Origin: Fimbriimonadaceae bacterium
GTDB lineage: Bacteria > Armatimonadota > Fimbriimonadia > Fimbriimonadales > Fimbriimonadaceae
NCBI GenBank assembly: GCA_019454145.1
Contig: CP075366.1
Span: 723,564-787,563 of the forward strand
Length of the DNA: 64,000 nt
Reading direction: 5' to 3'
Shown: positions 1-64,000 of the stretch, in pieces
Layout: the number at the start of each line of letters is the position of its first letter
How positions within the stretch are numbered: position 1 is the stretch's first letter
Made by a program: the position numbers and the translations under genes
Notes under the pieces: model-generated
What the model was told of the DNA's origin: nothing
The model's database searches: none
Seen by the model: only the letters and a program-made list of their open reading frames with translations

Positions 1-345
1 AAAGCATGGGTGATGGATACTGATGCGAAAAGATCAGAGGGCATGATGTTCTTGGAAGACAAAGATTTCACTGAAAAGCAGGCAATGGTTTTTGTATTCA
101 CAGCCGCTCGTGAACTCCGGTTTTGGATGCGGAATACGCTTGTCCCGCTCGATATCGCTTATGTAGATTCTTCTGGTCGGATCGTCCGCACTTACACGAT
201 GAAAGCTTTGGATGAAACGACTGACTACAGTTCTTATGGAAATGCAAAATATGCCATCGAATTTAAGGCCGGTTTGTTCAAAAAACTAGGAGTAAGAGCC
301 GGTGATTACGTGGCAATTTCTAGCCGAGTAAAAGCAAAGGATTAA
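1..345 (+). CDS. DUF192 family protein, 5' end outside window
   Basis: The reading frame is open from base 1 and ends with TAA at 343-345, so the true start and any signal peptide lie upstream. The visible 114 codons carry the conserved DUF192 core: a K-R-S-E-G-M-M-F stretch, then FWMRNTLVPLDIAYVD, which matches the family signature of an FWMKNT motif followed by P-L-D-I. The end has the typical 'G..AGD.V' segment. DUF192 proteins are small, often exported or membrane-anchored beta-rich proteins of unknown biochemical role. The GTG/ATG at 10-15 is in frame but would cut into the conserved domain, so I read it as internal. Family assignment is firm; function is unknown. Confidence 0.85.
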   Translation, partial: KAWVMDTDAKRSEGMMFLEDKDFTEKQAMVFVFTAARELRFWMRNTLVPLDIAYVDSSGRIVRTYTMKALDETTDYSSYGNAKYAIEFKAGLFKKLGVRAGDYVAISSRVKAKD

Positions 346-356
346 GGTCTATCGCT

Positions 357-399
357 CTGCCTGGCAACGTGATATAATTAACGTATCACAACCAGGCAG
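357..399 (+). promoter_or_regulatory. extended -10 promoter inside an inverted repeat, upstream of nusA
   Basis: TATAAT stands at 373-378, preceded by TGA (370-372), which makes a consensus extended -10. No good -35 is visible, as expected for that class. The box is enclosed by an imperfect inverted repeat: CTGCCTGG (357-364) and GTGATA (369-374) on the left, TATCAC (384-389) and CCAGGCAG (392-399) on the right. It is probably the promoter of the nusA-ylxR-infB operon. The repeat could be an operator or a hairpin in read-through RNA; the sequence alone does not decide. Confidence 0.55.
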
Positions 400-415
400 G
401 GCTCCATACACAGAG

Positions 416-441
416 GGGTGGCCGCACGGGCCGCCTTTTTT
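416..441 (+). terminator. intrinsic terminator or attenuator in the nusA leader
   Basis: GGTGGCC (417-423) pairs with GGCCGCC (429-435) around a 5-base loop, with one G-T wobble, and is followed directly by six T (436-441). It lies downstream of the -10 box at 373-378 and 41 bases before the nusA start, so transcripts from that promoter must pass it. A GC-rich hairpin with a T-run in the leader of the rimP/nusA operon is a recurring arrangement in bacteria; its role as an attenuator here is inferred. Confidence 0.6.
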
Positions 442-482
442 GTTACGCGAAGCACCTACCCGGAGTAAGGAGAAAGCGAGAA

Positions 483-1529
483 ATGGACATTCTGGACCAG
501 CTAAAAGTTATTGCTCAGGAAAGAGAACTTTCCTTAGACGAACTCAAAATTGAGCTCGAAGAAGCGCTGGCCGTCGCTTATAAAAAGTATAAGGCGGTTC
601 AAGGCGAGGTAACTCTACGCCTGGATAAATCTGTTGCAAGTGGTGCAGTCATCGAAAAAGAAGTCGTTGGCGAAGTTCTAGAGCCAAGTATGCAGATCAG
701 CGTTCAAGCCGCTCAAAAGCGTCAGCCAGAAGCACAAATCGGCGACTTTATTGCCGTCGAGGTAGACCCGAATACTTTTGGTCGCATCGCAGCCCAGACG
801 TTTAAGCAAGTTCTCCAACAAAAATTCCGCGAGGCAGAACTCCGCAAACTGCATGATCAGTTCAGCGATATGGTAGGCGACGTGGTCAGCGGAATTGTCG
901 CGCGACGTGAAGAAGGCAATGTGCTTCTCAATGTCAACCGACACGAAATCGTGTTGCCTAAACGCGAGCAAGTCGGTACTGACGACTACCGCCCACAAGA
1001 ACGCATGCGCGTTTTGGTTCTTAAGATTGATGAAGACCGCCGTGGATTCCAAGTCGTAGCAAGCCGAAGCCACCCAAACCTTCTCCGCAAGTTGCTTGAG
1101 CAGGAAGTTCCTGAAATCGCAGAAGGACTTGTTGAAATCAAATCCATCGCCCGCGAGCCTGGCCAGCGAAGCAAAATTGCCGTGCAAAGCCACGACGAGC
1201 GGATTGATGCGGTGGGTGCATGCGTCGGTCAACGTGGTTCACGAATCCAAGTGTTAATGGACGAGCTTCGACCAGAAAAGATTGACGTAGTGCCTTACAG
1301 CGAAGATGTCAAGACATTTATCATCAACGCCCTCAGCCCAGCAAAGGTAAACACTATCACAATGAACGAAGAAGAAAAGTCAGCGTACGTTGTGGTACCG
1401 GATTCCCAACTCAGTTTGGCAATCGGTCGCGGCGGACAAAACGTTCGACTAGCAGCTCGGCTCACCGAATGGAAGATTGACATTCGTAGCGAAGAACAAG
1501 CTGAACAAGAAAAAGGCGGTTCAAACTGA
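483..1529 (+). CDS. nusA: transcription termination/antitermination factor NusA
   Basis: This 348-residue protein has the NusA order of domains: an N-terminal RNA-polymerase-binding domain (about 1-125), an S1 domain (about 130-200) and two KH domains (about 205-340). Both KH loops are visible: GACVGQRGSRIQ and LAIGRGGQNVRLAARL. It lacks the C-terminal acidic repeats of the longer E. coli protein, as do many non-proteobacterial NusA. NusA binds the elongating polymerase and nascent RNA and modulates pausing, termination and antitermination. ATG at 483 follows an AAGGAG ribosome site at 468-473. It heads the nusA-ylxR-infB operon; rimP, usually just upstream, is not in the window. Its own leader carries a terminator-like hairpin, so autoregulation is plausible. 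Confidence 0.96.
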   Translation: MDILDQLKVIAQERELSLDELKIELEEALAVAYKKYKAVQGEVTLRLDKSVASGAVIEKEVVGEVLEPSMQISVQAAQKRQPEAQIGDFIAVEVDPNTFGRIAAQTFKQVLQQKFREAELRKLHDQFSDMVGDVVSGIVARREEGNVLLNVNRHEIVLPKREQVGTDDYRPQERMRVLVLKIDEDRRGFQVVASRSHPNLLRKLLEQEVPEIAEGLVEIKSIAREPGQRSKIAVQSHDERIDAVGACVGQRGSRIQVLMDELRPEKIDVVPYSEDVKTFIINALSPAKVNTITMNEEEKSAYVVVPDSQLSLAIGRGGQNVRLAARLTEWKIDIRSEEQAEQEKGGSN

Positions 1530-1786
1530 TCGCAAGCCCGGTAAGAACTTGCATCGCTTGCCGGGCTAAACTCCCCCAAGCCTCACTCCTCCGCTTTCAG
1601 TTGGATGAGCAAGGCGAACTCAAAATTGCTACAAAAACCAAAACGGGTCGCAGCTTCTACATCTGCCCCACCGAAGACTGTCTTAATCGTGCCGACTCGC
1701 GCTCTGCCAGCCGAGTCATGAAAAAACAAATCACAACTGACGCCCTTACACGGGTCGTCCAAACCGCTTTATGCCAACACAGGTAA
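1526..1786 (+). CDS. ylxR: YlxR family (DUF448) protein, probable CTG start
   Basis: The frame from 1505 to 1786 has no ATG, GTG or TTG before 1601. A TTG-start reading at 1601 would remove the conserved N-terminal half. Reading further upstream recovers the YlxR signature: R-T-C-I-A-C-R at about residues 7-13, followed by GRSFYICPTEDCLNRA near residue 45, the family's nucleotide-binding G-R-x-x-Y/F-C pattern. The most likely start is CTG at 1526, which overlaps the nusA stop (CTGA) and has an AGGCGG-like ribosome site 6-11 bases upstream, giving 86 residues. YlxR is a small RNA-binding or RNase P-associated protein of the nusA-infB operon. Its 3' end overlaps infB by 16 bases. The family call is good; the start codon is inferred. 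Confidence 0.8.
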   Translation: MIASPVRTCIACRAKLPQASLLRFQLDEQGELKIATKTKTGRSFYICPTEDCLNRADSRSASRVMKKQITTDALTRVVQTALCQHR

Positions 1787-3714
1787 ATTCACAACTAATG
1801 CAGATCAATGTCAACGAATTCGCGAAACAATGTGGAGTCACCCCCGCCGAGGTGCTCTCTGTACTCGCGGAATATGGCCTCGAAGTAGTCAATGGCTCCT
1901 TCGAGGCCGACGATGACACTCGTGATCTTCTCAAAGAACATCTTGCAACCTCTGAATCGGGTGGAGACACGATCACTATGGCCCCAGGACGAACCCCGCG
2001 CGACATCGCATCCGCGCTTGGAGTTGCTGACAAAGAAGTTCAAATGGCTTTGATCAAGAAGTTCAAAGCCATGGTGACTCTCACCACAACCTTGCCAGAT
2101 GATCTGACCGAAAAAGTTTGTGCTGAATTTGGCAAAACCGTAAAGTGGGCCGATCCTGCCGCTAGCAAACCAAAGGCATCAGCAAAACCAGCTGGAGCAG
2201 TAACTGGTGCCATCAAACGCCCACCAGTCGTTACAATTCTTGGTCACGTTGACCACGGAAAAACCAGCCTTCTCGACTACATCCGCAAAACCACAGTTGT
2301 GAGCGGTGAGCACGGAGGAATTACCCAACATATCGGGGCATACCAGGTTGATCTTCCCGAAGGAGTCATCACTTTCCTCGATACTCCTGGTCACGCGGCA
2401 TTCACCGCAATGCGTGCCCGAGGAGCCCAGGTCACCGACATCGCAATCCTGGTAGTTGCCGCCGACGACGGCATCATGCCTCAAACCCAAGAAGCAATCA
2501 GTCACGTTAAAAATGCAGAAGTTCCGATCATTGTTGCGATCAACAAAATTGATAAACCTTCCGCAAACGTTGACAAGGTTTTGCAAGCTCTGCCGAATTA
2601 CGAATTGGTTCCTGAATCGTACGGTGGTGACATCATTTGCGTCCCGGTTTCTGCACACACAGGCGAAGGTGTTCCCCACCTTCTCGAAATGATCCTACTT
2701 CAAGCCGACATCATGGAACTGAAAGCAGACCCGAAAGGCACTTTCCAAGGCGTCGTAATCGAAGCCCAACTCGAAAAAGGTCGCGGCCCGGTTGCCACGG
2801 TTCTGGTTGAAGAAGGCACTCTCAAAATCGGCGACGTTGTCGTTGTCGGTCGTACCTACGGCAAGATCAAAGCGATGTCCGACTTTGCCGGAAACAAAGT
2901 CACAACCGCTGGCCCGAGCCAGCCAGTTGAAATCCTCGGCCTGAACGATGTTCCTGGTGCTGGTGAGCGGGTGGAATATGCCGCTGATGAGCGAGAAGCA
3001 CGAGAAGTCGCCGGAAAGCGCGAAGACGCAGAACGAGCCAAACTCCAAACTGGCCCGAAAAAGAAGATGTCGCTCCGCGACCTGCGTAAGCATCTTGAGT
3101 CTTCTGATGTCAAAGACCTCAACCTCATCATCAAAGCCGACGTTCAAGGTTCGGTTGAGGCGGTTCGTGGACTCGTAGAAAAAATTGAAAACGACGAGGT
3201 CAAGGTTCGTATCCTCCACTCCGGCGTTGGCACCATCACCGAAAGTGACATTCTTCTCGCCAGCACTGCAAACGCGATCTGCGTTGGATTCAACGTCAAG
3301 CCAGAAAACAAGGCGAAATCAGAAGCAGAACGACAGAAAGTTGAAATTCGCACGTACACCATCATCTACGAACTGATCGAAGATATCGAAGCAGCCGTTA
3401 AAGGGATGCTTGAACCGAAGTTCGAAGAGGAATACCACGGAACAGTGGAAATCCGCGCTGTATTCAAGCTCACCAAAGCTGGAAAAGTTGCGGGAAGCCA
3501 CGTCACCGATGGAAAGGTTCTACGCAACGACAAGGTTCGCGTTACCCGTGGCACTGAGCTTGTTTTCGAAGGCACGATCGAATCGCTCCGCAATGTCAAG
3601 CAAGACGTCCGCGAAATGTTTGCTGGTCAAGACTGCGGCCTGCGGTTTAACGGTTGGGATGACTTCAAAGAAGGCGACGTTGTTGAAGCCTACGATATGG
3701 TGCAGATTGACTAA
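1771..3714 (+). CDS. infB: translation initiation factor IF-2
   Basis: This 647-residue GTPase delivers initiator tRNA to the 30S subunit. The N-terminal IF2_N-like domain spans about 10-60, with a second small helical segment at about 70-125. The short Ala/Lys-rich linker ends near 150, much shorter than in E. coli. The G domain starts with GHVDHGKT (158-165) and continues with DTPGHAAF and NKID. Domains II-IV fill the rest to the terminal DMVQID. ATG at 1771 overlaps the ylxR end; an in-frame ATG at 1798 is an alternative, since neither has a strong ribosome site and the domain begins right after the second. rbfA, truB or ribF do not follow, which departs from the common order. Confidence 0.96.
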   Translation: MPTQVNSQLMQINVNEFAKQCGVTPAEVLSVLAEYGLEVVNGSFEADDDTRDLLKEHLATSESGGDTITMAPGRTPRDIASALGVADKEVQMALIKKFKAMVTLTTTLPDDLTEKVCAEFGKTVKWADPAASKPKASAKPAGAVTGAIKRPPVVTILGHVDHGKTSLLDYIRKTTVVSGEHGGITQHIGAYQVDLPEGVITFLDTPGHAAFTAMRARGAQVTDIAILVVAADDGIMPQTQEAISHVKNAEVPIIVAINKIDKPSANVDKVLQALPNYELVPESYGGDIICVPVSAHTGEGVPHLLEMILLQADIMELKADPKGTFQGVVIEAQLEKGRGPVATVLVEEGTLKIGDVVVVGRTYGKIKAMSDFAGNKVTTAGPSQPVEILGLNDVPGAGERVEYAADEREAREVAGKREDAERAKLQTGPKKKMSLRDLRKHLESSDVKDLNLIIKADVQGSVEAVRGLVEKIENDEVKVRILHSGVGTITESDILLASTANAICVGFNVKPENKAKSEAERQKVEIRTYTIIYELIEDIEAAVKGMLEPKFEEEYHGTVEIRAVFKLTKAGKVAGSHVTDGKVLRNDKVRVTRGTELVFEGTIESLRNVKQDVREMFAGQDCGLRFNGWDDFKEGDVVEAYDMVQID

Positions 3715-3732
3715 TCCGAGGATTACGAACCC

Positions 3733-4521
3733 TTGAAGCTCTGCCGCTTTGATCTCGCAAACCGACCCGGCGAACCACGAACCGGCGTCTTCCATGAAGG
3801 CAAAATTTACGAAACCGACGGGAACGCTCCGGTAGCGATCCACGATCCGGCAAACGTAAAGTTCATGGCTCCCATTGGGCGACCACCTGCGGTTCGGCTA
3901 TTTGAACAATTCGAATCCCTACCCGGCGAATACATCCTCAGCTACATCTTCATGAATCCGAACCAGTTGAAAGGAACGGATGAAACCCTAGGATTCCCTC
4001 CGCAAGTGGAAGAACTCGGTATCGAACTTCGAGTCGCCGGCGTGCTCCAAGACGGCGATCAGATGATCGAGCCTCACGAGGCCGAGCGATATCTTCTCGG
4101 ATACACGTTCATGCTTTGTTTTGTGGACAACACTCTGCAGGAGTCTGCAGATAAAAACCCGGCGATCTGGACTGAATCTCACGATATCGGAGCTTTACTT
4201 TCACCGTTTGTTGTGACTCCTGAAGAATTAGGCGAATATCTCATCCGCGAAACAAAATCCGGGTTCCAGTGGATATACAGCATATACATTAACGGAATTG
4301 CTATTGCCGAAAACCGGAACTTTGCTTTTGATGTGGAGTTCTACGATTTGCTCCGACGGGCAAGCGTGCGATCACCGATGGCAGTCGGTGAAGTCGTAGC
4401 CTGGCCTTCCCTACCCATTCCTGACCTTGAATCGAGCGAATTAGGCAGGACACTACTCCCTGGCGACAAAGTGCGCGTAGTGATAGAAGGGCTAGGCGCA
4501 ATTAACAGCCGCATCGGCTAA
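3733..4521 (+). CDS. fumarylacetoacetate hydrolase (FAH) family protein
   Basis: This 262-residue protein starts with TTG at 3733. Its N-terminus (MKLCRFDLANRPGEPRTGVF) and C-terminus (G-D-x-V-R-V-x-I-E-G-L-G) follow the FAH-family pattern, whose members hydrolyse or decarboxylate beta-keto acids with a bound divalent metal. The centre is divergent. The usual EVELAVVIG segment appears as GIELRVAGVL, and the usual 'GYT..ND' as GYTFMLCFVDN, so one of the expected acidic metal ligands may be missing. I therefore place it in the fold family without naming a substrate. It lies 18 bases after infB and 8 bases before the M16 peptidase, probably in the same transcript. Confidence 0.75.
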   Translation: MKLCRFDLANRPGEPRTGVFHEGKIYETDGNAPVAIHDPANVKFMAPIGRPPAVRLFEQFESLPGEYILSYIFMNPNQLKGTDETLGFPPQVEELGIELRVAGVLQDGDQMIEPHEAERYLLGYTFMLCFVDNTLQESADKNPAIWTESHDIGALLSPFVVTPEELGEYLIRETKSGFQWIYSIYINGIAIAENRNFAFDVEFYDLLRRASVRSPMAVGEVVAWPSLPIPDLESSELGRTLLPGDKVRVVIEGLGAINSRIG

Positions 4522-4529
4522 TAAAAAAC

Positions 4530-5765
4530 ATGGACAGCATTAAAAAGACGACTTTGCCGAACGGAGTTCGGGTTCTCACCGAGCACCTTCCCCATGTTGG
4601 CAGTGCCGCAATCGGAATTTGGTGCACAACTGGTTCTTCCCACGAGACAAAAGCCGAAGCGGGAATCACCCACTTTATCGAACACATGCTGTTCAAGGGC
4701 ACAGCAAAACGGAACAGTCAGCAAATCGCCGAAGAAATCGAAGGTCGCGGCGGAATGCTCAACGCCTTTACCGACAAAGAGCGCACTTGCTACTACTGTC
4801 GAACACTCGCTGAAGATGCAGGCAATGGCTTTGAAGTTCTGAGCGATATGCTCGCCAATTCTCTGCTCGACCCTGAAGAATTAGAACGAGAAAAAGGCGT
4901 TGTTCTTGAAGAAATCAAGCGCGGCGAAGATGAGCCAGGCGACCACGTTCATGATCTTCATTTGCAAGGTCTGTGGCCCGACCACAAACTTGGTCTTTCA
5001 ATCATCGGCACAAGCGAATCGGTTTCTAGTTTTAATCGCGATGATCTGACAGCGTACATAAATCGCCGTTACAAAGCCAACAACCTGGTTGTGAGTGCAA
5101 CCGGCAAAGTTGACCATGACGAGTTCGTCCAATGGTCAAACGATTACCTAAGCGGGTTTGAATCGGGTGAGAAATCTCCGGAACTGGAACGGCCAACCCC
5201 TCAGCCTGGGCTGAACTATGTCGCAAAAGAGGTCGAGCAAGTCCACTTCTGCATCGGCACATCCGGGGCAAGCTACCACGACGACCAGGATTTCTACCGT
5301 CTAATCGTGTTAGACGGAGTTTTAGGTGGTGGAATGAGCAGCCGCTTATTCCAAGAAGTACGCGAAAAACGAGGATTGGTCTACGCCGTCGGTAGCTATA
5401 TGATGAGCTACAACTCAGGCGGCGCCTTCACGATCTACGGAGGAACCAGCGCTGAGAAGTGGGACGAAGTTCAGACCGTTGTTCGCGCTGAACTTGACAA
5501 AATGGTTTACGATGGCCCGACCGAATCTGAAATCGCGAAAGTCAAACAGCAAATCGCTGGCAACATTGTTTTAGGGTTGGAAAGCACCAACGCCCGTATG
5601 ATGCGGATGGCAAAGAACGAAATCGTTTACGGTCGGCAAATCCCGGTCGAAGAAACTGTCGCCAAAATCAATGCCGTCACTGCTCAACAAGTGCAGGAAC
5701 TTTCGCATAAGTTATTCGCACCTTCAATCATGCGAACCACGGTGATTGGGCCAGCCCCCAAATAG
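4530..5765 (+). CDS. M16 family zinc peptidase (processing-peptidase type)
   Basis: This 411-residue protein has the inverted zinc motif HxxEH as HFIEH (H48, E51, H52) and the distal acidic ligand in the EKGVVLEEI helix near residue 128. It has the length of a single-chain M16B enzyme, two M16 half-domains similar to mitochondrial processing peptidase beta and Bacillus YmxG. The C-terminal half has the usual GGGMSSRLFQEVREKRGLVY segment near residue 265. Substrates in bacteria are mostly unknown; the protein has no signal peptide and is probably cytoplasmic. ATG at 4530 comes 8 bases after the FAH gene. The M16 assignment is firm. Confidence 0.93.
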   Translation: MDSIKKTTLPNGVRVLTEHLPHVGSAAIGIWCTTGSSHETKAEAGITHFIEHMLFKGTAKRNSQQIAEEIEGRGGMLNAFTDKERTCYYCRTLAEDAGNGFEVLSDMLANSLLDPEELEREKGVVLEEIKRGEDEPGDHVHDLHLQGLWPDHKLGLSIIGTSESVSSFNRDDLTAYINRRYKANNLVVSATGKVDHDEFVQWSNDYLSGFESGEKSPELERPTPQPGLNYVAKEVEQVHFCIGTSGASYHDDQDFYRLIVLDGVLGGGMSSRLFQEVREKRGLVYAVGSYMMSYNSGGAFTIYGGTSAEKWDEVQTVVRAELDKMVYDGPTESEIAKVKQQIAGNIVLGLESTNARMMRMAKNEIVYGRQIPVEETVAKINAVTAQQVQELSHKLFAPSIMRTTVIGPAPK

Positions 5766-5775
5766 GTGATGCCTT

Positions 5776-7359
5776 GTGGAATCTCTCTTAACCGCTTGGC
5801 GTGACCACAACTCGGAAAAAGATAGATTCCAGGCTATTGGAAGCCATTTCCAAACCCTTTTTGAAGCGGATGCGGTTGATATTCTCACAGCAGCTAGCGG
5901 CGGCTCGCTGATTCTTACGAGCAGTTCACGGAGCCCCGAACTGATCGAACGACTCCGCCTAGCCAAAGGAGTTGGCCTGGTGGGCGCAGCGTATACCTCT
6001 CAGGAACTGATCCAAGTGAGTGACGAACTCGCCACCGACTCACGCAATCGTCCGGTTGAAGATTTGGACGACGAGCGATTCCGATCAGCAATCGCAATTC
6101 CCTACCATGTTTCAGAATCGCTTTCGGGTGTGGTTTACCTGCGGCGTGAAGTCGCTTGGGCAACGCTCATTGCCGACGAAATCGACAGAATTCTTCGGGA
6201 AGTCACCCAAGTGTTTCAGATGTTTGAAGCCTTTAAAGTTGGACTATCAACTGGCTCTCACGAAAGCAAGCTAGATATTCTCAGCGAAGTCGCAAGAACC
6301 GTATCCACAAACCCTTACCTGGAGGAAGTTCTTCAACTCCTGGTGAACATCACGGCTCAGCGGTTTAACTACCGCGTTGTCACTGTGCGATTGCTTGACC
6401 ATGAACGACAGGAACTGATCCTGCGTGCCACTCAGGCCACCAACAAGGCATATCAGCGTAAGCGAGCAATAAAGCTTGGAGAAAGCATCGCCGGCAAAGC
6501 TATTCAATCTGGCGCACCGGTTTTCACACTAGACGTTCTCAACGACGAAGACTACATCGGACACGATTTGGCCGAAGAGCAAGGTCTGCGAAGCATGATC
6601 TGCATTCCGCTTATTGTTCAGGATCGGCCAGTCGGAGTGATGAGTTGCTACACGGGTGAGACTCGGCAATTCACCGACGACGAAATCTCAGTTCTCATGA
6701 CTCTTGCCCAGCAAACAGCAGTCACCATTGAGCACTCTCGCTTGCAAGTTCGCCATACGCTGATGCAAGAGATGCACCACCGAGTAAAAAACAATCTCCA
6801 ACAGGTGGCCTCACTTCTCCGCTTGCAAATGCGGCAATCGCATTACAAAACATTAGAAGATGCCCTCACTGACTCTCTTGCCCGCATCCAGGCGATAGCT
6901 TCGGTTCACGAACTTCTTTCACGCGACGACCTAGACCACGTCAGCATTCGTCACATTGCAGAGATGCTGTGCAACCACCAGCAACAGTCGTTTATTTTGC
7001 CCGACAAGAGCATTAAGTTCAGCGTGCGGGGCGATGAAGTTCACCTGAACATGAACCAAGCCACCCAGGTCGCGTTGATTCTCAACGAGATGATCCAGAA
7101 CGCGGTGGAACACGGCTTCGCCAACTCAACAGAGGGCGAAATCCACATCACGGTAGAGGACAATGATGGGGAAATTGGCCTTTGGGTGAGTAACGATGGC
7201 GACCCACTCAAAGATGATTTCGACCCTCAAACTTCGGGTCAGCTTGGCTTGCAGATCATCCGTTCCCTCAGCGGGGCACTGGGCGGCACATTTAAGATCG
7301 AAAACCGCATTGGCTGGACGGTTTGCGAAGTGATTTTCACCCGGCAAGCGGCTGAATAA
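5776..7359 (+). CDS. GAF-GAF sensor histidine kinase, HisKA_2 type
   Basis: This 527-residue protein has no membrane segment. Two GAF-like sensor domains span about 18-150 and 175-320; the second is the clearer one (L-R-S-M-I-C-I-P-L near 271). A HisKA_2 dimerisation box follows, EMHHRVKNNLQQVASLLRLQ, with the phospho-acceptor histidine at 334 or 335. It is followed by an HATPase domain whose N box reads LILNEMIQNAVEHGF, with a G box near QLGLQIIRSL. HisKA_2 kinases usually answer soluble or light/redox signals and often pair with an unlinked response regulator. No regulator lies nearby. The GTG start at 5776 follows the peptidase stop by 10 bases. Confidence 0.92.
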   Translation: MESLLTAWRDHNSEKDRFQAIGSHFQTLFEADAVDILTAASGGSLILTSSSRSPELIERLRLAKGVGLVGAAYTSQELIQVSDELATDSRNRPVEDLDDERFRSAIAIPYHVSESLSGVVYLRREVAWATLIADEIDRILREVTQVFQMFEAFKVGLSTGSHESKLDILSEVARTVSTNPYLEEVLQLLVNITAQRFNYRVVTVRLLDHERQELILRATQATNKAYQRKRAIKLGESIAGKAIQSGAPVFTLDVLNDEDYIGHDLAEEQGLRSMICIPLIVQDRPVGVMSCYTGETRQFTDDEISVLMTLAQQTAVTIEHSRLQVRHTLMQEMHHRVKNNLQQVASLLRLQMRQSHYKTLEDALTDSLARIQAIASVHELLSRDDLDHVSIRHIAEMLCNHQQQSFILPDKSIKFSVRGDEVHLNMNQATQVALILNEMIQNAVEHGFANSTEGEIHITVEDNDGEIGLWVSNDGDPLKDDFDPQTSGQLGLQIIRSLSGALGGTFKIENRIGWTVCEVIFTRQAAE

Positions 7360-7387
7360 TAACGATCAAAATCGCCATAATGAAGCG

Positions 7388-8059
7388 ATGGCAAAAGCAC
7401 TGATTGTGAGCGGCGGTTGGGATGGACACAAACCGTTTGAAGTCGCGGAAATCCTAACTGACAGGCTCGAATCTCTTGGAATGACAGTCGAAAACTCACA
7501 AGATTTAGATGCCTTCCAACAGTCGGCAGACTTTGATGTCGTTATTCCCAACTGGACAATGGGCGAAGTAGAGCCATCCCAAATAGAACCATTACTTGAG
7601 GCCGTGGAGCAAGGAATCGGAGTTGCCGGCATCCACGGTGGAATGGGAGACGCTTTTCGGTCATACACTGGATATCAATTTATGTGCGGGGGACAGTTTG
7701 TCGAGCATCCCGGCGGTGGCGAACGACACTTTCAAGTAGAGTTCGTCAAGGGTTACCCGCTCACTCAGGGATTCCAAGACTTTGAGGCTGTAACGGAGAG
7801 CTATTACATGCACCTTGATCCAGCAATCAAAGTGCTTGCTACCACCGTATTCGAAGATTTTGAAAATACTGTAATGCCAGTCGCTTGGACGAAAAACTGG
7901 GGCGACGGGCGTGTTTTTTACTGTTCACTTGGACACTCACCCGAAGTTGTGAAAATTCCCACAGTTCTCGAATTTGTCGCCCGTGGGATATTGTGGGCCG
8001 CCGATAAGAATTCGACCGTTCAGGGCGCGAAGTTTGGAGATATTTACATTGGTGCTTAA
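7388..8059 (+). CDS. ThuA-like domain protein
   Basis: This 223-residue protein has the ThuA fold, a class I glutamine-amidotransferase-like Rossmann domain. It opens with MAKALIVSGGWDGHKP and contains GVAGIHGGMGDAF near residue 80, with the histidine-rich family motif. FYCSLGHSPEVV sits near the end. ThuA proteins take part in sugar catabolism through 3-keto intermediates, and are often paired with Gfo/Idh/MocA oxidoreductases. The next gene is exactly such an enzyme and overlaps this one, so a shared role in oxidising a sugar or glycoside is likely, though the substrate cannot be read from the sequence. Confidence 0.88.
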   Translation: MAKALIVSGGWDGHKPFEVAEILTDRLESLGMTVENSQDLDAFQQSADFDVVIPNWTMGEVEPSQIEPLLEAVEQGIGVAGIHGGMGDAFRSYTGYQFMCGGQFVEHPGGGERHFQVEFVKGYPLTQGFQDFEAVTESYYMHLDPAIKVLATTVFEDFENTVMPVAWTKNWGDGRVFYCSLGHSPEVVKIPTVLEFVARGILWAADKNSTVQGAKFGDIYIGA

Positions 8060-9131
8060 GGTTGGCGTAGTTGGTTGCGGAAACATTAGCGGCATCTATT
8101 TTGACAACGCAAAGCGAATGTCCCCGATTGAGATCGTCGCATGCGCTGACTTAGATATAGAGCGAACCGCGAAAACGGCGGCAAAGCACGAGGTAACTGC
8201 ATACTCAGTAGAAGAACTTATCCATGGCGATGTAGATATTGTGCTGAACCTCACCACGCCTGAATCACATTATTCGGTGGCAAAGGCGGCAATCTCCGCC
8301 GGAAAGCATGTCTACAACGAAAAACCCTTGACCATTTCCAAGCAGGAAGGCTCCGAACTTCTGCAGCTTGCAGATTCTAAATGCGTTCGAGTTGGATGCG
8401 CCCCGGATACCTTTCTGGGCGCGGGATACCAAACCGTCCGCAAAGTGATTGATGAAGGAGGTATCGGGAAGCCAACCTCGTTTACGGCATTCATGCTCTG
8501 CCCAGGTCACGAAAGCTGGCACCCAAATCCATTTTTCTATTACGAAGTCGGTGGTGGGCCAATGTTCGATATGGGGCCGTACTATCTCACAGCTCTTGTT
8601 CACCTTTTTGGCCCTGTCAAGCGGGTCAGTGGAACCACAAGCAAGGCTTTTGATCAACGGTTGGTGACTTCTCAGCCCCATGCTGGCGAGATTGCCAAGG
8701 TGCACATCCCAACCCACGTTCAATGTTTGCTGGAAATGGAAAGCGGGGTTGTCGGCATGCTCATCACCAGCTTTGATGTCAAAGCGCACACGCTTCCGCA
8801 CATTCAAGTTTACGGAACCGAAGCCACGCTCACCTGCCCTGATCCAAATGGATTCGGCGGGCAAATCATGCGCGGAAAAGGTTCGGATTGGGAGGAGATT
8901 CCTTTGCAGTTTCCCAACTCTGAAAACTCGCGCGGGCTTGGGCTCGCCGATATGGCGGACGCAATAGAATCTGGACGGAACCACCGTGCCAGCGGTGAAC
9001 TCGCTCACCACGTTCTTGAAATCATGCATGCGGCACATGAGTCTGCAGAGGCTGGGCAGTCCGTTGTTCTGAATAGCGGAATCCAGCCAGCACCAATGCC
9101 AGCTGGATTAAATGAATTTGAGTTAGATTAG
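8052..9131 (+). CDS. Gfo/Idh/MocA family oxidoreductase
   Basis: The NAD(P)-binding Rossmann motif GVVGCGNISGIY starts a few residues from the N-terminus. The family EKP motif is present as NEKPLTISKQEG near residue 95. A C-terminal alpha/beta substrate domain contains GGGPMFDMGPYYL, a typical GG..D.G...D/Y signature. I place the start at GTG 8052 (TTG 8049 is equally close); it overlaps the thuA stop and gives 359 residues. Longer readings upstream run through thuA and add no domain. It probably acts with the ThuA protein on a sugar derivative. Confidence 0.92.
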   Translation: MLKVGVVGCGNISGIYFDNAKRMSPIEIVACADLDIERTAKTAAKHEVTAYSVEELIHGDVDIVLNLTTPESHYSVAKAAISAGKHVYNEKPLTISKQEGSELLQLADSKCVRVGCAPDTFLGAGYQTVRKVIDEGGIGKPTSFTAFMLCPGHESWHPNPFFYYEVGGGPMFDMGPYYLTALVHLFGPVKRVSGTTSKAFDQRLVTSQPHAGEIAKVHIPTHVQCLLEMESGVVGMLITSFDVKAHTLPHIQVYGTEATLTCPDPNGFGGQIMRGKGSDWEEIPLQFPNSENSRGLGLADMADAIESGRNHRASGELAHHVLEIMHAAHESAEAGQSVVLNSGIQPAPMPAGLNEFELD

Positions 9132-9135
9132 ATTG

Positions 9136-9588
9136 TTACAACGTGCCTTGGCGGGTCAATGTAAATTCCATACCGCCAATTCCGCCGCCAGCAAAGGTGA
9201 CTTGAATCCGATTGTCGCCAGAATCAGGCTGGAGAAAGTTGCCATTCCGGCGAATAATCCCTTTGCTTTCTCGATCGTTAGTATCGTTCCAATGCCAAAC
9301 GAATCGGAGCTCGCGATTATTGCTCAGGCTTCCATTGTTGATGAACTGAGTCTGAGGATTACTGTCCGTCCTCTGCAATGTCACGAAAACGCCGCCAAAA
9401 CTGTCAATGTCGAGCGCCATGGTTCCGCTACTCTCAACGCCACCACCAGGATTGTAAACCTGGAATGGCCCACTCCATACACCCTGAACGCCCGAGACAA
9501 ATCCACCGCCTCCTCCGCAACCAGTAATCAGGACAGCGATCAGAACCACAATCGCCACGAATCGAGCTTTTAACAAACCACGCAACAT
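9136..9588 (-). CDS. small lipoprotein, unknown function
   Basis: This 150-residue protein begins with a lipoprotein signal: positive residues, the hydrophobic run VAIVVLIAVL and the lipobox L-I-T-G-C, with cysteine at residue 24 followed by five glycines. The mature part is a short beta-rich domain with no family I recognise; it could be a single beta-sandwich (GVWSGPFQVYNPGGG and similar strands). Its stop is 4 bases from the stop of the facing oxidoreductase gene. An equally long frame on the opposite strand covers the same bases but has no signal or domain. Confidence 0.75.
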   Translation of the reverse strand: MLRGLLKARFVAIVVLIAVLITGCGGGGGFVSGVQGVWSGPFQVYNPGGGVESSGTMALDIDSFGGVFVTLQRTDSNPQTQFINNGSLSNNRELRFVWHWNDTNDRESKGIIRRNGNFLQPDSGDNRIQVTFAGGGIGGMEFTLTRQGTL

Positions 9589-9665
9589 AGTGGTTCAGAC
9601 GAGCGGTGATTTTGCTCAATCACGTTTGTACCGAAAGCTTTACGGAATCTATATTCTGCAGATCG

Positions 9666-11024
9666 CTATATCACCGGATCAACGATTCCCAGCGGCTTCA
9701 TCGTTTTCCATTCCCCGCGAGTGAAGTCCGGGAAGTCAACACTTCTGCCACGGTTCGCGACGCTCAGTTCGCTTAACGGAGTGACTGCGCTCCAAGCCGC
9801 TGCGTCGTACACATCCTGATCCATTGGCTCGCCATTACGCAAGCAATAAACGATCCGCCAAAGCATCAAAAAGTCCATTCCTCCGTGACCGCCCATTTTG
9901 GTTGCGAGTTCACCTTGCTTAACGAACATTGGATGCTCAAACTTCTTATAAATCTCGGCGAGGTCTGCACCCTGAACCCAGGAGTCGGTATTTTTAGTCA
10001 GGCCTTCAATAGCGATTTTCCCGGGGAACCCGCTCCAGCATCCTTTTGTACCCTGAATCAGGTTATGGCGTGTGTAGGGTCGTGGCAGTTGTTCGTCCCA
10101 CTGAACCATGATCGTTTTGCCCATCACCGAACGAATAATCGAAGTGTTGATGTCGCCACACACAAACTTCCCTTTTCGCCATTTATGTCCTTCGGGGAAA
10201 TTGGCTCTTGCGTACTCCGCCCGAACCCGGCTGTTACTACTGACCGAACTCATAAAATCGAACCGATCCCCACGGTTAATGTTCATGTATTGAGCCACTG
10301 GCCCAAGTCCATGTGTGGGATACAAATTGCCGTTTCGGGTCATGTAATGAACCGTGCGCCAGCTGCCAGTGCCACGTTTTTCTTCATGCATTTGCCCCCG
10401 AAGGTCGTGAATGTAAGCGGCTTCTCCATGCAGTAGTTCGCCTAGTGCACCTTGGCGAACCATGTTCAGAACCATCAACTCTTCTCTGCCGTAGTTGACG
10501 TTCTCCATCATCATGCAATGGCACTGAGTAGCTTCGGCGGTATCAACCAGCTCCCACGCTTCATCAATAGTCAGAGCAGCCGGAACTTCGATAAAAGCGT
10601 GTTTCCCTTTCCGCATGGCATCCACTGCCATCGGCGTGTGCCATTCCCACGGAGTCGCAATGATCACGATATCAATGTCATCGCGATCATTCATTTTTTT
10701 GTAACCGTAGGGGTCGCCTACATAGAGAGTTGGTGCGGGTTGACCAGCTTCAACGACTTTCTTAGCTGAGTTCTCCGCCCAGTCTTGGTAGAGATCGCAG
10801 ATCGCTTTGACTTCAACGCCCTGGATTGCAAGCATCTGCTCAACGTGTCCGCTTCCGCGAGCGCCAACACCCATGAATCCGACGCGAACCTTATCAAGTT
10901 TTGGTGTGACTAATCCCGCTACTGATTTACGTTTTATTTGAGTTGCGGGAGAAGAAAGTAACTTCCCTCCTGCTGCCATTAATCCTGCCGCGCTTGCGCC
11001 TTTTAAGAAGTCTCGCCGTCTCAC
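9666..11024 (-). CDS. TAT-exported Gfo/Idh/MocA family oxidoreductase
   Basis: This protein of about 450 residues starts with a twin-arginine signal, R-R-R-D-F-L-K-G followed by an Ala/Gly-rich hydrophobic stretch. The NAD-binding domain then begins with KVRVGFMGVGARGSGHVEQM. The EVPAALTIDEAWEL segment takes the place of the EKP motif, as in the Planctomycetes/Armatimonadota group of exported Gfo/Idh proteins. Several (glyco)hydrolases of this group use NAD redox-neutrally; that role here is inference. I choose GTG at 11024 because the twin-arginine motif follows at once; a TTG at 11060 in the same frame is possible. Confidence 0.88.
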   Translation of the reverse strand: MRRRDFLKGASAAGLMAAGGKLLSSPATQIKRKSVAGLVTPKLDKVRVGFMGVGARGSGHVEQMLAIQGVEVKAICDLYQDWAENSAKKVVEAGQPAPTLYVGDPYGYKKMNDRDDIDIVIIATPWEWHTPMAVDAMRKGKHAFIEVPAALTIDEAWELVDTAEATQCHCMMMENVNYGREELMVLNMVRQGALGELLHGEAAYIHDLRGQMHEEKRGTGSWRTVHYMTRNGNLYPTHGLGPVAQYMNINRGDRFDFMSSVSSNSRVRAEYARANFPEGHKWRKGKFVCGDINTSIIRSVMGKTIMVQWDEQLPRPYTRHNLIQGTKGCWSGFPGKIAIEGLTKNTDSWVQGADLAEIYKKFEHPMFVKQGELATKMGGHGGMDFLMLWRIVYCLRNGEPMDQDVYDAAAWSAVTPLSELSVANRGRSVDFPDFTRGEWKTMKPLGIVDPVI

Positions 11025-11130
11025 AAATTCATTCTGGCGACACGATGACCCAACAAGCAAGGAAATTTCGTGGGTCTAAGCGAAAATTCGCAACCGATGT
11101 TCAGTTATCTGCCGTCTTTAAGGTTGCTCA

Positions 11131-11901
11131 ATGGAACTGCTCTCCCAACCAGATGCATGGATTGCCCTGCTGACCTTGACGATTCTCGAAATCGTTCTTG
11201 GTATTGATAACATCATATTCATCAGCATTCTCAGCGGAAAGCTTCCGCAAGAGGATCGAAAAAGAGCGCGGCAACTCGGCCTTGCCGCCGCACTCATTAC
11301 CCGAATTCTGCTGTTGCTCAGTTTGGGATGGGTGATGAAGCTTGTTCATCCAATTGAAATTGGAGGTCAAGAACTGATTATCGGCAAGTTTGAGGCCACA
11401 GGCAAGAACCTTATTCTTATGCTTGGAGGTTTATTCCTCATCTGGAAGTCTGCCCACGAGATCTATGAAAAAGTTGAGGGGCACGAAGCAAAAGAAAAAG
11501 ATTACAAAGCCGCTTCTTTCAGCAGTGTAATCATCCAGATTATGATTCTAGATATTGTATTTAGCCTCGATAGTGTTATCACTGCGGTCGGAATGGCAAA
11601 GCATATCGAAGTTATGGTTGCCGCCGTGACCATTGCCGTCGGTGTAATGATGACCTTTGCAAACGCAATCGGCGACTTTGTAGAAAAGCATCCGGCAATT
11701 AAGATTCTGGCTCTTTCGTTCTTGATTCTAATTGGTGTCAACCTGGTTGCCGAAAGCATGCACGTTGAAATCGAAAAAGGCTACACATACTTTGCCATGG
11801 CGTTTGCAACCGCAGTTCAACTTCTCAATATTAAAATTGGTCACGGAACTCCTGTGAAATTGCACGGCCCAACAATGCCAGAAAGTGAACCCGAGCAGTA
11901 A
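11131..11901 (+). CDS. TerC family integral membrane protein
   Basis: This 256-residue protein has about seven membrane segments and both TerC signatures: EIVLGIDNIIFISIL near residue 20 and DIVFSLDSVITAVGMAKH near residue 145, with the paired acidic residues in the membrane. TerC proteins (YkoY/YceF, Alx, MntP-like group) act in metal-ion, mainly manganese, export and in loading exported enzymes. The soluble loop EKVEGHEAKEKDYKAASF separates the two halves. It is divergent from the exported oxidoreductase gene, with about 106 bases between, and the ABC gene starts 3 bases after its stop. Confidence 0.92.
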   Translation: MELLSQPDAWIALLTLTILEIVLGIDNIIFISILSGKLPQEDRKRARQLGLAAALITRILLLLSLGWVMKLVHPIEIGGQELIIGKFEATGKNLILMLGGLFLIWKSAHEIYEKVEGHEAKEKDYKAASFSSVIIQIMILDIVFSLDSVITAVGMAKHIEVMVAAVTIAVGVMMTFANAIGDFVEKHPAIKILALSFLILIGVNLVAESMHVEIEKGYTYFAMAFATAVQLLNIKIGHGTPVKLHGPTMPESEPEQ

Positions 11902-11904
11902 TTC

Positions 11905-12654
11905 ATGGTTATTGCCACCGGAGTCAGCAAAGAGTTTATTGATGCGAAAAAGAACCGCATCTTGGCGGTGGATCGCGCTGATTTCACGGCTCATCCGGGC
12001 GAGATTCATGGCCTGCTGGGAGTCAACGGTGCTGGGAAAACAACTCTCTTAAGGGTTCTCAGCACAATCATTCGATCAACTGGCGGAACGGCTACGGTTA
12101 ATGGGTTCGATGTACTAGCCAACGGCCCTGAGGTTCGACGGTCAATAGGATTTCTGAGTACATCTACTGCCCTTTACGGTCGTTTGACCGCACGAGAGAT
12201 GCTCGGCTATTTTGGGAGTTTGTACGGCTTTAGCGGCGCTGAACTTAAAAAGCGAGTTGAAGACGCGCTTGAAAGAACTCAAGCCACAGAGTTCGCCAAC
12301 CAACTCTGCGACCGTCTCTCTACCGGACAAAAACAGCGAGTCTCCATAGCCCGCACCATCATCCACGATCCACCAGTTTTGTTTATGGATGAACCCACTG
12401 CCGGCCTCGACATCCTTGCCGCACAGACCGTTCTGGAGTTCATTGAGGCGGCCCGTGATCAAGGCAAAACGGTTGTGTTCAGCACCCATATCATGAGCGA
12501 AGTCGAACGGCTTTGCGACCGAATCACCGTGATTCATCAAGGGCAAGTGAAGGGCTTTGGAACTCTGGACGAACTGAAATTGAAGACCGGATCAAGCAAT
12601 GCAGAACAAACTTTCTTGAACCTTATTCAGCCCAAAGAGGGGGTTACTGCATGA
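11905..12654 (+). CDS. ABC transporter ATP-binding protein, NatA-like
   Basis: This 249-residue nucleotide-binding domain has Walker A G-V-N-G-A-G-K-T-T near residue 41, signature L-S-T-G-Q-K-Q-R near 140, and Walker B VLFMDEPTAGLD, with H-loop STHIMSEVERL. The pattern, together with its partner, matches the NatA/CcmA/YhaQ exporter group, for which Na+ extrusion is known in Bacillus. Which ion or compound is moved here cannot be told. The TGA stop overlaps the permease ATG (ATGA), which implies translational coupling. Confidence 0.9.
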   Translation: MVIATGVSKEFIDAKKNRILAVDRADFTAHPGEIHGLLGVNGAGKTTLLRVLSTIIRSTGGTATVNGFDVLANGPEVRRSIGFLSTSTALYGRLTAREMLGYFGSLYGFSGAELKKRVEDALERTQATEFANQLCDRLSTGQKQRVSIARTIIHDPPVLFMDEPTAGLDILAAQTVLEFIEAARDQGKTVVFSTHIMSEVERLCDRITVIHQGQVKGFGTLDELKLKTGSSNAEQTFLNLIQPKEGVTA

Positions 12655-13847
12655 AAATTGGCTACGGCGTGAAGCAAGTTTTTCTGAAAGAAATCCGCGA
12701 ACTTGCTCGCGACCGCCGCGTATTGCAGGCAAGCATCGTGATGCCTGTGTTCATCATCGCAATTTTCGTGATGATCATGGGGGTTATCCAAGAATCCGTA
12801 GTTGAACGCAAGGCGGTTGAAATCGCGGTTGTGGGATCTGAGAAATTTGGCTCGGTCAATCTTCCTGGTATGGAATATGAAATCAATTCAACACCAGTAG
12901 TTTCGTGGGAAGAAGGATTGAAACTTCTGCGTGAGAAGGAAGTACAAGCCGTTCTAGATACAACATATATCAACGAAAAAACTCTGGCCAACGCAAATGC
13001 GCGTGCGAAGATTGGGTATTCCTCCGATGATGCCCTGTCGCCAGTGGCGATAGGTGTAATTAAACAATCAATCGCTCATCAAAATAATATTGAAGTCAAG
13101 AAAAAACTCACTCATTTCAAAGTCGATGAATCGTTCGCCGAGCCAATCAAAATTGATGAAGTTAATTTTTCCAAAGACAAAGCTCCATCTGGCTCTAATA
13201 TCATCTCGCTTCTCCCCTACCTCATCATTCTCTGGGCGTTTTACGGCGGAATGAGCATTGTTTCCGACCTTGTAGCCGGCGAAAAAGAACGAGGCACAAT
13301 GGAAACTCTGCTCGTCAGCCCTGTGCGCCGAGCGGCGGTGGCACTCGGCAAAATATTCTCGCTGATGGTGGTTTGCTTTGTCAGCAGTTTAACGACTTTG
13401 GTCGCTGTTTTCGCAGTAGCAAAGCTCAACTTGCCCATGACGAAAACACTATTTCCAAGCGGACTTTCAGTGCAGTTTATTGATGTCCTCGCGGCGCTTA
13501 TTCTTCTCATCAGCCTGGTCAGTTTTTTTGCCACGATGTTGGTTTCAATCTGCGCTTACAGCCGAAACATCCGCGAAGCGCAGACTTATCTCGGGCTCCT
13601 GAGTTTCGTCATCATCCTTCCGGCAATATTCAGCCAGATCATCGGATTTACCGGAATGGAGCGAGCACTTTGGGTTCAGTGGACGCCGATCTTAAACACC
13701 GCCGTGTTGCTCAAGAGCTTGATTTCCGGCGAGGGGCACTACGCATTTCTTGGCCCCGCGCTTCTGGAGAACTTTGCATTTGCCGCAATTTTTCTCAGGC
13801 TCTCAATTCAATTATTCCGCAGAGAAGAAATCGTACTTCGCGTTTAG
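12651..13847 (+). CDS. ABC-2 type permease, NatB-like
   Basis: The 398-residue protein starts at ATG 12651, overlapping the ATPase gene stop; the GAGG run just upstream is its ribosome site. A single N-terminal membrane helix (residues about 28-46) is followed by a large extracytoplasmic domain (about 50-185). Five or six C-terminal helices follow, with a conserved VAGEKERGTMETLLVSPV loop, the hallmark of the NatB/YhaP group of ABC-2 permeases. It forms the membrane part of an exporter with the preceding ATPase. Its stop codon overlaps the facing fliD stop by 4 bases. Confidence 0.9.
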   Translation: MKIGYGVKQVFLKEIRELARDRRVLQASIVMPVFIIAIFVMIMGVIQESVVERKAVEIAVVGSEKFGSVNLPGMEYEINSTPVVSWEEGLKLLREKEVQAVLDTTYINEKTLANANARAKIGYSSDDALSPVAIGVIKQSIAHQNNIEVKKKLTHFKVDESFAEPIKIDEVNFSKDKAPSGSNIISLLPYLIILWAFYGGMSIVSDLVAGEKERGTMETLLVSPVRRAAVALGKIFSLMVVCFVSSLTTLVAVFAVAKLNLPMTKTLFPSGLSVQFIDVLAALILLISLVSFFATMLVSICAYSRNIREAQTYLGLLSFVIILPAIFSQIIGFTGMERALWVQWTPILNTAVLLKSLISGEGHYAFLGPALLENFAFAAIFLRLSIQLFRREEIVLRV

Positions 13848-16078
13848 CTACGTGAACTAATAATAGCGCCGAGTTGGGAGCCTTGCTGATTCAACCGGCC
13901 AATCGCAGATTCCATTGCTGCGAATTTCAATCGCAAAGTGGATTCTCTCAGCGTGAGGTTTTCTGTCATCCGAGCAATCCGCTCAGTCATGTCTTCCACC
14001 TGGGCGGTAAGGGTTTGGTCAACCGCTGAAAGCAGACCATTTACTGAATCTGTAAAGGAATTGACCCGGAATCCGATTCCAGATGCGGTTCCTTGATTGA
14101 AAATAATGCTTCCAACTGCTCCAAGCGTGGTGCCTGTGTATTGAATCTGCAGACCTTCGGTTTTGGGGTTGCCATTTTTGCCCAGAAGGTACTGACCGTT
14201 TCCGGTGGCCTCTTCCCCGTTGATCGTTCCGGCGACGTCCATCCCATCTGTGAGAATTCCACCAGTGCTACCGATGCCTGAGTTATCGCCAGCGGCATTT
14301 AGATTACTGGTCAGGGTAAATCGTCCAGCCGTGCCGTAGCGCTTACTCTCGATTTTTAGAACACCACCCTCATCAGAAGCGGTGATTAAATCTTTGAGTC
14401 GGCTATCCGAATTGATCTGAGAAATCAGCGTGCTCAGGGTAGTGCCAGCATTGATGGTCAAGTCAATCGAACTGTTGCCGAACAACGCACCGCCAAACGT
14501 CAGAACCTCTGCCCCAGTCGCCGGAGATGTAAAGGCATTGTTCGCCAGCATGGAAGTCTTTGTAGCGATTTGGGTGATATTCAGCGAATACCCCGTTGGG
14601 CCAGAAGCAACCGTTTTATTGCTGCTACTCACATAGTTGATTTCTGTGTTCGTGCTTGAGCCAGTTGCCATCATCAGCTTTTTCAAGTCATCGAGTTTTG
14701 TACCGATGATCGTATCCAGCTTCGACTCATCAAGTTCCAGCATGCCTTTGTCGTCCAAGCTGAAGCCGATCTCGGCCAAGTTCTTGAGAGAACCTGTACC
14801 TACGCTGCTGAACAACATATTGTTGAGTGTGTTTTCAACTTGGCTGGCGGTTTGGTCGCCAAAAAGCGTTCCAGTTTGGAATGTTTCACTATCAAACTGA
14901 GAGTTGTCGCGAATAAACCCGATTACTGAGTTATAAGCGTTTTGAAAAGCTTTTACTTTGTCTTTAATTGCCGTGGTGTCGCGGGTAACGGTGACGGTTG
15001 TGTTCCCTTCTTTCACGAGGTCAATCGTCATACCACCTACCGCAGTTAGCAAGCGGTTTGTTTTGGAAGTCACGGCGATTCCATCAATGGTTGCCGCTGC
15101 GTCTTGTGCTCCCACAACCTGATTCGCATACCCCCTCTGAACAACACCGATTTGACTGAGAAATCCGTTCGTATCGTCGTAGGTGCTCGGCCAAGCGGCG
15201 GAATCAATAGAAAGCCGGAAAGTATCTACTCCGTTTACTTTCTCGGAAATGACCGTCGCGGTGTGATTTCCTGTCGCGCTTATTCGGCTAGCAATATCCT
15301 GCAGCGAATCAACGCTTGTGTCGAACGAAATCACATCCGCGCCCAACGTGAACGTTCCTGAATTCGCAAACCCCAAAAGCGTTTGAAGTGAACTCGTGTC
15401 GCTACCGAATCCACTCGATTTAGCTACTGAACCAGTTTGAGAGACGACCGACGAAGTACCATTAATTAAGCCTAAACTGCTCGCTAAACCTCCGTTGACA
15501 TCAGCGATCTTGATTGTGCTTTCGACGCCTGTTTCAGTTGAACCAACCACAAGATAAGCCTGGTTTGTTCCGCCGTTGATCACAGTTGCGGCGACATTAG
15601 CTCCTAATCCGTTGATCTTGCCCGCAATCCCCTGGAGCGTATCGTCAGCGTTGATACTCACAAGCTTTCCATTGACTAGGAATGATCCGGTCATTCCCAG
15701 CGAAGAACTTGCATCTGTCTGCGCGGCGCTCGTTATCTTGTGCGCTTTGGCAAGTTGGGTGACATTGATTGCGTAGGTGCCTGGAACTGCGGCATCAGTA
15801 GCAGAAACGGCGGCGATACTTGTATCAGCTACTGAAGCTTTGTTTGGTTTGTAGGTTGCAACTGAGTTCAGGGCAGTTGCGGCTGAGTTCAATGTCAGCA
15901 GACTGCTTCGGAACTGAGCGAAGATTGTTTGCTTAGCTTGGAGTTGAGCTTGTTGAGCCTGAACTCGCTGGATCGGGAATCGCTCCAGCGACATAAGCTG
16001 AGTCACAATGCTCTCAACATCCAGACCCGATGAGAGTCCAGAAAATCGAATTCCTGATTGTGGTCCGTTAATGCTCAT
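13844..16078 (-). CDS. fliD: flagellar filament capping protein FliD (HAP2)
   Basis: This 744-residue protein starts with the FliD_N pattern FSGLSSGLDVESIVTQLMSL (residues 12-31), which helps form the cap oligomer. A long Ser/Thr/Gly-rich middle with D2/D3-like repeats carries the 'VTQLAKAHKI' and VNITQ-type strands twice (near 127 and 500). The C-terminal coiled coil ends QQGSQLGAIISS. FliD caps the flagellar filament and guides flagellin folding outside the cell. It is longer than the 450-residue E. coli form because the central domain is duplicated in part. The strong ribosome site GGAGG is 5 bases before ATG 16078. No fliS or flagellin gene is adjacent. Confidence 0.93.
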   Translation of the reverse strand: MSINGPQSGIRFSGLSSGLDVESIVTQLMSLERFPIQRVQAQQAQLQAKQTIFAQFRSSLLTLNSAATALNSVATYKPNKASVADTSIAAVSATDAAVPGTYAINVTQLAKAHKITSAAQTDASSSLGMTGSFLVNGKLVSINADDTLQGIAGKINGLGANVAATVINGGTNQAYLVVGSTETGVESTIKIADVNGGLASSLGLINGTSSVVSQTGSVAKSSGFGSDTSSLQTLLGFANSGTFTLGADVISFDTSVDSLQDIASRISATGNHTATVISEKVNGVDTFRLSIDSAAWPSTYDDTNGFLSQIGVVQRGYANQVVGAQDAAATIDGIAVTSKTNRLLTAVGGMTIDLVKEGNTTVTVTRDTTAIKDKVKAFQNAYNSVIGFIRDNSQFDSETFQTGTLFGDQTASQVENTLNNMLFSSVGTGSLKNLAEIGFSLDDKGMLELDESKLDTIIGTKLDDLKKLMMATGSSTNTEINYVSSSNKTVASGPTGYSLNITQIATKTSMLANNAFTSPATGAEVLTFGGALFGNSSIDLTINAGTTLSTLISQINSDSRLKDLITASDEGGVLKIESKRYGTAGRFTLTSNLNAAGDNSGIGSTGGILTDGMDVAGTINGEEATGNGQYLLGKNGNPKTEGLQIQYTGTTLGAVGSIIFNQGTASGIGFRVNSFTDSVNGLLSAVDQTLTAQVEDMTERIARMTENLTLRESTLRLKFAAMESAIGRLNQQGSQLGAIISSRS

Positions 16079-16161
16079 AGTTCCTCCAAGTTTTAAGAGT
16101 TGCCCACCTTATTTTTGGTTAGCAACTCTCGCTTCATCCTGTAATTCTTACTTTGGTTGCC

Positions 16162-17031
16162 TTACATCACGCCAAGCATCTCTTTTGCAAGTTCAACTTG
16201 GTCTGCGGTTTTGGCTTTGAGTTCCTGCCATTGCTCATCGGAATATCCGAGCCATAACTTCGCTTTAGGGTCAATATCATTAGCAGTTCCAACAATATCT
16301 GGCGTTGAAAGTTGGTTCGCTACGACATCGGCAATATGAGTGCAGTAAACGTGATCAGTCGCTCCGCCCACAGGGATCTTGTCGTGGTTCTGAATCATCA
16401 GAATTAATTCTTCAGGAAAATTCCATTTTTCACCGAGAATTCCACCGAGTTGAGCGTGAGTGACACCAAGAATTCGTTCTTCAACCGATTCAAGTGGTTC
16501 GTTTCGGAGCGCAGATTCTTTGAGAACTTCTTGGTAAGGCAGATTAAAGAGAGTGAAGAGGAATAGTCGTCCCACGTCATGGAGCAAACCTCCGATAAAC
16601 ACGAGTTCGACGTCTTTTTTGGACATTCCTTTGGACTTGGCGATGGATTCGGCGCAAGTCGCGGCGGCAAAACTTTGTTGCCAGAACGCTTTTTGAACTT
16701 CAACAATACGCGGGCTAGGTGAGCTGAGTGCGTTCAAAACACCAATACTCATAACCAAATTCCGTACTTGGTGCATCCCCAAAATAGCAATTGTTTGGTT
16801 GACGTTGACAATCTGTCGCGGCAAACCGAAATACGCAGAGTTCACAACTTTCAGCAATTTTGTTGTAATAGCCGCATCCGCAACCAACATTCCCTCAATT
16901 TCACTTGTCGTAGAAATATCGCTTTCTGTTGCCTGGACAACCTGCATAACTACGGTCGGCAAGGCCGGAAGATCGACCATTGCCTTTTCGACATAGCGTC
17001 GAAGGAGTAAGTTTTCTGCACGTAAAGCCAT
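16162..17031 (-). CDS. HDOD domain protein
   Basis: I set the start at ATG 17031 (289 residues), which has an AGGAAC ribosome site; a longer reading would add 29 residues with no homology pattern. The HDOD domain runs from about residue 12 to 210: L-P-A-L-P-T-V-V-M-Q-V, then the helix ADAAITTKLLKVVNSAYFGLP and the short H-D pair in GGLLHDVGRLFLF. HDOD proteins are usually non-catalytic HD relatives that act in signalling and control of motility, competence or the cell cycle. Its position upstream of fliD on the same strand suggests a link to motility; that is inference. Confidence 0.9.
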   Translation of the reverse strand: MALRAENLLLRRYVEKAMVDLPALPTVVMQVVQATESDISTTSEIEGMLVADAAITTKLLKVVNSAYFGLPRQIVNVNQTIAILGMHQVRNLVMSIGVLNALSSPSPRIVEVQKAFWQQSFAAATCAESIAKSKGMSKKDVELVFIGGLLHDVGRLFLFTLFNLPYQEVLKESALRNEPLESVEERILGVTHAQLGGILGEKWNFPEELILMIQNHDKIPVGGATDHVYCTHIADVVANQLSTPDIVGTANDIDPKAKLWLGYSDEQWQELKAKTADQVELAKEMLGVM

Positions 17032-17244
17032 TGTGATGGTTCCTGAACCTTTACTTATCCTCGGAATAATTTTTAGATTCTTATAGACAAGTTGTAGAAA
17101 CAAATATAAACAGCGCAAGAAATCCTACTAGCAGATACCTCCCGCTCCAAACACTGCTGATATTACGGACACCATTTTTCATGCATTTTCACAGTTCATA
17201 GAGATTCCCATAAGCAAATTTGAAATTTTCGGTATCCCTAGACT

Positions 17245-18060
17245 GTGATTCGATTAGTCGCCACAGACATGGATGGAACCTTTCTCACCAGTGAAAGAAA
17301 GCTGCTGCCTAAAAACGTAGAAATGGTTCACCGGCTTCTTGAATCGGGAATTGTTTTTTGTCTCGCTAGTGGCCGAGGTATTTCCACAATTGAACCGTTC
17401 TGGCAAGAACTTGGAATTAAAGGGCCGACGGTCAGTAGCAATGGCGCCTTTGTAATTGACCATATCGGAACAACAATTGCGAATCATTCGCTCCCCGAAA
17501 ACATCCTTTCCCAACTCATTGAATACGCACGAACCCATTCCATTCACGTTAACCTTTACTCAGGAGACGACATATTTTTTAGCCAGGAAGGCAAGTTCGC
17601 CGATCTCTACCGTATCAGAACTGGATGCTTCCCGACGATACAAACGCTAGATGAACTCAATTCACGCTCTGCAACGAAGCTTCTGTTTGTAGACCACCCA
17701 GACAGGATCATCCATCATACCAAGGCCACTGCCGAAATTCTGGCCGGTACAAATATTGCCGTCGTTGTTTCCGAACCAGACTATCTTGAGTTTTTGCCAA
17801 TTGGAATAAACAAAGGGATTGGGCTCGCTCGATTGGCCGAATCTCTTTGCATTTCACAATCTGAAGTAGCGGCAATCGGTGATTGGACGAACGACCTTGA
17901 AATGCTGGTGTGGGCAGAATTTTCTGCCTGCGTTTCGAACGCAGCACCGGAAATCAAAGCCGTCGCACAAAGGATGTACAGTTCTAACGATGAAGGCGGC
18001 TTCGCTGAGTTCGCCCAAGATGTACTAAAGTTAAATATGAGAGGTATAATAAGCGAATGA
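17245..18060 (+). CDS. HAD-IIB (Cof-type) phosphatase
   Basis: This 271-residue protein has the HAD nucleophile motif D-M-D-G-T (D8, D10), a motif II Ser in SSNGA, a C2B cap and the GDWTNDLEM motif IV near residue 212. That is the Cof/YidA architecture, which dephosphorylates small phospho-sugars or flavin-type substrates. Start is GTG 17245. The stop overlaps the next ATG (ATGA), so it may share a transcript with the exported proteins that follow, although their functions look unrelated. Confidence 0.9.
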   Translation: MIRLVATDMDGTFLTSERKLLPKNVEMVHRLLESGIVFCLASGRGISTIEPFWQELGIKGPTVSSNGAFVIDHIGTTIANHSLPENILSQLIEYARTHSIHVNLYSGDDIFFSQEGKFADLYRIRTGCFPTIQTLDELNSRSATKLLFVDHPDRIIHHTKATAEILAGTNIAVVVSEPDYLEFLPIGINKGIGLARLAESLCISQSEVAAIGDWTNDLEMLVWAEFSACVSNAAPEIKAVAQRMYSSNDEGGFAEFAQDVLKLNMRGIISE

Positions 18061-19169
18061 GGAGCCATAAAAGAGCGTCCATTTCATGCCTATTCGCGCT
18101 ACTGAGCGCGAGCGCATTTGCAGGCACCATTACGTTAGCCGCCCCAAACGAGGGTGATTTTCTTGGAAAAGCCAATACGATCACTTTCAATATCACCAAT
18201 GCTTCGGCTCAGGTTACAGTTTTGGTCAAGTTGACACAAGTTGCTGATCCTACAGTCTCTATTTCAACCACCAAGCAGTTTACGCCAGATGTTGATGGCA
18301 AGATTAACGGAAGTATTAACTTCAATCTAAGCGAAGGATTGACTAATGGTGCTTACACTTTGCAGGTAACACCAACGGAGCCAGGTGCGACTTACAATGT
18401 GCTTGCCCCGCTTAACGTTACCGTAGACGTTAAAGATCCGAAGTTTTTACAATTCAACCCGATAGATGCTGGCTTTGTCCGCGGATCGGTAATCGTGACG
18501 GCCGAATTCCTTGAAGACAACATGAAGGAATGGCGCGTGCAGGTCAACGGCTCCGACATCCCCAACAATACAGGAAACACTAACAATTTAATGGTGATCT
18601 GGGATTCCTCGTTGGAAGCAACAGACGGCACAAAGTCCATTGCCCTTTCATCAGAAGACCTTGCCGGTAACTCCGCAAACCGATCCATTAGCGTGACCGT
18701 CGATCGCACTCCTCCGACTTCAACGGTACTGGCCCCTACGCCATCTGATCCTGTATTTGGCAACGGACAGATTCCAGTTGTCGTTCAGGTTCAAGATCAG
18801 TTCAACGGTTCACTGGATGCCAGAACCATTGACGTACTTATCCGAGACACCAGTGGGAACTTCATTACGCGAGTCGCGCGCCGATCAGTTAATAACAATG
18901 GTAGTTCGGTCACTTGGTCAGGTCGAATTCGAGACCTTTCCAGACTTCCGTCAGTCTTTGATATCGTAGTCATCGCTACTGACAAAGCTGGCAATTTGGC
19001 AGCTGATCAAACAGTGCGAATCACTCAAGGCGGACGGGGGGTTTCTGAAAAGCCTCATTCCGAAGGGCCGCTCCATGGTGCAGCATATGTCAGTCAGACA
19101 GTTCGAGATACAACGCAATCATTTTTGCGAAATGGTCACGGAAACCGTGGTCGAAACCGCAACAACTAG
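18057..19169 (+). CDS. exported Ig-like domain protein
   Basis: This 370-residue protein has a Sec signal peptide cleaved after about residue 22 (A-F-A). The mature chain is beta-rich. Segments around 23-120 and 125-215 look like consecutive Ig/FN3-type domains, and a third begins at S-V-T-V-D-R-T-P-P near 217, a common linker of bacterial Ig-like repeats. The end is Gly/Arg/Asn-rich (NGHGNRGRNRNN). It has no catalytic motif I recognise; a structural or adhesive role in the envelope is likely. A TATAAT at 18045-18050 stands 6 bases before the ATG. It is the first of three exported proteins closed by the terminator at 21727. Confidence 0.75.
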   Translation: MRSHKRASISCLFALLSASAFAGTITLAAPNEGDFLGKANTITFNITNASAQVTVLVKLTQVADPTVSISTTKQFTPDVDGKINGSINFNLSEGLTNGAYTLQVTPTEPGATYNVLAPLNVTVDVKDPKFLQFNPIDAGFVRGSVIVTAEFLEDNMKEWRVQVNGSDIPNNTGNTNNLMVIWDSSLEATDGTKSIALSSEDLAGNSANRSISVTVDRTPPTSTVLAPTPSDPVFGNGQIPVVVQVQDQFNGSLDARTIDVLIRDTSGNFITRVARRSVNNNGSSVTWSGRIRDLSRLPSVFDIVVIATDKAGNLAADQTVRITQGGRGVSEKPHSEGPLHGAAYVSQTVRDTTQSFLRNGHGNRGRNRNN

Positions 19170-19210
19170 CATTCGCAGACAAAAACGGGTAAAAAATCAG
19201 GAATAACAAC

Positions 19211-20341
19211 ATGAACGCAAGGAAGCAAATAGGGCTGATCCTCCTTCTAGTCATCGTGCCAGGGGTTGCCTCGGCACAAGTCCCCGATCTTTTGAATGCT
19301 TTAGATGCTGGCGGCAGAGCGATGGGTGTTGGTGGCGCGAGTCGAGTAACAGACAGCACTACTCAATCCGCATTAGATAACCCTGCCGGCCTCGCGTTTA
19401 TTAGTGAGCCGACTGCTTCGATTTCTTTTCGCAACCTTCCAAAGAGCACCATTTTAGCGAGTGGAAACTTTAACGACCGATCCAACAGCACCGATGAAAC
19501 AAGCGGTCGAATTGCGTTAAGCCACGTTGGATACGCCACGCCACTTGCAGGAGGAACCCTTGGCGTGAGTTACACGGTCGGCGGACACATGGATGCCGTG
19601 ACGACTGGAAACAATCTCCCTAACAACACACTCACCGTTAGAAACCTTGAAGAAACCATGCGAGCGCAAACAGACTTCTTCACCCTTTCCTACGGTCGCC
19701 AAAATGGAGGTTTGAACGTTGGTATTGGTTTGGTTGTTGCTAACCAATACGTCAAGTATTCGCAATCGTACTTGCTGTTCGATGGCAACACTCCAGTTGG
19801 ATCAACCAACATCTCTGCTTCCGACAATGGCATCGGCGTTGGTGTAGTTGCTGGTGTGCAAGGCTACATGGGTTCTGATAACACTACCGCTTGGGGCCTT
19901 TCAGTTCGCACGCCTATTGATCTTAACGGCAATAGCGAAACAAGTGGAATCTACGACAAGATTCCAGGCAAGGCATCATTCGGCGTCGGCGGTCAGCTCA
20001 ATCGATTCTCTCGAGGCGAAGATTTCTTAGTCTGGCTTGCTCAAGTTGACTATTACTTTGGCGGTGATGAAGACCTCTTGTTCTCCCGCAAGAATTACGC
20101 AACCTTCGGCTTCGGTGTTGAATACAACATGCATCGCTACAACGCTCGGATTCCTATCCGTCTCGGATTCAGCATTCTGCCATCGGGTGGCAACGGTTTC
20201 GACAGTCGCGATGCCTTCACGTTTGGTCTAGGGTATCGCCCGATTGGTAAGCCATACTCAATTGACCTCAACTTCGCCCGAACTTTTGAATCAGGCAAAA
20301 TGGATATTGGGCTGGGCATCACGTTCAAACCGGGGAACTAA
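19211..20341 (+). CDS. PorV/FadL-like outer membrane beta-barrel protein
   Basis: This 376-residue protein has a signal peptide ending A-S-A near residue 22. The mature start, D-A-G-G-R-A-M-G-V-G-G-A followed by S-A-L-D-N-P-A-G-L-A, is the diagnostic N-terminus of PorV/PorQ/UPF0164 barrels. The rest alternates polar and aromatic strands and ends GLGITFKPGN, consistent with about 14 strands. PorV-type proteins are outer-membrane channels or shuttle receptors; in Bacteroidota they serve type IX secretion. No other type IX component is in view. AGGAATAACAAC before the ATG is a good ribosome site. It is 13 bases from the caspase-like gene. Confidence 0.85.
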   Translation: MNARKQIGLILLLVIVPGVASAQVPDLLNALDAGGRAMGVGGASRVTDSTTQSALDNPAGLAFISEPTASISFRNLPKSTILASGNFNDRSNSTDETSGRIALSHVGYATPLAGGTLGVSYTVGGHMDAVTTGNNLPNNTLTVRNLEETMRAQTDFFTLSYGRQNGGLNVGIGLVVANQYVKYSQSYLLFDGNTPVGSTNISASDNGIGVGVVAGVQGYMGSDNTTAWGLSVRTPIDLNGNSETSGIYDKIPGKASFGVGGQLNRFSRGEDFLVWLAQVDYYFGGDEDLLFSRKNYATFGFGVEYNMHRYNARIPIRLGFSILPSGGNGFDSRDAFTFGLGYRPIGKPYSIDLNFARTFESGKMDIGLGITFKPGN

Positions 20342-20353
20342 GAACGAAATCTT

Positions 20354-21718
20354 ATGAGCAAACAAACATTCAAACTGCTTTTCGTATTTGGAGCGGCAGT
20401 CGTAGCGATTGCCGCATTTGCTGACTGGCAATCCGACTATGAAAATGGCTTGAAAGCAGCTAAGAATGGCGACTGGGGCGTTGCTCGTGATTCTTTTGTA
20501 GCCGCTATGGCTTCCCGCGCCGACGATGCAAATACATCCACTCGTTTGCCTGGGCCAATCACCGAACCACGCTACTGGCGAAATGGTGCTCTCTATTCCC
20601 CAAACTTTGCCGCTGCATATTCAGCGTATCAACTTGGCAAGAATGCAGCTTCGGAAGAGGATAAAAGCCAGTACCTTTCGCTCGCAGCTAGTGAAATGCA
20701 ATCTTTGATTCAAGATAAGAATCAGGTCAGCCCAGAGGTGATCAAATCCCTGGGGAAAGTTTACGATCTCCTTGGAGACAAGGAAGCAAAAGCAAACCTG
20801 AAGGGATTAACTCCCAACTGGAAGGTTGATGCTTCGTTTGTCCAGGCAGAAGATCAAGCTGGATCAGTCAATACTGGTGGTTCTCGCAATAATGGTGGCT
20901 CAAACGTAGGAGCACCGGGCGGAACCGCAGCTGGCGACACAAAGGGCCAAATCATCAAAGTCAAAGCCGGTGAACACACCAACCTTGAAGGTATTTTTGG
21001 TGAGGGCCCGGTAACCACGATTGATACCAAATATGCGTTGGTCATCGGCAATTCAAAATCAGCAGACAAAGATGCGGCTATTCCATTTGCGGCAAGTGAC
21101 GCAGAAGCTGTACGAGATGCGCTCACTCAATTTGGGGGATACGAAGCGGAAAAGGTTGTCACCTTAATTGACGTCACCGCTAGCCAAATTCGAGATGCAG
21201 CTAAAGCACTTGCAGAATCGATTCCAAACGATGCAACCGTAGTCATCTACTTCACCGGAGTAACCGCTCATCTTGGTGGACGCGACTACTTTGCGGGCGT
21301 TGATGCAGAATTTCACACCGATACTTCCAAGATGGTCGAAAAGCAGGACATCTTGCGACCCCTCAGCGATAAAGGTGCAAGCATCTACCTGTTCACGCAA
21401 TCCAATCGCACTATGGAAGGCGGAAACTATTTTGGTCAGGAAAGATTGATGCGCGGCACGGTTAGCGAAGCTTACGCAACAATCCCCGGTGGGCAGATCA
21501 CGAGCATTGTGACAGGTGGAAAGCAGATCGGCCTCTACACCTACGCGTTCACAAAGACCTTGCAAACGTTCTTTACAAATGAAGTTCCCATTTCGGATTT
21601 CTGTTGGAATGTGTTTTACACCATGCGACGTGGTTCAAATTCAGAAAGCATTGGTGGTTCGGTTCAAACACCAACCCTACCTGTTCTGACAAACATGGCT
21701 CGCGATAGCCGGTTCTAA
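20354..21718 (+). CDS. exported caspase-like (C14) pseudoenzyme
   Basis: This 454-residue protein has a signal peptide ending near A-F-A (23), a helical TPR-like region (about 25-150) and a Gly/Asn/Ser linker (about 170-200). A caspase-hemoglobinase fold domain follows (about 225-400): YALVIGNSKS, then DAEAVRDALTQFGGY and VVIYFTG. The catalytic dyad is missing. The strand that normally ends S-G-H-G reads TGVTAHLGG (301-309), and the loop that normally reads D-A-C-x-S reads LFTQSNR (346-352). The only cysteine past the signal is C417, far from that position. It is probably a non-proteolytic scaffold or sensor that works with the preceding barrel and Ig-like protein. The terminator follows 8 bases after the stop. 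Confidence 0.8.
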   Translation: MSKQTFKLLFVFGAAVVAIAAFADWQSDYENGLKAAKNGDWGVARDSFVAAMASRADDANTSTRLPGPITEPRYWRNGALYSPNFAAAYSAYQLGKNAASEEDKSQYLSLAASEMQSLIQDKNQVSPEVIKSLGKVYDLLGDKEAKANLKGLTPNWKVDASFVQAEDQAGSVNTGGSRNNGGSNVGAPGGTAAGDTKGQIIKVKAGEHTNLEGIFGEGPVTTIDTKYALVIGNSKSADKDAAIPFAASDAEAVRDALTQFGGYEAEKVVTLIDVTASQIRDAAKALAESIPNDATVVIYFTGVTAHLGGRDYFAGVDAEFHTDTSKMVEKQDILRPLSDKGASIYLFTQSNRTMEGGNYFGQERLMRGTVSEAYATIPGGQITSIVTGGKQIGLYTYAFTKTLQTFFTNEVPISDFCWNVFYTMRRGSNSESIGGSVQTPTLPVLTNMARDSRF

Positions 21719-21726
21719 AATCCACG

Positions 21727-21766
21727 AAAGGCTTTGAGTAAATTAACTCAAGGCCTTTTCATTTTC
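21727..21766 (+). terminator. strong intrinsic terminator
   Basis: A 13-base-pair stem (21727-21739 with 21746-21758, one G-T wobble) and a 6-base loop are followed by TTTTCATTTT. It ends the exported trio. It also overlaps a TTG (21734) that would otherwise extend the next gene upstream. Confidence 0.9.
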
Positions 21767-21769
21767 AAA

Positions 21770-22642
21770 ATGGAACCTACAGAGCAATTACGCGATACTC
21801 CGCCGCTTGATCCAAGTGCAGTTTTTCTCTATCAACTTATTGCTGGCAAATACTGCGACAAGTATGTTTCGACATTTTTAATCCCCAATCTTCAAAAAAC
21901 CATTAAGAAGGAATTCACCACACTTGAAGAATGGCGATTAGAGCTAGATAATCCACTTTCAGCTCTCCAAGTATTTTTGGGGCATTACGGATTCGCTCGA
22001 CGTGGCAAAGACCGCGATGAATGCAGCCGGACTGCACTCAAAGCCCTCAATCTAGTATTAGAAAACCAATCAATACAAGAACTGCTCGCTCAAGCCGATG
22101 GAACACAGTTGTGGAACTCCTATGAAGCTGAATGCCTGTCCAAAGGGCGAAAAAGCAACGAAGCGCAAAATAGAGGGATTGTTCAAGGCCTCCTCGAACT
22201 CGCTCAAGAAATCTATCGCGAAGATAATAATGGCTCTATTGTTACCTGGCTAGTTGATGGAGTAGATAACGCTGACCGGTTAGAGCCGCAGTTTCTACGG
22301 ATTGTGGATATCCGTGGAGTTGGCCCCAAAAGCACTTCCACGTTCGTTCGCGACATTGCATTTCTTTACGATTTAGAAAAAGATATTCATCCCGCCGACA
22401 GAATATATATTCAGCCAGTCGATCGGTGGCTGAGGGCGATCACTGAGTACGTTGTTCCTGAGCCAAACATGGAAAATGCCGCTGACTGGGTAGTCGCAGG
22501 AAAGATCAACAAATACGCCCGTCGCGCCAAGGTAAGCGGAGTAAAGTTCAATTTAGGGTTAACCTACTTTGGTCAGAGAGTCGTCCGCGACCCAGACCGC
22601 TTTAGCTCGGAAATCAAAAAACTACTGGCTGACGCGACCTGA
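21770..22642 (+). CDS. HhH-GPD glycosylase-like protein, unknown
   Basis: I start this at ATG 21770 (290 residues) because the upstream TTG lies inside the terminator stem. It is mostly helical and no named family comes to mind. Near residue 182-225 there is a helix-hairpin-helix pattern, I-R-G-V-G-P-K-S, followed about 30 residues later by Q-P-V-D-R-W-L-R. This resembles the L-P-G-V-G-x-K-T ... V-D-T-H/x-x-x-R arrangement of endonuclease III, in which the lysine and aspartate are catalytic. There is no C-terminal four-cysteine iron-sulfur cluster and no clear N-terminal glycosylase half. It may be a DNA-binding or base-excision relative; the role is unproven. Its 3' end overlaps coaX by 21 bases. 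Confidence 0.65.
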   Translation: MEPTEQLRDTPPLDPSAVFLYQLIAGKYCDKYVSTFLIPNLQKTIKKEFTTLEEWRLELDNPLSALQVFLGHYGFARRGKDRDECSRTALKALNLVLENQSIQELLAQADGTQLWNSYEAECLSKGRKSNEAQNRGIVQGLLELAQEIYREDNNGSIVTWLVDGVDNADRLEPQFLRIVDIRGVGPKSTSTFVRDIAFLYDLEKDIHPADRIYIQPVDRWLRAITEYVVPEPNMENAADWVVAGKINKYARRAKVSGVKFNLGLTYFGQRVVRDPDRFSSEIKKLLADAT

Positions 22643-23401
22643 ATGTCTATCCCAGGCGAGTCTCAAACCATCTAGTGTCAGAACCGGATCGTAGGTGTCA
22701 ATCATGTCGCACAAATCTACAAACACGCGACCTAATCCGCCAGTCGCGAGGATCGTTGTGTTTTCGCCCAGTTCTGCCTTGATCCGCCGAGCTAAGCCAT
22801 CAATAGCTTCGGCGTAACCCAACACTACACCAGACTGGAGAGATTCGACTGTGTTCTTCCCTACTGCCCTTGCCGGAGCCTCAATAGCAATCGCTGGGAG
22901 CTTCGCCGTTCTTCCAACTAACGAAGACAGACTCACCAAGATTCCCGGCATGATCGAGCCGCCAGTGTATGCCCCGCTCGCATCAACGCAGTCAAAAGTC
23001 GTCGCCGTTCCAAAATCAACGACAACGACCGGTGGATTGTGTTTAGCGAGTGCACCGATGGCGTTGGCGATTCGGTCTGCCCCTACTGCGCTCGGTGGTT
23101 CATAGGTAACCGGCAGTCCAACCTGCTCACCATTTCGCAAAAACAAGGGTTTGCAGTTCAGGTACTTGGTTCCGAACCTCTCCCAATTCGTATCAACGGG
23201 TGGAACCACGCTTGCTACGATCATTCCATCGGCTTGACCAAAACTCAACCCGGATAAATCTAATAATGGCTTGAGCAAGCCAGCCATTTCGTCCTCTGTG
23301 CGCTCAGAATCAGTATCGTGCCGCCACGTTGCAACCCACTTTGTTCCGTCATGAATTCCCACGACGGTTTGAGTGTTGCCGATGTCAATCGCCCAGAGCA
23401 T
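22622..23401 (-). CDS. coaX: type III pantothenate kinase
   Basis: This 259-residue ASKHA-fold kinase catalyses the first step of coenzyme A synthesis (pantothenate to 4'-phosphopantothenate) without the feedback inhibition of CoaA. Motifs are the N-terminal phosphate loop AIDIGNTQTVVGIHDG (D6), GADRIANAIGA near 105 and VVDFGTATTFDCVD near 127, all standard for CoaX. ATG at 23401 overlaps the end of glmM by 17 bases, so the two are coupled. No other CoA gene is nearby. Confidence 0.95.
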   Translation of the reverse strand: MLWAIDIGNTQTVVGIHDGTKWVATWRHDTDSERTEDEMAGLLKPLLDLSGLSFGQADGMIVASVVPPVDTNWERFGTKYLNCKPLFLRNGEQVGLPVTYEPPSAVGADRIANAIGALAKHNPPVVVVDFGTATTFDCVDASGAYTGGSIMPGILVSLSSLVGRTAKLPAIAIEAPARAVGKNTVESLQSGVVLGYAEAIDGLARRIKAELGENTTILATGGLGRVFVDLCDMIDTYDPVLTLDGLRLAWDRHSGRVSQ

Positions 23402-24767
23402 GAGTTAAGTCTACACGGCTGTAGACTTTGCCCCCCAATTCATCTAAAAATTCGCTCACCAGGCGATCGGCGACTTCATCGCGAAGCGAGGCTTCACTGG
23501 CTTCGACCATCACCCTCAAAATCGGTTGAGTGCCGCTTGCCCGTACGTTTAGCCGACCATGAGAACTGAGTTTTGAAGTGGCATCGGCTATCTCAGATTT
23601 CAGCCGCTCATTGGCTTCCCAGCCGTCTTTTCGGTCAACTTCTAGATTCACCAACACCTGCGGCCAGTTATCAAAACTTTCATAGAGTTCGGCAGCAGAC
23701 TTGCCTTCTCGTTTAAGAACTCGGGCAAATTGCAGGGCCGTAACTAATCCATCGCCAGTCGGAACGTGATCAGAGAAAATGATGTGTCCGCTCTGTTCGC
23801 CGCCCACTTTGCCGCTGAGTTCAGTAAGCTTGGCCGAAACATATTTATCGCCCACATCTACCCGCACGAGTTCGATTCCCGAATTGCGCATGTACTCTTC
23901 AAAACCACCATTCGACATCACTGTTCCGACGACACATGACGGATTCAATTGGCCTTGCGATTTCCAATAAGCGCACCAAATTGCCATTGTGCGGTCACCA
24001 TTGATTAAACGACCTTGGCAGTCACTAAACACGGCCCGATCTGCATCACCATCGTAAGCAACCCCAAAAGTAGCCTGTGATTCGTGAGTGAGCTGTTGAA
24101 TTGTTGAGGGATGAGTTGCCCCACATTCAAAGTTAATGTTCATCCCATCGGGAGTACAACCGGTAATGACCACCTTTGCTCCGAGCCGTTCAAAAACGGT
24201 AACACCCAGTTCAAACGCAGCACCTTGAGAGCCATCAATGGCAATAGTCATTCCCTCTAGCCGCTCAGGAACCATCTCCACGAGCCAGTTCAAATAATCG
24301 TCTACCGCTGAACGATCTTGGGTCAAGGCTCCTACTTCCCCGCCGACTGGACGAGAATCTAGACCAGATTCAAGGTGTTCCTCAATAAAAGCTTCAACTT
24401 CCGCCGAAACCTTTTTTCCAGTGGCGGCGATCATCTTGATCCCGTTATCTGGAGCAGGGTTATGGCTCGCAGAAATTACTGCTCCCATGCCGTATTCTCC
24501 GGTGCGAGCGATATACGTCACACATCCGGTAGGAACGATGCCCATCGAATTCACGTTCACTCCCGCACTGCAAAATCCTGCGGCGAGCGCGGCTCCGAGC
24601 ATCGGGCCAGAACGACGCGTATCACGACCAAGAATGGCGGATTTGGGCAAATCAGGCTGTTGCATCAGCCACCACCCGGCGGCTTGCCCAATTTGGAACG
24701 CAAGTTCGGGTGTAAGTTTTTGGTTCGCAACTCCACGAACTCCGTCGGTTCCAAAATACTTGCCCAT
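23385..24767 (-). CDS. glmM: phosphoglucosamine mutase
   Basis: This 460-residue enzyme of the alpha-D-phosphohexomutase family turns glucosamine-6-phosphate into glucosamine-1-phosphate for UDP-GlcNAc, peptidoglycan and LPS. The N-terminus M-G-K-Y-F-G-T-D-G-V-R-G is typical of GlmM. The active serine is S101 in ISASHNP; the metal-binding loop is YDGDADRAVF near 235; the sugar-binding GEQSGH motif is present near 315; RASGTQPILRVM is the C-terminal phosphate-binding loop. Start ATG 24767 abuts the grpE stop exactly. Confidence 0.96.
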   Translation of the reverse strand: MGKYFGTDGVRGVANQKLTPELAFQIGQAAGWWLMQQPDLPKSAILGRDTRRSGPMLGAALAAGFCSAGVNVNSMGIVPTGCVTYIARTGEYGMGAVISASHNPAPDNGIKMIAATGKKVSAEVEAFIEEHLESGLDSRPVGGEVGALTQDRSAVDDYLNWLVEMVPERLEGMTIAIDGSQGAAFELGVTVFERLGAKVVITGCTPDGMNINFECGATHPSTIQQLTHESQATFGVAYDGDADRAVFSDCQGRLINGDRTMAIWCAYWKSQGQLNPSCVVGTVMSNGGFEEYMRNSGIELVRVDVGDKYVSAKLTELSGKVGGEQSGHIIFSDHVPTGDGLVTALQFARVLKREGKSAAELYESFDNWPQVLVNLEVDRKDGWEANERLKSEIADATSKLSSHGRLNVRASGTQPILRVMVEASEASLRDEVADRLVSEFLDELGGKVYSRVDLTHALGD

Positions 24768-25349
24768 TTATGCCTCGGGAGCTTTGCTCACTCGCACGCG
24801 AGCCGGGCGAACCACGCGGTCAGCCAAAATGTAACCCGCCTCAAGTTCATCGGTCACCGTATCCGGGGTAATTTCGGTAGTTTCAACCGCGACAATCGCT
24901 TCGTGAATTGCAGGATCGAAGGGTTTGCCGACAACTTCAAGCCGGGTCAAACCGAATTGCTCCAATGCTCGCCGAAGGCTCTTATCAACCGCGACGACTC
25001 CATCAATAACGGCTTCGGGGCTTGCTCCCCGCTGAGCGGCGGCGATGGAGCGATCAAAGTTATCCAAAACCGGAATCATCTCCTTCATCAAACTTTCGTT
25101 TGCATACTTCCGATCCTGCTCCATTTGATTACGCAAGCGGCGTTGGATGTTTTGCGACTCCGCCATCGTGCGCATGAGAGCGTCGTTAAGGGCCGCAACC
25201 TCTGCTTTTAGTTTTGCAACAATATCTTCTGTTTCCGAAGATTCTTCCGCTAGTTGACTGTTCTCAGCGGCTAATTCTTCGACTGCATTCTCGGGCGCAG
25301 TTCCGGCACCATTTTCTTCGATTGGTTCTGATCCTACTTGGTCATGCAT
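24768..25349 (-). CDS. grpE: nucleotide exchange factor GrpE
   Basis: GrpE releases ADP from DnaK. The protein (193 residues from ATG 25349) has an acidic disordered start, a long coiled coil (about 40-95) and the GrpE dimer/beta-domain signatures: MIPVLDNFDRSIAAA and GVVAVDKSLRRALEQFGL, then P-F-D-P-A-I-H-E-A-I. An in-frame ATG at 25379 would add ten mostly hydrophobic residues, which is unusual for GrpE, so I prefer the shorter form. dnaK, dnaJ and hrcA are not adjacent; it lies instead with glmM and coaX. Confidence 0.95.
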   Translation of the reverse strand: MHDQVGSEPIEENGAGTAPENAVEELAAENSQLAEESSETEDIVAKLKAEVAALNDALMRTMAESQNIQRRLRNQMEQDRKYANESLMKEMIPVLDNFDRSIAAAQRGASPEAVIDGVVAVDKSLRRALEQFGLTRLEVVGKPFDPAIHEAIVAVETTEITPDTVTDELEAGYILADRVVRPARVRVSKAPEA

Positions 25350-25439
25350 TTTGATGCTAATCAGGATACCGCTCTGCATGAAATTGGACTAGGAAACTGT
25401 CCGCTTGACGGCCTCCAAAACGGGTAAAACGGTACCCGC

Positions 25440-26324
25440 ATGGCGGCATCTGACCACCTTCAAATTGGATTTATCGGACTTGGCACTATGGGAAGTCCGA
25501 TGGCTGGTCACTTAGCTTCAAAAGGATTCAACACGCTTGTGTGGAACCGTACACCTGGCAAAGAAGCTCATGCCGTTTCGTGTGGAGCAACTCTGGCTGA
25601 TTCGCCTGAGCAAGTCGCGCAAACATGCGACATTATCGCTCTTTGCTTAGGTCGAACTGGCGACGTCACCGAAATCGTTGGTCGCCTCCTTGAAAACTGC
25701 AAACCAGGGGCAACCATCGTTGACCACAGCACCATTTCTCCTGCCGGAGCAAGGAATCTCTTTAATTACTGCAAATCGCACCAAGTTGAGTTTGTAGATG
25801 CTCCAATTACGGGCGGCTCAATGGGTGCCCAAGCCGGAACACTCACCATTTTTTGCGGAGGAACGGAATCTGCTTTTGAAACTGTGAAGCCAGTTTTGGA
25901 GGCGTACGGCAAACGAATCGCTCACGTCGGCGAATCGGGCCAGGGGCAGATGATGAAGATGGCGAATCAAATTGCCGTGGGCGGCGCGTTGCTTGGGCTT
26001 TGCGAATCGCTGGCTTTTGCCGAACGAGCCGGACTAGATTTACAAACTGCGCGCGATCTGCTTTCCACTGGCGCGGCGGGCAGTTGGGCGTTTGATAACT
26101 ACGGCCCAAAAGTGATCGCCAAAGATTGGTCACCCGGATTCAGCGTCAAAAATCAGCGCAAAGACTTCGGTTACTGCCAAGAATCTGCCGCAGAAATGAA
26201 TATGCCGATTCCTGGCACCGCACTTGTGGATGCCCTGCTTGCGGAACTAACAGCCAGCGGTCGCGAAGAAGAAACCACCGCCGCCTTATTTGAAGTTTTG
26301 GTGAAAAAGGAGTCCAATACTTGA
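25440..26324 (+). CDS. NAD(P)-dependent beta-hydroxyacid dehydrogenase
   Basis: This 294-residue protein belongs to the 3-hydroxyisobutyrate dehydrogenase / tartronate semialdehyde reductase family. The dinucleotide site is GFIGLGTMGSPMAGHL (about 10-25), the substrate-site signature is DAPITGGSMGAQAGTL near 120, and the catalytic lysine is in M-K-M-A-N-Q near 171-176. The substrate (3-hydroxyisobutyrate, tartronate semialdehyde or succinic semialdehyde) is not fixed by the sequence. Its stop overlaps the TTG start of the ABC ATPase, so it belongs to the transporter operon, perhaps acting on an imported compound. Confidence 0.9.
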   Translation: MAASDHLQIGFIGLGTMGSPMAGHLASKGFNTLVWNRTPGKEAHAVSCGATLADSPEQVAQTCDIIALCLGRTGDVTEIVGRLLENCKPGATIVDHSTISPAGARNLFNYCKSHQVEFVDAPITGGSMGAQAGTLTIFCGGTESAFETVKPVLEAYGKRIAHVGESGQGQMMKMANQIAVGGALLGLCESLAFAERAGLDLQTARDLLSTGAAGSWAFDNYGPKVIAKDWSPGFSVKNQRKDFGYCQESAAEMNMPIPGTALVDALLAELTASGREEETTAALFEVLVKKESNT

Positions 26325-27814
26325 CTCCCGCCGTACAAATGACGGGCATCACAAAGCTGTTTGGGACTGTGGAAGCTCTGCGGGACGTAGACCTTACAGT
26401 TCAATCTGGCCACATTCACGCGATTGTTGGCGAAAACGGCGCTGGCAAAACAACCTTGATGAAGGTTCTGTACGGAGCGCATCAAGCTTCCGACGGGCAA
26501 ATCAATCTTAACGGCGAACCAGTTTCGTTTCGAGATTCAAAAGAAGCCATCGCCGCAGGCATTGGCATGGTCAGCCAGCACTACAGCATCATTCCCGAAC
26601 TGACTTGCCTGCAAAACCTTGTGCTCGGCGCAGAACCCGGCCCGGTGATTTCATACGCCGCCGCCGAATCCCGCGCGAACGAACTCGCCAAGCAAATGGG
26701 CTTTCAGTTTAATTGGCATGAGGAAGCATCTGAAATTTCGCCGAGCCAAGGCCAGAAGTTAGAAATTCTCAAACTGCTCTGGCGAAACGCAAAGATTCTC
26801 ATCCTGGACGAGCCGACGGCAATGCTCGCACCGGATGATGCAGATTTGCTATACGCCAAATTGCACGAACTCACTGAGCAAGGAGCAACGGTCTTGGTCG
26901 TCACTCACCGACTCCCCGAGGTGATGGAGCATTGCGATGAAGTCACCGTACTACGCGGCGGAAAGCTGATTGATTCTTGCCCCGTTGCGCAAACCAATCC
27001 CGCCGAACTGGCCGAAAAAATGGTTGGTCAAGCGGTAACCGAACATTCGCCAATTCCTTGCAATCCTGGCGAAACTCTGTTGACCGTTAGAAACCTCGTC
27101 GTAAAAGGCGATAAAGGCAACGATGCTGTCAAGGAAGCCTCCTTTGAACTCAAATCTGGCGAATTGGTCGGCATTGCCGGGGTTGACGGTAATGGTCAGC
27201 GAGAACTTTTCTATGCCTTGATGGGAACACGAAATTCCTCTGGTGAAATTCATCTAGGCATTCAAAACCTGACAAATACTTCGACCGCCGAGCGAATTCA
27301 ATCGGGAATCCGACTGATTGCCGAAGACCGGCATAACGAAGCGGTTATCGAAGATTGGTCAATTGCGGATAACGCGATTCTGGGCTTGCAAAGAACAAAC
27401 CGGGTGCTCGCGGGTCGCTCCATCAACCGCAACACTCAGGCTGAACTTGCGAAGAATGTAACAGAAATTTTTCCGACAAAGTTCGACAACGTAAACCAAA
27501 AATTTCGCGACCTTTCCGGTGGAAACCAGCAAAAAGTCGTCGCCGCGCGTTCGCTGCAAGAATCTCCGCAAGTCGTTCTCGCATTTCAGCCGACTCGCGG
27601 CATTGACTTATATGTCGCTGGCCTCGTTTATGATGGCCTCATTAAAGCAACCCGAGAAGGTGCAACCGTTCTCGTTGTGAGTTTTGACCTGGATGAGTTG
27701 ATGACCTACTGCGACCGCATTCTGGTGATGAACCACGGAGAAATTGCCGAAGTTCCAGCCGAATTGCGCCAAGACCGCAGTGCAATCGGACGCATGATGG
27801 TGGGTGCAGAATGA
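26321..27814 (+). CDS. nucleoside/sugar ABC importer, double ATP-binding subunit
   Basis: This 497-residue protein has two fused ATPase domains. The first has Walker A ENGAGKTTLMK near 37-47 and Walker B LILDEPTAML. The second, as usual in the RbsA/NupA (BmpC) group, has a degenerate Walker A (GVDGNGQRE near 288) but an intact signature L-S-G-G-N-Q-Q-K and FQPTRGID. The dipeptide changes and the partners point to the nucleoside (BmpA-NupABC) class. TTG at 26321 overlaps the preceding stop; ATG 26339 is an alternative. No BMP-type binding-protein gene lies in the window. Confidence 0.88.
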   Translation: MTPAVQMTGITKLFGTVEALRDVDLTVQSGHIHAIVGENGAGKTTLMKVLYGAHQASDGQINLNGEPVSFRDSKEAIAAGIGMVSQHYSIIPELTCLQNLVLGAEPGPVISYAAAESRANELAKQMGFQFNWHEEASEISPSQGQKLEILKLLWRNAKILILDEPTAMLAPDDADLLYAKLHELTEQGATVLVVTHRLPEVMEHCDEVTVLRGGKLIDSCPVAQTNPAELAEKMVGQAVTEHSPIPCNPGETLLTVRNLVVKGDKGNDAVKEASFELKSGELVGIAGVDGNGQRELFYALMGTRNSSGEIHLGIQNLTNTSTAERIQSGIRLIAEDRHNEAVIEDWSIADNAILGLQRTNRVLAGRSINRNTQAELAKNVTEIFPTKFDNVNQKFRDLSGGNQQKVVAARSLQESPQVVLAFQPTRGIDLYVAGLVYDGLIKATREGATVLVVSFDLDELMTYCDRILVMNHGEIAEVPAELRQDRSAIGRMMVGAE

Positions 27815-28821
27815 AGGCCTTTCATATGAGTTGGAAGCAGATTCTTCTTGCACTTGCCGGGTTTGGAGTGGTCATCGGCGCACTTATTGTTGCGGGTGCA
27901 GTCCCGGCAGAGGCACTCCAGACCGTTGTCCAAAAAGCACTCACTACTCCAGCTGGGTGGCGCGATATTCTGCGCGAAACAACTCCTCTTCTTCTCCTTG
28001 GATGTAGTGTTTTTCTCGCTCTTAAGGCAGGTTTGTTTAACATCGGGGCAGACGGACAATTTGTTGTCGGTGCTATGGCATCGGTAGCAATTGCGCTTCA
28101 TAACTTCGGGCCGCTGACCATTCCCCTCGCAATCGTGGTTGGCACGCTTGCCGGCGGGCTATGGGCTTTGCCTGTGGGATTGATCAAAGCATACCGAGGT
28201 GGCCATGAAGTCATCACTACGATCATGCTGAACAATATCGCGTTTTTCCTAAGTGTGTTTCTAGTCAAAGGTGTACTCAAAGATCCCGAAAGTCAAAGCC
28301 CGACTACGGCTTATATTGCTGAAGCGGCAAAACTGCCGAATCTTGTTCAAAACGGGCCGTTCCGGTTGAACATTGCCCTCTTGTTTGCGATCGCCGTCGC
28401 CTTAGCGTTGTGGTGGTATCTGAAAAGAACAGTTGGCGGTTATGAACTGAACGCCACCGGCGCAAATTCAAAAGCGGCAAAGTTTGCCGGAATCCAGATC
28501 GAAAAAGTCATTGTGCGATCCATGACAACCAGCGGTGCTATTGCCGGATTAGCGGGTGCCCTGCAAGTCCTTGCTTACGAAAACCGATTCTATTCAGGGT
28601 TTTCACCCGGCTACGGGTTCGATGCACTCGGAGTCGCGTTGCTTGCAGGTGGTTCTCCGCTTGCCTTGCTTGGCTCAGGTCTGTTGTTCGGCATCATTGG
28701 CAAATCCACCACCGTGCTTAGCCTTACCGGAGTGCCGAAGGGTCTTTCATTTATTCTGCTTGGAATTCTGGTGATTGTGTTTGCCTCTTTCCGCTACCGC
28801 AAGGAGCCGTCGCATGATTGA
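27811..28821 (+). CDS. nucleoside-type ABC importer permease 1
   Basis: This 336-residue membrane protein of the BPD_transp_2 family has about nine helices. The NIGADGQFVVGAMASV motif near residue 75 and the cytoplasmic coupling loop AYRGGHEVITTIMLNNIA near 130 are typical of the NupP/YufP side of purine-nucleoside importers. ATG at 27811 overlaps the ATPase stop (ATGA). It pairs with the next gene as a heterodimeric channel. Confidence 0.9.
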   Translation: MKAFHMSWKQILLALAGFGVVIGALIVAGAVPAEALQTVVQKALTTPAGWRDILRETTPLLLLGCSVFLALKAGLFNIGADGQFVVGAMASVAIALHNFGPLTIPLAIVVGTLAGGLWALPVGLIKAYRGGHEVITTIMLNNIAFFLSVFLVKGVLKDPESQSPTTAYIAEAAKLPNLVQNGPFRLNIALLFAIAVALALWWYLKRTVGGYELNATGANSKAAKFAGIQIEKVIVRSMTTSGAIAGLAGALQVLAYENRFYSGFSPGYGFDALGVALLAGGSPLALLGSGLLFGIIGKSTTVLSLTGVPKGLSFILLGILVIVFASFRYRKEPSHD

Positions 28822-29689
28822 TCTCACCTATTTGGTCGCCGCTATTTCATTTGGGAGTTTGCTTACCAGCACACTCACTTTTAGTGCGCCCCTTATTCTG
28901 GGAGCATTAGGCGGACTTTGCAGTGAACGATCAGGCGTGATCAATATTGGCTTAGAAGGCAAAATGCTTGCCGCCGCCTGTGCTACTGGCTACATTGCTC
29001 AAGCGAGTCAGGATCCGGTGCTCGGCTTAACCGCAGGAATTTTGGTTGCGACTCTCCTCGCCATGCTCCACTGGACGCTGACGCAAACCTATCGTATTGA
29101 CCACATCATCAGCGGTATGGGAATCAACGCTCTCTGCGCAGGGGGAACATCCCTCATTTCTAAAACTTTCCCTGAGCTTGGTTCTAAACAGATGGCAGCA
29201 TTTTCCATCTACGTTTACTGGCTATGCGCCTGGACGGCGGTGATTGCAATCTGGTGGATTCTCAAATCAACCAGAGGCGGATTGCGACTCTATGCCGTTG
29301 GAAACGATCCGGATAAATCTCGACAAATGGGAATCAAGCCTGGCAAGGTTCGATTGCAAGCTTTGCTTGGAACTGGATTACTCACAGGTCTTGCCGGAGC
29401 CTTGATCGTTACGAACGCCGGGAGCTTCAGTGACGGCATGACTTCGGGACGCGGATATATCGCTCTTGCCGCGCTGATTTTAGGCGGCTGGCGACCCTGG
29501 CCTACTTTAATCGCTGCAGTTTTGTTTGGGCTTTTCGATTCATTACAGCTACAATTACAAGGGCAACCACTTTTTGGGCAAGTTATTCCCGGTGAATTCT
29601 GGCAAGCACTTCCCTATTTGGTGACTCTCGTCGCTCTGGCTGGCATCGCAGGAAAAAGCCGAGCCCCCGCCGGATTGGGCAAACCATAA
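28814..29689 (+). CDS. nucleoside-type ABC importer permease 2
   Basis: This 291-residue BPD_transp_2 permease starts at ATG 28814, 7 bases after an AAGGAG ribosome site and overlapping the first permease gene. The I-N-I-G-L-E-G-K-M motif near 45 and the RIDHIISGMGINALCAGG coupling loop match the NupQ/YufQ class. Nine helices are predicted. Readings that start further upstream duplicate the end of the first permease and are not needed. Confidence 0.9.
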   Translation: MIDLTYLVAAISFGSLLTSTLTFSAPLILGALGGLCSERSGVINIGLEGKMLAAACATGYIAQASQDPVLGLTAGILVATLLAMLHWTLTQTYRIDHIISGMGINALCAGGTSLISKTFPELGSKQMAAFSIYVYWLCAWTAVIAIWWILKSTRGGLRLYAVGNDPDKSRQMGIKPGKVRLQALLGTGLLTGLAGALIVTNAGSFSDGMTSGRGYIALAALILGGWRPWPTLIAAVLFGLFDSLQLQLQGQPLFGQVIPGEFWQALPYLVTLVALAGIAGKSRAPAGLGKP

Positions 29690-29694
29690 ACAAC

Positions 29695-30957
29695 ATGATT
29701 ATCTCCGCTTCTATCGCATCGCTCGTTTTTCGACCCGTGCCGTTCTTGTTTGACGGGATGGATGAAAATCAGGCCCACGTTAAGGCTGAAAGAATCCTTG
29801 CGACGTCGGAAGTCTTCACGCCAAACGGCGCACTCAAAACCGAATATATCCTTGATGTTGTTCGCCCTAATCAGTGGAAGCTTACGGTTAAATCGAATCC
29901 TGCCTTCGCCTTTGAAGAAGTTTATTATTACGACCTTGGCAAGGAAGACGGCGTATGTGTAATTTATCGACCAAAAACAAAGCAGTACATTCAATCTACT
30001 GCGCAGGCAGCCAACTTAACCGAGTTCATTCAAAAAGTCACCCCAAAGATTGATGAGTTTCTGATCGTCCTGGCGACACAAAACGGATTCGACACATTAC
30101 GCGAACGATTAGATATCAAAAATAATAAATGGTCTGTCCTCACAAAAAATGGGCAAACCAGCCTCAAATATAAGCAAGATGACGGAACAACCGAAATCGC
30201 CTTTTCAAAGTCGTCTCTGCGACCATCAAACTTCACCTTTGTTAATATGAGCGGAGTTATCAAGTGGAATCTCAAATACGAGAACGGCATTAAGATTCAA
30301 AATCCAGCAAGCCTGCAAGGTAGCTACGAAGTCGTTCAATTCGACGACATGCTCGGACAAGGCAAAGCGACCAGCAAAGAAGCCGAAAAAACATTGAACC
30401 AAATGTTTTCCCATTACGATAAACCCAAGTCACTGGGGTATGTATCGAAATCGGCAAATGATAGCGTCACGGTTCAGTACTCACCCAGCATGATTTATCA
30501 ATCAGATGATTTTGCGACATGGACTTACGACGGTCGCGAGCTCCGGCTTTATGACAAAAAATTGAAAACCATGTACACGGGTACAGCCACAGGTGCTGAA
30601 TTAATTGACTACGTGGCAAAAACAGGTAGCCGTATTGAAGTACTTCTCAGATCATTGATTCTTGGACGCAACCCATACAGGTTGCTATTGAACGATTACA
30701 CGACCATTTCCTCAAGCAGTGGATCAGGTGTGAGCGAATCAGCAAACTGGATTGTTGGCAAAACTTCGATGTTTGAAATTAATTTTGCGGTAGCAAAACG
30801 GGATGGGTTTGTTCTGCGCGTCGAATCGAAACCAAAAACAGTCAACGGTGAAATGCTGCCGAAAACGGTAACAACATACACAAGAAAAATGGGAGCAATC
30901 CCTAATGAGATTGCTCCCAAAGGAACCAAACAGGTTCCTCTTTCGCAAATGCCTTAG
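29695..30957 (+). CDS. exported protein, possibly two LolA-like halves, unknown
   Basis: This 420-residue protein has a weak N-terminal hydrophobic stretch (about 1-20), so export is likely but unproven. Two halves share a similar layout. About 22-180 and 225-385 each start with a helix, then strands with a W-x-Y/Y-D-L-G core (VYYYDLGKEDGVCVIYRPK and TWTYDGRELRLYDKK), then a helical segment with R-L/R-S-L-I. This recalls the LolA/LolB or DUF2092 open-barrel fold, but no diagnostic motif is present. It sits 5 bases after the permease gene, and the end of its coding region contains the terminator of the convergent protease gene. Confidence 0.6.
   Translation: MIISASIASLVFRPVPFLFDGMDENQAHVKAERILATSEVFTPNGALKTEYILDVVRPNQWKLTVKSNPAFAFEEVYYYDLGKEDGVCVIYRPKTKQYIQSTAQAANLTEFIQKVTPKIDEFLIVLATQNGFDTLRERLDIKNNKWSVLTKNGQTSLKYKQDDGTTEIAFSKSSLRPSNFTFVNMSGVIKWNLKYENGIKIQNPASLQGSYEVVQFDDMLGQGKATSKEAEKTLNQMFSHYDKPKSLGYVSKSANDSVTVQYSPSMIYQSDDFATWTYDGRELRLYDKKLKTMYTGTATGAELIDYVAKTGSRIEVLLRSLILGRNPYRLLLNDYTTISSSSGSGVSESANWIVGKTSMFEINFAVAKRDGFVLRVESKPKTVNGEMLPKTVTTYTRKMGAIPNEIAPKGTKQVPLSQMP
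30886..30918 (-). terminator. intrinsic terminator inside the facing coding end
   Basis: GGGAGCAATC (30891-30900) pairs perfectly with GATTGCTCCC (30909-30918) around an 8-base loop. Read on the minus strand, the stem is followed by ATTTTTC, so it ends transcription of the S41 protease gene whose stop is about 36 bases upstream. On the plus strand it encodes part of the C-terminus of the unknown protein. Confidence 0.75.
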
Positions 30958-32237
30958 CCTGCGAGCTTATCGATTAAGGCTCGGCCTTTCAACTGTGCAA
31001 CTGCCATATCTACAGCGGTGTCAGGTTGACCGAAGACTCTTGGCTTTGTTTCAACATCAGGAACAATGCCATTTCCTTCTAAACGATGACCATGAATTGT
31101 GATGTAGTCAGTCACTGGAAACTGAACCCAGAACTCAGATTCATCTCTGAGAGGAACAATTACAGATGCAAGAACGGCACCCGCTGATTTACGTCCGTAA
31201 ACCTTTGCGTCGAGTTGCTCTCTGAGAGCCGCTGCCATGATCTCGCTTGCACTTCCCGAGCCACCATCAACCAATACGGAAACTGGAATCTTGAACAAAA
31301 TATCAGCCTTGTTTTTGGTAGCTCTTGTTCGTTGGCTATCTGGTGTACTCGCCGCGATCCAAGCTAAATCCTTTGAAGGGCCATTTTTAGCTTCAAACGC
31401 CATAACTTGAGGGCGACCGATAAATGTTCCCATCGGTTGAGTTTCCCGATCTAAGAAGAACGAAGCGAGATGCTGCAGGTTGATCACACGGCCGCCACCA
31501 TTGCCTCGAAGATCCAGAACGATTCCCTTTGCACGGTCGTTCACATCTTTCATGATCATCTCAATGTTTTCAGCGTTGTAGCCCTGGTCAAATGTTGGAA
31601 TTTTGACTACCGCAACATCGCCTTTCCACGTTACTGTTTCAGGAATAACCGTTTTGTACAATCGGCGAGTCACCTTAACCGAGCGCTTTTCTGTTCCGCG
31701 CATATAGGTGATATTGGATTCTTGTCCTTCAACTCCGGCAAGATCAGCCACTGCACGGGTGGGTTTCCCATCCGATTCAATAATCAAATCTCCCGCTTGC
31801 AATCCAACTTCTGCCGCTGGGCTTTCTGGGAAGATATCCGTCACCCTAATTCCTTCTTTTTCCAATTCGATTCGGATTCCAATCCCAGCACGTTGTTGAG
31901 TTGTACGAGCTACTCCGTAACTAGGCGGAAAAAGAACAATATGGCTGAAACCGTAGTTTGAAATGATGCTGTTCATTTCAATCGTAAAATCGTTGACAGT
32001 TTTTGCCGCATCGATTTTGTCTTTTCGTTCTTTCACACGCTCGGGCCATTGTTTAAAATCAACGCCCGGCACAAATGCCGCTGAAGTCAAAGCTCGTTCC
32101 AATTTTGCCAACACATCAGCTTTCGATTCCGGAGTCATGACATCCGTATCTTTAACTTGGGCAAATGCCATTACGGTCGAAGCCGCCAAGGTGGCGAGAA
32201 CTCCAACTCTCAATAATCTCAATTTCATGGCTTTCAT
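30954..32237 (-). CDS. S41 family C-terminal processing peptidase, exported
   Basis: This 427-residue protein (start ATG 32237; ATG 32228 also possible) has a signal peptide ending M-A-F-A-Q. A PDZ domain follows (about 115-195, I-F-P-E-S-P-A-A-E-V-G-L-Q-A-G-D) and then an S41 serine protease domain. The serine/lysine pair is S329 in GSGSASE and K350 in Y-G-R-K-S. The nearby G-I-V-L-D-L-R-G-N-G-G-G is the strand-loop preceding the active site. It belongs to the CtpA/Prc-like tail-specific proteases of the periplasm. The +/- stops overlap by 4 bases. Confidence 0.92.
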   Translation of the reverse strand: MKAMKLRLLRVGVLATLAASTVMAFAQVKDTDVMTPESKADVLAKLERALTSAAFVPGVDFKQWPERVKERKDKIDAAKTVNDFTIEMNSIISNYGFSHIVLFPPSYGVARTTQQRAGIGIRIELEKEGIRVTDIFPESPAAEVGLQAGDLIIESDGKPTRAVADLAGVEGQESNITYMRGTEKRSVKVTRRLYKTVIPETVTWKGDVAVVKIPTFDQGYNAENIEMIMKDVNDRAKGIVLDLRGNGGGRVINLQHLASFFLDRETQPMGTFIGRPQVMAFEAKNGPSKDLAWIAASTPDSQRTRATKNKADILFKIPVSVLVDGGSGSASEIMAAALREQLDAKVYGRKSAGAVLASVIVPLRDESEFWVQFPVTDYITIHGHRLEGNGIVPDVETKPRVFGQPDTAVDMAVAQLKGRALIDKLAG

Positions 32238-32330
32238 AATGATGAATGCAATTCCTGGCACGTTCTACACGAAATCACGCGAAAAAAGTGCCGTTTTCTA
32301 GAATATCAGACGATTCGATAACCAAAAAGT

Positions 32331-33719
32331 TTATTTGTGCATGAGCATAAGGGCGATCTGAAAATAGATGATCAGCCCAGTTGCATCAACGAAAGTCGTA
32401 ATAAACGGTGCGCTCATCACGGCTGGATCTACTCCGAACCGTTTTGCCGCTAATGGCAATACACTCCCAATAGTAGTTGCCCAGATCACAATTGCTGGCA
32501 GAGCAAAGCCTACAACTAAGCTTAATTCCATCCCTGTGCCCCATCCGAAAAAAGCTCTACCAAAGCCGAGGAGTCCGAGACTGGTGCCAACCATTAGAGC
32601 GACTAAAACTTCCTTACCCATTACTGCAAAAACATCGCCTGTTTTCACCTCGTCAAGAGCTAGAGCACGAGTAATTGTAGTCGTAACCTGGGCGCCACTA
32701 TTGCCCCCGGCACCAATTACAAGTGGGATAAAAAACATAAGCGGATTGATCTGCAACTCATTGTTTGCCCCGGCATAATGGCGCATTACAGCACCAGTCA
32801 ATGTTTCCGCAACAAATAATGCTGCAAGCCATGGAAAACGCCGCTTGTACAAATCCCAAGGGCTCAGCGAATAATAAGGCTCGGCATCGCCGCTGACCGC
32901 CGAAACTGCGAGCACATCTTCGGTTTCAGCTTCACGCAGAATTGTTTGTGCGTCGTCACCAGTGAAGAGTCCAACCATACGGCCTTCTTCATCAAGAACC
33001 GGCAAAGCATAAAAACCATAGCGTGCCATCATACGAGCAGCGGATTCTTCGTCTAGCGTTGCCGTAACCGATACAGGATCGGTGCGCATGATTTCTTTAA
33101 CCTGAGTGGACTGCGGAACCCTCAACACTCTCCTCAGACTGGTCACGCCAACCAGATAACCGTACTCATTGAGTACATAGATATCATTGACTGTTTCGTA
33201 CTTCTCATCCCCTGCTTGCCGGAGGTCTTTTAGAATGTCCTTGACCGTCATTTCCGGCGTCACGCTAAAGAAGTGCTCGGTGATCAGCCGACCAACGGAA
33301 TCTTCCGGATAGGCAAGCAAACGGCGGATTTCTGCCGCGTCTTCATCGGGAATGATTTCGAGAAGAGCTTCAAATCGTTCTTCGCCAACTTCCTCACGCA
33401 AATCAATTGCGTCGTCCATCGGGAGAACGTCGAGGTAGGAAGCGACAACGTCGTCCGGGAGTTCGTCTACGATTTCCCGGGCCGTTTCGGTGGGAAGCTC
33501 CACCATAACGTTCCCCGCCTGGATGACATCCATCGCCTGAAGAAGTGCTACCGCATCTTCGGTATCCATTCGTGCGATGTTGTCGGCTAAGTCTTCGGCT
33601 CGGTCGTCTTTGAGCTCCTCACGAACTTCAGGCGCCGCCTTTTTGTGCCCCAATGATTGAACAAGGACGGCCAATCGCTGAAGACGATCTTTGATCGGTG
33701 CAATTGAAACCCTCCTCAT
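32331..33719 (-). CDS. mgtE: magnesium transporter MgtE
   Basis: This 462-residue protein has the MgtE order. An N-terminal superhelical domain (about 30-140, E-L-P-D-D repeats) comes first, then two CBS domains (about 145-270; the VNDIYVLNEYGYLVGVTSLR and YGFYALPVLDEEGRMVGLF cores). A five-helix channel domain follows (about 290-460) with NSGAQVTTTITRALALDE and the conserved P-F-I-T-T-F-V-D-A-T-G segment. The cytosolic domains sense Mg2+ and gate the channel. It is probably one transcript with its own promoter; the start ATG is 33719. Confidence 0.95.
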   Translation of the reverse strand: MRRVSIAPIKDRLQRLAVLVQSLGHKKAAPEVREELKDDRAEDLADNIARMDTEDAVALLQAMDVIQAGNVMVELPTETAREIVDELPDDVVASYLDVLPMDDAIDLREEVGEERFEALLEIIPDEDAAEIRRLLAYPEDSVGRLITEHFFSVTPEMTVKDILKDLRQAGDEKYETVNDIYVLNEYGYLVGVTSLRRVLRVPQSTQVKEIMRTDPVSVTATLDEESAARMMARYGFYALPVLDEEGRMVGLFTGDDAQTILREAETEDVLAVSAVSGDAEPYYSLSPWDLYKRRFPWLAALFVAETLTGAVMRHYAGANNELQINPLMFFIPLVIGAGGNSGAQVTTTITRALALDEVKTGDVFAVMGKEVLVALMVGTSLGLLGFGRAFFGWGTGMELSLVVGFALPAIVIWATTIGSVLPLAAKRFGVDPAVMSAPFITTFVDATGLIIYFQIALMLMHK

Positions 33720-33782
33720 AATAGGTGAAGTCTACCGGTGCAATCCCTGGGTTTGAATCTTGCTAGGCAGTAAGATCAACCA

Positions 33783-35174
33783 GTGCTTGAGCGGTTTATC
33801 GCCCACTTAGAATCCTCACAACTGATCCCCCCGGGGGCATCGGTTTTGGTAGGTTACAGCGGTGGTGCCGATAGCACTTGCCTTCTATATTTGCTCAAGT
33901 GTGCCGGGGTTGATGTGGTTGCCGCGCATCTTCATCACGGAATGAGGCCAGAAGGCGATGCCGAGCAACTCAAATGCGAAGAATTTGCGGATAGTTTGGG
34001 AATTCCGTTTCTTACCGGAAAAGCCGATGTTCCCGGCATTGCTAATCACATGAAAGTCGGTATTGAAGAAGCAGGCCGAACCGCTCGGCAGATGTTTTTT
34101 CGGCAGTCAGTAAACCAAACCGGATGCCATTTTATAGCGACAGGGCATACCTTAGATGACCACATCGAAACCGTTTTGATGCACATGACTCGCGGAAGCG
34201 GGCTCAGCGGGCTTGCAGGAATTCATCCCATACGTGACGGAATTATAAGGCCTCTTCTTCCCTTCCGCCGATCTGAAACCCGCGCATTCTGTGAAGAAAA
34301 CGACTTCTGGTTCCACGATGACCCAGGCAACTTCGACGAAGCCTTTACTCGGGTGAGACTTCGTCGCCGAATCATTCCTGAATTTGAAAGCATCAATCCC
34401 CAATTTGGGGATGCGGTTGCTCGCCTTGCCGAAACCGCCCGAAGCGAAGATCAATTCCTCAACGGAATGGCGGCGGGGATTTTGGAGCAGGCTGAAATCC
34501 CATTGAACGGCAATTTGAGGTTTCTATCTAGCGACTGCGAAGTGGCTTTCGACAAATCTAAGCTAGAGCATGCCCCTCAGGTAATTGTTCGACGCGCTCT
34601 TAGATTGGCCACTCAGTATATTGGAGGAGAATTAGAGTTCCACCACATAGAAACTCTATCTCAATGGCTCAAGAATTCAGAAACGGGATCAATTACTATT
34701 CCTGATACTCAGGTGGTTGTGGAAATGGATAAAGACACGATTCATATTCGAGATTTGCAGCCGGAAGAGCCGTTTCGGTTCCCTCTCACCGTTCCAGGTG
34801 AGACAGAAAGCGAGATTTTTGGCTGGAAACTCACGGCTGAATCGGTGTCTCCGTCTGATTACTTAAGAGACAATAATTCGCTGGATATTGTTTTAGATCA
34901 GGGCAAAAGCAGTGGTGGTTTACATTTCCGTTCTTTGCAATCCGGTGACGTTATGGTGCCGCTGGGAGAAGATAAACCGAAAAAAGTTGCTGAACTTCTC
35001 ACAAAAGCAAAATTAACCAAGGCCGCGAGGCAAAGATTGCCGATAATAATGGATATGCTTGGGCCAGTATGGTTACCAGGGGTCAGGCTCGCGGAGCGAG
35101 TCAAGATCACTGAAGCAACCCAGCGGGCCTTACGGATAAGGTTGGAACCGCTAGAAGGCCTGAGAGGGTCATAA
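33783..35174 (+). CDS. tilS: tRNA(Ile)-lysidine synthetase
   Basis: This 463-residue enzyme modifies the wobble cytidine of tRNA-Ile(CAU) to lysidine, so that AUA is read as isoleucine. The N-terminal PP-loop motif is SGGADS (about 25-30), followed by AAHLHHGMR and ATGHTLDDHIETVLM. The TilS substrate-binding domain and C-terminal domain follow, ending near R-L-E-P-L-E. GTG at 33783 is the start. The order tilS-ftsH is widely conserved and supports both calls, though the usual hpt gene between them is absent. Confidence 0.95.
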   Translation: MLERFIAHLESSQLIPPGASVLVGYSGGADSTCLLYLLKCAGVDVVAAHLHHGMRPEGDAEQLKCEEFADSLGIPFLTGKADVPGIANHMKVGIEEAGRTARQMFFRQSVNQTGCHFIATGHTLDDHIETVLMHMTRGSGLSGLAGIHPIRDGIIRPLLPFRRSETRAFCEENDFWFHDDPGNFDEAFTRVRLRRRIIPEFESINPQFGDAVARLAETARSEDQFLNGMAAGILEQAEIPLNGNLRFLSSDCEVAFDKSKLEHAPQVIVRRALRLATQYIGGELEFHHIETLSQWLKNSETGSITIPDTQVVVEMDKDTIHIRDLQPEEPFRFPLTVPGETESEIFGWKLTAESVSPSDYLRDNNSLDIVLDQGKSSGGLHFRSLQSGDVMVPLGEDKPKKVAELLTKAKLTKAARQRLPIIMDMLGPVWLPGVRLAERVKITEATQRALRIRLEPLEGLRGS

Positions 35175-35240
35175 TGTCAGGAACGTCGGCGACTCGTCAG
35201 ACGTAATTGAACTGAAGGTGATCCATCACCAGGTGAAAAA

Positions 35241-37175
35241 TTGAAAGGTGCTCGTTATATAGTAGTCGTCGCAGCAGCGTTTTTGCTGATCATTGTTCTA
35301 ATGAACGCCTTGGTCGTCAAGTCGCCTGCATTCGGGTTCGAGGCGCCTAAAGAACTTACTGTTTTAGGTTTCAAGAATGAAATTGCCGCCCAAGCTATTG
35401 AACCAAAAGTGGAATGGGAAGGCTCAACCATTCGCGGAAAATATAAAGATTCCAAAAGAGAGTTCGTAGTCAACGCTGGCCCTTCTACAACTGACTCCGC
35501 CGCTAACTTGATGCAGTATATGGAGCAGAATAAAATTGATAACAAGCTCCTGAATCCTCCAGCTAGCCTTCAAGTACTCGGTGTACTGGCGTCATTCCTT
35601 CCTCTACTGATAATTGTCGCGCTGATTTGGTACTTTATGAGCCGTCAAGCTCAGGCAAGCGGTAACCAAGCGATGAGTTTTGGTCGCTCCCGTGCCCGCA
35701 GAGCCGGAGAAAACACTCCCAAAGTCACTTTTGAAGATGTTGCTGGGATTGATGAAGCTAAAGAAGAGCTTTTTGAAGTCGTTGACTTCCTCAAAAACAC
35801 CAAGCGATATATTTCGCTCGGTGCGAAAATTCCCAAGGGAGTTTTGATGGTTGGCCCTCCAGGCGTTGGAAAAACCCACCTTGCCCGCGCGATTGCCGGT
35901 GAAGCTGGAGTTCCCTTCTTCCACATTTCCGGTTCTGAATTCGTTGAAATGTTCGTCGGGGTTGGTGCATCACGGGTTCGTGACCTATTTGAAACTGCAA
36001 AGGCTCACCGCCCTTGCCTAGTGTTCATTGACGAAATTGACGCAGTAGGTCGCCAACGCGGCACTGGTGTTGGTGGCGGTAACGACGAACGTGAGCAAAC
36101 CCTGAACCAGCTTCTGGTTGAAATGGACGGTTTTGAAGTCAACTCTGGTGTAGTGATTATCGCGGCAACCAACCGAGCTGACGTACTTGATGAAGCCATT
36201 ATGCGACCTGGTCGCTTTGACCGAAAGATTTACATTGATGCGCCAGATGCCATTGGTCGAGAAAAGATTCTTGAAGTCCACGCAAAAGGCAAACCGCTCA
36301 GTTCTGAAGTCAATCTCAAGGCACTTGCAAAACGAAGCCCAGGCTTCACTGGGGCTGACCTGGCCAATACTTTGAACGAAGGTGCACTACTTGCCGCACG
36401 ACGTGGTCACACAAAGATTCTAAGAGATGATTTGGAAGAAGCACTCGACCGAGTAATCGGTGGCCCAGCGCGCAAGAGCCGAGTCATGGATAAGAAAGAG
36501 CAAGCAATCACTGCTTACCACGAAGCTGGTCACGCGATTGTTGGCGAACTGCTTGAATACGCTGACCCTGTTCACAAAGTAACGATTCTCCCTCGAGGAC
36601 ACTCGCTTGGTTCAACCTGGTCGTTGCCAGAAACAGACAGCTATCACACGTCCATGCAGGAACTACTTGATGACATCTGCGTCTGCTTAGGTGGATTGCT
36701 CGCAGAAGAAATTGTTTATAACCAACGATGGACAGGCGCAACTAGTGACCTCCAACGAGTGACCCGAATCGCACGAGCTATGGTCACCAAGTTCGGAATG
36801 AGCGAAAAGCTTGGAACCCTGGCACTTGGACGAAGCAACAGCAACCCGTTTTTAGGTCGGGAAATCCAGTCAGATTCTGACTACAGCGAAGAAATCGCAA
36901 AGCAAATTGACGAAGAGGTTAAGCGCATCGTTGATGAATCCCTTGCGCGGGCCAGAGCTTTGCTTGAAGCGAACCGACAAAAGCTCGACGACGTAGCCAA
37001 TGCCTTGTTGGAATTCGAAACTCTTGATCGTGAAGAATTCTTGCTCGTTATGTCGGGTGAAAAGCTTCCTCCACGCGACGGCGGCTCTGCACCAGCAGTT
37101 GAAACCTCTGAATCAGAGTCCGTTCCTGGTTCAGGCCAAGTTTCACCAGGCAAACTTGAACCTGGAACAGCTTAG
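35241..37175 (+). CDS. ftsH: ATP-dependent zinc metalloprotease FtsH
   Basis: This 644-residue membrane protease has two N-terminal helices (about 5-25 and 115-133) around a periplasmic domain. The AAA+ domain has Walker [10 protein letters not shown] (205-213, a variant of the usual GTGKT) and pore motif FVEMFVGVG. The peptidase zinc motif is HEAGH near 427. FtsH degrades misfolded membrane proteins and regulators such as LpxC or sigma factors. TTG at 35241 has an AGGTGA ribosome site 6 bases upstream. The Pro/Ser-rich tail of about 30 residues is disordered. Confidence 0.96.
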
Positions 37176-37256
37176 GGCCTGACGTAATTCGAATATAAAA
37201 AAGTTCTGCAAACACCGCAAGTTTTTTTTCGGTAATATGGTCAGACTGATTCGATT

Positions 37257-37601
37257 ATGAGCGTGGATGAAATTTACGAACAGGGGTTTGAGGCTCGTTG
37301 CGAAGGCCGATACTCAGAAGCAAAGGATTGCTTTAACCGGGTTCTTCAAATGCAACCGGGCCATGCAAATGCAGCTTGGCAACTCGGAGTCGTCATCGGA
37401 TTCGAAGGCGATTTCGATGGTAGCATCGCTGCATTAGAAGCCGTTGTAAAAGCTCATCCTAGCCACTTAGATAGTCGTTACGATCTTGCGATGACTCAGA
37501 TGATGTTGGGAATGCAGGATGAAGCTTGCGCGAACTTCAACGAAATTCTGCGGCAAAATCCTGGACACGAAAAAGCAAAACAGCAAACCGTTTACTGCTA
37601 A
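37257..37601 (+). CDS. small tetratricopeptide repeat protein
   Basis: This 114-residue protein is made of three TPR-like helix pairs (start ATG 37257), with spaced G-x-x-x-x-A patterns such as GRYSEAKDCFNRVLQMQPGH and an evolving A-x-x-x-L-x-G cycle. It has no signal peptide or enzyme domain. TPR proteins serve as scaffolds. It is separated from ftsH by about 80 bases with a T-rich stretch (37222-37229) that could end the ftsH transcript weakly. Confidence 0.8.
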   Translation: MSVDEIYEQGFEARCEGRYSEAKDCFNRVLQMQPGHANAAWQLGVVIGFEGDFDGSIAALEAVVKAHPSHLDSRYDLAMTQMMLGMQDEACANFNEILRQNPGHEKAKQQTVYC

Positions 37602-37613
37602 AAAACAGTCTGT

Positions 37614-39947
37614 TTGAACGTGGAAGAAACTCCGCAACCTACTAAGCCAAGTATCAACATCCCCAGTTGGGCGATTGTGTTATTCCTCGTTGTGGTGCCC
37701 CTTATTGCGCTTTGGCCCGCGGTGTTCACCGGCAAAGTAATCGGCCCGTTTGACCAAATCTCGAAAATGGTTCCGACCTGGGAAACCCAGGAATCGAACC
37801 GTGCTTGGGATATTTTGCAAGCAGACGGCGCACTCCAGTTTTACGGATGGCGCGATTTAGTATTTGAAGCTCACCGAACCGGAAAACACCCTGGCTGGAA
37901 TCCTTACCAACTCGGCGGAACGCCTCTGATTGCCAATTCGCAATCCGCACCCTTTTATCCTTTACACTTTCTTTTTGGCGAATTGGGAATCCCTACCGGA
38001 CTAGCCATCGCCTTGCTGGCTTGGATTCACTTGGCGATAGGAGCATTAGGTGTACGCGCTCTTGCAAAACGCCTGGGAGCAGGCGAGCCAGGCGCGGTGT
38101 TTGGTGCCGCAGCTTTCGCCCTCAGTCCATTTGCCATCGCGTGGACGGCTCTGCCCAGCGTGATGACGACCTGCTGCTGGATTCCCGTTGCTCTTGCTTG
38201 CCTTCATCGTTCCATAACAAAATACACCTTTGCCAGCTTCATAACGCTTGGCGGATCGGTAGCTATGCTCTGTACTGGTGGGCATTTGCAGTTCACTTTG
38301 TACGGACTGCTAGCCCTACTTATTGCCGGGTTGATTTGGGCCGCTGTTGGGAACTGGAAATCTCGTGATCATATTTGGGGTTCTGTTCTTGCAATCGGTG
38401 CCGTTTTCCTGGGATTAGCCGCTTCGCTCTGCCAACTCAGCCCAGTGCAGAGTTTCAGCCAGTATTCGCACCGTGCAGGTGCCCCAACTGCCGAAGGATT
38501 TGCCGCTTATCAAGCATCTAGCGTGAAGTCGTACGAACTCATCGGTTTGGTCGCGCCGGGACTGCTCGGCGCGCCGGGAGTTCCGGAAGAGGAATCTGAA
38601 GAAAGCGTCATCCCCAACACCTGGCCGATGAGAATCAAAGCAGGCGGGAATTACGCCGAATCAGCAATCTATCTCACTGTTCCTATCCTCCTTGCGTTAT
38701 TCATGATTCGGCGACGAATAGACATCAAAGCGGCCGCTCCAGTGATCGCAATCGGACTATTTGGATTGGCCCTGGCCCTGGGAACCGGGCTAAACGCACT
38801 TCTCTACTTCAACATCCCTGGGTTCAGTGCAACTGGCTCGCCTGGTCGGGCGGGAATCCTGTTTGTGATTGCCGCTTGTACTTTAGCGGCAATCGCTATT
38901 CCACGGAATGCTAGCGATACAAACCCTAAGGAAAAAGCAACAAGCTTTTTTGTTTTGCTTGCGGTTTGTGTAGCCACTATTCTCTACGTAAACACCCTCG
39001 GAAGCTTGCCGACATGGATTCCCGGCGATTCGGTTGCCCAGTCCGTCGCACGGCGATTGGTTGCAACTCTGCCTCTCATTCTCGTTTCTATTGCACTCAG
39101 TGCAGGAGCCTGGTTTATGTGGGCGAAAAAAGCACAATTATGGCTTGGAACGGGTCTGGCTTTGCTAGCCCACCTAGTCCTCGCGCAAACGCAAATTCTG
39201 CCGTTTAGCACGTCGCCTCCAAAACCACAGGCAACCGAATTACAAACCCGGCGTGCCTTTGTGAATGGCCCATGGGATTTCTTCCGTGCGACTACCGCGC
39301 TCATGCCTCCCAATACCGCCACGATCAACCGGATGCAGGATATAGGCGGCTACGATTCCTTACTTCACCGCGACACCGTAGCGTTGCTACGGGACATCAA
39401 CACCGAGGATGCGGCTCCTCCGATCAACGGCAACATGATGTTCATAAAAACAAAGTTTGATCCCGCCAAACTCTCAGAAGCGGGCGTTACTGAACTTTGG
39501 TCGAGGCTACAGTTGCCCCAGCTTTCCGAACCCACCGAACGCAAGGAAGGATATTTTATTTATCATCTTGCTGGGCCGGGGTTACTTTCGAGTCCTCAGC
39601 AAGACGCAAAAATCACAGAACTCAATACTCAAGGGTTCAAAGTGACTGCCACTGGGCCAGGAAAACTCACCGCACGTTATCGCAACATTCCTGGCTGGAT
39701 CGCATTCGATAACAGCGGCCCGCAACTAATCAGCGGAGAGACATGGATTGAGGTTGAACTGAAGGAAGGATCTCAAAACCTTTCGTTCGTCTATATTCCT
39801 CCTGGATCAAAATCACCCGTCTTCCTGTACATTCTTGCGGTTTTTGCCCTGATTTTTGCTGTTAAACCAGACTTGATCCCGGTGCGAAAGCTACAGGTAG
39901 CCGAAAATCCCGTACAATCAGAAGAAGCCGAAAACACTGAGCCATGA
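37614..39947 (+). CDS. large polytopic membrane protein, YfhO-like
   Basis: This 777-residue protein has 12 or more hydrophobic segments and a C-terminal soluble region of about 200 residues. The N-terminal third carries W-N-P-Y-Q-L-G-G-T-P-L-I-A-N-S-Q-S-A and P-F-Y-P-L-H-F, the signature of YfhO-type (GT-C related) proteins, which transfer sugars to lipid-linked or surface polymers in Bacillus and others. TTG 37614 or GTG 37620 is the start. The stop overlaps the next ATG (ATGA). Fold-level assignment is fair; the substrate is unknown. Confidence 0.8.
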   Translation: MNVEETPQPTKPSINIPSWAIVLFLVVVPLIALWPAVFTGKVIGPFDQISKMVPTWETQESNRAWDILQADGALQFYGWRDLVFEAHRTGKHPGWNPYQLGGTPLIANSQSAPFYPLHFLFGELGIPTGLAIALLAWIHLAIGALGVRALAKRLGAGEPGAVFGAAAFALSPFAIAWTALPSVMTTCCWIPVALACLHRSITKYTFASFITLGGSVAMLCTGGHLQFTLYGLLALLIAGLIWAAVGNWKSRDHIWGSVLAIGAVFLGLAASLCQLSPVQSFSQYSHRAGAPTAEGFAAYQASSVKSYELIGLVAPGLLGAPGVPEEESEESVIPNTWPMRIKAGGNYAESAIYLTVPILLALFMIRRRIDIKAAAPVIAIGLFGLALALGTGLNALLYFNIPGFSATGSPGRAGILFVIAACTLAAIAIPRNASDTNPKEKATSFFVLLAVCVATILYVNTLGSLPTWIPGDSVAQSVARRLVATLPLILVSIALSAGAWFMWAKKAQLWLGTGLALLAHLVLAQTQILPFSTSPPKPQATELQTRRAFVNGPWDFFRATTALMPPNTATINRMQDIGGYDSLLHRDTVALLRDINTEDAAPPINGNMMFIKTKFDPAKLSEAGVTELWSRLQLPQLSEPTERKEGYFIYHLAGPGLLSSPQQDAKITELNTQGFKVTATGPGKLTARYRNIPGWIAFDNSGPQLISGETWIEVELKEGSQNLSFVYIPPGSKSPVFLYILAVFALIFAVKPDLIPVRKLQVAENPVQSEEAENTEP

Positions 39948-40231
39948 GCCTCCGACCAGAACTTCTTCCCGATCTACTACCCAAACTCCAGCAGGAGCGG
40001 TTCCGAACGGTGATCTTCAACAATGATTACACGCCGATGGACGTGGTTGTAATGATCTTGATGCAGGCCACTGGGTGCGATGCTGAAGAAGCAGTCATTG
40101 AAATGTGGGAAGCCCATCACTTTGGTCAGGCGAATGTCCATTTTTCAAGCCAGATCGAATGCCAACGGGCCGCCGATCTCATCCAATCAGTCGGAGTCAA
40201 GACAGAGGTGTTGCCAGAATGGAACGATTGA
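39944..40231 (+). CDS. clpS: ClpS-family adaptor, copy 1
   Basis: This 95-residue protein brings N-degron substrates to the ClpAP protease. The binding-pocket strand is FNNDYTPMDV (25-34), close to the canonical V-N-D-D-Y-T-P-M-E. Asn26, Asp28, Thr30 and gatekeeper Met32 are kept, with Asn27 in place of the usual Asp; the ligand histidine is His59. The length is normal. It overlaps the preceding gene by 4 bases and is followed, overlapping by 13 bases, by a second clpS. No clpA is in the window. Confidence 0.93.
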   Translation: MSLRPELLPDLLPKLQQERFRTVIFNNDYTPMDVVVMILMQATGCDAEEAVIEMWEAHHFGQANVHFSSQIECQRAADLIQSVGVKTEVLPEWND

Positions 40232-40584
40232 CAAACCTCGGCGCACTTACCGTCAGCCACACTGCGGTTGTTGAACCGCCAGTCTGGGAAAACAGTTCCC
40301 CAGTTGCCGAGCCTGATGTAATTCCAAGCCAGAGTGATAAAACGGGCGGAGGTTGGTTAGTCACCGTTTTTAACAACGAAACCAACACCTATTTGGAAGT
40401 CGTTGCAATCCTGATGATCGCGACTGGTTGCGATGCGGAAGAAGCGTATATCGAAACGTGGGAAATTGACCATTACGGGCAATGCCCCGTGCACCGAGCC
40501 AGTCAATCGGAATGCGAAAAAGCGGCAGAAATCATCGCCACAATCGGCATTCGTGTAGAGGCAGAGCCTGATCCTCTCGCATAA
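40219..40584 (+). CDS. ClpS-family adaptor, divergent copy 2
   Basis: This 121-residue protein starts at ATG 40219, inside the first clpS end. It has an extra N-terminal segment of about 45 residues. The core then aligns with copy 1 without gaps over 60 residues (for example T-G-C-D-A-E-E-A in both). The pocket strand reads FNNETNTYLE (51-60). At the positions of copy 1 Asp28, Thr30 and Met32 it has Glu54, Asn56 and Tyr58, while the ligand histidine is kept at 85. A changed specificity or a non-degron role is likely. Readings from an upstream ATG (40105) run in the frame behind copy 1 and are not real. Confidence 0.85.
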   Translation: MERLTNLGALTVSHTAVVEPPVWENSSPVAEPDVIPSQSDKTGGGWLVTVFNNETNTYLEVVAILMIATGCDAEEAYIETWEIDHYGQCPVHRASQSECEKAAEIIATIGIRVEAEPDPLA

Positions 40585-40590
40585 TGTTTT

Positions 40591-40619
40591 TTGAACTAGG
40601 AATGAACCTAAGGCACAAT
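40591..40619 (+). promoter_or_regulatory. sigma70-type promoter for gyrA
   Basis: TTGAAC (40591-40596), a 17-base spacer and CACAAT (40614-40619) fit a housekeeping promoter, with a weak -10. It lies in the 113-base gap between the second clpS gene and gyrA, about 79 bases before the gyrA start. Confidence 0.45.
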
Positions 40620-40697
40620 ACTTTTCCCAGGTAAAATTGACCCGAAAACCGCGCACTGTGCGGCTCTCAAATCTTATCGTTCGTCTGGAATTCAACC

Positions 40698-43187
40698 GTG
40701 CCTGATCAGGATCCAACTATCCCGTCCGTTCCTATTGATGAGGAACTCGCCAAAAGTTATGTGAACTACGCGATGAGCGTTATCATTTCGCGTGCACTCC
40801 CCGATGTGCGCGATGGAATGAAGCCAGTTCAACGCCGCATTGTTTACGCAATGCGCGAGCTCAACATGACCCCTGATAGTGGCTTTACGAAGTGCGCTAA
40901 GGTCTGCGGTCAAACGAGTGGCGACTATCACCCGCACGGTGAAGCAGTTATCTATCCAACTCTTGTGCGTATGGCTCAGCCGTTCACCATGCGCTATCCG
41001 CTGATCACGGGTCAGGGCAACTACGGTTCAATTGATGGCGACCCGCCGGCTGCGATGCGATATACCGAATGTCGCCTCGCTCCGATTGCGATGGAGCTTC
41101 TAGAAGACCTTGAAAAAGATTCCGTCGAGTGGATGCGCAACTACTCAAACGTGGTTAACGAGCCCATGTACCTTCCGGGCAAGTTCCCCAACCTGCTCTG
41201 CAATGGAACTCAAGGAATCGCGGTTGGAATGGCGACCTCAATGCCTCCGCACAACCTCACCGAAGTCTGCAATGCCATTTTGATGAGGATTGAAAATCCT
41301 GAGTGTTCGCTTGATGAAATCATGGAAGTCCTTCCTGGCCCTGACTTCCCCACTTATGGGTTGATTATGGGTAAGAAAGGAATCCGCGACGCCTATGAAT
41401 CCGGCCGTGGATCAGTTGTGATGCAAGCCAAAACCATGATCGAGCCATCGGACATGGGCAAGAGCAAAATCGTTATTACCGAACTGCCTTACCAAGTCAA
41501 CAAGAAGAACTTGGTTGAAAACATTGCTCGCTTGGCCAAACTCAAAAAATTTGACGGCATCACCGATGTTCAAGACTATTCCGACAAACGAGGGATGCGC
41601 GTCGAAGTTGAATTCCGCCGCGATGTCAACCCGAACCGTGCTCTGAACTATCTACTGAAGCACACGGCTTTGCGATCAACGTTCGGTTGCACCATGCTCA
41701 GTTTGATTGACGGTGCTCCTCGGGTCAGCCCATTGTTGACTTTGTTGGATGAATACATCCGGCACCGCCGAACCATTATCATTCGGCGAACTCGGTACGA
41801 ACTTTATCGTGCGTTAGAAACTGTTCACCTCCAAGAAGGCTATCAGATCACGCGGAGGTTCCTCGATGAAATTATCGCGGCGATCCGCTCTGCCGCTGAC
41901 CAAAACGAAGCTCTAGTGACTTTGGTTCGCAAATTTGATATGTCGCCCGCTCAGGCTCGTGCAGTGCTGAGCATGCAACTGCGCCGACTTACTCAACTTG
42001 ACCAGGCTCAGCTGGAAGCCGACTACAAAGCGGCCCTTCTCAAGGTTCAAGACTTGATGAACATCCTTACGGATGAGAAGCGATTGCTTGCGATCTTGAA
42101 CGAGGAAGTCACCACCATGCGCGACAAGTATGGTGATGAGCGACGCACGAAGATCATTCCGCGCGAAGCCGGTGATTTCAGTGAAGAAGACCTCATTCCA
42201 GAAGAAGAAGCGATCGTGAGCATTAGCCGAGACGGCTACATCAAGCGGATTTCCGTAGATGCTTACCGCCAACAAAAACGCGGCGGCAAGGGTCTGAAAT
42301 CGGTGATGAAGCAAGACGATGAACCTGCTCACCTATTCCAGGTGAATACGCACCACTTCATTCTGTTCTTCACCAACCGTGGCCGGGTTTACAAACTGCG
42401 CGCTTACGATCTACCAGAAACATCGCGTTACAGCCGCGGTATGCCGGTAATTAACTACATCGCGATTGAAAGTGAAGAACGAGTAACCGCAACCGTCAGC
42501 GTGAAAGATATCAAGGGTGAAGGCTTCCTGACCATGATCACTAAGTACGGTGAAGTCAAGCGAACTCCAATGGATTCATTTGCTAACCTGAGGTCAAACG
42601 GTCTGCGAGCGTTCGATATCGAGGATGGCGACGAACTCGGTTGGGTTCTCACATCTGCTGGTCAAAACGACATCATGATCGTGACTCACAACGGAATGTC
42701 CATTCGGTTCAAAGAAACTGATGCGACTTCCCGCTCACGCGCCGCTGGCGGCGTACGCGCAATCCGACTGAAAGACGAAAGCGATTACATTGTTGGGGCT
42801 GACATCGTTCGTGAAGGTGCAACACTATTGGTTGTCGGTGAAAATGGATACGGCAAGCGCACCGACCTAGAGGAATACCGAAAACAAACTCGCGGAGGTT
42901 CTGGAATTCTCACAATGAACTGCACCGAAAAGACTGGACGCATTGTTTCGGCCGAAATCGTTGATGATGTCGATAAACTCGTCGTGCTCACCACTGGTGG
43001 TCAAGGAATCCGCATCAAGGTGAAAGATATCCGCTTAGTTAAGCGAGTTGCCCAAGGTGTCAAACTCATCAATCTCAAGGAAGGCCACTTGATTGCCTCA
43101 ATCGCCAGATTGGTTGATGACCCAGATGAAGGAGATAATCCAGCCGGCGAAGAAGTTGATCAAATGGAGTTGATCGACGAAGAATAA
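40698..43187 (+). CDS. gyrA: DNA gyrase subunit A
   Basis: This 829-residue subunit breaks and rejoins DNA to introduce negative supercoils with GyrB. The catalytic tyrosine is Tyr122 (A-A-M-R-Y-T-E-C-R). The DNA-gate core spans about 20-500, and the C-terminal beta-pinwheel includes the GyrA box as Q-Q-K-R-G-G-K-G near 521-528, which separates it from ParC. The quinolone-determining loop HPHGEAVIYPTLVRMAQ has Ala at 83 and Pro at 87, where E. coli has Ser and Asp. GTG at 40698 is the start. The stop is followed directly by a terminator. Confidence 0.96.
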   Translation: MPDQDPTIPSVPIDEELAKSYVNYAMSVIISRALPDVRDGMKPVQRRIVYAMRELNMTPDSGFTKCAKVCGQTSGDYHPHGEAVIYPTLVRMAQPFTMRYPLITGQGNYGSIDGDPPAAMRYTECRLAPIAMELLEDLEKDSVEWMRNYSNVVNEPMYLPGKFPNLLCNGTQGIAVGMATSMPPHNLTEVCNAILMRIENPECSLDEIMEVLPGPDFPTYGLIMGKKGIRDAYESGRGSVVMQAKTMIEPSDMGKSKIVITELPYQVNKKNLVENIARLAKLKKFDGITDVQDYSDKRGMRVEVEFRRDVNPNRALNYLLKHTALRSTFGCTMLSLIDGAPRVSPLLTLLDEYIRHRRTIIIRRTRYELYRALETVHLQEGYQITRRFLDEIIAAIRSAADQNEALVTLVRKFDMSPAQARAVLSMQLRRLTQLDQAQLEADYKAALLKVQDLMNILTDEKRLLAILNEEVTTMRDKYGDERRTKIIPREAGDFSEEDLIPEEEAIVSISRDGYIKRISVDAYRQQKRGGKGLKSVMKQDDEPAHLFQVNTHHFILFFTNRGRVYKLRAYDLPETSRYSRGMPVINYIAIESEERVTATVSVKDIKGEGFLTMITKYGEVKRTPMDSFANLRSNGLRAFDIEDGDELGWVLTSAGQNDIMIVTHNGMSIRFKETDATSRSRAAGGVRAIRLKDESDYIVGADIVREGATLLVVGENGYGKRTDLEEYRKQTRGGSGILTMNCTEKTGRIVSAEIVDDVDKLVVLTTGGQGIRIKVKDIRLVKRVAQGVKLINLKEGHLIASIARLVDDPDEGDNPAGEEVDQMELIDEE

Positions 43188-43193
43188 ATAAGT

Positions 43194-43229
43194 AAGAGCA
43201 TCCTCTAGTGTCGAGGATGCTCTTTATAT
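43194..43229 (+). terminator. intrinsic terminator after gyrA
   Basis: AAGAGCATCCTC (43194-43205) pairs perfectly over 12 bases with GAGGATGCTCTT (43213-43224) around a 7-base loop, followed by TATATT. It ends the gyrA transcript; the next gene starts 8 bases after it. Confidence 0.85.
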
Positions 43230-43236
43230 TACTCCC

Positions 43237-44193
43237 ATGAGTACTCCTCCAACCTATCAATACCAACCGAGAGCACCGCACCCTCCACGCGGAAGATTTG
43301 ATTTCGCCGTCTTTAGCGAAGCACTAGATATCATGAAGCTGGCGCCAATCCCGCTCATGGCGTATTCGCTGATCGGGCTGATTATCTTGATGGTTGTCGG
43401 GCAGGTTGGAAATATCCCTCAGACAGTTATCATGTTCGGGGCCGGAAACAGCCTTCCCTTTAACTCTATTATTATGATCTCGGTTATTGGCGGAGTTATT
43501 AGTATGATTTTGCAGCAAGCAATGTTAACATGCACAATGGCAGGAATGATGACCATGGGTCGCACTGCTATGCGCCGAGAAATCCCTGACGTTTCTGAAG
43601 GGTTTTACGTTTTTAGAAAGTTTGTTCCCCTCGCCATCACGGGCACGTTGCCGATACTGGTTATGGTTCCAGTTATTGCGTTGGCACTACCTGTATTAAT
43701 GAATAATATGTCTACTTTCAGATCCAATGCGAGCAGTGCGGAAATCTTCTCACTTCTATCCCAATTCATGGGTATCTATGCAATTGGATTACTGCTTTAT
43801 ATTATTGCTTGGGCTTTCTTTTTTATGGCACCAATAGCCGTGCTCGTGGAGGATTTGCCACCTGGAGAAGCAATAATGAAATCAGTGACTCTTGCTTCTA
43901 ATAATTTCTTTAAGATTATTCTCTTCTTAATTGCTTACGTGTTTTTAAATTTTGTCGGATTTCTGGCATGTTGTATCGGATACTTTTTTGTTCAGCCTTG
44001 GCTATCCATTACTTCAATGCTGATTTATCGAGATTTAGCCAACGTACATTTGGTGGAACCGATCAACAAAGCCGATGGCTACTCGCCATATCCACGTGAG
44101 TTCGATGCACACATGCCTCATGTTGGTGATAATCCACCCCAGTCACCACCGACAGAACAGCCGACGGATTACAGCAAACCGCCAGAGCCATAA
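43237..44193 (+). CDS. polytopic membrane protein, unknown
   Basis: This 318-residue protein has a Pro-rich N-terminus, about six hydrophobic segments (roughly 45-65, 85-115, 140-165, 185-215, 230-270) and a Pro-rich tail. The segment E-A-I-M-K-S-V-T-L-A-S-N-N-F-F-K near 220 recalls the DUF975/GPDP membrane-domain group, a fold of unknown role found in diderm and Gram-positive bacteria. I give no function. The bidirectional terminator follows at once. Confidence 0.65.
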   Translation: MSTPPTYQYQPRAPHPPRGRFDFAVFSEALDIMKLAPIPLMAYSLIGLIILMVVGQVGNIPQTVIMFGAGNSLPFNSIIMISVIGGVISMILQQAMLTCTMAGMMTMGRTAMRREIPDVSEGFYVFRKFVPLAITGTLPILVMVPVIALALPVLMNNMSTFRSNASSAEIFSLLSQFMGIYAIGLLLYIIAWAFFFMAPIAVLVEDLPPGEAIMKSVTLASNNFFKIILFLIAYVFLNFVGFLACCIGYFFVQPWLSITSMLIYRDLANVHLVEPINKADGYSPYPREFDAHMPHVGDNPPQSPPTEQPTDYSKPPEP

Positions 44194-44226
44194 AAAAATC
44201 CCCACCTGAAATCAGGTGGGGATTTT
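44192..44226. terminator. bidirectional intrinsic terminator
   Basis: A perfect 15-base-pair stem (44195-44209 with 44212-44226) has a 2-base loop and flanking A- and T-runs on both sides. It ends the membrane-protein gene on the plus strand and the glycine-rich gene on the minus strand. Confidence 0.9.
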
Positions 44227-44237
44227 CACTTTTAACT

Positions 44238-45539
44238 TTAGTCGACTTTGAAAGCTACGATTTGGTAGCCACGCCGACCTTCTTCCAGGCCGTAGTAGTG
44301 TCGCTGAGTTCGTTGTCGTCCCCAAGGATCGCGGTACACGTGTTCAGCGTAAACCGTCACTCGACCTCGGTTGTTCTTGACTTCGCGGATACGGTAGTCA
44401 ATGGTTTGCGTACCTTCCACTAAGTCGCGGATTAGATCGTAGAAATCATCTCCACGTAGGCTGTACTGCGCGTACCGACCCATATCAACGCTCACCCAAT
44501 CACGATCTGGAATTAACGATTCCATGTACCGCACTCGACCACGTCGGAATGCATCATAGATATCATCTACCGCATCATCAATGTAGTCTCGATTGTAGTT
44601 GTTGTTCCAACCCCAATCATTTCGGTAATTGTCGTATTGCCAACGGTATGTTGAGCCGCTGCGCCATTCGAAACTGATGAAATCGAAGTTGACCCGAATG
44701 ATATTGATATAGCCAGGCATGTTTGCATAGCTGTACCAAGGTGACGGAACACATCGGTCGTTGTAACTGAACTGATAGTGTGGATACCAGTAATAGTCAT
44801 CGCGCCAATTGTTGTTGTATTGGTAGTACCCTTGCCGATAGTTGTTCGGCACGTTTCGAGTTACCCGGTTTTCACCGTTAGCTTCGCGAGTTTGGGGGTT
44901 TCCACCGCGCACAACTGGAGGAGGCGCAAAATCTTGACCGCTTCGAGTTCGTGAAATCTGGTTGTTTGAACCACCGTAAGTGACATTGCCACTTCTGGAA
45001 TTCTCACCGCGGTCGCGACCAGTTACGGTTGGAGGAGTTTCTCGCTCTTGACCGCCGTTACCACGATCGCCATTGTTTCCGCCTCGACCGATAACACCGC
45101 CACCATCAGAACCACCGGAACCGCCACCGCCTCTTACTGGAGGAGGAGATTGTTGGCCACCGCCGGAGCCACCGCTGCCACCGCCTCGGCTTGGAGGTGG
45201 AGACTGATTGCCTCCGCCACTACCGCCACCGGAGCCGCCACCTTTACCAGGAGGAGGTGATTGTTGACCACCACCGCCGCTTCCGCCACCGGAACCACCG
45301 CCTTTGCTAGGGGGAGGAGTTTGCTCTCCACCACCTCCACCACCACCGCCGCGACTTGGAGGAGGATTTTCTCCGCCGCCACGTCCACCGCCGTTGCCGC
45401 CGCCATTACCATGTCCGCCGCCCGAGCCTCCGCCCGAACCGCCACCTGAGCCCCCACCCTTTCCAAGCTGGGCTTGTGAAATGGTAGGTGTAGCCACTGC
45501 CATCAAGCCGGCTACAAGGAAAGGAAGGAATTTTTTCAT
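44238..45539 (-). CDS. exported Gly/Ser/Pro-rich protein with NTF2-like tail
   Basis: This 433-residue protein has a signal peptide ending Q-A-Q (about residue 24). It is followed by a low-complexity region (about 27-150) of GGGSGGG-type linkers interrupted five times by PPP(S/G/V)(R/K)GG units. An Asn/Tyr/Trp-rich middle follows (about 230-330), then a compact C-terminal domain (about 340-433) whose pattern of helices and strands (AFRRGRVRYM, YSLRGDDFYDLIRDL, RVTVYAEHVYRD) resembles the SnoaL/NTF2-like fold. The function is unknown; a matrix, adhesin or envelope role is a guess. A promoter with 17-base spacing ends 11 bases from the ATG. Confidence 0.75.
   Translation of the reverse strand: MKKFLPFLVAGLMAVATPTISQAQLGKGGGSGGGSGGGSGGGHGNGGGNGGGRGGGENPPPSRGGGGGGGGEQTPPPSKGGGSGGGSGGGGQQSPPPGKGGGSGGGSGGGNQSPPPSRGGGSGGSGGGQQSPPPVRGGGGSGGSDGGGVIGRGGNNGDRGNGGQERETPPTVTGRDRGENSRSGNVTYGGSNNQISRTRSGQDFAPPPVVRGGNPQTREANGENRVTRNVPNNYRQGYYQYNNNWRDDYYWYPHYQFSYNDRCVPSPWYSYANMPGYINIIRVNFDFISFEWRSGSTYRWQYDNYRNDWGWNNNYNRDYIDDAVDDIYDAFRRGRVRYMESLIPDRDWVSVDMGRYAQYSLRGDDFYDLIRDLVEGTQTIDYRIREVKNNRGRVTVYAEHVYRDPWGRQRTQRHYYGLEEGRRGYQIVAFKVD
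45090..45461 (-). repeat. Gly/Ser/Pro-coding degenerate tandem repeats
   Basis: About 370 bases encode five units of a Pro-Pro-Pro, basic, Gly-Gly core separated by 7-12 residues of GGGSGGG linker. On the plus strand it appears as CCACC-type runs. The repeats are degenerate at DNA level but share many 8-12 base blocks, so they could expand or contract by slippage. Confidence 0.75.
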
Positions 45540-45550
45540 TTTGTGAACCT

Positions 45551-45579
45551 ATTCTAATGTAAAAGACGGGTGAATCCAA
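45551..45579 (-). promoter_or_regulatory. sigma70-type promoter of the glycine-rich gene
   Basis: On the minus strand TTGGAT (45579-45574), a 17-base spacer and TAGAAT (45556-45551) form a clear promoter. It would start the message about 4-6 bases before the ATG at 45539, a nearly leaderless mRNA. Confidence 0.6.
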
Positions 45580-45681
45580 GCCCAGTTTCGGCATCCCGGG
45601 CTATTGTGCTGCTTTCAGGTTAGAGATAGTTGGAATATCTTACGAAACCAATCATGAAGTAAAGGAAACGAGTAAGAAATA

Positions 45682-45716
45682 AAACATAACCCGGCCTTTC
45701 AATAGATCAGCCGGGC
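45682..45716 (-). terminator. intrinsic terminator of the pseudopilin mini-locus
   Basis: On the minus strand AGCCCGGC (45716-45709) pairs with GCCGGGTT (45694-45687) with one G-T wobble, followed by ATGTTTTATTTC. It lies 20 bases after the stop of the small membrane protein gene. Confidence 0.6.
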
Positions 45717-45735
45717 TACAAATCTTGGGGCAAGC

Positions 45736-46149
45736 TCAGATTGATCTGAGTCTGTTTGGTTTTGCGGCTCTCTTCTTCTCGAAATAACCCAGCAGGTAGA
45801 AGCATGGATAGGCAGCAAGTGTTCCAGTGACTAACCAATCAACGAACACGATTTGCAATGCTACTAAATCTGAGCTCACCAAATCGGGCAATAACCCGGG
45901 AAGGAATACTAAGGTTCCAACCACTGCTGCGACTATCCCAACGATAACTGGGTGTTTCGCGCGAAAAGTCATGAATGTGATGAAAAATGTCAGAAGAGCG
46001 GTGACACAGACTACAGTGAGACTCCATGTATTGAACAGTTTATAGAGGGGAATCACAATTCCATCCATTTTTCCCAAGATCAATACAAAGCTTTGCCGTA
46101 GAACGAAGCAAATGATGCCGAAAACCAATCCTACAACTGTTTTATCCAC
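45736..46149 (-). CDS. small four-helix membrane protein, unknown
   Basis: This 137-residue protein starts at GTG 46149, preceded at 8 bases by AGGAG and overlapping the pilin gene end; longer readings lack a ribosome site. It has four membrane helices (about 8-28, 40-60, 68-88, 105-125) and a basic C-terminus (KKRAAKPNRLRSI). No family is recognised. Tight coupling to the pilin gene suggests it works with it, perhaps as a platform or immunity-like partner; this is speculation. Confidence 0.6.
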   Translation of the reverse strand: MDKTVVGLVFGIICFVLRQSFVLILGKMDGIVIPLYKLFNTWSLTVVCVTALLTFFITFMTFRAKHPVIVGIVAAVVGTLVFLPGLLPDLVSSDLVALQIVFVDWLVTGTLAAYPCFYLLGYFEKKRAAKPNRLRSI

Positions 46150-46775
46150 TCTGTGAACTCCTGATGATCGTCTACGAAAAATGTTACCAACATTCTGCAT
46201 TCGCCAAGACCACAATCTGACATTCGCGGTTTTCGAGTAACCACTGAGGTGTCAAAGCATAACCTTCGATAGGTTCCAGTGCTGTCTATGTAATCTTCGC
46301 TGTTCTGCTTGGTCATTTGCGTAAAGTCAAGTAGCCAACCACCTGCTGGCCCTTCGAGAAGAAAACGGTCTGCGTTTTCTCCTATTCTATATTCTCGGAG
46401 CCCAATCGTACTGTTTTTATAGGGGAGGGTGAGATCGCCCCCAATTCCCATAAACAAATCAACTTTGCTCGCAACAATGTTCCCTAAGCCTTTGGACGTT
46501 GGATCGGACGTAAGAGACGCCATATATTTTTCTAAGCGTCCACTTTCCACAAGGACATCAATGCCCCGTGTGATTTCTCCGTCGTTTTCATCCCGGTAGA
46601 GCGTTGCCGCTAAACCGATTTGCTTCATTCGGACCAAATCATCGGTCTTTCGAGCAGCCGTTTTGGCTTTTGCCAGAACAGGCATTACTATGCCAATGAG
46701 AATTGTGGCAATAGCGATTACGACCATCAATTCGATCAGCGTAAAGCCTTGGTACTTGTTGCGAGCAGTTTTCAT
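46131..46775 (-). CDS. type IV prepilin / pseudopilin
   Basis: This 214-residue protein has the prepilin signature QGFTLIELMVVIAIATILIG, with cleavage expected after Gly10 and Glu at mature position 5, followed by the N-terminal hydrophobic helix and a globular C-terminal domain with three cysteines (near 181-203). It is a minor pilin or type II secretion-like pseudopilin (H/J class by size). It lies between the Cys-rich gene and the small membrane protein gene in a minus-strand operon. Confidence 0.9.
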   Translation of the reverse strand: MKTARNKYQGFTLIELMVVIAIATILIGIVMPVLAKAKTAARKTDDLVRMKQIGLAATLYRDENDGEITRGIDVLVESGRLEKYMASLTSDPTSKGLGNIVASKVDLFMGIGGDLTLPYKNSTIGLREYRIGENADRFLLEGPAGGWLLDFTQMTKQNSEDYIDSTGTYRRLCFDTSVVTRKPRMSDCGLGECRMLVTFFVDDHQEFTEWIKQL

Positions 46776-46794
46776 ATCTTGCTAACTCGCTTCC

Positions 46795-47220
46795 TTAAGG
46801 ATTACAGCTTCCCTCAGGACAAGTCGGCTTGAAGTCTTCGACATCGGTACAGCCCTGACCAGATTCGTATGTACATGTCCAATAAGAGCCGTTTTCGCAA
46901 ATGGTTTTGCGGTGAGTTGCAATTCCCTTGCTATTTGGCTCCATCGGGTCGAGCATGATGCAGGACATCATGTCGGACGCGTAGTTGTAAATCTTGGTGA
47001 ACTCCTGCACCTGCGCGTTCTTTGCACAACGGCAAGCTGGCTTACCGGGGTTGGTGATCGGATCGTCATTGGGCTCGAGAATCAGATTCTCAGCCAGGCG
47101 ACCTTGAACGACTTCATCTGTATAGGATTGCGTTGATGAATAGCCAGACAGCATGGGAGTGGCTACTACTGCGGTTGACATCAGCAAAATGACACCAACC
47201 GTAATTTCCAATTTGTTCAT
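46795..47220 (-). CDS. pilin-like Cys-rich protein without a leader peptide
   Basis: This 141-residue protein starts at ATG 47220; TAA lies two codons upstream in frame, so no leader is possible. Residues 1-22 copy the mature N-terminus of a type IV pilin: Glu at position 5 (MNKLEITVG), an unbroken hydrophobic helix and Pro at position 22. The leader and cleavage glycine are missing. The rest has eight cysteines (CRC, MSC, TIC, WTC, QGC, PTC, GSC), probably disulfide-bonded. It is either a leaderless pilin or a plain membrane-anchored exported protein; the mature-like match makes the first reading worth testing. Confidence 0.7.
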   Translation of the reverse strand: MNKLEITVGVILLMSTAVVATPMLSGYSSTQSYTDEVVQGRLAENLILEPNDDPITNPGKPACRCAKNAQVQEFTKIYNYASDMMSCIMLDPMEPNSKGIATHRKTICENGSYWTCTYESGQGCTDVEDFKPTCPEGSCNP

Positions 47221-47225
47221 TGTTT

Positions 47226-47306
47226 AACCTCGAACACCAAACCAACCACGGGTGGCAAAACGCGCCCTCGCTGCTCCCTTGCTTCGGTGCCTGGTTTGGG
47301 AGGTTC
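47226..47306 (-). ncRNA. candidate structured leader RNA
   Basis: On the minus strand, CCAAACCA (47299-47292) pairs with TGGTTTGG (47244-47237). Outside it GAAC (47306-47303) pairs with GTTC (47235-47232), or alternatively AACCTC (47305-47300) with GAGGTT (47231-47226). The 47-base interior is GC-rich and contains an AGGGAGCAGC stretch that loosely recalls the bacterial SRP RNA apical loop. It ends 5 bases before the Cys-rich ATG. It may be a regulatory leader; no known riboswitch motif is visible. Confidence 0.4.
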
Positions 47307-47371
47307 AAAAATTTGTCCAAGAAAGTAATTTCCCGCGAAACCACGTATAAAACTGGTAAACCTACCTTGGT

Positions 47372-47836
47372 ATGCGCTATTGGTTGATGAAATCAGAACC
47401 TGATGTCTATGGAATTGAGCACCTAAAAGCTAAAAATGGCCCGGATATCTGGGAAGGTTGCCGTAATTACACAGTTCGTAATTTCTTCCGCGACGATATG
47501 AAAGTCGGCGACATGGCTTTCTTCTACCACTCAAGCACCACGCCTGCCGGAATCGTCGGAACAATGCGCGTTGCCAAAGCCGCCTATCCAGACCCTACCC
47601 AGTTCGATCCAAAATCGCATTACTACGATGAAAAAGCTCCAAAGGATGGCTCACGTTGGCTGGCCCCCGACGTTGAATTCGTGGAGGAATTCAAAGAGAT
47701 CATCACGCTTGCACAACTCAAGGAAACTCCAGGTTTGGAAGAAATGCTCGTAGTCCGCAAGGGTCAGCGGTTATCCGTAATGCCCGTCACAGAAAAAGAG
47801 TGGAACATCATCATGGCCCTGGCAAAGCGAGGCTGA
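47372..47836 (+). CDS. EVE domain protein
   Basis: This 154-residue protein is a single EVE (PUA-like, DUF55) domain. It opens M-R-Y-W-L-M-K-S-E-P-D-V-Y, contains VRNFFRDDMKVGDMAFFYHS (residues 35-54) and ends with the V-R-K-G-Q-R-L-S-V-M-P-V strand. EVE proteins bind modified bases in DNA or RNA and often sit near base-modification or restriction genes; none is adjacent here. It is the bacterial homologue of thymocyte nuclear protein 1. Confidence 0.93.
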   Translation: MRYWLMKSEPDVYGIEHLKAKNGPDIWEGCRNYTVRNFFRDDMKVGDMAFFYHSSTTPAGIVGTMRVAKAAYPDPTQFDPKSHYYDEKAPKDGSRWLAPDVEFVEEFKEIITLAQLKETPGLEEMLVVRKGQRLSVMPVTEKEWNIIMALAKRG

Positions 47837-47858
47837 TTCGCCAACCATATCCACAAGC

Positions 47859-49307
47859 ATGAAAATTCTCTTCGTCACCGCCGAACTATCACCCTTTGCA
47901 AAAGTGGGCGGCCTTGCTGATGTCGCTGGTTCACTTCCTAAGGCTCTTAAGGAACTCGGTCACGAAGTCATTATTTTTGTTCCCGGATACGGATTGCTGC
48001 CAACCGAAAACTCCAAAGATATTGTCAACCCATTTTTTGTGCGAGTCAACAATTCCCGGTTCGTTACAAGTTCGTTAAAGGAAATCAAATTTAATGGCTT
48101 AACGATCTGGTCGGTTGATTCCCCGGAATCTAATTTTGCCCGTGCTCAGAAAAGTTCCGAAATTTATTCGTTCCAGCGAGAAGATTATCTATTTTTTGCC
48201 CAGGCGGCAATTGAAGCGTGCCAAGAAACCAATTGGATTCCAGATGTCATCCACTGCCACGATTGGCATACAGGTTTTATTCCTGCCGTGTTGCGAGTTC
48301 ACAAATCAGGCATCTGGGATAAAGTCGCGAGCGTATTCACTATTCATAATCTTGCGTATCAAGGCGAATTTGGGTTTGACACGCTGGACGAAATCGGACT
48401 GCCACACTCTTATTATCATCCCGAATATTGCGAAGCATACGGAGCGGTGAACTTCTTAAAAACGGGAGCGGTATTCGCCGATCAGATCAATACAGTCAGC
48501 CCGAATTACGCGCACGAAATCCAAACTCCTGAATACGGTTGCCGCCTTGACGGACACATGCGGCACCTGCACGCTCATGGGCGACTACACGGGATTCTAA
48601 ACGGCATCGATACGGAAGTTTGGAACCCAGCCACCGACCCAGAAATCTCCGCACATTACTCAGCAACTGATCTTTCAGGCAAACTGATTTGCCGTCAAAA
48701 GCTGGTCGAAGAAGCGGGGCTGGATAAATCCCAGTCCGGGCCAATTATTGGCATGGTCACCCGGCTCAGCGAACAAAAAGGGTTCGACCTGCTATTGGGC
48801 GCAGTGGATCGCATGATTGCCACAGGAGCCTCACTGGTGGTTCAAGGACTCGGCGACCCCTGGGCGGCAGGAGAACTGCGAAGGCTGGAAGCTCTTTACC
48901 CAGGTCGCGTGAAGTTCTTTGAAGTATTTGATGCTGATCTTGCTCAGCGAATTTATTCAGGATGCGATGCTTTCTTGATGCCAAGCGCATTTGAGCCTTG
49001 TGGACTCGGGCAAATGTTCGCCATGCGGTACGGAACTGTTCCCATCGTTCGACATACGGGCGGTTTAGCCGACACGGTTTTTGAAGATCACAACGGCTTT
49101 GTCTTTATGGATAAGGAGCCTTCGGATTTGGCAGATGCAGTTGAACGCGCATGTGTAGCTTTTCAAGATAAAAAGCTTTGGAATTCTCTTGTTACAGCCG
49201 GAATGATTTCTGATTTTAGTTGGGCGAAGAGCGCGAAGGTTTACCAAGACCTTTACAAGCTGGCAATCGCCGACCGCAAACCTAAAAAGAACCTCAAGAA
49301 AGCTTAG
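47859..49307 (+). CDS. glgA: glycogen synthase (ADP-glucose)
   Basis: This 482-residue GT5 glycosyltransferase adds glucose from ADP-glucose to glycogen. The N-terminal K-V-G-G-L-A-D-V motif binds ADP-glucose (K15). The CHDWHTGFIPAVL segment near 130 and the C-terminal EPCGLGQMFAMRYGTVPIVR box (near 370) are diagnostic of GlgA. The stop overlaps the facing membrane-protein stop by 4 bases. No other glycogen gene is adjacent. Confidence 0.96.
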   Translation: MKILFVTAELSPFAKVGGLADVAGSLPKALKELGHEVIIFVPGYGLLPTENSKDIVNPFFVRVNNSRFVTSSLKEIKFNGLTIWSVDSPESNFARAQKSSEIYSFQREDYLFFAQAAIEACQETNWIPDVIHCHDWHTGFIPAVLRVHKSGIWDKVASVFTIHNLAYQGEFGFDTLDEIGLPHSYYHPEYCEAYGAVNFLKTGAVFADQINTVSPNYAHEIQTPEYGCRLDGHMRHLHAHGRLHGILNGIDTEVWNPATDPEISAHYSATDLSGKLICRQKLVEEAGLDKSQSGPIIGMVTRLSEQKGFDLLLGAVDRMIATGASLVVQGLGDPWAAGELRRLEALYPGRVKFFEVFDADLAQRIYSGCDAFLMPSAFEPCGLGQMFAMRYGTVPIVRHTGGLADTVFEDHNGFVFMDKEPSDLADAVERACVAFQDKKLWNSLVTAGMISDFSWAKSAKVYQDLYKLAIADRKPKKNLKKA

Positions 49308-51241
49308 TGAACTTGGAACAGCAGACCACGAGAGCTTGGTTCCATCACAAGTGTAAGTCGTCCGTCTCTGACTGCTTCCGCCAGCATAACCTTCCAGGCG
49401 ACTTCACGATTTTCCAACAATGCTGTGCGTTCTTCAACCGTCCAGCCCATCCCCTCTATCATTCCCGATGATTCCAGCCATTTCTGAACTGTCTCTTTAT
49501 CTGTATATGTAAAGCTAAGGTAAACATGACTCACATGCTGTGCCTTGAGTTCATCAGCAAGTTCAAGCCCAGTTGACATTTTTTCAAAAGGAATTCGGTC
49601 ACTGTGCCCTGGGTTCGCCCAGAAATACTTTTTGTCAAGCAAATATCCAAAAACTTCATCGAACAATGCTACTTCTGTAACTGAGTTATCCTCGTTGATA
49701 ACTTCTGCAGCGGGGCCAAAACCAGTTGTCCGGTTGCGATAATCTTCTGCCGAAACCTGTCCCGTTGCAACTCTCAACTGATCGGGAGTTTGCGTGTTCC
49801 ACAAAATCCCGGCTGAAACTAAAGCTTGTAATCCAACTACCCCGGCCAGGATTTTGCCGAATTTGAGACGTTCTATTCCTCCCGCCGCAAGTACCGCCGC
49901 AGGAACAACCAAAAATGTAAGGTAACGGCTCTGCTGGCTCAAAAAGAACCACAGCAACATGCTTAAGCCAACCCAAGCAACCACAAATCGCTCTTGCGGG
50001 CGCATTTTGCCGCTCACCGCCCAGAAGATAAACACGAGGAGCGGAACTATCCCTATTGCCCCAGTTGGGAATCCCAGCCCCTTGGTCTGACCGGGGTTCA
50101 CATACCGACCTGGCTGGTAACCCAAACCTAAAATTGCGTGGCCTATTTGTTTAATATCACGCCCGGTTTCAGTTCGTCCGACACCAAAGGTTTGTTGCTC
50201 GTTTTTGTAGATGTCAGCCCGCCACTGATCCCAGCCTTTGCCGCCTAACTTTTCGTAAAAAAACGGAAACACAGGGTTACCTGTAAAACTTGCACTCTTG
50301 ATGAACCACGGCAATGCAATAAGCAATGCAACTCCCGCGACTAAGCCAGCCGGCTTTGCCACCTTTCCGATATTTTTGAATCCAAAAACAAGGAATAAGA
50401 ACCCGACAACGAAAAACGTCTGCAACCCGGTGAGCTTCGTTCCCATCGCAAGCCCCCAACTGAGGGCGGCAAGAATCGGCAGTCCTTCTAGTTCTTCACC
50501 TAGTTTTAGGCGGCTCACCATTTCCGCGACATACAAAACGCCAAGGCCTGCGAACAAACCGTGTCCAACATCAATATAGGCGGTACCGGATTCCCATAGA
50601 ACAACGGGTGCTCCGGTCAATGCAAGTGCCGCCCAAATCGCAGTACGTTCACCCGACCACCGACGGGCCACTCCAAATAAAGCGCGGCAGCCCATCATCA
50701 AGATAAAGAAGTTGAATGCTTTTGCGCCTGCTTCCCCGCCCCATGTAAGGCCATAAAGATAGAGAGAATCCAGAGCAAACGGAAAATTACTATGGTGAAT
50801 AGTTTGAATCCACGTCACTTGCCCTTCTGCAAGCCAAATTTTTGGAACCGCTAAGTGATAAGCCAGTGAATCCCAGTCAACGGGTGTACTCGGGGCTAGT
50901 GAAGCCACTAACGGCAATAAGAATAGAACAATTAGCCCAGCCACCGCAACGAACTGGGTTCCTTCCGGCTTAACTGTTTGAATCGCGGATTTACCGAATT
51001 CCTTAAATGCCCAAATCGCTAGTGCTAAAACCCCGACGCCAATAATCGCCATTCCTGGCATCAAAAACTTGGGGATCAATCCTAGGATAATCGTAAGCGT
51101 GCCAACTAAGCCGAGGCCAACTAATCCCGAAACACCAAAAGCTTCTTGAGGGTCAAGCCCGCCCATCCATCGGCTTAACAGCTTACGGAAACCCAAAGTG
51201 ACCGCGAAGCAAAAAATCCCGGTGATGATCAAGCCTAACAT
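49304..51241 (-). CDS. GT-C type polytopic glycosyltransferase-like protein
   Basis: This 645-residue protein has about 11-13 helices in its first 480 residues and a soluble C-terminal domain. The first periplasmic loop carries D-W-D-S-L-A-Y-H-L-A-V-P-K-I-W-L, the acidic motif of ArnT/PMT-like GT-C transferases, which use polyprenyl-phosphate sugars. The soluble tail (about 490-645) has no recognised family. The acceptor is unknown. Confidence 0.8.
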   Translation of the reverse strand: MLGLIITGIFCFAVTLGFRKLLSRWMGGLDPQEAFGVSGLVGLGLVGTLTIILGLIPKFLMPGMAIIGVGVLALAIWAFKEFGKSAIQTVKPEGTQFVAVAGLIVLFLLPLVASLAPSTPVDWDSLAYHLAVPKIWLAEGQVTWIQTIHHSNFPFALDSLYLYGLTWGGEAGAKAFNFFILMMGCRALFGVARRWSGERTAIWAALALTGAPVVLWESGTAYIDVGHGLFAGLGVLYVAEMVSRLKLGEELEGLPILAALSWGLAMGTKLTGLQTFFVVGFLFLVFGFKNIGKVAKPAGLVAGVALLIALPWFIKSASFTGNPVFPFFYEKLGGKGWDQWRADIYKNEQQTFGVGRTETGRDIKQIGHAILGLGYQPGRYVNPGQTKGLGFPTGAIGIVPLLVFIFWAVSGKMRPQERFVVAWVGLSMLLWFFLSQQSRYLTFLVVPAAVLAAGGIERLKFGKILAGVVGLQALVSAGILWNTQTPDQLRVATGQVSAEDYRNRTTGFGPAAEVINEDNSVTEVALFDEVFGYLLDKKYFWANPGHSDRIPFEKMSTGLELADELKAQHVSHVYLSFTYTDKETVQKWLESSGMIEGMGWTVEERTALLENREVAWKVMLAEAVRDGRLTLVMEPSSRGLLFQVH

Positions 51242-51377
51242 CCGTTCAATGTTAGCACTCCGACTGCAATGGGAGTTCCCTTACGGTTCTCAAATGTTCG
51301 GTCGGGACTTCAGACTAAAAAAGCCGACCATCGCCCTAACAGACTAAGGGCCAAAACTCCCGAGAAAAAATAACTCT

Positions 51378-51406
51378 TTGGCAATGTCTCCAATCGTCTT
51401 TACACT
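51378..51406 (+). promoter_or_regulatory. sigma70-type promoter of the DUF1800/DUF1501 operon
   Basis: TTGGCA (51378-51383), a 17-base spacer and TACACT (51401-51406) make a near-consensus promoter; an AAGGAG ribosome site follows at 51414-51419, then ATG 51430. Confidence 0.65.
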
Positions 51407-51429
51407 GCCTCACAAGGAGAATCCTGACA

Positions 51430-51945
51430 ATGACAACAATCGGCGACGTCCTGATGGTTTTTGGTGCAATTGCACTATTGAGTTCTTCACTTCTCGCGGC
51501 TCTGGTACTGGTAACCCTTCTGCTTCCGGTGCATAGCGCGAAAATGGCGAACCGTATTGAAACCATGCCGGGCAGAACCCTCCTTGCTGGTGCATCAATT
51601 ACGCTTCCGGCAATCTTAGTCATTGTTGTAATGGCTAACCTGCCAAATCCTGGAACTAAACTACTTGCTCTGTTCAGCTTGTTTGCATTGCTCGCTTGCT
51701 CGGCATTAGGTGCCGCAGGAATAGTGCGATTAGCAAGTGACCGTATCAAAAACACTGCTACCGATGTGAGCCATTACGGAAGTGTGACACGAGCGGCTGG
51801 GCTAGTTGTCGGAGCCGCCAACATCCCGTTCGTTGGTTGGTTTGTATTCGCTCCTTTGTTCATTTTCGCTTCGGTTGGCCTCTTTGTCAACGGTTTCCTC
51901 ACGCGCCGCAACCCTGTTACTCCTTGGGATGCGGCAAATAGCTAG
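51430..51945 (+). CDS. four-helix membrane protein, unknown
   Basis: This 171-residue protein has four hydrophobic segments (about 8-33, 52-70, 75-100, 122-155). No family is recognised. A strong promoter and ribosome site precede it, and it is followed 9 bases after its stop by the DUF1800 gene, so the three genes probably form one operon. A membrane partner for the exported pair is a guess. Confidence 0.65.
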   Translation: MTTIGDVLMVFGAIALLSSSLLAALVLVTLLLPVHSAKMANRIETMPGRTLLAGASITLPAILVIVVMANLPNPGTKLLALFSLFALLACSALGAAGIVRLASDRIKNTATDVSHYGSVTRAAGLVVGAANIPFVGWFVFAPLFIFASVGLFVNGFLTRRNPVTPWDAANS

Positions 51946-51954
51946 GAGGCAACT

Positions 51955-53388
51955 ATGAAGCTCACTCGCCGAGAAGCATTTGCTCTCGCGGCTGGGGTCG
52001 CGACCGCCTCCAGCCTGACCGGATGTAATCCGCTAGCGAACCGAGTCTATGCTTTGACTTCCGAGCCGATTACACCACCAACGGCAGACGACGACCTTCA
52101 CGTCGCTGTTCTGAATCGGTTCGGCTTCGGGCCATCAACTCATTCACTTGCCGTTATCCGAGATCAAGGTGTAGATGAATGGTTCAATAACCAACTGAAT
52201 CCTGATGAATCGGAGCCAGATCACTTAAAGTTCAGGTTAGAACGGCTTGAGATTAACCACCTCGGTCCTTGGGATCTGCGTGACTGGCCGATGGAAGCAA
52301 TCATCGCCCAGCTTCAGCAAGCAACAATCCTGAAAGCGGTTTACAGCGATTGGCAACTCCGAGAGCGAATGGCTGACTTCTGGTCGAACCACTTTAATAT
52401 CTTTAGCAAAAAGGGTTTGGCGGCATACCGGCGTCCGCATGATGATCGCGAGGTCATCCGAAAACATGCGCTCGGAAAGTTTCCTGAAATGCTGATGGCA
52501 TCGGCAAAATCAACCGCAATGCTGATATATCTTGATCAGCAGAACTCCAATGCCGCCCATCCCAACGAAAACTATGCGCGGGAATTGCTTGAACTACATT
52601 CGCTGGGAGTAGACGGTGGCTACACCCAAGCTGATGTGATGGAGGTTGCACGTTGCTTTACTGGCTGGTCCGAAGAACGAGGATTTCTCAAGAAAAAAGG
52701 AGCATTCCTTTTCCGGGCCGATCTCCACGACTCCAAAGAAAAGAAAGTGCTCGGCGAAGTCATTCCTGCAGGCGGCGGGGTTGAAGACGGCGAGCGAGTG
52801 GTTAGCAAGGTAGCGCGGCATCCAAGTACGGCTAAACACATCAGCCGAAAACTGTGTACATATTTTCTTGGCAACCCAACCGAGGAAATTCAAAAGAGAG
52901 TGGCATCCGAATTCCTTGCAACTGAAGGCGATATTCCGAGCATGATGAAAATCATATTCGAGGAATTCAAAGCTACGCGAACGAAAGTTGTGAAGCGACC
53001 GCTGGACTTTCTTGTTTCTTCACTCAGGGCGTTAGATGCGGCGACCGATGCAGGTGATCCAATCAGAAAATCGTTAGAAGCGATGGGTCAGCCTCTGAAT
53101 TTATGGCCCATGCCCGATGGCTTCCCAGTAGACATAGCCGCGTGGACAAGCTCGTTGTTGGCTCGTTGGAATTTTGCAAGCCAGGTTGCTTCTAATGGAC
53201 TAAAAGGAACAAGTATTGATGCTAATAAGCTGACTGGCGAGTTATCGAGTGACAAAGGCTTACAAGCTATTTTCCGAATTCCGAACACCGCGCCGACCAT
53301 TCAATCACTCGCATCTGCAACTCCAAAACGTGAGTTGACCGACCAAATCGCGCTTGCGATTGCAAGTCCGGAGTTCCAATGGCGTTAA
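51955..53388 (+). CDS. DUF1800 family exported protein
   Basis: This 477-residue protein starts with a twin-arginine-like signal (M-K-L-T-R-R-E-A-F) that overlaps a lipobox L-T-G-C at about residue 24, so it may be a TAT lipoprotein. The DUF1800 core is clear: H-V-A-V-L-N-R-F-G-F-G, then FWSNHFNIFSKKG and H-P-N-E-N-Y-A-R-E-L-L-E-L-H-S-L-G. DUF1800 genes travel with DUF1501 genes across many phyla; the biochemical role is not known to me. Confidence 0.92.
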   Translation: MKLTRREAFALAAGVATASSLTGCNPLANRVYALTSEPITPPTADDDLHVAVLNRFGFGPSTHSLAVIRDQGVDEWFNNQLNPDESEPDHLKFRLERLEINHLGPWDLRDWPMEAIIAQLQQATILKAVYSDWQLRERMADFWSNHFNIFSKKGLAAYRRPHDDREVIRKHALGKFPEMLMASAKSTAMLIYLDQQNSNAAHPNENYARELLELHSLGVDGGYTQADVMEVARCFTGWSEERGFLKKKGAFLFRADLHDSKEKKVLGEVIPAGGGVEDGERVVSKVARHPSTAKHISRKLCTYFLGNPTEEIQKRVASEFLATEGDIPSMMKIIFEEFKATRTKVVKRPLDFLVSSLRALDAATDAGDPIRKSLEAMGQPLNLWPMPDGFPVDIAAWTSSLLARWNFASQVASNGLKGTSIDANKLTGELSSDKGLQAIFRIPNTAPTIQSLASATPKRELTDQIALAIASPEFQWR

Positions 53389-54692
53389 AAGATAGTTGGA
53401 CTTATTGCGACGGTGATGGTCGTCTTGACCAGCCGAAACGCCAAACCATAAACCGGCGACAGCTTTTTGCCGGAGCGGCAAGTTTGGTAGCAGGTGGAGT
53501 CTGGTGGGCAGGAGCGAAATCGGCACTTGCCCAAGCCACCCTTCGATCTGATCGCCGAAACGGAAACGTATTTATCTCGGTCTTCCTGCGCGGCGGAGCG
53601 GATGCACTCAATGTCGTCACCCCTTATGGCGAAGACAGCTACTACAAATTCCGGCCCTCGCTAGCAATCGCAAATCCAAAAGCGGGAAAAGCCGAACCAG
53701 AAAAGCTTGCCTACCTTGATGGATTCTTCGGGCTCAACCCGGCGATGCTCTCGCTACTTCCTGATTTCCGAGAAGGTAGAATGGCGGTAATCCACGCAGT
53801 TGGATCATACGATTCCACACATTCGCATTTTCAGGCGATGTCAACAATGGAGCTCGGTTTGAAAAATGAAACTGGTCGAGTTTCTGGTGGTTGGCTTGCT
53901 CGGCATTTGAATGCCAGTGGCTCCAAAGGCACACCACTACGAGCGGTTGCGTTCAGTGGCACGATGCCCGATAGTTTGAGCGGAACAACTGGCGCGCTTG
54001 CGATTTCAGAACTCGCAGATTACAGATTGCAACGCGAAGATGCTGATTGGATGAGTGATCTGCGAGCACTCTACGCTCGCGGCAACGATGAAATGGTGAC
54101 TGCGGGTCGAGAGACACTTGCAGTACTCGCCATGCTCAACGAGTTTGATCCGAGAGTCTACAAACCAGAGCCAAACGCACAATATCCTGATTCCCAGCTA
54201 GGCAAAGCGTTCCGAGAAGCGGCATTCTTGATCAAACAAGATGTCGGGCTTGAGGTCTGCTGTTTGGATAGCACTGGCTGGGATAGCCACGTTACACAGG
54301 GATCAACCAGCGGGTGGCTTACCGAGCTTCTTGCCGATCTTGCCAACAGTATTGCGGCATTTCAAACTGACTTAGGAAGTGAAATGAACCGCGTCACGAT
54401 TTGCGTGCAATCTGAATTCGGTCGGCGTGTCGCAGAAAACTCTGGTCTTGGCACTGACCATGGGGCGGGCGGGTGCATGCTCGTTCTTGGTGGCGGGGTC
54501 AACGGCGGCAAGATTTATGCAGATTGGCCCGGACTGATTGCGAACAAACTCTCTGGCCCAGGAGATTTGCCCGTTACTACTGATTACCGCGACGTTCTTG
54601 CAGAAATCGCACTCAAGCGGCTCGGCACACCTTCAGTCAACGAAATCTTTCCCGGGCTTAACCACTCATCGCTGGGCTTAATTCAAGCTTAA
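53379..54692 (+). CDS. DUF1501 family exported protein
   Basis: This 437-residue protein has a TAT signal (N-R-R-Q-L-F-A-G-A-A near 26). The DUF1501 core, a member of the alkaline phosphatase/sulfatase-like clan, is marked by F-L-R-G-G-A-D-A-L-N, then HAVGSYDSTHSHFQAM and the metal-ligand-like HGAGGCMLVLGGGV near 365. It overlaps the DUF1800 gene by 10 bases, as usual for this pair. Substrate unknown. Its end overlaps the asd gene tail by 35 bases. Confidence 0.92.
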   Translation: MALKDSWTYCDGDGRLDQPKRQTINRRQLFAGAASLVAGGVWWAGAKSALAQATLRSDRRNGNVFISVFLRGGADALNVVTPYGEDSYYKFRPSLAIANPKAGKAEPEKLAYLDGFFGLNPAMLSLLPDFREGRMAVIHAVGSYDSTHSHFQAMSTMELGLKNETGRVSGGWLARHLNASGSKGTPLRAVAFSGTMPDSLSGTTGALAISELADYRLQREDADWMSDLRALYARGNDEMVTAGRETLAVLAMLNEFDPRVYKPEPNAQYPDSQLGKAFREAAFLIKQDVGLEVCCLDSTGWDSHVTQGSTSGWLTELLADLANSIAAFQTDLGSEMNRVTICVQSEFGRRVAENSGLGTDHGAGGCMLVLGGGVNGGKIYADWPGLIANKLSGPGDLPVTTDYRDVLAEIALKRLGTPSVNEIFPGLNHSSLGLIQA

Positions 54693-55698
54693 TACCGAAT
54701 ACCGCCTCTGCAATTTGAACCGCGTTGAGTGCGGCTCCTTTCAGAAGTTGGTCACCACTGCAAAAAAGCGAAATTGCGGATGGATTTGAAATATCTTGCC
54801 GAATCCGACCAACCAGCACATCATCCTGGCCGCTTGCATCAATTGGCATCGGAAAATAGTTCGCTTCGCGATCATCTACGACCTTAACACCCGGAAATTC
54901 TGATAATGCTTGCTGTACTTCAGCGACCGAGGGTGCATTGCCCTCGAACTCAACAGTAATTGATTCGCTGTGAGCACGCATCACAGGAACCCGGATGCAA
55001 GTTGGGTTCACTAAAATATCAGGATCATCTAAAATCTTTTTAGTTTCCTGAATAACTTTTGATTCCTCGCCATTGTAGCCGTCCTCGCCGATCGGAGTAT
55101 TGTGGCTAAACAAGTTAAAAGCATAAGGGTGCGGTAGAACTTTGTGCTGATATTCCTGACCAGAAACAGCGGCTTTTGTACTCAATTCAAGCTCATTCAT
55201 TGCGTCTCTGCCTGCCCCACTTGCGCTTTGGTATGTGCTGACGATAATCCGTTTTATCTTGCCAAACTTTCTTAGTGGAGCTACCACCATAAGCATAATA
55301 ATTGTGCAACAATTAGGGTTTGCAACTAATCTTGTCCCAGAGGTCACGGCACTTAGATTAATTTCTGGTATAATTAAAGGAACGGTGCGATCCATACGAA
55401 AAGCACTTGAATTGTCAACTACAAAGGCACCTGTTTCGATAAAATTCGGACTCCATTCTTTTGCAATACTCGAATCTGCCGCAAAAAGAGCAATATCGAC
55501 TGCCTCGTAGTTAGCCATTTCAAGAGCTTTTACAGTAATACTTGAGTTCTTGAACTTAATTTCTGAACCCGCTGACCTTGAGCTGCCATAAAGGAGGAGG
55601 TGCTTGAGTTGCCATCCGCGTCGTTCTATAAGTTCAACGATCTCGGTTCCTACCGCTCCGGTTGCGCCAATCACGGCTACGCTCAATTCCTTTTGCAT
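54658..55698 (-). CDS. asd: aspartate-semialdehyde dehydrogenase
   Basis: This 346-residue enzyme reduces aspartyl phosphate to the semialdehyde for lysine, threonine, methionine and diaminopimelate. N-terminal NADP motif V-A-V-I-G-A-T-G-A-V-G-T-E near 8-20, catalytic Cys130 in N-P-N-C, the STYQSASGAGRDAM loop near 165 and the catalytic histidine in PVMRAHSESITVEF. The length is standard. Its end overlaps the DUF1501 gene by 35 bases, tail to tail. Confidence 0.96.
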   Translation of the reverse strand: MQKELSVAVIGATGAVGTEIVELIERRGWQLKHLLLYGSSRSAGSEIKFKNSSITVKALEMANYEAVDIALFAADSSIAKEWSPNFIETGAFVVDNSSAFRMDRTVPLIIPEINLSAVTSGTRLVANPNCCTIIMLMVVAPLRKFGKIKRIIVSTYQSASGAGRDAMNELELSTKAAVSGQEYQHKVLPHPYAFNLFSHNTPIGEDGYNGEESKVIQETKKILDDPDILVNPTCIRVPVMRAHSESITVEFEGNAPSVAEVQQALSEFPGVKVVDDREANYFPMPIDASGQDDVLVGRIRQDISNPSAISLFCSGDQLLKGAALNAVQIAEAVFGIKLELSPAMSG

Positions 55699-55820
55699 GC
55701 CGTTATTGTGAGTTGAACCGTAGCCTATACCGGGGACTTCTGATCACCAGATGGAATCTAAATTCGGCAAGTTTTATTACTAGACCCCTTAGAAAGCCAT
55801 TGCGTTAGAAATTAATTCCC

Positions 55821-55826
55821 TATAAT
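55821..55826 (+). promoter_or_regulatory. -10 box overlapping the araC-type start
   Basis: TATAAT covers the first bases of the ATG at 55825. If it is a -10 box, transcription starts downstream of that ATG, which favours the TTG at 55858, whose AGAGGGGC ribosome site stands 6 bases upstream. The -35 region is weak. Confidence 0.4.
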
Positions 55827-56697
55827 GAAATCAGATCAACACAAAGAGGGGCAACAATTGGTCGAATTGAAAGAAGTCAGCAGCAGATCTACTTCACCAG
55901 ATCTTCCCACCATCAATCAGATGGTTGGTCAGCCTACGACTCCGACTTACGTAAATTCCCTTCAAGTTCAAAAAGGCCATCAAATTTTTCATTCGATACA
56001 AGGATGTGCCTTTGTATTCAGCGGTAAAGAAAAACCGATCCTTGTGGGGCCCCAGTCAACTTTATTTGTTCCTTCTGGCTCAGACACGCAAATTGCTTTT
56101 GGGCGCGGAGAACAGAAGTGGATTATCGGCCATTGGGAAAAAACGGCTCTGGTGATCGCCCATACAATTGTAAATCCTAATCTCACAGCTCCCCAAGCTG
56201 CTTGGCATCCACCGCAAGAGTGCCGGATATTCCGCGCATTTACAAACTCGTTATTGGGAATGTTAGAATCGGGCGAACTTGACCCGAGGCTTACTTCGGC
56301 TTGGCTCAACCTCGCAACATTTGGGCTGAACCAAGGACGCGAAACATTTGCTTTCTGCAACATTCCCGATGGCGTCACTAAACCGATCAATGAGCTTCTT
56401 CTATCCATAAAAGCAGAACCCCAAAGAGGTTGGAGCCTGACGGAAGCGGCAAGACTTGCCGGATATTCTCCATTCCACTTGTCCCGGGTATTCCGAGCCG
56501 CTACCGAAATTGGATTCCCCGAATTTGTGGATCGTTGCCGCACGGAAATTGCCCTCAAACAGCTTTTGGAATCAAAACAGACGATCAATGAAATCGCCGA
56601 ACATTGCGGGTTTGGTTCATCGCAAGCCATGAGAACCGCCTGCCGCGAATACACAGGATTCTTACCCTCGGAACTTAGACAAGGCTCGGGCGAATAA
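55825..56697 (+). CDS. AraC family transcriptional regulator
   Basis: This protein of up to 290 residues (start ATG 55825, or TTG 55858) has an N-terminal cupin-like sensor domain (about 45-160) with no metal motif visible. A C-terminal AraC DNA-binding domain follows (about 205-285): the first helix-turn-helix SLTEAARLAGYSPFHLSRVF and the second INEIAEHCGFGSSQAMRTAC, ending Y-T-G-F-L-P-S-E-L-R. The ligand and targets are unknown. It stands alone between asd and trpB. Confidence 0.9.
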   Translation: MKSDQHKEGQQLVELKEVSSRSTSPDLPTINQMVGQPTTPTYVNSLQVQKGHQIFHSIQGCAFVFSGKEKPILVGPQSTLFVPSGSDTQIAFGRGEQKWIIGHWEKTALVIAHTIVNPNLTAPQAAWHPPQECRIFRAFTNSLLGMLESGELDPRLTSAWLNLATFGLNQGRETFAFCNIPDGVTKPINELLLSIKAEPQRGWSLTEAARLAGYSPFHLSRVFRAATEIGFPEFVDRCRTEIALKQLLESKQTINEIAEHCGFGSSQAMRTACREYTGFLPSELRQGSGE

Positions 56698-56701
56698 TCA
56701 C

Positions 56702-57886
56702 CTACAGTTCCAAGAGTTGAGATGCGCGCTCCATATCTTTGTCGCCTCGACCACTGAGGTTAACAAGAACCCTGGTTCCCGGAGTCCACAGTCCGCGTTG
56801 GAACAATCCAAACGCATGGGCGGATTCAAATGCAGGAATCAAGCCTTCGTTCTCGGCAAGCCATCGGAAAGCGTTAAGCGCCTCGTTATCTGTAACCGCT
56901 ACGTATTCCACGCGACCAGAATCTTTCAGGAATGAGTGCTCCGCTCCCACGCCTGGATAATCAAGTCCGGCCGAAACTGATTCCGTCGCCATGATCTGTC
57001 CATCTTCATCTTGCATCAAGTAGCTGTAAGAACCGTGCAGAACCCCTGGTCTGCCTGCACTAAGAGGAGCCGCGTGGCGGCCAGTTTCGACACCTAAGCC
57101 GCCCGCTTCAACTCCGTAGAGTTTCATTGCCGAATCACCGACAAAAGCGTGGAAGAATCCGATCGCATTTGATCCACCGCCAACGCAAGCGATTCCGACA
57201 TCAGGCAAGCATTTGTGACGCTCTAAGTACTGCTCTCGGGCTTCGATACCGATTACTGATTGAAACTCACGCACCATATAGGGATAGGGGTGCGGGCCGG
57301 CAGCAGTGCCGATCACGTAGTGGGTATCGCGGACATTGGTAACCCAATCCCGCATTGCTTCGTTCAAGGCATCTTTCAGTGTTTTCGTTCCGCTAGAAAC
57401 CGGAACAACTTTCGCCCCCAAAAGCTTCATTCTGAAAACGTTAAGTTTCTGGCGTTCGCAGTCTTCCTCACCCATATAGACCACGCACTCGATGTCGAGC
57501 ATCGCGCAAATCGTAGCGGTGGCAACTCCGTGCTGACCGGCTCCTGTTTCAGCGATGATCCGCTTTTTGCCCATTTGTTTGGCTAATAAACACTGACCGA
57601 GGGCGTTGTTGATTTTATGTGCGCCTGTGTGGTTTAGATCCTCACGCTTAATTGAAACTTGGTAACCAGTCAATTCCGAAAGTCTCGGAGCTTCGGTTAA
57701 CGGAGTTGGGCGCCCGACGTAATCATGCAAAAGACGGCGAAACTCAGCGAGAAAGGACTCGTCTTGCCAAGCCCGATTGAATTCCTGCTCTAGCTCATCA
57801 AGCGCAGGCACAAGGGTTTCTGGGACGTATCTTCCGCCGAATTCTCCAAACCGACCACTTGTTGCGTAATCCGCCATTCCCACCAT
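56702..57886 (-). CDS. trpB: tryptophan synthase beta subunit
   Basis: This 394-residue PLP enzyme joins indole and serine to make tryptophan. From M-A-D-Y, typical landmarks follow: [15 protein letters not shown], then the PLP lysine in H-T-G-A-H-K-I-N-N (near residue 91) and GGGSNAIG, the phosphate-binding loop. The start is ATG 57886 or 57877, six codons from the conserved core. No trpA, trpF or other trp gene is adjacent, so it is a dispersed trpB. It is the TrpB1 type by its N-terminus. Confidence 0.95.
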
Positions 57887-57928
57887 TCTACGTGAACTGA
57901 AATTGGAATACAGCCATCCGGCACGATA

Positions 57929-57969
57929 CAAAAAAACTAGGGTTCAATCTCAAGTTAGAACCCTAGTTT
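57929..57969 (-). terminator. intrinsic terminator of the minor pilin operon
   Basis: On the minus strand a 12-base stem (57969-57958 with 57945-57934) has a 12-base loop and is followed by a run of T (57936-57930). It lies 21 bases after the stop of the small exported protein gene. Confidence 0.85.
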
Positions 57970-57989
57970 CACCTGTGGACGATTCGTGC

Positions 57990-58445
57990 CTACACGGGGC
58001 TGTTCGGAATGACCTTACCGAGGTAGCTCCTGATTCCATAAGCAGAAGCAAGTCCAACGATAATAAGGAATCCAACCAGCATCAGATTAAATCCCGGTTT
58101 TGGTTTCGGAGCCTGTGCATCTTTATGAGCCAATTTGAGGCTTTCTAAAGCTGGATCGCTGTTTATGGCACTCTTTGATCCATTAGCTTCGCCTGCGGCA
58201 CCGGCTAAGACTCCAGCGGCATTCGGATCGTTCTGATAATCCGTTGGATTGCTCGACGGTGCAGGTTCCGATTCTCCACCCGAGCTATTGATTACTCCAC
58301 TTCCCTGCAAACGTGAAAGTTCTTGCTGACTCAGTTCGCCATGGAAATTCTTCCCGTCTGGTTTGCCCTCAATTGGAGCAAAGCATTGACCTGCCGCAAA
58401 TACTGCAAGCATGATCGTAACTATTCGTTTTGCGATGTTCTTCAT
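57990..58445 (-). CDS. exported protein with C-terminal membrane anchor, pilin operon
   Basis: This 151-residue protein has a signal peptide ending Q-C-F-A (about 23), a disordered Ser/Gly/Asn-rich middle and one C-terminal helix (about 119-140, MLVGFLIIVGLASAYGI) with a short basic end. Its ATG 58445 abuts the PilX-like stop. No family is recognised. It is the last gene of the pilin operon, so it may assist assembly or anchoring. Confidence 0.65.
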   Translation of the reverse strand: MKNIAKRIVTIMLAVFAAGQCFAPIEGKPDGKNFHGELSQQELSRLQGSGVINSSGGESEPAPSSNPTDYQNDPNAAGVLAGAAGEANGSKSAINSDPALESLKLAHKDAQAPKPKPGFNLMLVGFLIIVGLASAYGIRSYLGKVIPNSPV

Positions 58446-60437
58446 TTAGTCCACTCTGAATCCTTTGTCTTGCCAGGTACTGCGCAAAATGGTTGGGCTA
58501 CGCGGGAGATCAAGATCGATCAACGGTTGCTTGGTAACTTCACGCTCACGAATGCGGTTGTCGTAATTCATACGGATAGGCAAACTCCAAGTAACAATCG
58601 CTTCGTCCCGACTGATAATTGTTCCGTTGAGGGTCATGCCACCACCGGCTGTGCCAACGTTTCCACCACCGACGAAGTTGGTGTAAAGAACCGCATCAAT
58701 TTGGTTTACGCCGCCAGCGGCAGCCGCTTTGTAGGCAGCCTTCGTTGCATTGTCAAACTCAAGGAGCGACTGGTACTTCTTAATTCCCCAGCTATCAACT
58801 TCGTTTGCGTTGTATGCAGGAATCAAGTTGCCGTTGTCATCGTAACGTCCCTTGGTAAACGGAGGGGTCATGTACTGAAGCGGATTGGTGCCAAACGTCG
58901 TAGTATCGCCCATGATGATTGACTGGCTTGCAGCTAATCCTACGAAGTCTGCCTTTTCGGCGGCGGCTTCAATCGAGTTCATGTTTGAGCCAGTGAAGTT
59001 CGGGGGATTTTTGTACTTGAATGATCCGATAACATGGATATTTCGTTTGGAATACATCGTGCCTTGGCCTTGAATCGTTCCAGAAACAGCTACGTCGCCG
59101 TTAAAGGCAACCGGGCCGTGGATACGAATCGGCTTGGCATCAGTTCCAATAAGGAGCGCACTGCCATTGACAACGCCGTTGGAACTCACGCGCTTGTACG
59201 CGCCGTTGCCGTTATTCAAGGAAGCATCCCAAACGTCAACATAAGCACCCTTATAGTTCACGTTTGGCTGACCGGATATAAACTCAGCTTGCGAGCCAGC
59301 GTTTCCGGAGTAATTCGGATTCGCTGTTCCATCGGAGTAAGTCGCCTTATCGTCAGTGTAGGCTTTGCTTTTTGCAAAACGTTTACCGCCGGAATCCGCC
59401 ACGTCGGTGACGTTGCCAAAATCACGAAGATCAGGCATGATGATTTCTTCCGTTGGTCGAGAATCGAGCATTGTTTCGGTAGAAGCTCCGCCCGTATTGA
59501 CCCATCCTCTTGAGCCTTTTGAATCCTCAATTGCCGCCCCAAAAATTCGGTTGTTCGCAAGCTGCGCTTCACTGAAGAAGACCAAGTCTCGCCATTTTTC
59601 GAATTCAGCACTGCCAATAGCTCCGTGTCTTGCGGGATCGTACGGCTGGCGCATGCGAGTTCGGTGCGGAGTAGATGCGTTGTTGTAAAGTGACGCGTAG
59701 CTTGAGTCGGTCATCTTGAGCGGCGTGTGATTGACCAAGCCAGCGGCGGCTGGAGTGAGCTTCTCGTTCAAACTCGCAACAACCGATCCGTTGATCGTTC
59801 CTGAACCGTTCAGAAAGTCGAAGTCAGCGTTCGACCTCATATCGCCGTTTACAATCAAGTTGCTTGGGCTGAACCCGCTCATCCAACCGTAGTTGTTAAT
59901 GAAGTAGGTGTAGTCAAAAACGCGGCTTCGAGCTAATCGGAATTCTGCAATGACTTCAACGGTTTTACGTGGTTCGCCAGCATCGGCGATAGAATTATTG
60001 TTTTGATCAATCCAACCGATTGAACGGATTTTCACCATACGCGAGTAGGTATCGCCCGCTGGAGTCCAGTATGAAACTACTCCAGCCGCATAACGCCCAA
60101 CGGATGGCAATTGCCCAGATTGACTTCCCTTAGGTGTTGCCTCAGCCGCACCAACAAGCTGACTGTCCATATCTGTAAAGATTTGGCTTTGCTTGAATGG
60201 TCTCCAAAGCTGAAGCATAACCGCTTGAATCCCAGCATCGCAAAGGTTGGTGGTCTGCACCTCTTTGGTGTTATGGCTTGCTAACCTGATCGACATAGTT
60301 GCGCGATCAATGTAGCTGGTCGCAGCAATGGTGATGACCATCATCAATCCAAAGGTAACCAACAGGGCGACGCCCCGCTGCTTTGAGTGTCTGCGTTTGG
60401 GTTTCATAACTTTCACCGATTCTTGTTTTGCCCTCAC
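58446..60437 (-). CDS. PilX-like pilus assembly protein, long
   Basis: This 663-residue protein starts with a basic, Q-R-G-V-A-L-L-V-T-F-G-L-M-M-V-I-T-I type N-terminus, the PilX/PulK-like prepilin membrane helix. Start is GTG 60437 (GTGA overlap and GGAG site) or ATG 60407. The remainder is a large beta-rich exported domain with N-G-S-V/N-G-D-V/N-G-T-I strands, suggesting a beta-solenoid-like repeat in the C-terminal half (about 440-620). Classical PilX is only about 170 residues, so this looks like a pilin fused to an adhesin-like domain. It overlaps the PilW-like gene by 4 bases. Confidence 0.8.
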   Translation of the reverse strand: MRAKQESVKVMKPKRRHSKQRGVALLVTFGLMMVITIAATSYIDRATMSIRLASHNTKEVQTTNLCDAGIQAVMLQLWRPFKQSQIFTDMDSQLVGAAEATPKGSQSGQLPSVGRYAAGVVSYWTPAGDTYSRMVKIRSIGWIDQNNNSIADAGEPRKTVEVIAEFRLARSRVFDYTYFINNYGWMSGFSPSNLIVNGDMRSNADFDFLNGSGTINGSVVASLNEKLTPAAAGLVNHTPLKMTDSSYASLYNNASTPHRTRMRQPYDPARHGAIGSAEFEKWRDLVFFSEAQLANNRIFGAAIEDSKGSRGWVNTGGASTETMLDSRPTEEIIMPDLRDFGNVTDVADSGGKRFAKSKAYTDDKATYSDGTANPNYSGNAGSQAEFISGQPNVNYKGAYVDVWDASLNNGNGAYKRVSSNGVVNGSALLIGTDAKPIRIHGPVAFNGDVAVSGTIQGQGTMYSKRNIHVIGSFKYKNPPNFTGSNMNSIEAAAEKADFVGLAASQSIIMGDTTTFGTNPLQYMTPPFTKGRYDDNGNLIPAYNANEVDSWGIKKYQSLLEFDNATKAAYKAAAAGGVNQIDAVLYTNFVGGGNVGTAGGGMTLNGTIISRDEAIVTWSLPIRMNYDNRIREREVTKQPLIDLDLPRSPTILRSTWQDKGFRVD

Positions 60438-61069
60438 TTGATCAACTCCGGCACATTGCGTAAAACAACTCGTTCCCGTTTCCTCGTCCTCAGCGATTCG
60501 CCTGCACGTCCGCCCTTGGTTCCCGTGACAATCTGAACAATGACTTCATTGATCAGGCCCGTTGAACTGGCGGTAAAAATTCGATAACTCGGCGCAACTT
60601 CTGCACCTTGGCTCGTGTGGCGCATTTTTCTTTGCACGGTCGTTGTGCTGAGCATAAATGGATCAACCGTTAAGACATTCCTTGCGACTACGCGCTCAAC
60701 CCCGCCAGTTCCCCGCAAGATAAGGTTAGTGCCATTCAGATAAATGCGGCGGCTGACTCCATCCCAAACCACAGGAACTGCAAAGTTGCCATTGACATCT
60801 TTGTTTGGGTGACGGTACGTAATTCCTCTTCCGTCTGCGTCAATAGTTACCAACATTGCCTGACGAAGTTCGTCGGAAATGACCCGTACGGCTTGGCGAG
60901 TATCGTTCTCGCCATCCATCAAGTTTTCACCTCGTGCCCATGCGCCAGCACAAGCAATAAGCAAGCTCACCGCTGACGTCAAAACTATTGTGGATATCAT
61001 GGAACCCACAACAACTTCCGCAAGCGTGAAGCCACTTTTTCGAGATCGAATTCTTTTCTGCATAGTCAC
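60434..61069 (-). CDS. PilW/PulJ-like prepilin
   Basis: This 211-residue prepilin has the signature S-G-F-T-L-A-E-V-V-V-G-S-M-I-S, with cleavage expected after Gly13 and Glu at mature position 5. The rest is a globular beta-rich domain (for example R-R-I-Y-L-N-G-T-N-L). It is a minor pilin that helps prime the type IV pilus or a type II-like pseudopilus. It lies 5 bases after the PilV-like gene. Confidence 0.9.
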   Translation of the reverse strand: MTMQKRIRSRKSGFTLAEVVVGSMISTIVLTSAVSLLIACAGAWARGENLMDGENDTRQAVRVISDELRQAMLVTIDADGRGITYRHPNKDVNGNFAVPVVWDGVSRRIYLNGTNLILRGTGGVERVVARNVLTVDPFMLSTTTVQRKMRHTSQGAEVAPSYRIFTASSTGLINEVIVQIVTGTKGGRAGESLRTRKRERVVLRNVPELIK

Positions 61070-61074
61070 TTCCG

Positions 61075-61554
61075 TTATAAATTAGCGATTAATGTAGCGA
61101 GCCGAACGCTCTTCCAAACGCTCTTTTCTTGCCATGCAATGATCACGGTTACTCGCCGGAGATCGGCAGATACCTGTTCAGACTTGATATAGCCCCGACC
61201 ATTCGGCAATACAGCCGCTGGGCTATCAACATTGGCTGCGTCAACGGTCGTAAATTCGAGGGCAGTTTCACCTGCCGTACCAAAAGAAAATCCGCTGATA
61301 CTCACTGCTGTCGAGCTTTGAACCTTTCCATCATCAGCTAGCCGCTGAGCACTTGAGTTTGCGTAGCCGCCGCCTCGAATTGACTCGGAAGTTTTTTGAG
61401 CCAAGCTTGTAGCTGCGTTCAAATTGTCGGCTTTACCCCGGGTGAAGTTTGCAAATGGAACAGTAGCGGTAAAGATGAGCGCACACACAAGGGCCAGGAA
61501 GGCCGAAAACATGGCTTCCATTAATGTGTGACCTCTAACTTTATTACTTCGCAT
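61075..61554 (-). CDS. PilV-like prepilin
   Basis: This 159-residue protein starts at ATG 61554 (GTG 61566 possible). The N-terminal sequence R-G-H-T-L-M-E-A-M-F-S-A-F-L-A-L-V is a prepilin signature with Glu at mature position 5 and His in place of the usual Phe at position 1. It is the first gene of the minor pilin operon; the class (PilV) follows from size and position. Confidence 0.85.
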   Translation of the reverse strand: MRSNKVRGHTLMEAMFSAFLALVCALIFTATVPFANFTRGKADNLNAATSLAQKTSESIRGGGYANSSAQRLADDGKVQSSTAVSISGFSFGTAGETALEFTTVDAANVDSPAAVLPNGRGYIKSEQVSADLRRVTVIIAWQEKSVWKSVRLATLIANL

Positions 61555-61678
61555 GATTATCTTCACCGTGACGCACTTAGACCCTGGAGGGGTTTTTCCA
61601 TTAGCTTTGCCCCTCTTTCCCCGTAGGGTTACGAGTTTGTCCTTCTAATATTCTCGGTTGAATAATAAGGGAATCTGC

Positions 61679-61715
61679 ATAAAAATCGCCCTCTTGCACT
61701 ACGCAAGAGAGCGAT
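61679..61715 (-). terminator. strong intrinsic terminator after the major pilin gene
   Basis: A 13-base-pair stem (61715-61703 with 61697-61685, one G-T wobble) has a 5-base loop and a T-run (61685-61681). It separates the pilin transcript from the minor pilin operon downstream. Confidence 0.9.
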
Positions 61716-61745
61716 TCTCCGAAAGATTTGGCTGGAGCTTTTGGC

Positions 61746-62132
61746 TTACAGGCCAGCAGCAGCGATAGCTGCATCTTTGGTGGTTGGATCTTGGAACAGA
61801 GTTGCGCTTTGTCCTTTGAATGTTGGCAAGGTTGCCATGTCGTTAGGAACATAGTCAGCACCAGTTCCAACTGGTCCGCTTGGCCACTTCTTCATGTAAG
61901 TTGGAGTCAAGTTAGCAGTGGTTGGAGATGCGTTTGATGCGGCACCGGTATCCATTGCCCATTGCTCTTTAGCTGCTTCAATTTGCTTGAGGTTGCCAAC
62001 AACAGTTTGAACACGGCTGTTTTGTCGTGCCTTAACAAAGTTGGGAACGGCGATCGCTAGCAAAATGCCGATGATCAAAACAACAATCATGATTTCAACA
62101 AGCGTGAAACCTGAATTCTTTCTACTCTTCAT
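61746..62132 (-). CDS. pilA: type IV major-pilin-like protein
   Basis: This 128-residue protein starts at ATG 62132; a longer reading adds residues before the leader. The leader M-K-S-R-K-N-S-G is followed by F-T-L-V-E-I-M-I-V-V-L-I-I-G-I-L-L-A, the classical type IV pilin N-terminus (Glu at mature position 5). The short globular part has no disulfide pair, as in small pilins or type II secretion GspG-like pseudopilins (T-x-x-N-L-K-Q-I-E segment). Its own terminator points to high, separate expression. The gene symbol is by resemblance. Confidence 0.9.
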   Translation of the reverse strand: MKSRKNSGFTLVEIMIVVLIIGILLAIAVPNFVKARQNSRVQTVVGNLKQIEAAKEQWAMDTGAASNASPTTANLTPTYMKKWPSGPVGTGADYVPNDMATLPTFKGQSATLFQDPTTKDAAIAAAGL

Positions 62133-62305
62133 AGTGTGCTCAAATCCTCCGGTTACAATGCACTTCACACAAGGCGAGCGAATGAACCGCTATCCCCTTC
62201 TTTCCGTTCACGTGGATCAAAATAACTGATAAAAATACTGTAAATATTCAATCCGTTCTTCCCAGCTATGGCAACTTTGCACGTAAAGGAGTCGTCAGAA
62301 TCAGC

Positions 62306-63235
62306 ATGAAAGTGCGTTGTCTCATTCCTGTCGTAGCGGCGTTTGCACTGCTCACTCCGGCGAGTGCCGATCCATTTCGACCAAGTGTTCGGCAACAAAT
62401 AGACTTAGGAAAAGAAGCCGCAGCCCAAGTTCGGAAAGAAGAAAAGATTCTTCCAGATTCTGACCCTCGCGTCAAAGAACTCCGCCGTCTCGGAGCAATG
62501 CTCGTTTCTCAAATTCCTGATAAGGAAAAAAAAGATAAACCGTTTGAATACACATTCGACGTGATTGATTCAAAAGAAATCAACGCATTCGCTTTACCTG
62601 GTGGGCCGATCTTTTTCTACACTGGCCTTCTCGACAAAATGAAAACCGAGGATGAGGTAATTGGAATCCTGGGACACGAACTCACGCACATCCGAAACCA
62701 ACACTGGGCCAGCCAATATGCTGACAATATGAAGCGGAAAGTTGGAATCTTGGTAGTTCTCACTATTCTTCAGGCGAACAGCGATATTTTGAATGCCACC
62801 GATATGTTGGATAGCATTTTAGTTGGACTGCCATACAGCCGCAAGCACGAAACGGAGTCGGATAATGTTGGCTACGACATGATGACCAACGCTGGCTACA
62901 ACCCGCGAGGAATGATTGATGTTTTCAAAATCATCATTGCCGAAAGCAAAGGTAGTAAGCCACCCGAAATTCTGAACTCTCACCCAGATACAGAGAAGCG
63001 AATTCAGAGCCTAGAACAAAGAATCAAGGCTGATAAGCGCAAGTTCCCCGCAATGCGACCGAGAAAAGTAACGACCTTCGTAACGGCTGCAGATGTCACT
63101 TGGAACGCTGGCTGGCCTAACCTTGGCTCGGGACAAAGTTCAAACTCTGCCCCTCTTCAGAAGGGAGGTTCCGGCTCACTGCTACAACGCTTGCTTGCCG
63201 AGCAACCTCGCCCGCAATGGTGCGGAACGCACTAG
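62306..63235 (+). CDS. M48 family metallopeptidase, exported
   Basis: This 309-residue protein has a signal peptide ending A-S-A (about 20). The zinc motif H-E-L-T-H (H124, E125, H128) and the third-ligand region H-E-T-E-S-D near 181-186 are those of M48 proteases such as BepA/LoiP, which maintain outer-membrane proteins. The final 40 residues are Gly/Ser/Pro-rich and are coded in the 119-base overlap with the facing mrp gene. Start ATG 62306. It is alone in its transcript. Confidence 0.92.
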   Translation: MKVRCLIPVVAAFALLTPASADPFRPSVRQQIDLGKEAAAQVRKEEKILPDSDPRVKELRRLGAMLVSQIPDKEKKDKPFEYTFDVIDSKEINAFALPGGPIFFYTGLLDKMKTEDEVIGILGHELTHIRNQHWASQYADNMKRKVGILVVLTILQANSDILNATDMLDSILVGLPYSRKHETESDNVGYDMMTNAGYNPRGMIDVFKIIIAESKGSKPPEILNSHPDTEKRIQSLEQRIKADKRKFPAMRPRKVTTFVTAADVTWNAGWPNLGSGQSSNSAPLQKGGSGSLLQRLLAEQPRPQWCGTH

Positions 63236-64000
63236 CCTGATCTCCTTCTGGCAAAGATTTCATCACAGGCACGCCGATATCCGATGAGTAGCTGATTTCC
63301 TGGCTCATCGGCACAGCACCGAGGTATGGAACCCCTAGCTCTTCGGCAAGTTCGTCGCCAGACTTTCCGGCAAATATCCGCATAGTTTCGCCGTTCGGCA
63401 GGATCATTGCTCCCATGTTTTCAAGAACTCCGAGAACAGGCGTATTCAGGCGGCGGAACAGGGACGCACAGCTTCCGGCAATATTTGCCGCAACGTTGTG
63501 AGGAGTAGTCACAATCACAACCCCGGTAAGCGGTACTTGCTGAGCCAACGTCATTGGCGCATCTCCCGTTCCAGGAGGAAGGTCAACGAGCAAGTAATCA
63601 AGTTGGCCCCATTTCACATCGTTCAGGAGTTGCTTGACGGTTCCCGCAACCATCGGCCCTCGCCAGAGTGGAGCTTGGCCTTCTTGGAGCAAATAGCCCA
63701 GGCTCATCATGGCGACACCAAACCTTTCGATCGGAATGATCTTGGAATCTTGAGTGAGTGGATACTGACCCAGAGTGCCCGTCATCATTGGGATGCTGGG
63801 GCCGTAGACGTCAGCATCCATTATTCCGACTCGTGCACCTTGTTCTGCAAGTGCAACAGCAAGGTTCACAGTAACCGTGCTCTTCCCTACTCCACCTTTT
63901 CCAGATGCAATAGCGATGATCTGTTTGACATTTGGCAATGTGTCGGCAGGGTTGGGTCGTTCACGCACTTGCGCCGTCATGGTGAGATCAACTTCGGTAA
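63117..64000 (-). CDS. mrp: Mrp/ApbC P-loop ATPase, 5' end outside window
   Basis: The frame is open to the window edge, and the residues before the ATG at 63980 (T-E-V-D-L-T) continue the pattern of the N-terminal DUF59/MIP18 domain, whose end (M-T-A-Q-V-R-E-R-P) is normal for Mrp. The gene therefore starts upstream of 64000, and the ATG is internal. The ATPase domain has the deviant Walker A SGKGGVGKST and the DADVYGPSIP switch. Mrp proteins assemble or carry iron-sulfur clusters, but the usual C-x-x-C after E-N-M is absent here. The last 119 bases overlap the M48 gene. Confidence 0.9.
   Translation of the reverse strand, partial: TEVDLTMTAQVRERPNPADTLPNVKQIIAIASGKGGVGKSTVTVNLAVALAEQGARVGIMDADVYGPSIPMMTGTLGQYPLTQDSKIIPIERFGVAMMSLGYLLQEGQAPLWRGPMVAGTVKQLLNDVKWGQLDYLLVDLPPGTGDAPMTLAQQVPLTGVVIVTTPHNVAANIAGSCASLFRRLNTPVLGVLENMGAMILPNGETMRIFAGKSGDELAEELGVPYLGAVPMSQEISYSSDIGVPVMKSLPEGDQASAFRTIAGEVARQASVVAVSRNLPSEEGQSLNFVPSQG

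Follow-up and report, generated by a model that had tools for sequence, protein, structure and literature searches.

Three exported proteins encoded side by side in a Fimbriimonadaceae genome, an Ig-like protein, an outer-membrane barrel of the FadL fold and a caspase-like protein that lacks its catalytic residues, form a conserved and probably co-transcribed unit in the Armatimonadota. We regard the conserved unit as well supported and highly probable. The trio points to an unstudied surface-assembly system, which is akin to the type IX machinery but lies outside it.

Gene order and conservation of the trio

The window, which is the whole stretch of 64,000 nucleotides that we analysed, comes from a genome that consists of a single contig of 2.76 Mb. 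The gene for the Ig-like protein (18057..19169, 370 aa), the gene for the barrel (19211..20341, 376 aa) and the gene for the caspase-like protein (20354..21718, 454 aa) are located on the plus strand and are separated by 41 and 12 nt, respectively. Each protein starts with a hydrophobic leader and contains no later transmembrane-like segment, as judged from hydropathy only. The unit ends in a predicted intrinsic terminator with a 14-bp stem (21726..21759, +; -19.5 kcal/mol, z = -7.0 against shuffles) directly 3' of the stop codon of the caspase-like gene, which a simple terminator scan missed. Upstream of the trio, a gene for a Cof-type HAD-IIB phosphatase (17245..18060, +; TIGR00099 above the cut-off) overlaps the start of the Ig gene by 4 nt (ATGA). 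An earlier note on this DNA had described three neighbouring exported reading frames, one strong terminator at their end and a HAD phosphatase gene overlapping the first member, and all three features were confirmed. The note had further suggested an envelope complex of the three proteins, an idea that would fall if the genes were not neighbours elsewhere or if the barrel worked alone with unrelated neighbours. In the other genomes the genes are neighbours, as described below, and the complex itself is putative.

The HAD gene frequently heads the gene run, and its distance to the Ig gene ranges from -4 to 111 nt in 27 loci. In most of the order, the next gene after the caspase-like one is uncharacterised (21734-22642, +); it has no match in Pfam or NCBIfam, and the stretch 'IRGVGPKSTSTFVRDI' in its product resembles a helix-hairpin-helix motif by eye. 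Both genes are regular neighbours, which we do not count as parts of the system with confidence because no leader was seen by eye in either product, and it is doubtful that the HAD gene belongs to the system. Elsewhere in the window, a cluster on the minus strand (58446-61566) by eye resembles genes for minor pilins or proteins of the pilus tip, and another minus-strand gene (44238-45539) codes for an exported protein whose N-terminal half is very rich in Gly and Pro.

In four families of the Fimbriimonadales, 48 of 50 loci keep the order Ig-barrel-caspase on one strand, with and without changes in the flanking genes. Within the family, all three genes are present in this order at 39 of 41 loci (our own and 40 others), one third gene running off its contig. 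Three further families of the order contribute nine loci, all with the complete trio in order, again with one third gene that runs off its contig. The spacing between the genes in the 48 loci is mostly less than 65 nt. The closest named relative, a Fimbriimonadaceae MAG (L100), encodes a caspase-like protein that is 91% identical. A contig titled Methanoregulaceae archaeon (JADZEW010000008.1; L122) contains an ordinary Fimbriimonadaceae-type trio locus and is probably mislabelled or mixed. A putative fusion of the barrel and the caspase-like protein in one genome (G006) was rejected as an artefact of a stretch of N in the assembled sequence. A flagellar link through the adjoining FliD gene was also rejected, as some genomes have FliD but no trio and others the trio but no FliD.

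Among 113 genomes of the order, 76 contain both the barrel and the caspase-like protein, five only the caspase-like protein, one only the barrel, and 31 neither (strong matches counted by hand; Fisher p = 2e-21, uncorrected for kinship). Two of the genomes with only the caspase-like protein (G133, G140) and the one with only the barrel (G150) are fragmented assemblies or have contig ends at the locus. Absence of both is common to family f3, the genera g9, g14, g29 and g30, and several large genomes of g20. Genuine exceptions are the genome G020 and the genus g31, which keep the caspase-like protein without the Ig-like protein and the barrel; in G020 (L142), there is no barrel and no strong Ig match in the genome. 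The caspase-like protein may therefore not depend on the barrel in these two lineages. At two loci (L140 in G031, and L143), its gene is placed directly after the HAD gene, without the Ig and barrel genes.

Anatomy of the three proteins

The identities that the earlier note had assigned to the trio, an Ig-like protein, a PorV/FadL-like barrel and a "dead" caspase, were all borne out. The Ig-like protein in the window matches Pfam Big_13 (E = 3.6e-9) as well as related Ig families, and Big_13 is found in 28 of its 29 homologues. Judging from the matched spans, the leader is probably followed by about three Ig-like domains and a basic tail, and the C-terminal part gives the best PDB match (2yn3, E = 3.5e-4). 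At L182 and L183, the homologues reach 816 and 718 aa, and it is at their C-termini that the last domain of the window protein has its best match (domain E = 1.5e-18 and 8.7e-15). The homologues differ in their number of Ig domains, of which the C-terminal one is best conserved in the two larger proteins. This specific last domain was not recognisable outside the order.

The AlphaFold model of the barrel (pLDDT 88.3, pTM 0.85) is a β-barrel with an N-terminal hatch, as in the FadL family, in which short helices precede the first strand. FadL structures rank first in Foldseek, the best being the FadL homologue of P. aeruginosa (3dwo, E = 1.2e-11), and are followed by chains of the Bacteroidota BAM and type IX complexes, namely a subunit of the F. 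johnsoniae BAM complex (9n2d_B, E = 2.7e-9) and a chain of the T9SS complex (8gl6_F, E = 2e-6). The sequence search lists 8gl6 together with the PorV chain 6h3i_F, which is the best, if marginal, PDB match by sequence (E = 0.014). The barrel contains an NPA motif near the N-terminus, in which no member departs from N57 or P58 and A59 is at least 90% conserved, and the 'delta NPA' mutant of E. coli FadL is among its structural matches. The NCBIfam model PorV_fam, which covers PorV/PorQ, matches 41 of 42 barrel members (best E = 4.2e-13), while the 'PorV2' model matches 13 and the Toluene_X/FadL model of Pfam matches 12. The window barrel itself has no Pfam match, and it matches PorV_fam with an E-value of 3.6e-7 and 30 bits, where the curated cut-off is 90. 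The barrel is a member of the FadL superfamily that leans to PorV/PorQ, with a fold that is nearer to FadL than to PorV.

The third protein matches Peptidase_C14 (E = 3.9e-9, residues 226-355), and its model (pLDDT 86.1, pTM 0.57) consists of a TPR-like helical head (~24-150), a disordered linker (~172-200) and a caspase-fold domain (~222-454) that is closest to MALT1 (3v4o, E = 1.8e-10). TPR_2 is the one TPR model that matches, in 18 of 46 members. Matches to the head in other classes (L167-L169) were set aside; they lie in proteins that have other neighbours, and a scan of L167 and L169 showed plain TPR proteins. In the window protein, valine is located at the position of the catalytic histidine and asparagine at that of the cysteine, and neither catalytic residue is present at the dyad positions in any of about 100 aligned rows of the order, which come from overlapping sets with some genomes included twice; 68 of the complete sequences are unique. 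The substitutions across the order are mostly V/A and N/S. A HMMER alignment to MALT1 puts the cysteine one residue earlier, where five rows have a cysteine and none has the histidine. The protein is thus a pseudo-orthocaspase, that is, a caspase fold without the His/Cys dyad. The position after the cysteine is an arginine in 103 of the 103 rows with a residue there (overlapping sets), and Gln/Glu is placed two positions before it. Because the neighbouring residues are strongly conserved, the lost site looks maintained rather than decayed. The last residue is a phenylalanine in all 68 unique complete sequences, which is unusual for a soluble protein and makes it a candidate docking signal.

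A search for anti-phage caspases gave only a weak generic caspase match (E = 2.5e-4), and the downstream gene, the barrel and the Ig-like protein had no match at all. A defence system is accordingly without support, as there was no match to a defence caspase or a defence partner.

A distant version with an intact caspase site

A search of the phylum with the barrel profile identified related barrels outside the order. In another family of the Armatimonadota (f12), an Ig-repeat protein of 1241 aa (G091) or 1168 aa (G095) is followed by a related barrel and by a giant exported protein (1377 or 1519 aa in these genomes) with a C14 caspase domain at its C-terminal end. The arrangement is therefore not confined to the Fimbriimonadales. 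This caspase domain contains FAGHG and DACR motifs with both catalytic residues intact in G091, G095 and a third genome, G094, which agrees with the same layout with its matches split over two contigs, so that the intact-dyad form is represented by three genomes from two genera. Matches in a search for the long form were limited to these three genomes and G177.

G177, which belongs to the Fimbriimonadales, contains a second, divergent copy (L184) with an Ig-type protein, a barrel and a long third protein beside the short set. The head of the long protein matches the head of the pseudo-caspase (E = 3.7e-10); its reading frame ends at the contig end, and no caspase domain is present in the readable part. 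In G211, there are two Ig-barrel pairs without a recognised caspase adjoining. At one of its loci (L188), the pair is followed by proteins of 339 and 924 aa with leaders, and the head of the latter, which has no Pfam caspase match, recalls the TPR head by eye. From these layouts, the pair of Ig-like protein and barrel has the widest distribution of the parts, and a caspase partner accompanies it repeatedly. In a tree of the caspase domains with few outgroups, the active domains of f12 did not group with the pseudo-caspases, which suggests that the two may be separate recruitments.

Possible roles and relation to known systems

We consider it about an even chance that the trio is an outer-membrane unit in which the barrel holds the Ig-like protein and the caspase fold serves as a non-catalytic receptor. 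The PorV/FadL-family barrel would form the membrane platform, the Ig-like protein would be its client or an extension at the surface or in the periplasm, and the third exported protein would use its TPR-like head and its C-terminal tail to dock on the barrel. In f12, the intact His/Cys caspase could process or anchor the Ig client, and the short version in the Fimbriimonadales, which lacks the catalytic residues, is probably a non-catalytic receptor or an assembly factor. The physical complex, the side of the membrane, the client relation and the docking surfaces are all putative, as is a descent of the short form from an active one. More tentatively, the trio may represent a system for outer-membrane display and processing independent of type IX secretion, where a PorV-like barrel presents an Ig-repeat client that a C14 caspase cleaves or anchors in one family and that a pseudoenzyme only receives or holds in the Fimbriimonadales; the pairing known from PorV and PorU would then have evolved separately.

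The main rival is a transport unit, in which a hydrophobic nutrient or lipid would be taken up through a FadL-type channel and the Ig-like and TPR-caspase proteins would be periplasmic or surface factors that deliver or gate the substrate. FadL and aromatic-hydrocarbon channels are the best structural matches, and the conserved NPA residues and the Toluene_X/FadL matches in 12 of 42 members agree with such a role. However, nearly all members match the PorV/PorQ model, no metabolic enzyme is a constant neighbour, and to our knowledge no FadL system has Ig and caspase partners, and we consider transport unlikely. We assign a similarly low probability to a structural envelope module, in which the barrel and the Ig-like protein would form a scaffold of the outer membrane or surface layer and the pseudo-caspase would serve in the periplasm as a TPR adaptor for other envelope proteins. 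The absence of catalytic residues in the order, the TPR-like head and the varying number of Ig copies, with large Ig-repeat proteins at the upper end, fit this explanation, as does the lack of the trio from whole lineages, which suggests that it is not essential, but the intact protease site in f12 is left unexplained.

It is very unlikely that the genes are mere neighbours without a functional link in a chromosomal block that is inherited vertically. Part of the synteny is that of the region, which counts against reading the trio as a unit: FliD, HDOD, CoaX and GlmM are also conserved around it, and the flanking genes between FliD and GrpE show widespread synteny across the family. Rate covariation did not discriminate, with 0.51 for Ig-caspase and 0.49 for the housekeeping pair CoaX-GlmM in twenty taxa, and was uninformative with nine taxa. 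Yet the trio is intact at loci with altered flanking genes (L059, L071, L077, L182), genomes without one of the three genes mostly lack the other two as well, and f12 has the order again with other flanks.

If the trio is indeed an outer-membrane unit with a caspase-fold receptor, the combination of a PorV-type barrel and a caspase-fold partner would not be limited to type IX secretion. Within one gene order, the Armatimonadota would have an apparently active and a dead version of the partner, so that the role of the fold itself could be tested against that of proteolysis. It would also provide a function for a gene set that is present in most sampled genomes of a little-studied order of which few members have been cultivated.

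A published analysis of Fimbriimonas ginsengisoli argues that its envelope is diderm, with genes for LPS as well as pili and type II secretion (PMC4072686). The trio barrel shares the fold and the NPA residues in the N-terminal region with the FadL/TodX channels, but more of its members match the PorV/PorQ model than the FadL model, and it has constant Ig and caspase neighbours. In the Bacteroidota BAM complex, the FadL-fold subunit of F. johnsoniae, BamG, serves as a scaffold for a surface protein, BamH (PMC12611786). The trio barrel matches a chain of an F. johnsoniae BAM complex (9n2d_B, see above); BamH differs in being lipid-anchored. Both catalytic residues are replaced in bacterial pseudo-orthocaspases as well (PMC6426788), where Tyr-Ser is common; the trio protein differs in its mostly V/A and N/S substitutions, its export, its TPR-like head and its tie to a barrel. 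The term 'Armatimonad' does not occur in the text of this 2019 survey. No publication that pairs a PorV-like barrel with a C14 caspase was found among the top-ranked matches of a literature search.

PorU has a caspase-like fold and belongs to the C25 family. In the type IX attachment complex of the Bacteroidota (PorU-PorV-PorQ-PorZ), this sortase binds the barrel PorV, which keeps it at the surface (PMC5562754), and Ig-like β-sandwich C-terminal domains take part as well (PMC5562754, PMC11285876). The third protein of the trio is instead C14/MALT1-like and lacks the dyad in the order; Pfam and NCBIfam gave only Peptidase_C14 for it, and no gingipain-type C25 or PorU model. The type IX sorting tail TIGR04183 was not found in the genome of the trio at E ≤ 0.001; as a control, it matched in two genomes, one of which, Deinobacterium, lies outside the Bacteroidota. 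Weak, sporadic matches to TIGR04183 occur in 28 of the 113 genomes of the order, in which SprA was undetected. The SprA search matched none of the 113 genomes and none of the control genomes either. Membership in the type IX system thus fails on three counts, namely the C25 sortase, the dyad and, for this genome, the sorting tails. The statement in the earlier note that the trio matches no known system therefore stands with regard to membership, but not with regard to the parts and the plan, as the barrel of the trio leans to PorV/PorQ and the type IX attachment complex combines a PorV-family barrel with an exported caspase-fold partner and a further surface protein.
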